Shown here: in pieces, positions 1 through 27,414 of the stretch
Position numbering within the stretch: position 1 is the stretch's first letter
How the letters are laid out: each line of letters opens with the position of its first letter
Assembly: GCA_934432885.1 (NCBI GenBank)
Contig: CAKRYY010000038.1
Span: 1-27,414, forward strand
Length of the DNA stretch: 27,414 nucleotides
Origin: an uncultured Lachnospiraceae bacterium
GTDB taxonomy: Bacteria > Bacillota > Clostridia > Lachnospirales > Lachnospiraceae
Reading direction: 5' to 3'
The notes under the pieces: model-generated
Seen by the model: only the letters and a program-made list of their open reading frames with translations
Databases searched by the model: none
Told to the model about the DNA's origin: nothing
Translations under genes and position numbers: made by a program

Positions 1-66
1 GATTATTTTTGCAAATTATTCAAAAAGCACTATCATCTTACACCGACTGAATATCGAAAAAAATAA
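1..66 (+). CDS. AraC-family regulator, C-terminal end (partial)
   Basis: Only the last 21 codons are inside the window, read in frame 1 to a TAA at 64-66. They give DYFCKLFKKHYHLTPTEYRK-like sequence. This matches the final helix of an AraC/XylS DNA-binding domain, where the family has a FxxxFKKxxGxTPxxYR pattern. Such proteins are DNA-binding transcription regulators in the cytoplasm. The ligand and the targets cannot be told because the sensor domain lies outside. The family call rests on this short signature alone but the pattern is characteristic. Confidence 0.75.
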   Translation, partial: DYFCKLFKKHYHLTPTEYRKK

Positions 67-92
67 AGATTATATTGCGAACGCAATTCATC

Positions 93-119
93 ACTTCTGC
101 ATATCCTAACAGCAGAAGT
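93..119 (+). terminator. Possible hairpin terminator after the AraC gene
   Basis: Perfect 8-bp arms ACTTCTGC (93-100) and GCAGAAGT (112-119) enclose an 11-nt loop, starting 27 bases after the AraC stop codon. The T-tract that follows is poor (CTCTTAAA), so termination is only a suggestion from position and pairing. Confidence 0.35.
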
Positions 120-462
120 CTCTTAAAGGAGCATGTACAGTATGCACATCCTCTTAGTTCGCAGGCGAAAAATGGGTGTTACAAAAGGATAATGGATAGA
201 AGACTCTCTAAAATATCAAGATGCTGATAATCCAAAGAGTCTTCTTCGAGGTATAAATTATTATAATTTTAAAGAATCTTCCGCATCTACCCACTATAGG
301 AAGAGGTGGGTATGGCGGAAACAATGCTGGTGCCGATGAGCCATTAAAAATGGATGGAACTGACTGGTGCCATAGGAAATCTTGAACAGTTACCTTCCCA
401 ATGTCACTCTGTTCGAAAGCTTATTCCGTACCTTATTGACAATTCCCCGCTTCAAAGTATAA
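120..462. other. Stretch without a recognisable intact gene
   Basis: No convincing gene was found. Two inverted repeats are visible: AAGACTCT (200-207) with AGAGTCTT (236-243), and TACCCAC (288-294) with GTGGGTA (306-312), the latter flanked by TCCGC/GCGGA. From about 330 onward the sequence has coding-like pieces that change frame. For example the codons from about 389 to 463 read as NSYLPNVTLFESLF and on to a stop. I take this as the front part of the decayed gene described next, but no start or family can be assigned. Confidence 0.4.
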
Positions 463-811
463 TACAAAATATATATCAAACAATTTTTATTAGGCGATGC
501 ACTTTACGACGAAAGGATACAGGATATGACTGCGAAAAATAAATTCGCAAAGTTCACAATAGAAGAACGCAAAATGTCAGACGCCAAGAGCTAATGCGGC
601 GTCTGTATGTTTTCTTGCGTACATAAACCCGTCCGAGGACGAGGCTGCACTTTTTGATTATCCGTCTGAATTTTTCTGTGAAAGTGCAGAGAATCGTATT
701 GACTACCAGATGGATGGAAAACCGGAACGCTGCTTCCTGACAACATTTATATCGTTGTCAAAACTGAAGACAGATAGTTTGTCAACGCTTATTAGTTTAG
801 AAGTGTGGTAA
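463..811 (+). pseudogene. Frame-broken coding remnant, function unknown
   Basis: Two coding-like stretches lie in different frames and seem to be one gene. The first runs from 463 to a TAA near 594 and reads ...LLGDALYDERIQDMTAKN and ERKMSDAKS. The second is open from 563 to a TAA at 809-811 and reads ANAASVCFLAYINPSEDEAA, then LFDYPSEFF and RIDYQMDGK. A possible further shift near 730 would give LPDNIYIVVKTED. A 16-residue ORF beginning MTFGRLRKYHYAWN at 819-869 may be part of the same debris. The style resembles accessory genes of integrative elements, but I do not recognise the family. It is probably non-functional. A short real gene in one frame is the alternative. Confidence 0.45.
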
Positions 812-925
812 AATAAAAATGACATTTGGGAGACTGCGGAAGTATCATTATGCGTGGAATAATAATTGATTTATAAAAAGCAATTGGGATTTATCAGGAA
901 CGATTGTTGCAGGAGAATGAAATAA

Positions 926-1378
926 GTGAAAATAGAATACAAAAGACTTACAGAAAAAGAATTGAGCACATTTATTGATATGAGAATAAACCAACTCAGA
1001 GAGGAAGGCGCCAGAGAAGAGATTGATTTGGCTCCCGCATTGAAGGAATATTATGTTCGACATATAGCAGATGGAACATTTGTGGCATGGCTTGCTTTTG
1101 ATGGCGAAACTATTATTGGAACAAGTGGTATGTCATTTGTCGAGAAACCACCATATTTTGGATGCCCCAGCGGAAAGCTGGGCTTGCTGTCCAGTATGTT
1201 TACCAATCCGAATTATAGAAGAAAAGGCATTGCAAAAGAACTGTTATCCCGTGTTGTAAATGATGCCAGAGAATATGGATGTGGAGCAATCCAAATCACA
1301 GCGTCTGATATGGGTGTCAAACTATATACAAATTTTGGATTTGTTCATAATGATAATTTTATGCAATATAAACTATAG
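926..1378 (+). CDS. GNAT-family N-acetyltransferase
   Basis: A 150-residue single-domain acetyltransferase that would move an acetyl group from acetyl-CoA to an amine; the substrate is unknown. The start is GTG at 926, preceded by AGGAGA at 911-916 with ideal spacing; no better ATG exists nearby. The length is normal for the family. The GNAT core is clear: beta-4 LLSSMFTNPNYR followed by the acetyl-CoA pyrophosphate loop RRKGIA (about residues 98-103) and the helix KELLSRVV. The C-terminal ITASDMGVKLYTNFGF has the usual A/S-x-x-LYxxxGF motif. It follows degenerate sequence and precedes the aminotransferase gene, which has its own promoter, so it is probably transcribed alone. The family call is firm, the role is not. 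Confidence 0.9.
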   Translation: MKIEYKRLTEKELSTFIDMRINQLREEGAREEIDLAPALKEYYVRHIADGTFVAWLAFDGETIIGTSGMSFVEKPPYFGCPSGKLGLLSSMFTNPNYRRKGIAKELLSRVVNDAREYGCGAIQITASDMGVKLYTNFGFVHNDNFMQYKL

Positions 1379-1479
1379 CATAATACCCAGCCTTCGCAGG
1401 AGCTAATAGGAAACAGATTTTGCTAACAGAACTGAATATGTCAGGCAGGGAAGAGATTTTGGGCTTTTTGAAAAGGCTG

Positions 1480-1509
1480 TTAACAAAATATTTTGGAAAC
1501 GGGTATAAT
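1480..1509 (+). promoter_or_regulatory. Sigma-A-type promoter of the aminotransferase gene
   Basis: TTAACA (1480-1485), an 18-nt spacer and a perfect TATAAT (1504-1509). Transcription would begin near 1516, just before AGGTGA at 1515-1520. This very short leader bears on which start codon is used for the next gene. Confidence 0.6.
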
Positions 1510-1528
1510 CTAATAGGTGAGATTGAAA

Positions 1529-2653
1529 ATGAAAATAAGGGATTTTAAACTGGAATGTTATTTTGGAAAGTATGAATTTACTGCGCCGTATCTTTTGACA
1601 CAGTCAGACTGCGAATCCATGCACACGGAAGAATTGCTTGCAATGGAGCCGGGCGCAAAAGAAGCATATTTGAAGCAATGGCTAGGATATACCCAGAACT
1701 GGGGAGACCAAGAGCTGCGTAAGCTTATCGCAGGGCTGTACCGGGATATGGATATGGAAAATGTATTGGTTTTTCACGGCGCGCAGGAAGCTATTTTTGG
1801 ATATATGAATATCCTGCTTAATCCCGGTGACCACATGATTACGATGTATCCTAACTATCAATCTGCTTATGAGGTGGCAAATGCTATTCCGGGCTGCAGT
1901 GTTTCCAGATGGTGTCTTCACGATGACGGAGAAAAATGGGTTATAGATTTTGACGAGTTGGAAGCGCTTATTTTGCCGAATACAAAATTACTGGCTGTGA
2001 ATACGCCGAATAATCCGACTGGCTATACCTTTACCAATGAGGAGATTGAAAAGCTTTGCGACATCTGTCGTAAGCATGATATTTATCTCTTTTCTGACGA
2101 GGTGTACAAGGGGCTTGAGCTGGACGGGCAAAAGCGTGATTGGATTGCCGACCACTATGAGAAGGCGGTTTCGCTTGGCGTCATGTCCAAAGCCTATGGT
2201 CTTGCCGGTCTGAGGGTCGGCTGGCTTGTGTCGAAGGATGTGGAGCTGCTCGAGAGGGCGGTTAAATTTAAGTATTACATGAGCATCTGTGACGCTGCGC
2301 CTTCGGAATTTCTGTCTAAGGTTGCGCTAAAGCACAGTGATGAGCTGCTGAAACGAAGCCGGGACTTGATTCTTGAAAATTTGAAATATGTGGATGCCTT
2401 TTTTGAAAAACATAAGAAGCTGTTTGGAAAACGTCCGATTACCTGCGGACCGGTAGCATTTCATAAGCTGCTGATTGACATGCCTGTAAAGGAATTCTGC
2501 CAAATGGCTGTAGACCGGAAAGGCGTTCTTTTGCTGCCTGCCGATATTTACGATATGGATGGACAATATTTCAGAATGGGCTACGGGCGCAGGGGCGTTC
2601 CCGAAGCGCTGCATAAATTCGAAGAGTTTTTAGCGGAAAACGGCTTCTGCTAG
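1529..2653 (+). CDS. Class I/II PLP-dependent aminotransferase
   Basis: A 374-residue cytoplasmic fold-type I pyridoxal-phosphate enzyme, predicted to transfer an amino group between an amino acid and a keto acid. Family hallmarks are in order: GAQEAIFG (about residues 84-91, phosphate contact), NTPNNPTG (158-165), SDEVY (189-193, Asp binding the PLP ring nitrogen), the SKAYGLAGLRVGW segment with the Schiff-base lysine near 221, and a C-terminal FRMGYGRR (carboxylate-binding Arg). I prefer ATG 1529 because AGGTGA sits 8 nt upstream; an in-frame GTG at 1517 would add four residues and overlap the predicted transcription start. The substrate cannot be deduced. A MerR regulator follows but has its own promoter, so the two may be unlinked. 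Confidence 0.88.
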   Translation: MKIRDFKLECYFGKYEFTAPYLLTQSDCESMHTEELLAMEPGAKEAYLKQWLGYTQNWGDQELRKLIAGLYRDMDMENVLVFHGAQEAIFGYMNILLNPGDHMITMYPNYQSAYEVANAIPGCSVSRWCLHDDGEKWVIDFDELEALILPNTKLLAVNTPNNPTGYTFTNEEIEKLCDICRKHDIYLFSDEVYKGLELDGQKRDWIADHYEKAVSLGVMSKAYGLAGLRVGWLVSKDVELLERAVKFKYYMSICDAAPSEFLSKVALKHSDELLKRSRDLILENLKYVDAFFEKHKKLFGKRPITCGPVAFHKLLIDMPVKEFCQMAVDRKGVLLLPADIYDMDGQYFRMGYGRRGVPEALHKFEEFLAENGFC

Positions 2654-2663
2654 AAATACCTGC

Positions 2664-2694
2664 TTGACCTTTCCCTTACGGCAAGGTTTATGCT
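2664..2694 (+). promoter_or_regulatory. MerR-type promoter/operator with 19-bp spacer
   Basis: TTGACC (-35, 2664-2669) and TATGCT (-10, 2689-2694) are separated by 19 nt, the over-long spacer typical of promoters untwisted by MerR regulators. Inside the spacer lies a dyad ACCTT (2667-2671) / AAGGT (2683-2687), with further inner pairing around CC and GG. It directly precedes a merR-type gene whose RBS begins at 2705, so it is most likely autoregulated and also drives the following hydrolase gene. Confidence 0.8.
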
Positions 2695-2717
2695 GCATCA
2701 TAACAAGGAGCACCACG

Positions 2718-3551
2718 ATGTTATCAATAGGAGAATTTTCAAGGATATGTAAGGTTTCAACAAAGACGCTTCGTTATTATGCTGAAATAGGTCTGCTTGC
2801 GCCAAGTGAGGTCAATCTGGAAAATGGGTATCGCTATTATGCGATTGAGCAGCTTGAAACAATGCTGCTCATCAATCGGCTAAAGGCATATTCATTTTCA
2901 TTGGATGAAATTAAGACGATTTTGCAGTCCGAAAATATGCAGGACGATACCCTGCAGCTTGCCTTTATCCGCAAGAAAAAGGAAATTGAACAGCAGATAC
3001 ATACCTACAGCCAGATATTAACGCAGATGGAGGAGGATATATCAGCGATTGAGCAGGGCAGGTCCATTATGTCCTACATGGATGAAATAGATGTGCAGCT
3101 TGTAGAGGCGCCTGACATGTATCTTTTGTCTATCAGAGAAATGGTGCAGCCGGAAGTTTGTGCTACTGAATATATCAGGTGCTACGAAAAGCTGTTCAAA
3201 AGGATTGCGGTTGATAGGCTGACAATGAGCGGTGCGCCGATGGCGCTTTTCCACAGTGCAGAATATTCTCCGGCAGGTCTGGATATAGAATTTGCAGTTC
3301 CTGTGCAGGAATATGCCACAGGAACAAGGGACTTTCATCCCGGACTATGCCTAAAAACAGTTGTGCGGGGAGCCTATTCGGAGCTTTCCTCTGTTTACAC
3401 CAGACAGATAGAATGGGCGAAGAAAGAGGGCTATCGCTGTACAAATGCGCTGTTTGAAGTTTATGTGACGGACCCCTCGCAGACTGCGGATGTAAATGAT
3501 AACATAACGGAGGTCTATTATCCTGTAAAAAAGGCAGCAGCTAAGAATTAA
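2718..3551 (+). CDS. MerR-family regulator with GyrI-like effector domain
   Basis: A 277-residue transcription regulator. Residues 1-70 form the winged helix-turn-helix: LSIGEFSRICKVSTKTLRYY, then IGLLAPSEVN and GYRYY, which are signature segments of the BmrR/TipA branch. Residues about 75-125 form the dimerising coiled coil (RKKKEIEQQIHTYSQILTQM). The rest resembles the GyrI-like/BmrR C-terminal ligand domain, ending in EVYYPVKK. That domain usually senses small hydrophobic or cationic compounds; no cysteine metal site is evident. ATG 2718 has AAGGAG at 2705-2710. An in-frame upstream TTG at 2664 is the promoter -35 and is not a start. The next gene begins 27 nt downstream, so the two are probably co-transcribed and the hydrolase is its likely target. 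Confidence 0.9.
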   Translation: MLSIGEFSRICKVSTKTLRYYAEIGLLAPSEVNLENGYRYYAIEQLETMLLINRLKAYSFSLDEIKTILQSENMQDDTLQLAFIRKKKEIEQQIHTYSQILTQMEEDISAIEQGRSIMSYMDEIDVQLVEAPDMYLLSIREMVQPEVCATEYIRCYEKLFKRIAVDRLTMSGAPMALFHSAEYSPAGLDIEFAVPVQEYATGTRDFHPGLCLKTVVRGAYSELSSVYTRQIEWAKKEGYRCTNALFEVYVTDPSQTADVNDNITEVYYPVKKAAAKN

Positions 3552-3578
3552 ACGAGAACTTATATGTCGGAGGCGAAA

Positions 3579-4556
3579 ATGAAGCAAGAGAAAATCTCAG
3601 AAATGGAAAATATCATCGCTGCAGATTACGATAATATGGCAGGCATTGTCATAATGAAGGATGGGAAAGCCGTTTATGAAGGATATTTTCATAATTGCAC
3701 AGATGCCAGCCGTATCCATGTTTCTTCAGTAACCAAAAGCATCCTTTCCATATTGATTGGAATTGCATTGGACAAAGGCTGTATAGACAGCGTCAGCCAG
3801 AAAGTATTGGAGTTTTTCCCGGACTATACGGTAAAGAGGGGCGAAAAGACGATACAGCATATCACGATTAAGGATATGCTTACAATGACGGCTCCTTATA
3901 AATATAAATGCAACCCCTATACAAAATATTTCACAAGCGTGGACTGGGTAAAGTTTTCGCTTGATGTGCTGGGAGGCAGGGGACATATAGGAGAATTCAG
4001 ATATGCGCCGATTGTCGGGCCGGATATTCTGTCGAGCATCCTTGTAAAGGCAACAGGGCAGTCCGTATTTGACTTTGCAAAGGAGAATTTGTTTGCTCCG
4101 TTAGGCATTACCATTGAAAAGACGATTACGTTTCATAACAAGGAAGAGCAGATGGCTTTTTATAAAGCAACTGATATAAGTTGCTGGGTTGCTGGTCCAA
4201 CCGGTGTAAATACGGCGGGCTGGGGACTTACGCTTTCACCGATGGATATGGCTAAGATAGGGCAGTTATTCTTAAATCGCGGTATCTGGAACGGGAAGCG
4301 CATCGTCTCGGAGAAGTGGGTAGCAGAAAGCACATCCGAGCAGAGCCGTTGGATGCAGCGGGATTTGCCGTACGGTTATCTGTGGTGGATTGTCGAGCAG
4401 GATAAGAGCTACGCCGCGATGGGGGAAGGTGGCAATATTATTTATGTCAGTCCGGATAAAAACATGGTTGTTGCGATTGCCTCCCTTTTTTATCCGAGGG
4501 CAAAGGACAGAATCGAATTTATTAAAAAATATGTCGAGCCGATTTTTGAGGCGTAA
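3579..4556 (+). CDS. Serine hydrolase, beta-lactamase/penicillin-binding protein fold
   Basis: A 325-residue class C beta-lactamase-fold hydrolase (Pfam Beta-lactamase type). The nucleophile motif SxxK is SVTK (about S50 and K53) in HVSSVTKSILSIL. The usual second motif YxN appears as YAP in FRYAPIVGPDILSSIL, so its Asn is missing. The third motif is represented by GEGGNIIYV near the C-terminus. No signal peptide is visible, which points to a cytoplasmic esterase or peptidase-like enzyme and away from a secreted beta-lactamase. I chose ATG 3579 because GGAGG (3569-3573) is spaced correctly; ATG 3564 lies upstream of that site. It follows the MerR gene by 27 nt and is probably controlled by it. 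The substrate is unknown. Confidence 0.85.
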   Translation: MKQEKISEMENIIAADYDNMAGIVIMKDGKAVYEGYFHNCTDASRIHVSSVTKSILSILIGIALDKGCIDSVSQKVLEFFPDYTVKRGEKTIQHITIKDMLTMTAPYKYKCNPYTKYFTSVDWVKFSLDVLGGRGHIGEFRYAPIVGPDILSSILVKATGQSVFDFAKENLFAPLGITIEKTITFHNKEEQMAFYKATDISCWVAGPTGVNTAGWGLTLSPMDMAKIGQLFLNRGIWNGKRIVSEKWVAESTSEQSRWMQRDLPYGYLWWIVEQDKSYAAMGEGGNIIYVSPDKNMVVAIASLFYPRAKDRIEFIKKYVEPIFEA

Positions 4557-4564
4557 TCTTTTGA

Positions 4565-4769
4565 GGTGTAATAGAGAGAGCAGGAATCACAATCGAAAAA
4601 GATAAAATCAAAGAAGCAAGGCGTATGTTATTTATGGTAATAGAACGGTACAAGGATAAGGAAGCGGTATACGGATTTTGAATTCATTCCCGTCATAAGC
4701 AGTCTGGAAATGCAGAAAAGAGTTTTGGGGGCGGAGAAAAAGCTTAAATTTAGGCTGTATTTATCCTAA
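4565..4769 (+). pseudogene. Frameshifted short gene remnant, unknown function
   Basis: Two adjoining coding-like frames with helical, charged composition. From 4565 the frame reads VIERAGITIEKDKIKEARRM, then VIERYKDKEAVY, and hits TGA at 4679-4681. Shifting frame at about 4674 continues as DFEFIPVISSLEMQKRVLGA and EKKLK, to TAA at 4767-4769. Joined, they would give about 67 residues. No start codon with a good RBS is seen upstream, so the 5' end may be lost as well. I do not recognise the family. It may instead be non-coding spacer between the hydrolase and the DJ-1 gene. Confidence 0.4.
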
Positions 4770-4792
4770 TATTCGTATGAGGTGTTGGCTAA

Positions 4793-5383
4793 ATGAAAAT
4801 CCATATTTTACTTTTTGATGGTTTTGAAACACTGGATATATTCGGACCGGTTGAAATACTGGCAAGGGTGGAAGGGCATGAGCTGCTTTATCAATCACTG
4901 GACGGTGGTATTGTAAGAAGCGCACAGGGGATGGAGGTTTTAACTTCCTGTATTGAAGCACTGGAGCCTGAGTCTGTGCTTGTCATTCCCGGAGGAAGGG
5001 GAACAAGGGCGCTTGTTGGGAATGAGCGCTTTTTAAATGGCATTTCTGAGCTTGTGCAAAATGCCGGCTATGTTTTGTCAATATGCACAGGATCGGCACT
5101 TCTTGCAAAAGCGGGAGTGCTGGATGGATTGAAAGCGACTTCCAATAAAAAGGCATTTGAATGGGCAAAGTCAAATTCCAATCAGGTAACATGGGTTTAC
5201 CATGCAAGGTGGGTAAATGATGGAAAGTTTTATACTTCTTCAGGAGTTTCGGCAGGAATGGATATGGCGCTTGGCTTTGTCAGAGATTTGTATGGCATGG
5301 AAAAGGCAGAGAAAATCGCGCAGGACATTGAATACGTGTGGAACAAAGACAGTGAGGCAGACCCTTTTGCAGTGTTGACCTGA
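4793..5383 (+). CDS. DJ-1/PfpI (class I glutamine amidotransferase-like) protein
   Basis: A 196-residue cytoplasmic protein of the DJ-1/ThiJ/PfpI superfamily, which includes glyoxalase III-like enzymes, isonitrile hydratases and the ligand domains of some AraC regulators. The N-terminal strand and turn ILLFDGFETLDIFGPVEIL carries the conserved Glu near residue 21. VIPGGRG (64-70) precedes the nucleophile elbow VLSICTGSALLAKAGVL with Cys98. The later HARWVNDGKFYTSSGVSAGMD is the usual C-terminal block. Whole length is standard. ATG 4793 is preceded by GAGGTG. No DNA-binding domain is attached. The closest functional type may be the isonitrile hydratase/ThiJ group, but the substrate is not determinable. 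Confidence 0.88.
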   Translation: MKIHILLFDGFETLDIFGPVEILARVEGHELLYQSLDGGIVRSAQGMEVLTSCIEALEPESVLVIPGGRGTRALVGNERFLNGISELVQNAGYVLSICTGSALLAKAGVLDGLKATSNKKAFEWAKSNSNQVTWVYHARWVNDGKFYTSSGVSAGMDMALGFVRDLYGMEKAEKIAQDIEYVWNKDSEADPFAVLT

Positions 5384-5424
5384 TAAAAAGTAAGCAAATA
5401 AGAAGGCTGCAAAGGAGATACACT

Positions 5425-5671
5425 ATGGAAACTATAATACGAAAAGCAACGACGGCAGATATTGACGCTATCTGCACAATTTATGAACATATTCATGCAG
5501 AGCAGGAGCGGAAAGCGGTCAACACCGGCTGGATACGCAACGTATGAGCGCAATACGAATGCAAGAAGCTTTTATAAAAAGCTGGGCTACCATGAAAGGG
5601 GAATTCTGCTATGCCTGTTCAATGGAATCCCGGATGTTAAGCTGGTTATGCTTGAAAAGAAGCTAAGCTGA
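5425..5671 (+). pseudogene. GNAT acetyltransferase with internal deletion
   Basis: The start is normal: AAAGGAGA (5411-5418) before ATG 5425, giving METIIRKATTADIDAICTIY and on to NTGWIRNV, then a premature TGA at 5545-5547. In another frame the C-terminus of the same family follows at once: ERNTNARSFYKKLGYHERGI and FNGIPDVKLVMLEKKLS, ending TGA at 5669-5671. The beta-4/acetyl-CoA loop region, by my estimate some 80-90 codons, is missing between the two parts, and the junction is out of frame. I infer a deletion that destroyed the enzyme. No repeat at the junction is obvious. It cannot bind acetyl-CoA as it stands. Confidence 0.75.
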
Positions 5672-5718
5672 AAAACGGCTAAATGCGCTGGCTTGGTTTA
5701 GCGGGCAGGAGATGGAAA

Positions 5719-6474
5719 ATGATTTATGAATTAAAGGATACACAAAAAGTGCAGAAGCTGTTTGATGGCTGGGAAGAAACATTGATATATTCCTGCATGG
5801 AACAGGTTATGGGTAAAATATATGTGACGGATATGGAGATGCCCAGGTCGGCTTATGCTTATGTTGGCTGCTTCGCTTTTTATGCAGGAGAGCCGGATGA
5901 AGAACTGATGCGAAGCAAGCCTTCTGGATTTACCATTATGGTACCACAGAATGAAGGCTGGGCTTGGTTAATCGAAAAGTGCTTTCCGGAAGCAAAAAGG
6001 ATTACGAGGTATGCCATTAAAAAGGGTACGGAGTTTGACCTGCAAAAGCTACAGAAATTTGCCAAACAGCTTCCACCAGAATATGAACTGAAAAATATAG
6101 ACAGCGATATATATGAGCAGTGTTTGAAAAGTCATCAAATGGCAGATTTCGTTGCCGCCTTTGGCGACAGGGAGAAGTATCTGACGTATGGGCGTGGAAT
6201 GGTTATTTTAAAGAAAGGCAGAATTGTATCGGGAGCTTCGTCGTACACCAGATATAAAAATGGCATTGAAATAGAAGTGGATACAATTGAAGAGGAGAGA
6301 AGAAAACACCTGGCGACGGTGGCTTGCGCAGCGCTGATTCTCAGATGTTTAGAGGAAAATTTGTATCCAAGCTGGGATGCACAGAATATGAACTCGGTAC
6401 ACCTTGCAGAAAAGCTGGGTTATGAATATTCCCATGAATACCTGGCTTATGAAGTAAAGGAGCGAGAGGCTTAA
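5719..6474 (+). CDS. GNAT-family acetyltransferase (PF12746-like, two-part)
   Basis: A 251-residue protein of the larger GNAT type seen in Bacillota, with an N-terminal half of its own (residues 1-125) and a C-terminal acetyltransferase half. The C-terminal half shows GRGMVILKKGRIVSGASSY, the acidic-helix segment IEVDTIEEERRKHLATVACA that replaces the usual RxxGxG loop, and the ending LYPSWDAQNMNSVHLAEKLG typical of this subfamily. ATG 5719 is chosen because AGGAGA at 5707-5712 precedes it; ATG 5683 has no RBS. Its stop TAA overlaps the start of the next gene by one base (TAATG), so the two are translationally coupled and probably act in one process. The substrate is unknown. Confidence 0.82.
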   Translation: MIYELKDTQKVQKLFDGWEETLIYSCMEQVMGKIYVTDMEMPRSAYAYVGCFAFYAGEPDEELMRSKPSGFTIMVPQNEGWAWLIEKCFPEAKRITRYAIKKGTEFDLQKLQKFAKQLPPEYELKNIDSDIYEQCLKSHQMADFVAAFGDREKYLTYGRGMVILKKGRIVSGASSYTRYKNGIEIEVDTIEEERRKHLATVACAALILRCLEENLYPSWDAQNMNSVHLAEKLGYEYSHEYLAYEVKEREA

Positions 6475-7397
6475 TGTATGCGGAAATTTTAAAGAATTAT
6501 ATACAGGCATGGCTGGACGTTGATAGTACAGTTGTGGAGAAAACCTTCGCGGAAAATGCAGTTTATACGGAATGTTATGGACCAAGATACTGTGGACGTT
6601 TACAGATTATGCAGTGGTTTGCGGACTGGAATCAGAAAGGGTGCGTGCTGGAGTGGACAGTAAAAAGAAGTATTGAGCAGGGCAATATTGCAGTCGCTGA
6701 ATGGTATTTTTCGTATCGTTATGATGGCGAAGTGGGCAGCTTTGACGGCGTTACAGTCGCTGAGTTTGATGAAGCTGGAAAAATTTTGAGACTGAGCGAA
6801 TATGAGTCAAAGGCGGAGCATGAATATCCGTATGGAATTAAAAAAACAGTGGACTTCATAGAGGTAAATGGCAGGAAATATGAAATCATCAGACTGCTTG
6901 GTAAGGGAAAGGGCGGATACTCTTATCTTGCACAAAAGGATGGCAGGCATGTCGTGGTAAAGCAGATACATCATGAACCGTGCGACTATTATCAGTTTGG
7001 CAATAAGATACAGGCAGAAATAAATGACTACAAATGCTTATCCGCTATTGGAATTTCCATGCCCAAAATGCTGGATGTGGATATAGAAAACGAAAGAATC
7101 GTAAAAGAGTACATTGCGGGTGATACGGTTTATGAGCTTGTACGCAAAGAATGTCTGTCGGAAACCTGTCTGCAGCAGGTGAAGCAGATGTGTGGGCTAT
7201 TGTATGCGGCAAAGACCAACATAGATTATTTCCCGACGAATTTCATTTTGCAGAATGGCATTTTATATTATGTCGATTACGAATGTAATGATTATATGGA
7301 AGAGTGGAATTTTGAAAACTGGGGCTGCAAATACTGGTCCAAAACACCAGAATTCATAGAATATGCAGAGTCTGTTTTACGGGAGACGAAAAAATGA
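6474..7397 (+). CDS. SnoaL/NTF2-like domain fused to a kinase-like domain
   Basis: A 307-residue fusion. Residues 1-115 look like an NTF2/SnoaL-like cone fold: YIQAWLDVDSTVVEKTFAEN, a nuclear AVYTE strand, then a paired-strand region ending FDEAGKILRLSEYESK. Residues about 130-305 resemble a small eukaryotic-type kinase/phosphotransferase: LLGKGKGGYSYLA (glycine loop), VVVKQI (ATP lysine), EYIAGDTVYELV (hinge), then IDYFPTNFIL (catalytic D and N) and ILYYVDYEC, where VDYE replaces DFG. All core catalytic positions are present, so activity is plausible, perhaps on a small molecule. It overlaps the upstream GNAT stop by one base and its own stop overlaps the next, broken gene (ATGA at 7394-7397). 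Confidence 0.7.
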   Translation: MYAEILKNYIQAWLDVDSTVVEKTFAENAVYTECYGPRYCGRLQIMQWFADWNQKGCVLEWTVKRSIEQGNIAVAEWYFSYRYDGEVGSFDGVTVAEFDEAGKILRLSEYESKAEHEYPYGIKKTVDFIEVNGRKYEIIRLLGKGKGGYSYLAQKDGRHVVVKQIHHEPCDYYQFGNKIQAEINDYKCLSAIGISMPKMLDVDIENERIVKEYIAGDTVYELVRKECLSETCLQQVKQMCGLLYAAKTNIDYFPTNFILQNGILYYVDYECNDYMEEWNFENWGCKYWSKTPEFIEYAESVLRETKK

Positions 7398-7653
7398 ATA
7401 AAAATATATATTTTAAAGCAGCCAGCAGTATCCGAAGGGCTATGTCTATGACCATATTGAAATACAGTCAGATACTGAGCCTTATGGACTGAAGGTTTAT
7501 TTGACAGTGGCGCCCGATGCAGTGCAGATTGGGGATGAACTGCAGGTAAATGCCGATACAGTCTTTGACCTGATTGGCAATCTGGGCACGCTTGATTATG
7601 TCAATGCAGAGAGTATGGAGGCTATTGTCTCTTACGAAAGGTCAGAGGAATAA
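7394..7653 (+). pseudogene. Small gene with a frameshift near its start, unknown family
   Basis: ATG 7394 overlaps the kinase stop (ATGA) and starts MNKNIYFKAAS, but this frame runs into TGA after 32 codons. In another frame, from about 7424, the sequence continues as QQYPKGYVYDHIEIQSDTEP, then YGLKVYLTVAPDAVQIGDEL and on to SYERSEE, TAA at 7651-7653. A single-base indel in the GCAGCCAGCAG run around 7415-7427 would join the halves to a protein of about 86 residues. The composition is that of a genuine protein. I do not know the family. It completes a coupled three-gene set with the GNAT and kinase-fusion genes. Strain polymorphism or sequencing error is also possible. Confidence 0.65.
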
Positions 7654-7658
7654 ATAAA

Positions 7659-7724
7659 ATGTAAAGTACACTTGACATAACCATATCATTATGCTACCAT
7701 ACAAATGTAAAGCGAACTTTACAT
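7659..7724 (+). promoter_or_regulatory. Promoter flanked by two copies of a 20-bp palindromic operator
   Basis: The promoter is TTGACA (7672-7677), a 17-nt spacer and TACCAT (7695-7700). Operator 2 (7705-7724) is ATGTAAAG-CGAA-CTTTACAT, a perfect 8-bp-arm palindrome covering the predicted start of transcription. Operator 1 (7659-7678) is ATGTAAAG-TACA-CTTGACAT, the same site with one changed base, and it contains the -35 box. Centres are 46 bp apart. The arrangement predicts strong repression, most likely by the XRE protein encoded just downstream. Confidence 0.8.
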
Positions 7725-7749
7725 GACAGAAAGCTATGAGGATGACTGG

Positions 7750-7962
7750 ATGAAAAACAGGGTCGAAGAGATTCGTAAAGAAAAGGGAATCCGGCAGGAG
7801 GATTTTGCAAAGTGCATGGGTGTTTCCAGACAGACAATCAGTTCTCTTGAAACGGGACGGTATAATCCTTCTATTTTTCTGGCATATAAAATTGCGCATT
7901 ATTTTGAAATGACAATTGAAGAGGTTTTCCTCTTTGAAGAGGAAACTTTAGACGGGAGGTAG
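7750..7962 (+). CDS. XRE-family transcription regulator, small
   Basis: A 70-residue stand-alone Cro/C1-type helix-turn-helix protein. MKNRVEEIRKEKGIRQEDFA starts helix 1, KCMGVSRQTISSLETGRYNP is the recognition region, and AYKIAHYFEMTIEEVFLFEE is the terminal helix. It matches the YvaO-like short regulators found before small membrane proteins in Bacillota. ATG 7750 has GAGGA at 7738-7742; an upstream ATG at 7723 lies within the operator and lacks an RBS. It is followed five bases later by a four-helix membrane protein, the usual partner. It probably represses its own two-gene operon through the two palindromes upstream. What releases repression is not visible. Confidence 0.92.
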   Translation: MKNRVEEIRKEKGIRQEDFAKCMGVSRQTISSLETGRYNPSIFLAYKIAHYFEMTIEEVFLFEEETLDGR

Positions 7963-7967
7963 CAAAT

Positions 7968-8384
7968 ATGAAGAATGGAAAGACCTATCAGAGACGAAAA
8001 GCGATTATCGGCGTTATCAGCGTGCTGGCTGGTATTGTGCTTTTGGTGTCACATTTTCTTACAGGAACAGATGATTACTGGAGTGGTATGGAAACGGGAC
8101 TGCTGGCAGCAGGAGCGGTTTTGCTAATCAGATCATTCCGCTATGACAGAGACCAGAATTACAGGGAATTGGTTGATATGGAGCAGGCAGACGAGCGCAA
8201 CCGTTTTCTTGCTACAAAGGCATGGGCGTGGGCAGGCTATCTGTTTTTGATGGCAGTCGCTGCAGCCTCTATCATTGCGATGCTTGCAGGACAGCCGGCT
8301 TATGCAGTCGCTGCATCAGGCTGCATCTGTCTGCTGCTGATATTTTATATTGCTTCTTATTTCATACTGCGCAGAAAATACTAA
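7968..8384 (+). CDS. Four-helix membrane protein paired with XRE regulator
   Basis: A 138-residue integral membrane protein. Predicted membrane segments are IIGVISVLAGIVLLVSHFL (about 13-31), GLLAAGAVLLIRSF (about 44-57), AWAGYLFLMAVAAASIIAML (about 86-105) and AVAASGCICLLLIFYIASYF (about 112-131), with a basic C-terminus LRRKY. A charged loop RYDRDQNYRELVDMEQADER separates helices 2 and 3; the string ERNRFLATKAWAW resembles the loop of DUF2178-type proteins commonly paired with XRE regulators. RBS GGGAGG lies at the end of the preceding gene. The role is unknown; regulation is presumably by the XRE partner. It converges with the minus-strand FMN-binding gene 17 bases away. Confidence 0.8.
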   Translation: MKNGKTYQRRKAIIGVISVLAGIVLLVSHFLTGTDDYWSGMETGLLAAGAVLLIRSFRYDRDQNYRELVDMEQADERNRFLATKAWAWAGYLFLMAVAAASIIAMLAGQPAYAVAASGCICLLLIFYIASYFILRRKY

Positions 8385-8401
8385 ATTAGAGGAAATTGTA
8401 C

Positions 8402-8806
8402 CTACAGTCCTTTTAGCAGTGCATTTTCTACGGCTTTTTTAATGACTGTGCTGGAATTTGTCGCACCGGATACTGCATCTACATCTATTTTTTGCGCGGC
8501 AATCATCCTGTCAGGAATTGCCTCTGCGGCTTTGCCGCGCCCGTTTTTATGCTCCAGCAGCTTTATGTCGGTAATTGCACCATCCTGGACGGTGACTTCT
8601 ACCTTGGCATAGATGAAATTTACATCATATTCGCCAGTGTAAGTACCGTCTGCCACATCAGAGAGATTGATTTCTTCAATAGAAGTTTCTCTGACTGCCT
8701 GCTTATAGTCAGCTACGCCTTTCAGATACCATATCGAAAAGCATAGCAATATAAGAAAAATGATTATGGCGGTCAGGGAAATGATTTTCTTTTTGTTTCT
8801 TTTCAT
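8402..8806 (-). CDS. Membrane-anchored FMN-binding domain protein
   Basis: A 134-residue protein with an N-terminal membrane anchor (about 8-27, after the basic MKRNKKK) and an extracytoplasmic FMN_bind domain. That domain is the type found in RnfG/NqrC and in extracellular electron-transfer proteins. The C-terminal AVSGATNSSTVIKKAVENAL holds the flavinylation motif, with Thr about 116 as the expected covalent FMN attachment site. DGTYTGEYDVNFIYAKVEVTV and DIKLLEHKNGRG are the family core. The RBS AAGGAAAGG lies just upstream of the ATG. It follows a TetR gene on the same strand after 82 nt and is probably its target. No ApbE-type flavin transferase is in the window, so one must be encoded elsewhere if the protein is flavinylated. 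Confidence 0.9.
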   Translation of the reverse strand: MKRNKKKIISLTAIIIFLILLCFSIWYLKGVADYKQAVRETSIEEINLSDVADGTYTGEYDVNFIYAKVEVTVQDGAITDIKLLEHKNGRGKAAEAIPDRMIAAQKIDVDAVSGATNSSTVIKKAVENALLKGL

Positions 8807-8888
8807 GTTTTATACCTTTCCTTGTTTTTATTGTGGCTTTACTACAGGGTTCTATAGCTGCACTTTGCTGCCGTTACTTTTGGGAATT

Positions 8889-9527
8889 TTATACGTTTGT
8901 ATTTGCGATTGAACGGTAAAGCATCAAAAAACCATATTCCAAAAACGCATCTTTAGATAAATCCAGCCTGCTTTCAATATAAGCTTCTTTTGCTGCGGCA
9001 AGCTGAATAAGACCGGATAATAGCCCCCAGAAGTTCAGAATGGTAAGCAGCGGATTTAAGTCACTTCGCAAATCACCCTTTTCAATGCCGCATATCAGAA
9101 AATCAAGCAGGGCTTTATTGATTGCTTCGCCCACCTGATAGGTTTTCACATCTTCAGACAGACTGTCCTTATCTGTAAAATCAATGTTGATTTTATCCAG
9201 CGCCAGTTTGAAGTAAAAAGGAAATTCCTCCTGATACTGTACCAGCCCCCGGCATATAAGCTCATATCTTGCCTTTGTGCTTTTTTGCTGCTCTAATGCA
9301 GAAGAAATATAGTGATATAGCTTTTCAATGCTCTTCAAAACCAGAACACTGATAATTTCTTCCTTATTTTGAAAATAAACATACAGAGTTGCCTTGCTGT
9401 AGCCGGCGGCTTTTGCAATATCGTCCATGGATGCTTCCGCAATGCTTTTCTCCATAAAGAGGGTGGAAGCGGCGGAAGCAATGCGCTCCCGGTGTACGCT
9501 TTCCGGTTCTTTCTTTCTTCGTCCCAT
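8889..9527 (-). CDS. TetR-family transcription regulator
   Basis: A 212-residue one-component repressor. The N-terminal HTH spans about residues 10-58: HRERIASAASTLFMEKSIAE, then ASMDDIAKAAGYSKATLYVY and FQNKEEIISVLVLK, which is textbook TetR. The remaining 150 residues form an all-helical ligand domain (TetR_C type) with no recognisable ligand signature. The start ATG on the minus strand has AGGAG upstream. Its promoter carries a 25-bp palindrome on the -10 box, so autorepression is very likely. The FMN-binding membrane protein downstream is the natural co-regulated target, and the divergent thioesterase gene may also be affected. Confidence 0.93.
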   Translation of the reverse strand: MGRRKKEPESVHRERIASAASTLFMEKSIAEASMDDIAKAAGYSKATLYVYFQNKEEIISVLVLKSIEKLYHYISSALEQQKSTKARYELICRGLVQYQEEFPFYFKLALDKINIDFTDKDSLSEDVKTYQVGEAINKALLDFLICGIEKGDLRSDLNPLLTILNFWGLLSGLIQLAAAKEAYIESRLDLSKDAFLEYGFLMLYRSIANTNV

Positions 9528-9541
9528 ACGCTTCTCCTGAA

Positions 9542-9590
9542 ATAATTAAACTGAGAGTTTAATTATAAAATCTAAGGAAAAATATGTCAA
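9542..9590 (-). promoter_or_regulatory. tetR promoter with overlapping 25-bp palindromic operator
   Basis: On the minus strand TTGACA (plus coordinates 9585-9590), exactly 17 nt, and TATAAT (9562-9567) form a consensus promoter. A perfect palindrome occupies 9542-9566: 11-bp arms ATAATTAAACT and AGTTTAATTAT around GAG. It overlaps the -10 box and the start region, the place where a TetR dimer would block RNA polymerase. Confidence 0.85.
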
Positions 9591-9613
9591 TCTATAAAAA
9601 TAAAGGAAGCATA

Positions 9614-9642
9614 TTGGACAAGGCACATTTTCATGCTAAAAT
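9614..9642 (+). promoter_or_regulatory. Promoter of the thioesterase gene
   Basis: TTGGAC (9614-9619), 17 nt and TAAAAT (9637-9642). It is followed by AGGAAGGTGA (9658-9667) and ATG 9672. It is divergent from the tetR promoter and about 50 bp from the TetR palindrome. Confidence 0.6.
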
Positions 9643-9671
9643 AGAAATGTCTTATACAGGAAGGTGAAGCT

Positions 9672-10148
9672 ATGCAGCAGGAAGCAAAAAAAGTATCGGA
9701 ATCTATGATGGAGCAGGTCTATCAGCTCAGGCCGGAGCATTTAAACGGCGCGGGCAGACTTTTCGGTGGCAGACTGATGGAATGGATTGATGAGATTGCG
9801 GGGCTGGTCTGCATCCGTCATTCACAGAGCAATGTCATTACTGCCGCTGTGGACAATCTGAAATTTATCAGGGGCGCTTATCAGAATGATCTTATCGTGC
9901 TGACCGGAAAGCTGGTTTATGTAGGAAATACCTCTATGGAAGTGCGTGTTGACACTTATGTGGAGGATTTAAGCGGCGTGCGCCGTCCGATTAACCGCGC
10001 GTATCTGGTGCTGGTAGCGATTGATGAAAATGGAAAGCCTCATTCGGTTCCCGGAATTATTCTGGAAACGGAAGCGGAAAAAGCAGAGTGGGAGGCTGGC
10101 GAAAAACGGCGCAGACTGCGGGCACAGAGAAAAAAAGAAGGCTTTTAA
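9672..10148 (+). CDS. Acyl-CoA thioesterase, hotdog fold (YciA/BFIT type)
   Basis: A 158-residue single hotdog-domain thioesterase that would hydrolyse acyl-CoA to free acid and CoA in the cytoplasm. The family block RPEHLNGAGRLFGGRLMEWI and then DEIAGLVCIRH carries the N-x-x-G-x-L-F-G-G pattern and the acidic residue used in catalysis. AAVDNLKFIRGAYQNDLIVL and VGNTSMEVRVDTYVED are the next core strands. The tail from about 130 is charged (AEKAEWEAGEKRRRLRAQRK) and typical for Bacillota members. The start ATG has AGGAAGGTGA. Its own promoter is at 9614-9642. The next gene has a separate promoter, so the two need not be functionally linked. Confidence 0.9.
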   Translation: MQQEAKKVSESMMEQVYQLRPEHLNGAGRLFGGRLMEWIDEIAGLVCIRHSQSNVITAAVDNLKFIRGAYQNDLIVLTGKLVYVGNTSMEVRVDTYVEDLSGVRRPINRAYLVLVAIDENGKPHSVPGIILETEAEKAEWEAGEKRRRLRAQRKKEGF

Positions 10149-10192
10149 ACTTTTAAATGGGAGATGCTGCAAAGATAGTCAGTAAGGACTGC

Positions 10193-10222
10193 TTGACAAG
10201 CGGCAGTGCTATCCCCTACACT
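10193..10222 (+). promoter_or_regulatory. Promoter of the ThyX-like gene
   Basis: TTGACA (10193-10198), an 18-nt spacer and TACACT (10217-10222), giving a leader of about 50 nt before ATG 10277. The -10 box is one to two bases from consensus. Confidence 0.5.
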
Positions 10223-10276
10223 GGATACAGCGGCAATTTGGCGGACAGTCTTTCATACCACAAAACGGAGAAAAAA

Positions 10277-10999
10277 ATGAACGTATATGTAAATGATATT
10301 TCAGGAATTGCAGACGCGATTACTTCCATGTTTATGAGCAAGCGCTCATGGACGAGAGAGCTTGAGCTGGAAATCAGGGATGTTTGCGACCAGGTGCTCG
10401 ACCGGCACGGACGGATTCTGGAAAATGCACCCACACAGGCGCTGGAAAAATATAATACATGGACGGACAGTCTTGTAAAATGGGGCTGGCGGCACATTAC
10501 GATGCTGCGTTTCATTGATATTTCCGTTACGGTAGAGGGACTTCACCGCGCCGGACAGGATGATTGGGATTCTCATGCAGCGAGATTTAACAACCGGATT
10601 ATCCGCAGCAGTACGAGACTGGCAAATTTTGGATATGAGATGTCGCAGTGGTATGACGGGAAGATTCTTCCGACAGATGCGGCGCTTTCCTTTTTGGGAA
10701 TCGAAGCGCCAGAGGTGCTTGAAAAAGACGGACAGCGTTATGTCAAGACAATAAACGGTTATATTCTCGAAGAATATAAGGACAATCCGGATGTGCGCCG
10801 CGGCTTGTATATGCTCAGCATTCCGAGCAATTTCATTTTTAAAATCAATCTTACGGAGTGGGCGCATGTATTTAAGGAACGCAACAGTCAGGGCGGCGCA
10901 AATCCAGAGGTAAAGCTCTGCTGTGAGGCGATTGCGGATCAGATTGAAGCGCTGCAGCCAAAATTTAACAGAGAGCTTTTTACAAAGATTAAAAACTGA
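10277..10999 (+). CDS. Divergent ThyX (flavin-dependent thymidylate synthase)-like protein
   Basis: A 240-residue cytoplasmic protein. Several segments line up by eye with ThyX: RHITMLRFIDISVTVEGLHR (compare the GHxSxxE...SR region), then HAARFNNRIIRSSTRLANFG, where Arg-x7-Ser-x-x-Arg matches the R-x7-S of the RHR-x7-S signature, and a C-terminal INLTEWAHVFKERN... region like the ThyX Arg-rich dUMP/FAD helix. The first R and the H of RHR are replaced by alanines, so ordinary thymidylate synthesis is doubtful. ATG 10277 is preceded by CGGAG (10266-10270); earlier in-frame starts lack an RBS. It lies tail to tail with the Crp/Fnr gene (11-bp overlap) and near nrdD/nrdG, consistent with a nucleotide role. 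Family placement is inference. Confidence 0.5.
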   Translation: MNVYVNDISGIADAITSMFMSKRSWTRELELEIRDVCDQVLDRHGRILENAPTQALEKYNTWTDSLVKWGWRHITMLRFIDISVTVEGLHRAGQDDWDSHAARFNNRIIRSSTRLANFGYEMSQWYDGKILPTDAALSFLGIEAPEVLEKDGQRYVKTINGYILEEYKDNPDVRRGLYMLSIPSNFIFKINLTEWAHVFKERNSQGGANPEVKLCCEAIADQIEALQPKFNRELFTKIKN

Positions 11000-11612
11000 T
11001 GGTGTGGCCATCTTTTTCAATAATGCCTTCCGTCTGCATTTTGCGCAGCTCGGTCATCAGTGCGCTGCGGTCAATCGTCAGATAGTCAGCCAGGTCGGAG
11101 TAGGGAATCGGTATCTGCACCCGGCGGGTATTCTGGCAAAGGCTCTGATACTGCAAAAAGGCAAGCAGCTTGCTGCGGATGGTTTTCTGCTGTAAAATAT
11201 GGCAGTGCTCGCTTTGGGCAGCGATTACATTCCGGAAAATATGTGAAAAGGAATGTGAGCGTGTATCGGTCGGATTTTGCAGGGAGTATGCCATCAGCTC
11301 CGTATAGGAAAGCACAGCCACAGTCGTAGGATATTTTGCCTGTACAAAGCAGTGCCCATTATGGGGCGTCGGCAGCATTTCGTGACAGATGAATTGTCCC
11401 TTCATAAAAAAGCTGATAAGCTGCTTTGTATTATATTCATTTTCTACACACAAATAAGAGGTGCCCTTCAGCATCAGGAACAGACGGTCATCCATGGTTC
11501 CTTTTTCTAAAATCAGTTCACCCTTTTCAAATCTTTTTTTTCGCGGACGAAAGATAGAAAGTACCGCTTTTATCGTCTTTTCACTCAAAATCAGACTCTC
11601 TTGAAAATCCAT
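10989..11612 (-). CDS. Crp/Fnr-family transcription regulator
   Basis: A 207-residue regulator with an N-terminal cyclic-nucleotide-binding-like beta-roll (about 20-125: KGELILEKGTMDDRLFLMLK) and a C-terminal winged helix (about 150-207: IPIPYSDLADYLTIDRSALM, then TELRKMQTEGIIEKDG). The recognition helix DRSALMTELRKM resembles Clostridia Crp family members. The cysteines are scattered and lack the Fnr CxxC cluster pattern, so an iron-sulfur sensor is not evident. No cAMP-binding arginine signature is obvious. The start ATG has AAGGAG. It is divergent from nrdD across 131 bp that hold a palindrome well placed for activation of nrdD and overlapping the regulator's own likely -35. Confidence 0.9.
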   Translation of the reverse strand: MDFQESLILSEKTIKAVLSIFRPRKKRFEKGELILEKGTMDDRLFLMLKGTSYLCVENEYNTKQLISFFMKGQFICHEMLPTPHNGHCFVQAKYPTTVAVLSYTELMAYSLQNPTDTRSHSFSHIFRNVIAAQSEHCHILQQKTIRSKLLAFLQYQSLCQNTRRVQIPIPYSDLADYLTIDRSALMTELRKMQTEGIIEKDGHTISF

Positions 11613-11637
11613 ATATAGAAGCTCCTTTTAAGAAAAA

Positions 11638-11653
11638 ATACTATATCTTGTAT
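11638..11653. promoter_or_regulatory. Candidate NrdR box
   Basis: ATACTATATCTTGTAT agrees with the known NrdR box form (about ACACTATATATAGTGT) at 13 of 16 positions by eye. It lies between the Crp/Fnr gene and nrdD, next to a TATAAT facing the regulator gene. NrdR normally uses a pair of boxes; the only second candidate, overlapping the nrdD -10 near 11700-11715, is weak. Confidence 0.4.
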
Positions 11654-11666
11654 TATAAATCAAAAT

Positions 11667-11709
11667 TGTTGTGTGTACAACAGTTTTTGTGAAGCTGCCA
11701 TACTATAAT
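11667..11709 (+). promoter_or_regulatory. nrdD promoter with Crp/Fnr-type site at -41.5
   Basis: The -10 box is a perfect TATAAT (11704-11709), so transcription would start near 11716. At a normal spacing the -35 region has only CAGTTT, a very poor match. The palindrome TGTTGT-GTGT-ACAACA (11667-11682) has 5-4-5 geometry inside it (GTTGT-N4-ACAAC) like Fnr-family sites and is centred between 11674 and 11675, that is at -41.5. That is the usual position for class II activators of this family that replace a -35 box. Confidence 0.7.
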
Positions 11710-11743
11710 ACAGTAAGCGGTATAAATGAGGAGGAAATTTTGA

Positions 11744-13900
11744 ATGAAGGTAATTAAGCGCAATGGCTCTGAGGTTGATTTTGATATAGATAAGATTCAG
11801 GCTGCAGTCACAAAGGCAAATAAAGCGGCGGTACGCCAGGAGCTGACTGCAGAGCAGATTCAGGAGATTGCAGAGTATATCAATTTCAAGTGCAATAGAA
11901 TGAACCGGGCGATTTCTGTTGAGGAGATGCAGGACATGGTGGAAAATCAGATTATGTCCCAGGGTGCATTTAATGTAGCGAGGTGCTATGTACGGTACCG
12001 GTATACCCGTTCTCTTGTGCGGAAGAGCAATACGACGGATGACCGTATCCTTTCCCTGATTGAATGTAATAATGAAGAAGTATTGCAGGAAAACTCCAAT
12101 AAGGATCCGATTATCAACAGCGTGCAGCGTGATTACATGGCGGGTGAGGTCAGTAAGGATTTAACCAGACGTTTGTTGCTTCCGCAGGATATTGTAAAGG
12201 CGGACAAGGAAGGTCTGATTCATTTCCATGATTCTGATTATTTTGCACAGCACATGCACAACTGCGATTTGGTCAATCTGGAGGACATGCTTCAGAATGG
12301 AACTGTTATCAGTGAGACGTTTATAGATAAGCCGCACAGCTTTTCTACAGCGTGTAATATTGCTACACAGATTATTGCGCAGGTAGCCAGCAGCCAGTAC
12401 GGTGGACAGAGCATTTCCCTGACACATCTGGCACCGTTTGTACAGGTGTCCAGAGAGAAAATTCATAAAGAAGTGCTTCTGGATATGGAGATGACAGGAG
12501 CCGATCCCTCCGATGAAGTGATACATGACATTGTAGAAAGACGTCTGCATAAGGAGATTGAAAAGGGTGTACAGACCATTCAGTATCAGGTCATCACCCT
12601 GATGACGACAAATGGACAGGCTCCTTTCCTTACAGTATTCATGTATCTGAATGAGGCTAAGAGTGAGCGTGAGAAGAAGGACCTTGCGCTGATTATAGAA
12701 GAGATGTTGAACCAGCGGATTCAGGGTGTTAAAAATGAGAGCGGCATCTGGATTACGCCGGCATTCCCCAAGCTGATTTATGTGCTGGAAGAGGATAATA
12801 TCAAAGAAGGAACGCCGTATTTTTATCTGACGGAGCTTGCGGCAAAATGTACCGCAAAGCGTATGGTGCCGGATTATATTTCCGAAAAGATTATGATGCA
12901 GCTAAAGGAGGGAAACTGCTTCCCTGTTATGGGCTGCCGCAGTGCGCTTTCTCCATGGAAGGATGAGAATGGAAATTATAAATTTTACGGAAGATTCAAT
13001 CAGGGTGTCGTAACCATCAATCTGGTGGATGTTGCGCTTTCCTCTGGCGGAGATATGGACAGGTTCTGGAAAATTTTTGATGAGCGTCTGGAGCTTTGTT
13101 ATCGTGCACTCATGTGCCGACACAATAGATTAAAGGGAACCTTATCGGATGCAGCGCCGATTCTCTGGCAGCATGGCGCGTTGGCAAGACTGAAAAAGGG
13201 AGAGACGATAGACAAGCTTTTGTATGGCGGATACTCCACGATTTCACTGGGCTATGCAGGGTTATGCGAATGTGTAAAATATATGACAGGAAAATCCCAC
13301 ACAGACCCTTCGGTAAAGCCATTTGCACTTAAGGTAATGCGCCACATGAACGAGGCATGCGATAAATGGAAGGAAGAGACGAATATCGGCTTCAGCATCT
13401 ATGGCTCGCCGATTGAGAGCACGACCTATAAATTTGCAAAATGCCTGCAGCAGCGTTTTGGAATTGTTGCCGGTGTAACGGATAAGGGATACATCACAAA
13501 CAGCTATCATGTAAAAGTGACTGAGGAGATTGATGCTTTCAGCAAGCTGAAATTCGAATCAGAATTTCAGGCACTTTCAACAGGCGGCGCAGTAAGCTAT
13601 GTGGAGGTGCCGGATATGCAGCATAATATTCCGGCGGTCATCAGCATCATTCAGTTTATTTATGACAATATCATGTACGCAGAACTGAATACCAAGAGCG
13701 ATTACTGTCAGGCATGCGGCTATGACGGAGAGATTCAGATTGTAGAGGACAATGGCAAGCTGGTATGGGAGTGCCCGAACTGTGGAAACAGGGATCAGGA
13801 AACGCTGAATGTGGCACGCAGAACCTGCGGCTACATTGGAACGCAGTTCTGGAATCAGGGCAGAACGCAGGAAATCAAAGAGCGTGTGCTGCATCTGTAA
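11744..13900 (+). CDS. nrdD: Anaerobic ribonucleoside-triphosphate reductase
   Basis: A 718-residue class III ribonucleotide reductase, which makes deoxyribonucleotides from ribonucleoside triphosphates without oxygen. Residues 1-90 are an ATP-cone allosteric domain (MKVIKRNGSEVDFDIDKIQA). The catalytic barrel follows with HMHNCDLVNLEDML and other conserved blocks. Near the C-terminus a zinc site is formed by Cys655, 658, 677 and 680 (YCQACG and ECPNCG). The glycyl-radical loop RRTCGYIGTQFWNQGR places the radical Gly near 696. The length is standard. RBS GAGGAGG at 11728-11734. nrdG follows 17 nt later. The promoter lacks a good -35 and has a Crp/Fnr-like site. The enzyme is destroyed by oxygen, indicating an anaerobe. 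Confidence 0.98.
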   Translation: MKVIKRNGSEVDFDIDKIQAAVTKANKAAVRQELTAEQIQEIAEYINFKCNRMNRAISVEEMQDMVENQIMSQGAFNVARCYVRYRYTRSLVRKSNTTDDRILSLIECNNEEVLQENSNKDPIINSVQRDYMAGEVSKDLTRRLLLPQDIVKADKEGLIHFHDSDYFAQHMHNCDLVNLEDMLQNGTVISETFIDKPHSFSTACNIATQIIAQVASSQYGGQSISLTHLAPFVQVSREKIHKEVLLDMEMTGADPSDEVIHDIVERRLHKEIEKGVQTIQYQVITLMTTNGQAPFLTVFMYLNEAKSEREKKDLALIIEEMLNQRIQGVKNESGIWITPAFPKLIYVLEEDNIKEGTPYFYLTELAAKCTAKRMVPDYISEKIMMQLKEGNCFPVMGCRSALSPWKDENGNYKFYGRFNQGVVTINLVDVALSSGGDMDRFWKIFDERLELCYRALMCRHNRLKGTLSDAAPILWQHGALARLKKGETIDKLLYGGYSTISLGYAGLCECVKYMTGKSHTDPSVKPFALKVMRHMNEACDKWKEETNIGFSIYGSPIESTTYKFAKCLQQRFGIVAGVTDKGYITNSYHVKVTEEIDAFSKLKFESEFQALSTGGAVSYVEVPDMQHNIPAVISIIQFIYDNIMYAELNTKSDYCQACGYDGEIQIVEDNGKLVWECPNCGNRDQETLNVARRTCGYIGTQFWNQGRTQEIKERVLHL

Positions 13901-13917
13901 AATAGGAGGCGATTGCA

Positions 13918-14433
13918 ATGTATTATGGAGCCATCAAGCCATTTTCGATTGAGAATGGTCCCGGCGTGCGCGTTTCTCTGTTCGTTTCCGGCTGCAGCCA
14001 TCACTGCGAAGGGTGCTTCAGCGAAAGCACCTGGGATTTTGAGTATGGGCAGCCCTTTACAGAAGAAACAGAGGATGGCATACTTAAGGCGCTTGCTCCG
14101 GGATATATTGCAGGGCTGACGCTGCTTGGCGGCGACCCGACCGAGCCGGTGAACCAGAGGGCGCTTCTGCCGCTGCTTCGGCGTGTAAAGGAGCAGCTTC
14201 CCGAAAAAAATGTATGGGTTTACAGCGGCTATCTGTATGAGGACTTTAAGCCGGACGGCAGGGCGTACTGCGATGCTACGGCAGAGTTCCTTTCACTCTG
14301 TGATGTGATGGTGGATGGACCCTTCCAAAAGGAAAAAAGAAATCTGCTTTTAGACTATCGGGGCTCAGAGAACCAGAGACTGATTGATTTGAAAAAAACC
14401 AAAGAAATGGGCAGTGTTATCCTTTGGGGATAA
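13918..14433 (+). CDS. nrdG: Anaerobic ribonucleotide reductase-activating protein
   Basis: A 171-residue radical-SAM activase that uses a 4Fe-4S cluster and S-adenosylmethionine to install the glycyl radical on NrdD. The cluster motif CxxxCxxC is CSHHCEGC (Cys26, 30 and 33) following NGPGVRVSLFVSG. TLLGGDPTEPVN is the SAM-contacting GGDP-type motif, and VWVYSGYLYED follows. The start has AGGAGG immediately upstream, 17 nt after the nrdD stop, so the pair forms an operon closed by a strong terminator. The length and motifs are entirely usual. Confidence 0.97.
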   Translation: MYYGAIKPFSIENGPGVRVSLFVSGCSHHCEGCFSESTWDFEYGQPFTEETEDGILKALAPGYIAGLTLLGGDPTEPVNQRALLPLLRRVKEQLPEKNVWVYSGYLYEDFKPDGRAYCDATAEFLSLCDVMVDGPFQKEKRNLLLDYRGSENQRLIDLKKTKEMGSVILWG

Positions 14434-14442
14434 GACCAGACA

Positions 14443-14471
14443 AAAAAGGACATCCGCCGGATGTCCTTTTT
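14443..14471 (+). terminator. Intrinsic terminator of nrdDG
   Basis: A 13-bp perfect stem AAAAAGGACATCC (14443-14455) / GGATGTCCTTTTT (14459-14471) with loop GCC, ten bases after the nrdG stop. The T-run on the right and the A-run on the left make it potentially bidirectional. Confidence 0.9.
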
Positions 14472-14549
14472 AATACGCAGCTTGTGAAATAGTATGTTCG
14501 TCTTACAGGCATTGCCTGTATGCAGAGAGTTTATTGCAAATTCTTGAAA

Positions 14550-14699
14550 CTAATTATACAGAGAGATGCCAAAACTGCATTTCCGGTAAATCTTGTAGCC
14601 CAGCGTACCAAGTAAAGATACGACGACATAGAGGCTGGATAAGATACCTGCAAGTCCTCCTACAATGATAATAAGCCAAAGTCCGATACTGATTTCCAT
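14550..14699 (-). CDS. 49-residue single-helix membrane protein
   Basis: A small protein beginning MEISIGLWLIIIVGGLAGIL. Residues about 5-33 form one long hydrophobic segment and possibly a second short one (SLYVVVSLLGTLGY), followed by the basic tail KIYRKCSFGISLYN. GAGGAAAAGAGA lies just upstream of the ATG. The coding sequence overlaps the 3' end of the larger membrane-protein gene by 40 nt in another frame, so coupling is likely. A small hairpin TACAGG-CATTG-CCTGTA (14504-14520) lies beyond the stop. I do not recognise the family. Intact codons, hydrophobic profile and RBS make a real gene likely, but nothing shows the function. Confidence 0.6.
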   Translation of the reverse strand: MEISIGLWLIIIVGGLAGILSSLYVVVSLLGTLGYKIYRKCSFGISLYN

Positions 14700-15235
14700 A
14701 TTCTCTTTTCCTCACATTCTATAAATTTGTTTACTGTACAATGAGAGTTAAGAGAACGCTTCCTTCCGTCCATATCCTGCATAAAAAAGATTAAAAACGG
14801 CGCTCTGTAAATATGACGGCTGTCGTGAAGCAGAAGCAGACTTTCACTGGATGCCGCATAAACTGACAGAAGTGTCAGAATGCAAAACAAAAACAGGAAC
14901 GAACGACGTTCATGTGAAAAAGAACGTAATGACTTCAGTCCTGTGGAGGCAGAAATAGCGCTATGCGTTCCGGTAATGCGTCTTGCAAGAAAGCTGACGG
15001 GCTGTGCCATGCCGGGTGCGCTCAGAAACAAAGTGCCCTTTACGGCAGCAGAGGAAACCGGGTAATCCGGCGCAGAAAAATCCTCTGCGGACGTGGAAAG
15101 CTGCTGCCTATCCTGCAAAAACTGAAGCTGGCGCGCCTCGGACAGAGCGGCGCAGCAATCGTTGCTGACGGTCAAGGTCAGCAAAAGCAGGAAAGCATAA
15201 ATAATGAAATTTCGTAATGTCTTTTGTCTCTGCAT
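14660..15235 (-). CDS. Two-helix membrane protein, DGRKR-tail family (copy 1)
   Basis: A 191-residue protein of unknown function. An N-terminal hydrophobic segment (FIIYAFLLLLTLTVS, about 10-24), a variable middle, and a second hydrophobic block (FLFLFCILTLLSVYAASSES, about 113-132) lead to HDSRH (137-141) and MQDMDGRKR (152-160). The same layout, at nearly the same positions, occurs in the protein at 21866-22360, so they are paralogs. This copy runs about 31 residues past DGRKR, into the next small gene, while the other copy stops two residues after it, suggesting a lost stop codon here. ATG 15235 is preceded by GGGGA; a TTG 15 nt earlier is less likely. It has its own promoter 26 nt upstream, after the ATPase gene. 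Confidence 0.7.
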   Translation of the reverse strand: MQRQKTLRNFIIYAFLLLLTLTVSNDCCAALSEARQLQFLQDRQQLSTSAEDFSAPDYPVSSAAVKGTLFLSAPGMAQPVSFLARRITGTHSAISASTGLKSLRSFSHERRSFLFLFCILTLLSVYAASSESLLLLHDSRHIYRAPFLIFFMQDMDGRKRSLNSHCTVNKFIECEEKRIWKSVSDFGLLSL

Positions 15236-15261
15236 ATCAATTCCCCACAAATATCGCTAAA

Positions 15262-15290
15262 AGTATAACAAAACAGGGGTGGAAATGCAA
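15262..15290 (-). promoter_or_regulatory. Promoter of DGRKR-tail copy 1
   Basis: On the minus strand TTGCAT (plus 15285-15290), 17 nt, TATACT (plus 15262-15267). The bases after it, TTTAGCGATATTTGTGGGGA and then ATTGATATG, resemble those after the TATACT of copy 2. Confidence 0.7.
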
Positions 15291-15293
15291 GAT

Positions 15294-17984
15294 TTAATCC
15301 TTTTCTTTGGAACGAAGCAGCCAGCCTGCAAAGAGGAACAGCTCGTGTGCCAGCAGAGGAAAAGCTGAAAGGAGCATAAGGAAGCTCCATTCTGAAGGCA
15401 GCAGATGGACTGTACCGAAGGCACGAATCAGGAAAGGCACTTCTGTGACTGCAAACTGTAGAAAGAAGCCGATGACAAAAGCCGCAAGCATAAGCTTGTT
15501 TTCGAGATGGTGCATCCGGAAAAAGGAAGTATGGATGCTTCGCATGCCAATCGCATGAAAAAGCTGCGACATGCCAAGCACGGTAAAGGCATAGGTCTGT
15601 GCCCTTGCAACGACTTCTCCCTGCCCTAAAGCGCCTGCAAGAAGAGAAAGGGAGGGAACTACGCCCTGTTTTACAAGCAGCATCCAGGGAAAAGCCAGAA
15701 AAGCACATAGGCTGATGACTGCAATCAGGATGCCATAAAAGCAGGTGCAGAGCAGACCACCGTCTGCAAATAGGCTTTCGCTGCGCTTTCGCGGTGGCAT
15801 ACGCATCAGGGCATTACCATCATTTTGGTCGACTCCAAGCGCCAGTGCCGGAAGGGAGTCTGTAATCAGGTTAATCCAGAGAATGTGGCTGGATTTTAAG
15901 GGTGCGGCGAGAGAGCAGGTCACGGCTAGAAACATGGTAAGCACCTCTCCCAGATTGGAGGAAAGCAGGAAGATGACAGATTTTTTGATGTTTTCATATA
16001 CGCCGCGGCCTTCCCTTACAGCTCCTGCAATGGTTGCAAAGTTATCATCTGTAAGAATGACGTCGGCAGCCTGTCTTGCAACATCGGTGCCATTTAACCC
16101 CATTGCAACGCCGACATCAGCAGCCTTTAAGGAGGGTGCGTCATTAACACCATCTCCTGTCATGGCAACAATATGGCCGGCAGACTGAAAAGCTCTGACA
16201 ATCTGCATTTTCTGCTCTGGGGAAATGCGTGCAAAAATACGCAGTGTATCTATCTGGTCTTTCAGCACCTCATCGGAGAGGGCGGCAAGCTCGCCGCCGG
16301 AAATACACTGTCTGCGGCTCTCTGCAATGCCCAGCTCTCTGGCAATGGCATAGGCGGTGTCAATATGATCCCCTGTAATCATCACAGTGCAGATTCCTGC
16401 CTGCTGGCAGGTGCGTACGGCAGGTGCGGCTTCTGGTCTTGCAGGGTCACGCATGCCAATCAGTCCGACAAAAATGAGGTCATCCTCAAGAGGACCTGCC
16501 TCGTCCTGCTTCATACCGAGCGCAAGGACGCGGAGGGCATCCTTTGACATGGACTGCATAGCACTGCGGATGTCGACAGTGGCGGCAGGGGTAAGCGGAG
16601 AAACCTTTCCCTGCAGCAGAATGTGCCGACAGTGTTTCAGCAGCTCATCAGGCGCACCCTTGGTGTAGCTGACGCTCTGACGCCCCTTCCGGTGCAGCGT
16701 TGTCATCATTTTACGGACAGAATCAAAGGGCAGCTCCTGGATTCTGGGCATGGAACGTTCCAGGGCTTCCCGGCAGAAGCCATGCCTGGCAGAAAGCTTC
16801 AGAAGCGCAAGCTCGGTAGGGTCGCCCATGCCCTGACCAGTTTCAGATTCAAAAGCAGCGTCATTACATAAGGTTATGCCTGCCAGCAAATCAAAATGAG
16901 AATTGTGTGAAAGTGACTCCGCAGGCAGAAGCGAGCCGTCACAGAAGGCGGCAACTGCATACATTTTATTCTGCGTCAGCGTTCCTGTTTTATCGGAGCA
17001 GACAACGCTGACAGCGCCGAGCGTTTCTACGGAAGGAAGCCTGCGGATAATGGTGTTGACCCTTACCATACGGGTGACGCTGAGCGCGAGACAGATGGTA
17101 ACGATTGCGGGCAGCCCCTCTGGCACAGCAGCTACTGCAAGGGAGATGGCGGTAATCAGCATGTCGAAAAGATTGCGGTGCTGCAAAACACCGATGAGAA
17201 AGAGAGCGGCGCAGAGCAGCAGGGAAAGGATGCTCAGCATGGAGCCAAGCTCGCCCAGCCGCTTTTGCAGGGGCGTCGGCGCTTCCTTTGCATCCTGAAT
17301 CAGAGAGGCAATTTTGCCAATCTGAGTCTGCAAGCCGGTAGCAGTTACGATTCCCTGTCCGCGTCCATAGGTTACAATGGTTGACATATATGCCATATTG
17401 GTACGGTCGCCGAGTGGAATCTGCTGCGCATCTGCACCGGCCCCCGGCGTAAGCGGTGCGGTATTTTTTTCAGCAGGAAGTGCTTCGCCGGTCAGGGCGG
17501 ATTCATCAATTTTCAGGCTTTCCGCCTCCGTCAGACGCAGGTCCGCAGGAATGAGGCAGCCTGCTTCCAGACAGATAAGGTCGCCTGTGACAAGCTCGCT
17601 GGCGGGAATCTGCATCTGCCTGCCGTCACGGATAACGATGGCGTGGGGACTGGAAAGCCTCTTGAGAGAGTCCAGCGCTTTTTGCGCTTTGCCCTCCTGT
17701 ACCAGACCGATTGCCGCATTCATCAGAACAACAAAAAGGATGATGACGGTATCGCTGACCTCACCAAGCAGCAGGGATACTGCAGCAGCAGCGAGCAGTA
17801 CATAGATGAGCGGGTCACAGAGTTGCTCGAGAAATTTTGCCCACAGAGGCCCTGGGGCAGCCTCCGGCAGTTCATTTCTGCCGTCCTTTTGCAACCTGCG
17901 TTTTGCTTCTTCCTGGGAAATGCCACGTTTTGCATCAGTTTTACATTCCATGCACAGCGCCTGTATGCTTTTTTGTTCAAACAT
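15294..17984 (-). CDS. P-type cation ATPase, probably calcium-type (P2A)
   Basis: An 896-residue membrane pump that hydrolyses ATP to move a cation, probably Ca2+ export. In order: the cation-ATPase N-terminal domain (1-70); the actuator with TGEALP (165-170); membrane helix 4 PEGLP (288-292), diagnostic of the SERCA/PMCA-like branch; the phosphorylation site DKTGTLT with Asp331; the nucleotide domain with [16 protein letters not shown] and [18 protein letters not shown]; then the C-terminal six helices with the NLGEVL and [15 protein letters not shown] ion-site motifs. All catalytic residues are intact. The length is normal for bacterial Ca2+ ATPases such as YloB/LMCA1. AAGGA precedes the ATG. 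A separate promoter separates it from the following small membrane protein. Mn2+ or another divalent ion is an alternative substrate. Confidence 0.93.
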
Positions 17985-18215
17985 AGTCGTTCCATCCTTT
18001 CTGATTCTTGTACAACCTTATGCCTGTCAATGTTTAAATATGATTGCAGAATAGGAAAGCCTGCGCTGTTTATGTCTTTTTTGGGTCTTTTTGGGTATAA
18101 TTTCTGCCATTCCCTTGAAAGCGTGGAAAAAAGAAAATAAGATAATCATAGTGAAATGATTCTGCGGATCAATAAAGGCAAAGGATAAAAACGGAAAACG
18201 AATGGGAGGAAGAAA

Positions 18216-18800
18216 ATGAAAAAAAGAATTATCGGTATTATGATGGCACTGCTTTTGTGCACAGCAAATGTATCGATGGGAATTGCGGATACCACGATTG
18301 TTTCAGAGGCGCATTCCGGAAGGACAGACGCAAACGGCGGACACAGGGATAATAAGAATAAGAGCGGTCTTGGCCCATATCATTATCACTGCGGCGGCAA
18401 CCCTGCACATTTGCATGAGGGTGGTATTTGCCCTTATGCCGGAGGCGTGCAGACACCCGCACAGGAGGTGATAATACAGCCCGTACCGGAGCAGGCAGAT
18501 GGTACATCGGCGGTTTTTGCAGCGGATGCAGCTGCAATCGAATCTGTGATATATAACACCGCTTTTTATGCGGCAGCAAATCCTGATGTTGTGCAGCTGG
18601 TCGGAACGGATGCACAGGCATTGTATCAGCATTTTGTGACCTCGGGCATGGCGGAGGGACGACAGGGAGCTGCGACCTTTAATGTGCAGGTCTACATAGC
18701 TTCCAATCCAGACCTTGCAGCAGTGCTTGGAAATGATTTGCCGGCATATTATAACCATTATTTATTGCAGGGGCAGTTCGAGGGCAGGAGAGCATATTAA
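18216..18800 (+). CDS. Secreted YHYH-motif protein with two C-terminal repeats
   Basis: A 194-residue exported protein. Residues 1-24 are a signal peptide (KKRIIGIMMALLLCTANVSM, then GIA). Next comes a YHYH-type block: GRTDANGGHRDNKNKSGLGP, YHYHCGGNPAHLHEGGICPY (YHYH at 55-58), rich in His and Cys and probably metal-binding. An Ala/Pro/Gln linker follows, then two repeats of about 40 residues: FYAAANPDVVQLVGTDAQAL, YQHFVTSGMAEGRQ and VYIASNPDLAAVLGNDLPAY, YNHYLLQGQFEGRR. These NPD...YxHYxxxGxxEGR units recur in secreted proteins of gut Clostridia. RBS GGGAGGA. It is divergent from the ATPase gene. The role is unknown; a cell-surface function is suggested. Confidence 0.85.
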   Translation: MKKRIIGIMMALLLCTANVSMGIADTTIVSEAHSGRTDANGGHRDNKNKSGLGPYHYHCGGNPAHLHEGGICPYAGGVQTPAQEVIIQPVPEQADGTSAVFAADAAAIESVIYNTAFYAAANPDVVQLVGTDAQALYQHFVTSGMAEGRQGAATFNVQVYIASNPDLAAVLGNDLPAYYNHYLLQGQFEGRRAY

Positions 18801-18901
18801 GTTAAAAAACTGTTAAGAAATCACAAAATAAGACGATATATAATGCGAAAGCTATGGAGAGCATTTTATTTTTCAGGAAGAAGAATAAAGTGCTTTTCTG
18901 C

Positions 18902-18933
18902 ATAATAGGAAATTCCTCTGAATTTCCTATTAT
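18902..18933. repeat. Perfect 14-bp inverted repeat
   Basis: ATAATAGGAAATTC (18902-18915), loop CTCT, GAATTTCCTATTAT (18920-18933). No T-run follows on either strand, so it is not a standard terminator, though it sits about 100 bases after the YHYH gene. It may stabilise the transcript end or act as a protein site. The rest of the gap to 18999 shows only a short TGCGC/GCGCA pair near 18944-18960. Confidence 0.6.
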
Positions 18934-18999
18934 ACAAAAATAAGATGCGCAATGGACGCGCACTTCATTTTAAAATTTATTTCACAGGAGGGGCATTGT

Positions 19000-19647
19000 A
19001 TGCAGACAGTAACAAATGGAAGCTGGCAGGAAGCCTTTCATCAGTACAGGGATGAAATTTTGACGAAAATCCGTAAAGGCGATACAGAGCAGTCGATTGC
19101 AATCGGCGGCGGAGAATTTACACAGACCCAGTGGAACAGGGCTTTAAAGAATATAGATGAGCAGCTTGAAGATATCAAGGAAGAACAGGCGCAGCGCCTT
19201 GCAAAAAATGCAAAGGAGCAGGCGGAGGATGCACTCGCCCAGAAGGCGGTGCAGCGAAATGAGGCGGCAAAGGTGATGCAGGCGGCTTTTGGAAACCGCA
19301 GTCTGGAGGAAAGCATGCGGGAAGTTGGAAAAACGCCATATTCTGAGCTGGCAAAAGACGGAGAAATCACGTATAATGGAATTACCTTTGTGTGCGATGA
19401 GAGAACGAACAGCATTTGTCTTGGAGATGTAAGCGACCCGAAGGATACGCTGGTAATTCCACTTGAAAACGGCGGAAGCCTGAAGGTAAACAGGAATAAT
19501 CTGGATGAACTGCAAAGGGCGATTGGCATGTTTTCGCCGGAGGACATCAATCGAATTCTGAATGCTATCGCAAAGGACAAGAAAGCAAGAGAAATGCAGA
19601 TGGAGCTGGAAGAAGAAAAGAATGATCCAAAACAGATTGAAGACTGA
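19000..19647 (+). CDS. Charged cytoplasmic protein of unknown function
   Basis: A 215-residue soluble protein with no membrane segment or signal. The start ATG 19000 has AGGAGGGG at 18986-18993; an in-frame ATG at 18952 has none. Residues 10-60 resemble an opening block (WQEAFHQYRDEILTKIRKGD, then IAIGGGEFTQTQWNRALKNI) followed by a long Glu/Lys/Ala-rich helix (DEQLEDIKEEQAQRLAKNAK, EQAEDALAQKAVQRNEAAKV) that looks like a coiled coil. The second half, GEITYNGITFVCDERTNSIC to PLENGGSLKVNRNNLDEL, resembles a small beta module, and the C-terminus is helical and acidic. I do not recognise the family. It overlaps the DUF2752 gene by 26 nt. Confidence 0.75.
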   Translation: MQTVTNGSWQEAFHQYRDEILTKIRKGDTEQSIAIGGGEFTQTQWNRALKNIDEQLEDIKEEQAQRLAKNAKEQAEDALAQKAVQRNEAAKVMQAAFGNRSLEESMREVGKTPYSELAKDGEITYNGITFVCDERTNSICLGDVSDPKDTLVIPLENGGSLKVNRNNLDELQRAIGMFSPEDINRILNAIAKDKKAREMQMELEEEKNDPKQIED

Positions 19648-20095
19648 CATAAAAGAGTTTGCGCCTGCGGGAATTGCACTGATTATTTATAATCTGCTGA
19701 CACGGTATTTTTTTCATGCGTTTTGTCCTATGGTAATAATAACGGGACTTCCGTGTCCGGGCTGTGGAATGACGCGGGCGGTATGGTATCTTATGACAGG
19801 ACAGGTAAGCCGTTCTTTCGCCATGCACCCGCTGGTGGGATTATGGCTTTTCCTGATTTTTGGATGGGCATTTGCAAGGTATGTTAAGGGACGCAGCGGC
19901 TGGGAGGGACGCAGAAGATTCCAGCTCTGCGTTATCTTTGTGCTTACGGCGACGGTGCTTTTGTATATTTACAGAATGTATACCATTTTTCCGGGCAGAG
20001 CGCCAATGACGTATACGGGAGACAATATACTGGAGCACTGGATTCCACGATACCGCCAAAGCATTTTGCATCTTTTTAAGTTGTGGCATCCCTAA
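19622..20095 (+). CDS. DUF2752 membrane protein
   Basis: A 157-residue integral membrane protein with the DUF2752 signature LPCPGCGMTRAVW (CPGCGMTRA at about 45-53), followed by a His in AMHPLVGLWLFLIFGW. Membrane segments are about 16-33, 66-86 and 98-116. DUF2752 proteins are small, widespread and of unknown role; the paired Cys may bind a metal or be redox active. The start ATG 19622 lies inside the end of the upstream gene with only a weak GA-rich RBS, which suggests translational coupling. The upstream charged protein is its probable partner. The call rests on the CPGCGMTR motif, which is distinctive. Confidence 0.85.
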   Translation: MIQNRLKTDIKEFAPAGIALIIYNLLTRYFFHAFCPMVIITGLPCPGCGMTRAVWYLMTGQVSRSFAMHPLVGLWLFLIFGWAFARYVKGRSGWEGRRRFQLCVIFVLTATVLLYIYRMYTIFPGRAPMTYTGDNILEHWIPRYRQSILHLFKLWHP

Positions 20096-20105
20096 GCGCA
20101 TGATA

Positions 20106-20167
20106 TAATGAGCCTCAAAGGAAAGCAAGCGCCTCTGAAAGAGGCATTTGCTTTCCTGGGCTCATTA
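20106..20167. repeat. Long imperfect hairpin element
   Basis: TAATGAGCC (20106-20114) pairs with GGCTCATTA (20159-20167), AGGAAAGCAA (20119-20128) with TTGCTTTCCT (20148-20157), and GCCTCT (20131-20136) with AGAGGC (20140-20145) around GAA. The 62-nt structure is followed by a second hairpin TCCTGC-GAA-GCAGGA around 20179-20193. It lies 10 bases after the DUF2752 stop. There is no T-run, so it looks like a repeated palindromic element more than a terminator. Confidence 0.75.
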
Positions 20168-20207
20168 ACGAACGAATGTCCTGCGAAGCAGGATGAAGAG
20201 CGCGGCA

Positions 20208-20318
20208 GCGCGGATTCGTGAGTTCACAAAACAAAGCGCGGATTCGTGAGTTCACAAAACAAAGCGCGGATTCGTGAGTTCGCAAGACAAAGAGTGTGGG
20301 TTTGTGAGTTTACAAAAC
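20208..20318. repeat. 28-bp tandem repeat, about four copies
   Basis: Units of 28 bp begin GCGCGGATTCGTGAGTTCAC and end AAAACAAA. Copies 1 (20208-20235) and 2 (20236-20263) are identical, copy 3 (20264-20291) differs at two bases, and copy 4 (20292-20318) is diverged and one base short. Each copy contains the small palindrome GTGA-GT-TCAC (GTGA-GT-TCGC in copy 3). ACGAAT upstream near 20172-20177 can pair with ATTCGT of the first unit, enclosing two hairpins. Confidence 0.9.
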
Positions 20319-20368
20319 GCGTTTTTCCAGATTCGCGCATGAAAAAAAGGAAGTAAAGAGGAGAAGAA

Positions 20369-20722
20369 ATGGACAACAATCAGATGTATCAGCAGAACCA
20401 GACCACCCAGCAGGAGAATTCACAGTATTCCTCCTATTATGAAGCACCGGTGCAGCCGCAGATTCAGATGCCGGAGCCGCAGCAGGAATTAGAAGAACCG
20501 GTATCCTTGGGGGAATGGATGATTTCCATGCTGCTTATGTGTATCCCCTGTGTAAACATTATTTTGATGTTTATCTGGGCATTCAGCAGCACGGAAAAAA
20601 AGAGCAAGTCCAATTATTTTAAGGCAGCTTTAATCTGGATGGGTATCAGCATTGTGCTGGGCATCATTATGACGGTGCTTATGTCCGTAGGAATGATAGC
20701 GGCAATGAGCTCCATGCAGTAA
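20369..20722 (+). CDS. Small membrane protein with Gln-rich N-terminus
   Basis: A 117-residue protein. Residues 1-45 are hydrophilic and rich in Gln, Asn, Pro and Glu (MDNNQMYQQNQTTQQENSQY, then QPQIQMPEPQQELEE). Then come two membrane helices (about 50-68: WMISMLLMCIPCVNIILMFI; and about 84-112: ALIWMGISIVLGIIMTVLMS) joined by SSTEKKSKSNYFKA. This layout (low-complexity N-terminus, LGxWMxxxLLxxIPxVNIIL, W-F, then NYFKA) is common in small Clostridia membrane proteins; no function is known. RBS GAGGAG at the start. It converges with the methyltransferase gene 11 bases away. Confidence 0.8.
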   Translation: MDNNQMYQQNQTTQQENSQYSSYYEAPVQPQIQMPEPQQELEEPVSLGEWMISMLLMCIPCVNIILMFIWAFSSTEKKSKSNYFKAALIWMGISIVLGIIMTVLMSVGMIAAMSSMQ

Positions 20723-20733
20723 AGCCGTGGAGG

Positions 20734-21594
20734 CTATCGGCACCAGCGTCCAGAAGCTCCGCAGGGAAGAATGAGTCCGCTGCCTGTTACCGGCAGACCG
20801 ATTTCCTCGGATTCGACATGGCCGCCGAACTTTTTGACGATAACGCTGTTTATCATATAGGACAGAACGGCTGGCTGCAGTCCTGTCGTATAGGAGTTGA
20901 TGAGATAAAACAGTGCATCCTTTGACAGAATCTGCGCGGTGAGTTCGATAAAGGGGTAGATGGAATCTTCAATTTTCCAGATTTCCCCTTTTGGACCTCT
21001 GCCATAAGAGGGCGGATCCAGAATAATGCCGTCGTATGTATTGCCGCGCCGGATTTCTCTTTCTACAAATTTGACACAGTCATCCACAAGCCAGCGGATA
21101 GGAGCGCCTGAAAGACCGGAAGCGGCGGCATTTTCCTTTGCCCAGCCGACCATGCCCTTTGAGGCATCTACATGCACTACTTCGGCGCCTGCCTTTGCAG
21201 CGGCAAGTGTCGCGCCGCCCGTATAGGCGAAAAGATTCAAAACCCGGACGGGCTTTTTAGCTGCTTTGATTTTTTCGGAAAACCAGTTCCAGTTGACAGC
21301 CTGTTCAGGAAAAAGACCGGTATGCTTGAATTTAAAAGGCTTTAAATGAAATTGCAGGTCGCGGTAATGAATCGTCCATTCATCGGGCATACGGAAAAAT
21401 TCCCAGTCTCCGCCGCCCTTGCTGCTGCGGTGATAATGACCGTTTGGCTTCTTCCAGCGAGGGTCCTTTTTGGGCGTATTCCAGATGACCTGCGGATCCG
21501 GGCGAATCAGAATATAATCCCCCCAACGCTCCAGCTTTTCTCCGCCGGAGGTATCCAGCACTTCATAGTCTTTCCAATTGTCTGCAATCCACAT
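20734..21594 (-). CDS. Class I SAM-dependent methyltransferase (RlmI-like)
   Basis: A 286-residue S-adenosylmethionine methyltransferase, related to the rRNA methyltransferases of the RlmI/RlmK/YccW type. Motif I is VLNLFAYTGGATLAAAKAGA (about 118-137), with the acidic motif II residue in HVDAS, motif IV DDCVKF and the catalytic LDPPSYGRG (about 192-200), the NPPY-like loop of nucleic-acid methyltransferases. The front third (EVLDTSGGEKLERWGDYILI, then RPDPQVIW) is the family's usual start, so I favour ATG at 21594 with GGGAG upstream; an upstream in-frame start at 21684 would add 30 residues without an RBS. The target is probably rRNA but is not proven. Confidence 0.82.
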   Translation of the reverse strand: MWIADNWKDYEVLDTSGGEKLERWGDYILIRPDPQVIWNTPKKDPRWKKPNGHYHRSSKGGGDWEFFRMPDEWTIHYRDLQFHLKPFKFKHTGLFPEQAVNWNWFSEKIKAAKKPVRVLNLFAYTGGATLAAAKAGAEVVHVDASKGMVGWAKENAAASGLSGAPIRWLVDDCVKFVEREIRRGNTYDGIILDPPSYGRGPKGEIWKIEDSIYPFIELTAQILSKDALFYLINSYTTGLQPAVLSYMINSVIVKKFGGHVESEEIGLPVTGSGLILPCGASGRWCR

Positions 21595-21766
21595 GGCATA
21601 AGTCTCCCAATTCTTTGTTTCTCGCGCAGCCATCAGGGCTTCTGCGTTATATATCCTATAACATAGCATATTATGATTGACCATACAAGCGGATTTGCCA
21701 ACGGCGCAATAGAACAGTAAAACAATACAGATGCATCTGCCAGATAAAACAATTCGTTTTGCATGA

Positions 21767-21792
21767 TGGAAACGTTGGCGGAAACGTTATCA
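21767..21792. promoter_or_regulatory. Two overlapping cre-like (CcpA/LacI-type) sites
   Basis: TGGAAACGTTGGCG (21767-21780) and CGGAAACGTTATCA (21779-21792) each fit the cre consensus WTGNAANCGNWNNCW at nearly all fixed positions. They repeat GGAAACGTT exactly 12 bp apart. Relative to the predicted start at about 21847 they centre at -73.5 and -61.5, upstream of the -35. That position is usual for CcpA activation; the regulator is not proven. Confidence 0.6.
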
Positions 21793-21811
21793 AAAAAACA
21801 GACAGGAAACC

Positions 21812-21840
21812 TTGTGCTTCGACCGTTATTTTGGTATACT
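21812..21840 (+). promoter_or_regulatory. Promoter of DGRKR-tail copy 2
   Basis: TTGTGC (21812-21817), 17 nt and TATACT (21835-21840). The following leader CGTCATAATACTTATGGGGG, then ATTTTATG, matches that of copy 1 in layout and several bases. A TTG start proposed for the coding frame at 21812 is this -35 box. Confidence 0.7.
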
Positions 21841-21865
21841 CGTCATAATACTTATGGGGGATTTT

Positions 21866-22360
21866 ATGCGGGAACATAGAGCGGCACTGCGAAAAGGGAT
21901 GATTTTTGCACTCCTGCTTCTGATGACAGTAAGCGGAGTCTGCGGACGCTGTATCGAGATGCCACAGGGACAACAGGGGAGTTGTCAGGAACAGATACAG
22001 GCACAGTGGGAGCAGTCTGCCCTGATACAGGAATATGCAGTGACAATGGGTCTGCGGCAGAAGGAGCCGATGACGATCACAATCAGCGACGGTTTTCTGA
22101 TTCGCAGTGTAGAGCTGTGGAGAGATCTGGCAAAAGAGCTGCGCACGACAAATGTTTTCCGTGAAATGACAGGGAGCGTCCGCCTTTCAGCGGTAAGAGG
22201 ACGCACAAATTTCTTATTTTTCTGCATTTTATCTGCGCTGACAGCATACGCTGATTTCAGTATATGTCTTTATGTATTACATGACAGTCGTCATGTGGGT
22301 AAAACCCCGTTTACAATTTTATTTATGCAGGATACAGACGGCCGAAAACGAATTTTCTGA
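21866..22360 (+). CDS. Two-helix membrane protein, DGRKR-tail family (copy 2)
   Basis: A 164-residue protein of unknown function, paralogous to the protein encoded at 14660-15235. An N-terminal hydrophobic helix (about 8-24: LRKGMIFALLLLMTVSGVC) is followed by a Gln/Glu-rich middle (residues about 30-110, probably outside the membrane). The second hydrophobic block is FLFFCILSALTAYADFSICL (about 116-135), leading to HDSRH (139-143), PFTILF and MQDTDGRKR (154-162), then only IF. RBS GGGGGA is 4 nt before ATG 21866. The gene lies 72 nt before cstA with no convincing terminator between, so the two may be co-transcribed from the promoter with cre-like sites. Confidence 0.75.
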   Translation: MREHRAALRKGMIFALLLLMTVSGVCGRCIEMPQGQQGSCQEQIQAQWEQSALIQEYAVTMGLRQKEPMTITISDGFLIRSVELWRDLAKELRTTNVFREMTGSVRLSAVRGRTNFLFFCILSALTAYADFSICLYVLHDSRHVGKTPFTILFMQDTDGRKRIF

Positions 22361-22432
22361 CTTTGGGCAAAATGCCCGATATTTCTCAGGAAGGAAGTAC
22401 AAAAGAGAGTATTTTGAAGGAGGAAAATAGGA

Positions 22433-23890
22433 ATGGTTACATTTATTATCGGCCTTGTGATTCTGTTCGCAGGGGCGGCTCTTTATGGCAGATTCTGCGA
22501 AAAGGTTTTTGGACCTGATGACAGAAAGACACCGGCTTACACAAAACAGGACGGTGTAGACTATGTACCGATGAAGGGCTGGAAAAACAGTCTGATTAAC
22601 TTACTTAACATTGCGGGAACAGGCCCGATTCTTGGCCCGATTCAGGGAATTTTATTTGGTCCGATTGCATTCATCACGATTCCTATCGGAAATATTATCG
22701 GTGGTGCAATGCACGATTATTTTTCCGGAATGATTTGTCTGCGTGATGGCGGTACCCAGATGCCGGATATGGTCCGCAAGTACAGCAATAAGGGTGTTTA
22801 CTCTGTATATCAGGTATTCTGCAGCCTGCTGCTCTTACTGGTTGGTGCGGTATTTATCTATACGCCGGGTGATATTGCAGCAAAGCAGGTATTTGGCTTT
22901 GACGGTGCGGCAACCTCTGTTTCTACATGGATTATTTACGGTGTTATTTTCCTGTATTATCTGATTGCGACAGTATTCCCGATTGATGCGATTATCGGAA
23001 GAATCTATCCGGTATTCGGTGCAATCCTGCTGTTCTCTGCAATCGGCGTATTTATTGGCATTTTTGTACAGGGCTATCCTTTGGCAGAGATTTGGAATAC
23101 ATGGAATGGACCGGTTGTTGCTTATGGCGATTATTTTGCATCCAACCACTTTATTCCGGTATTCTTTATTACGGTAGCCTGCGGAATCCTTTCCGGCTTC
23201 CACTCTACACAGACTGCAATCATTTCCCGTACAGTAAAGAGCGAGAAGCAGGGACGTATGACATTCTACAATATGATGGTTATAGAAGGCTTCATTGCTA
23301 TGGTATGGGCAGCTGGCGCAATGGGCGTATACAATCTTGGCCTGCAGGCAGCGGATGCGTCTCTTGCAACAGATACGATTGGTGTAGTATGTAAGCATCT
23401 GCTGGGAAGCGTTGGCGGTATTATTGCACTGCTTGGCGTTATCGTACTTCCGATTACCTCCGGCGATACAGCGCTGCGTGCACTGCGTCTGACAATCGCC
23501 GATTCTTTCCATATCGACCAGACCTCTGTAAAGAAGAGACTTGGTCTTTCTGTAATTATCTTTGCACTTGTTGCAGTGATTTTAGTATTTGCAAAGATGA
23601 ACAGCAATGGCTTTAACGTTTTATGGCGTTACTTTGCATGGTCAAACCAGACCTTGGCGCTGTTCGCATTTCTTGCGATTTCCGTTTGGATGTTTATGAA
23701 TGGAAAAGCAAAATATGCGTGGATGCCATTGATTCCGGGTGGCTGGTATGCATTTATTACAGTGACCTATATTGCAAACGCAAAAATCGGATTCAATATT
23801 CCCTGGCTGGGTGCGTATATCATCGGTATTGTTGCTGCAGCTGCTTATGTGGGCATCGTACTGTGGTATGCAAAGAAACGCTCTGCATAG
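22433..23890 (+). CDS. cstA: CstA-family carbon starvation / pyruvate-peptide transporter
   Basis: A 485-residue polytopic membrane protein of the CstA (BtsT) family, which takes up peptides or pyruvate when preferred carbon is scarce. It is the short form found in Clostridia; E. coli CstA is about 700 residues. Characteristic blocks are DGVDYVPMKGWKNSL, NIAGTGPILGPIQGILFGPI, IGNIIGGAMHDYFSGM and GDTALRALRLTIADSF. About 13 membrane segments are expected. RBS GAAGGAGG lies just before ATG. It follows the DGRKR-tail gene and ends at a strong terminator. Control by carbon supply is supported by the cre-like sites upstream. Family and symbol are firm, the exact substrate is not. Confidence 0.92.
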   Translation: MVTFIIGLVILFAGAALYGRFCEKVFGPDDRKTPAYTKQDGVDYVPMKGWKNSLINLLNIAGTGPILGPIQGILFGPIAFITIPIGNIIGGAMHDYFSGMICLRDGGTQMPDMVRKYSNKGVYSVYQVFCSLLLLLVGAVFIYTPGDIAAKQVFGFDGAATSVSTWIIYGVIFLYYLIATVFPIDAIIGRIYPVFGAILLFSAIGVFIGIFVQGYPLAEIWNTWNGPVVAYGDYFASNHFIPVFFITVACGILSGFHSTQTAIISRTVKSEKQGRMTFYNMMVIEGFIAMVWAAGAMGVYNLGLQAADASLATDTIGVVCKHLLGSVGGIIALLGVIVLPITSGDTALRALRLTIADSFHIDQTSVKKRLGLSVIIFALVAVILVFAKMNSNGFNVLWRYFAWSNQTLALFAFLAISVWMFMNGKAKYAWMPLIPGGWYAFITVTYIANAKIGFNIPWLGAYIIGIVAAAAYVGIVLWYAKKRSA

Positions 23891-23929
23891 GAAGGTGAAC
23901 GGATAAAGAGGGAGAGATTTGAGAACAGG

Positions 23930-23962
23930 CTCCGCATGACGCTGCGCATGCGGAGTCTTTTT
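23930..23962 (+). terminator. Intrinsic terminator after cstA
   Basis: CTCCGCATG (23930-23938) and CATGCGGAG (23947-23955) form a 9-bp perfect stem with an 8-nt loop, followed by TCTTTTTG. It lies about 40 bases after the cstA stop. Confidence 0.85.
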
Positions 23963-23970
23963 GCGCGCTA

Positions 23971-24000
23971 TTGACGCAGCTTTATCTTCTATATTATAAT
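23971..24000 (+). promoter_or_regulatory. Promoter of putP
   Basis: TTGACG (23971-23976), 18 nt and a perfect TATAAT (23995-24000). The leader is about 30 nt and contains AAAGGAG before ATG 24036. Confidence 0.75.
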
Positions 24001-24035
24001 GAAAAGCAAATTGTGAGGACAAAGGAGAAGAAAAA

Positions 24036-25568
24036 ATGACGGGTTCGATTATCTGGATACTTACGGCCTTTGCGATTTATCTGCTTTTTATGGTCGTGAT
24101 TGGCTTTGTATGTGCAAAACAAAATGAAAATGCAGAGGATTATTTTCTCGGTGGAAGAAAATTAAGCGGCGCGGTAGCAGCGCTTTCTGCACAGGCGTCT
24201 GACATGAGCGGCTGGCTGCTGATGGGACTTCCGGGTTCTATTTATGCAATGGGAACAGGACAGTCGTGGATTGCCGTGGGTCTTTTCCTGGGAACGGTCT
24301 GCAACTGGATGCTGATTTCCAAGCGTCTGCGCCGGTATACAATACGTGCGAACAATGCGCTGACGCTGCCGACATACTTTGAAAACCGGTTCCATGATAA
24401 GAACAGAGTGCTTTTGCTTATCTCTTCTATAACAATTATCATTTTCTTTCTGGTTTATACAGCGTCTGCACTTGCAGCGGGCGGCAAGCTGTTTACCTCT
24501 GTATTCAGTATAGACTATAAGATTGCGCTGACGATTGGCGCAGCGGTTATCCTGGTTTATACCTTTATGGGCGGATTCATGGCGGTATGCGTAACGGACT
24601 TCGTACAGGGTATGCTGATGCTGGTTGGTCTGCTTGCGGTTCCGATTATTGCTTATGCTGCCATGCGCGGCAATATTGCAGGCACGCTGGAAGCCAGTGG
24701 CGTTGCGGGTGGTGCATCCGCTTTCTTAAGCTTTACACAGAACGGCGAGAGACCTTATACGGCGATTGAAATTATTTCCCAGCTTGCATGGGGACTTGGC
24801 TACTGCGGTATGCCGCATATTCTGGTACGCTTTATGGCGGTACGCGATGAAAAGGAATTAAAGAAATCCAAAACGATTGCAATCGTATGGGTTGCGCTTT
24901 CTCTTGCGTTTGCCTGTGCAATCGGTGTAATTGGACGTGCATATCTGTATCCGGGACTTTTGACGGACGGTGCAGAGGAGAAGGTATTTATTGAAATGAT
25001 TATCAAGATGTTTACGGTAGACTATAATCTGCCGATTATTGGAGGCCTGTTCTTATGCGGTATTCTGGCAGCGATTATGTCAACGGCGGATTCTCAGCTC
25101 CTTGTTACCGCATCCAGTATGGCTGAGGACATCTTCAGAGGCATTATCAAAAAGGATGCAGATGATAAGACTGTGCTCCGGCTGAGCCGCTGCACTGTGC
25201 TTGTGATTGCCGTGCTGGCATATATCATTGCATTGAATCCAAACAGCTCCATTATGGGACTGGTATCTAACGCATGGGCGGGACTTGGCTCTGCCTTTGG
25301 TCCGACGGTAGTGCTTTCCCTGTTCTGGAAGCGGACGAATTTCCAGGGTGCGGTAGCAGGTATTGCAACAGGAGCGCTTGCGGTTATCATATGGGATTAT
25401 ATTCCGCTTGTTGGAGGACAGACGCTTGGCGCATCTACAGGCCTGTATTCTCTGGTGGTTGGCTTTTTATTGAGTATGGCAGTAATCGTTGTGGTAAGTC
25501 TGCTGACACCGGCGCCGTCCGCAGAGATTTTACAGGAGTTTGAGGATGCCAAGAACGGAAATATTTAA
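24036..25568 (+). CDS. putP: Sodium/proline symporter
   Basis: A 510-residue sodium:solute symporter (SSS family) of PutP type that imports L-proline together with Na+. The family blocks are DYFLGGRKLSGAVAALSAQA and SDMSGWLLMGLPGSIYAMG (helix 2 unwound region), SISKRL-like ISKRLRRYTIRANNALTLPT, YTFMGGFMAVCVTDFVQGML, and GILAAIMSTADSQLLVTASS (helix 8, with the Na+-binding Ser/Thr). Length and about 13 helices are standard. RBS AAAGGAG. It has its own promoter after the cstA terminator. Proline and peptides are both amino-acid fuel, so a nutritional theme with cstA is plausible. Proline specificity is by family. Confidence 0.93.
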   Translation: MTGSIIWILTAFAIYLLFMVVIGFVCAKQNENAEDYFLGGRKLSGAVAALSAQASDMSGWLLMGLPGSIYAMGTGQSWIAVGLFLGTVCNWMLISKRLRRYTIRANNALTLPTYFENRFHDKNRVLLLISSITIIIFFLVYTASALAAGGKLFTSVFSIDYKIALTIGAAVILVYTFMGGFMAVCVTDFVQGMLMLVGLLAVPIIAYAAMRGNIAGTLEASGVAGGASAFLSFTQNGERPYTAIEIISQLAWGLGYCGMPHILVRFMAVRDEKELKKSKTIAIVWVALSLAFACAIGVIGRAYLYPGLLTDGAEEKVFIEMIIKMFTVDYNLPIIGGLFLCGILAAIMSTADSQLLVTASSMAEDIFRGIIKKDADDKTVLRLSRCTVLVIAVLAYIIALNPNSSIMGLVSNAWAGLGSAFGPTVVLSLFWKRTNFQGAVAGIATGALAVIIWDYIPLVGGQTLGASTGLYSLVVGFLLSMAVIVVVSLLTPAPSAEILQEFEDAKNGNI

Positions 25569-25587
25569 GGGATGAAAGGATTTTATA

Positions 25588-25758
25588 ATGCTGGTCTGTG
25601 ATTACATAGTAGAACAGTTGGATGGAGATTATGCGCATCTGCGCAGAGTGGATGAACCGCAGGGGGAAGCAAAGCTGGTAGCAAGGGCTTTGCTTCCCGA
25701 CAATGTCGGTGAGGGCAGCAGGCTGCATTATGAAATGCTGCAATATACGCTGCTGTAA
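25588..25758 (+). CDS. Small DUF3006-like protein
   Basis: A 56-residue protein (begins [20 protein letters not shown]) with the pattern of DUF3006: a D-x-I-V/E..GDYA-hydrophobic start and a central [16 protein letters not shown] that matches the family's LP-x-x-x-x-EG-x-x-L motif. RBS AAAGGA at 25575-25580, 7 nt before ATG. The gene begins 19 nt after putP and is probably co-transcribed with it. DUF3006 proteins are of unknown function, often near cell-surface or competence-type genes in Bacillota. The family call is by motif and is tentative. Confidence 0.7.
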
Positions 25759-25792
25759 GGATGAAAAATCCTGTAAATGGGATGAATGTTGT

Positions 25793-25818
25793 ATTGTATG
25801 TAAAAAAATACAATTTTT
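25793..25818 (+). terminator. Weak AT-rich hairpin before the S10 operon
   Basis: ATTGTAT (25793-25799) pairs with ATACAAT (25808-25814), followed by TTTTAT. The stem is only 7 bp and AT-rich. It is placed to end the putP transcript, 35 bases after the small gene's stop. Confidence 0.4.
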
Positions 25819-25830
25819 ATAAAAAAATGC

Positions 25831-25859
25831 TTGCAACACCGCAAAACATCCTATATACT
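25831..25859 (+). promoter_or_regulatory. S10 operon promoter
   Basis: TTGCAA (25831-25836), 17 nt and TATACT (25854-25859). Transcription would start near 25866, giving a leader of about 230 nt before rpsJ. Confidence 0.75.
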
Positions 25860-25865
25860 AATTAT

Positions 25866-26096
25866 TGCTGTGGCATGATAGCGTTGAAGCGTGAGGTTGC
25901 TGCCCGCGTGGCAGGTTTTCCGTGGAGCGAATGTCAAGTTAGGAAACTGACGACAAGTCACTGTACAAGCAACGGAGGTCTACAAAAAAGTAGAAACGAC
26001 GTGTGTAGATTCAAAAGAGGACACACACGGGAGAGTGTACAGTCACCGCTTGTCGTACTTAAGTTCAAAAAGTGCGAAAAGGAGGCGACTTTTTTT
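25866..26096 (+). ncRNA. Structured 5' leader of the S10 ribosomal protein operon
   Basis: The untranslated leader has several pairings. A GNRA hairpin is TGTC (25932-25935) AA, GTTAG-GAAA-CTGAC (25938-25951), GACA (25952-25955). An outer helix GTTGCT (25896-25901) / AGCAAC (25968-25973) can enclose it. Also present are CTGCC/GGCAG (25900-25914), TCTAC/GTAGA (25979-25994) and CGTGTGT (26000-26006) / ACACACG (26023-26029). A long-range helix ACGACAAG (25950-25957) / CTTGTCGT (26049-26056) uses bases of the GNRA hairpin, so the two are mutually exclusive. The RBS AAGGAGG is at about 26079-26085. Autoregulation by a ribosomal protein is a reasonable inference; the family was not recognised. Confidence 0.65.
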
Positions 26097-26414
26097 ATGG
26101 CAAGTCAGGTAATGAGAATTACATTAAAAGCATACGAACATCAGTTAGTAGATGCTTCTGCCAAAAAAATCATCGAAACAGTTAAGAAGAACGGATCTCA
26201 GGTAAGCGGACCGGTGCCTCTTCCTACGAAAAAGGAAGTTGTTACAATCTTAAGAGCGGTTCACAAGTACAAAGATTCCAGAGAACAGTTCGAGCAGAGA
26301 ACTCATAAGAGACTGATCGACATTATCTCACCCACACCCAAGACTGTTGATGCACTGCAGAGACTGGAAATGCCTGCAGGTGTTTACATCGACATCAAAA
26401 TGAAAAACAAATAA
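26097..26414 (+). CDS. rpsJ: 30S ribosomal protein S10
   Basis: A 105-residue ribosomal protein, first gene of the S10 operon, binding 16S rRNA in the 30S head and also acting in antitermination with NusB in other bacteria. [20 protein letters not shown] and then [20 protein letters not shown] match S10, and the C-terminal half [20 protein letters not shown] is highly conserved. The frame is open upstream to 25761, but ATG 26097 with AGGAGG 11 nt before it is the true start; the upstream part is the leader. rplC and rplD follow in order. Confidence 0.99.
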
Positions 26415-26477
26415 GACCCCTACTAGTATGAACGGCAGGTTCCGTTCCGCTGTAGAACAAACAGGAGGTAAAAGGAA

Positions 26478-27161
26478 ATGAAGAAAGCGATTTTAGCAAC
26501 TAAAGTCGGCATGACACAGATCTTCGATGAAGACGGCGCACTGATTCCGGTAACCGTACTTCAGGCAGGACCTTGTGTGGTAACACAGGTAAAGACACAG
26601 GAAAACGACGGATACAGCGCAGTTCAGGTTGGATTCGTTGACAAGAAGGACAAGATTATCAACAAGGATAAGTCCGGCAAAAAGGAAGTTATTCACAGAC
26701 ACGGCGTAAACAAAGCCCAGAAGGGACATTTTGATAAGGCTGGCGTTTCTTCCAAGAGATATGTGAGAGAGTTCAGATTTGAAAATGCAGAAGAATATGC
26801 ACTCGGCAGCGAGATTAAAGCAGACATCTTCGTAGCAGGCGACAGAGTAGACGCAACTGCAATCTCCAAAGGTAAAGGATTCCAGGGCGCAATCAAGAGA
26901 CACGGACAGCACAGAGGACCGATGGCACATGGTTCCAAATTCCATCGTCATCAGGGTTCCAACGGCGCATGCTCCTCACCGAGCAAGGTATTTAAGGGAA
27001 AAGGCATGCCGGGTCACATGGGCTGCGTAAAGGTTACAGTTCAGAATCTTAACATCGTAAGAGTAGATGCTGAGAAGAACCTGCTTTTGGTAAAGGGTGC
27101 AGTACCCGGAGCTAAAAAGGCTTTGGTAACAATCAAAGAAACTACGAGAGTAGATGCTTAA
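26478..27161 (+). CDS. rplC: 50S ribosomal protein L3
   Basis: A 227-residue ribosomal protein. [20 protein letters not shown] is the L3 N-terminus, and [20 protein letters not shown] together with [19 protein letters not shown] are conserved rRNA-binding extensions and loops near the peptidyl-transferase centre. The length is slightly above the E. coli protein (209). AGGAGG at about 26463-26468, start ATG 26478. The 63-nt gap after rpsJ shows no promoter. It is co-transcribed with rpsJ and rplD. Confidence 0.99.
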
Positions 27162-27187
27162 ATTCGGGTGAAAGGAGGAACACACAG

Positions 27188-27414
27188 ATGGCAAACGTAT
27201 CTGTTTATAATATGGAAGGCAAAGAAGTTGAAAAGATCGACTTAAGCGATGCTGTATTCGGCGTTGAAATCAACGAGCATTTGGTACACATGGCAGTCGT
27301 TCAGCAGCTTGCAAATAATCGTCAGGGAACACAGAAGGCAAAAACACGTTCTGAAGTTTCCGGCGGCGGAAGAAAACCCTGGAGACAGAAAGGAACCGGT
27401 CATGCAAGACAGGG
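27188..27414 (+). CDS. rplD: 50S ribosomal protein L4 (5' part)
   Basis: The first 75 codons are visible: [20 protein letters not shown], then [20 protein letters not shown] and [20 protein letters not shown], the strongly conserved central L4 loop that reaches into the peptide exit tunnel. The gene runs off the window end. AGGAGG at 27174-27179 and ATG 27188. In E. coli L4 controls the S10 operon by binding its leader; whether it does so here is unknown, but the structured leader upstream makes the question relevant. Confidence 0.98.

Follow-up and report, generated by a model that had tools for sequence, protein, structure and literature searches.

The locus raises the question what is done by two small membrane proteins that have their C-terminal end in common and of which the genes each lie beside a large transporter gene. 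The window, by which the whole analysed stretch of 27,414 nucleotides is meant, stems from an uncultured Lachnospiraceae bacterium (GenBank assembly GCA_934432885.1, contig CAKRYY010000038.1). The first gene (14660..15235, minus strand) encodes P0001 of 191 amino acids and the second (21866..22360, plus strand) P0002 of 164 amino acids; coordinates and frame were confirmed for both. P0001 is built of an N-terminal membrane segment, a variable middle, a second hydrophobic segment, MQDMDGRK and a tail of 32 residues, and P0002 ends in MQDTDGRK followed by a tail of 3 residues. The codons for these presumed arrest motifs are found at 14759..14782 (minus) and 22325..22348 (plus), respectively. BLASTP of the pair gave 32% identity over 167 columns, with an E of 1e-20 for that single comparison. 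The alignment was best at the end, with FLFxFCIL, HDSRH (residues 137-141 and 139-143), PFxIxF and MQDxDGRKR (152-160 and 154-162), which confirms the homology and the common C-terminal block that had been claimed in a preliminary description. The similarity is beyond chance, since profile searches that start from the pair recover a whole family with this end.

At its 3' end, the P0001 gene overlaps by 40 nt with a separate gene of 49 codons, small49 (14550..14699, minus), which encodes a 49-aa single-helix membrane protein (P0009, ...YKIYRKCSFGISLYN). This protein had no Pfam match at E 0.01, and its gene also follows the leader in three related loci, at 73-88% identity. Upstream of the P0001 gene lies that of a P-type ATPase (15294..17984, minus), the closest relatives with a solved structure being Ca2+-transporting ATPases (Listeria lmo0841). 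The P0002 gene is followed by cstA (22433..23890, plus; Pfam CstA), with a sodium:solute symporter gene (24036-25568) further downstream. The ATPase gene and cstA do adjoin the two genes, as was described before, but the P0001 gene precedes the 49-aa gene and not that of the ATPase. At the end of the window an S10-Clostridia ribosomal protein leader (RF03136) was observed at 25876-25956 (plus), ahead of ribosomal protein genes; its presence places the window, too, in Clostridia.

A possible promoter was read by eye ahead of each gene. For leader 1 it consists of TTGCAT, 17 nt and TATACT (15262..15290, minus) and starts directly past the stop codon of the ATPase gene; for leader 2 it consists of TTGTGC, 17 nt and TATACT (21812..21840, plus). 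The promoters had been presented as matching. TATACT is indeed present at 15267-15262 (minus) and 21835-21840 (plus), each 17 nt past the -35 box, but these boxes are weak (3/6 matches each, by eye) and neither promoter was listed by a consensus scan of both window regions at 9/12, so that the correspondence is only suggestive. The GGGGA close to the ATG is present at both genes. Across the family described below, a -10 box was found ahead of the leaders in 36 of 46 loci, where 29.8 were expected from shuffles.

P0001 and P0002 matched 0 Pfam or NCBIfam families, even at E 1, and seven further members gave only matches far below the cut-off in Pfam-A and NCBIfam; the absence of a named family therefore holds for the members scanned. 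Close relatives were few, with 4 proteins for P0001 and 3 for P0002 at E up to 1 in a collection of 5.8 billion proteins. A scan of genome contigs yielded 384 stretches that matched a pattern and 1 confirmed locus. The first profile search gave matches with E up to 0.01 in 13 of 195 related genomes, of which five turned out to contain genuine relatives after the frames had been read. Weak profile matches without the end motif (e.g. L009-L016 and most of those below about E 1e-4) were judged on their reading frames to be chance. Successive alignments led to a larger family in Clostridia that ends in (I/V)(I/L)x[YF]I[HQ]xxDGxK, of which MQDxDGRK is the window version. At E up to 0.01, a profile search of the protein collection retrieved 73 proteins, and the sole source name among them was 'hypothetical protein [Hespellia sp.]', a Lachnospiraceae genus. 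A DNA pattern for [YF]I[HQ]xxDGxK matched 108 of 397 genomes, some of them by chance, as its backward control also matches in many genomes. The matches were fetched in part, so that the member counts are lower bounds. The filter was passed by 54 frames, from which L129, L136 and L156 were dropped by eye as implausible genes. Of the remaining 51 members, two are those of the window, five came from the near relatives and 44 from 39 of the 397 genomes, with two members each in G111, G206, G305, G370 and G378.

Little beyond the last 12 residues or so, (I/V)(I/L)x[YF]I[HQ]xxDGxK, is common to the 51 members, and their middle parts do not align. Counting back from the K, the information amounts to 2.2-4.3 bits at positions -12, -11, -9 to -7 and -4 to -1; it is lower at -10, -6 and -5, and about 0.3-1.0 bits at almost all positions up to -40 (one reaches 1.7). 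The filter demanded the D, the G, a K/R at the end and an approximate [YFW][IMLV][HQRNKS], which means that those columns are partly conserved by data selection; I/V/L at -12 and -11 was not demanded. The median length from the first frame residue to the K is 136. A hydrophobic stretch occurs within the first 70 residues in 50 of the 51 members, both window proteins included, and the conserved C-terminal sequence is situated more than 30 residues past the localization signal. The tail behind the K counts 0 to 41 residues, and six members stop directly at the K.

The members are short proteins encoded directly upstream, and on the same strand, of mostly membrane-protein genes. Next-gene starts were called by Shine-Dalgarno sequence and frame, after some pairings (see below) had already been seen by eye, and were obtained for 46 of the 51 members (L138, L168, L093, L098 and L146 have no called start). 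L020 and L025 were dropped as near-duplicates from the sliding-window, access, hairpin-count, control-pair and target-count analyses, which leaves 44 loci. With the same lenient cut-off, a membrane segment was detected in 41 of 44 targets (all except L052, L118 and L162) against 23 of 42 upstream neighbours. The target classes were assigned with Pfam on representatives and by eye for the rest. The first target is a protein of 47-51 aa with one helix, ending in KIYRKxKYGxSLYD or similar, in 12 of 44 loci, a WWxENG-like micro-protein in 19, a CitMHS/ArsB-type permease in four, SecDF in two and another small membrane protein in two. A Na/H exchanger, CstA, pyruvate kinase, a truncated pyruvate-kinase-like frame and a response regulator occur once each. 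L146, without a called start, is a third secD/secDF locus besides L149 and L151; the Pfam confirmation rests on L149.

The unnamed 47-51 aa protein was seen in the window and in L001, L017, L018, L022, L055, L065, L095, L096, L097, L104 and L139. In 8 of these 12 loci (the window, L001, L017, L018, L055, L095, L104 and L139) it adjoins genes for Ca2+-ATPase-like proteins or a Na/Ca exchanger, and L021, L017 and L018 repeat the window arrangement, in which the leader stands between the Ca2+-ATPase-like gene and the 49-aa gene. It is possibly a sarcolipin-like partner. A Na/Ca exchanger gene is located downstream of micro-proteins in seven loci (L054, L055, L095, L100, L104, L139 and L154); in others this place is taken by a Na/H exchanger, a Na/Pi cotransporter, YitT, a VCA0040-like protein or pyruvate kinase. 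Micro-proteins of the WWxENG type, with one helix, were found in L023, L026, L053, L056, L058, L060, L067, L073, L094, L100-L103, L141, L148, L154, L163, L167 and L171, where their genes precede those of the Na/Ca exchanger, Na/Pi, YitT or pyruvate kinase; the one protein of this type that was scanned received no Pfam or NCBIfam name. A third type of micro-protein, with a DKxLPD-like end, is encoded by the third gene in L100 and L154, and is the first target in L054 and the second in L051. In L054, L100 and L154 it precedes Na/Ca exchanger genes.

The bases directly past the DGxK codons are complementary to the next Shine-Dalgarno region, as was first noticed by eye, also at both window loci. 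In 46 loci the duplex of the 24 nt past the motif with positions -22..+6 of the next start was calculated. The mean energy was -10.80 kcal/mol for own pairs versus -7.68 kcal/mol for mismatched pairs (z -9.2), a value reached in 0 of 20,000 permutations. Because all Shine-Dalgarno regions are alike, mismatched pairs are a strict control. The own partner ranked first of 46 in 10 loci and among the top six in 25. When a window of 18 nt was slid from -75 to +93, z was -7.9 at -3..15 and -7.4 at 3..21, with weaker values in the flanking windows (-3.6 at -9..9 and -3.5 at 9..27). The pairing is thus confined to about -9..+27 around the end of the motif; elsewhere nothing comparable was observed (z -2.3 at 57..75, and some positive values). 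Control gene pairs of the same loci gave z +1.1 (n=31). Shuffled bases gave the Shine-Dalgarno sequence a higher predicted access than the native ones in 31 of 44 loci (p 0.0018), and with +0..+15 removed the native access rose, likewise in 31 of 44 (p 0.0033), the mean effects being modest (0.378 and 0.487). The six tail-less members alone showed no significant pairing (z -1.1). Pairing was poor in L159 (-1.8) and L101 (-2.4), and in the pair L055/L139 the own partner was not the best one. In the P0001-type group of four related loci the own partner was best in 4/4 rows, although their sequences differ. The present analysis thus shows the family, its end, its place and the specific pairing.

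At the first window locus, the 24 nt past the DGRK codons extend over 14735..14758 (minus). Within them, 14750-14757 together with the bases that follow form base pairs with the small49 Shine-Dalgarno region (GAGG; 14700..14721, minus), which is bracketed by a stem in the fold. The duplex energy is -17.0 kcal/mol; 16 of 2000 shuffles and 0 of 45 other Shine-Dalgarno regions were as good. The fold reaches -14.6 kcal/mol (z -2.13), and removal of +0..+15 raised the predicted access from 0.37 to 0.70. At the second locus the corresponding 24 nt are located at 22349..22372 (plus). In the fold (-23.8 kcal/mol, z -3.07), 22352-22358 and 22361-22363 pair with 22417-22419 and 22422-22428 of the cstA Shine-Dalgarno region (AAGGAGG; 22411..22432, plus), so that AAG and GGAAAAT are closed around the Shine-Dalgarno sequence. 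Here the duplex energy is -11.2 kcal/mol, 31 of 2000 shuffles were as good, 5 of 45 other regions pair equally well and the predicted access stayed flat on removal of +0..+15 (0.34 to 0.35). The stem over the next Shine-Dalgarno sequence is therefore strong for P0001 and moderate for P0002, and P0002 taken alone is the weaker case, because other regions match its stretch and the access does not rise.

The conservation of the last 12 residues or so, the pairing behind the motif and a published group of leaders that stall ribosomes at D-G-x-K argue together for a leader with an effect in cis on the gene that follows it. We therefore give a probability of roughly 0.78 to the reading that both window genes are cis-acting arrest-peptide leaders of the SecM/MifM/VemP kind, with a putative stall and a putative sensed signal. 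The N-terminal segment would target the nascent chain to the membrane. Upon slow insertion or pulling, the conserved end (I/V)(I/L)x[YF]I[HQ]xxDGxK may hold the ribosome at or just past the DGxK codons. The roughly 20 nt past these codons would base-pair with the Shine-Dalgarno region ahead of the next gene, and the resulting stem would keep this gene shut, until a ribosome halted at DGxK covers those bases, upon which the stem would open and the next gene be translated. We infer both the stalling of the peptide and the opening of the stem by the stall. In this manner P0001 would govern the expression of small49, downstream of the Ca2+-ATPase-like gene, and P0002 that of cstA. Judging from the targets, candidates for what relieves the arrest are membrane insertion, the capacity of Sec or YidC, or an ion gradient. 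As most members, including those of the window, have residues past the K, the stall would have to take place in elongation.

Plain translational coupling, in which passing ribosomes open the stem and the end motif does not stall but is kept for another reason, we regard as unlikely. The stem alone would suffice for it, and the leaders of L149, L162, L023 and P0001 end inside or beyond the next Shine-Dalgarno region. Coupling would, however, work with a stem anywhere near the end of the leader, whereas the pairing tracks DGxK and not the stop: in the members with the stop codon six or more residues past the motif (n=11), z was -2.2 when aligned on the motif and +0.5 when aligned on the stop. 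Moreover, it accounts neither for the conservation of D-G-x-K and the adjacent residues in a protein that otherwise drifts nor for their match to a published stalling motif.

A role as accessory or regulatory subunit in membrane transport had been considered conceivable in the preliminary description. The association with transporter genes is real, also for homologues in other genomes, and together with the two hydrophobic segments these neighbours could speak for stable subunits of the adjacent transporters. Such subunits are nevertheless quite improbable: the neighbours are mutually unrelated (Na_Ca_ex, CitMHS, Na_H_Exchanger, CstA, SecDF, pyruvate kinase and a response regulator), the proteins that would serve them all have only the last 12 residues or so in common, with middle parts that fail to align, and a subunit predicts no RNA pairing behind the motif. 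The subunit part of the proposal is thus unsupported, and the link with transporters is probably one of cis regulation.

Least probable, and very much so, is transcription attenuation, in which the stalled ribosome would determine whether transcription ends at a terminator hairpin or continues into the next gene. Of the 44 spaces that separate the motif from the next gene, 14 contain a terminator-like hairpin with a weak T run, where 0.2 were expected from shuffles, and CCTATG...CATAGG is common to many of them; the other 30, by that definition those of both window loci among them, have no hairpin, and the Shine-Dalgarno pairing is the simpler common factor. Pairing and attenuation may both be active in some loci. 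A separate terminator scan lists one hairpin, at 22363-22379, in the space between leader 2 and cstA. The hairpin CCTATG...CATAGG followed by TTTATTT or similar was seen between the leader and the next gene in L055, L139, L053, L056, L058, L095, L100 and L154, and matched no Rfam family. A known riboswitch in the spaces between leader and target was discarded, as Rfam gave only one tRNA in 18 leader loci and only the S10-Clostridia leader in the window.

The arrest-leader reading is best compared with uDF_DGMK-stop, described in passages of Fujiwara et al. (2024; PMC10987492) as six leaders of Clostridia with an N-terminal localization signal, all upstream of secDF. According to the same passages, their D-G-M-K end stalls ribosomes in vitro, with more than half of the product as peptidyl-tRNA when B. 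subtilis ribosomes are used, residues -4 to -1 and the stop codon directly after the K matter for the stalling, and the last residue of the peptide is Lys139. The present family is likewise one of Clostridia, with a small protein that carries an N-terminal signal and ends in D-G-x-K upstream of a membrane-protein gene; the length is similar (Lys139 versus a median of 136 to the K) and three members precede secDF. A common function is likely, because the end is the same and because of these three loci. In the comparison, which was made with the published text, several differences appear. The targets are of many types instead of secDF only, those of the window being small49 and cstA; x is mostly K, R or Q and not M; and, where uDF_DGMK-stop needs its stop right after the K, only 6 of 51 members end there and the DGRK tails of the window count 3 and 32 residues.

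With SecM-secA, MifM-yidC2 and VemP-secDF2, as far as described in passages of PMC10987492 and PMC13183943, the leaders have in common that they are targeted to the membrane, that a conserved C-terminal arrest site (putative here) is present, and that a stem hides the next Shine-Dalgarno sequence, begins under the halted ribosome and is opened by it, the halt being a presumed one for the present leaders. The end motif is unrelated, and export genes are less frequent among the targets than genes for ion transporters or very small membrane proteins. CliM (uC_KYxIW) of Clostridium, located before yidC2, resembles the DGxK leaders in that it belongs to Clostridia and has an N-terminal TM segment, an arrest site near its end and a Shine-Dalgarno stem, but according to passages of PMC13183943 it has the motif KYxIW and monitors YidC. 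Arrest peptides of the RAPP/RGPP type precede genes of diverse function, also outside protein localization, as stated in passages of PMC12992588; these carry a RAPP-type motif instead of DGxK and occur in Streptomyces and others, and the DGxK class is not mentioned in the passages searched. The literature searched, with most subscription journals and supplements outside it, contained no DGxK leaders tied to ion transporters or micro-proteins. What would be new is the use of the arrest-leader trick, known from bacterial protein-export genes, for ion transporters and very small membrane proteins.

Arrest peptides have been described chiefly as monitors of Sec and YidC, and the D-G-M-K class from no more than six sequences, all of them upstream of secDF. 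If the arrest-leader reading is right, the DGxK class would be far larger in Clostridia, being present in at least 39 of 397 sampled genomes, and would control ion transporters and unstudied micro-proteins. The pairing right behind the motif provides a rule for finding the regulated gene and more of such leaders, and the DGxK leaders could serve to test which signal is sensed by a nascent chain targeted to the membrane. A wider proposal, to which we give slightly less than even odds, is that the one stalling motif (I/V)IxYIHxxDGxK is a plug-in sensor in Lachnospiraceae: dozens of leaders with different targeting parts would report failing membrane insertion or ion gradients on the ribosome, and would activate not only SecDF but also transporters for Ca2+, Na+, H+ and phosphate, CstA, and uncharacterised one-helix micro-proteins of two or three families. 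If this were true, arrest peptides would form a general circuit of ion homeostasis and not only a monitor of protein export.
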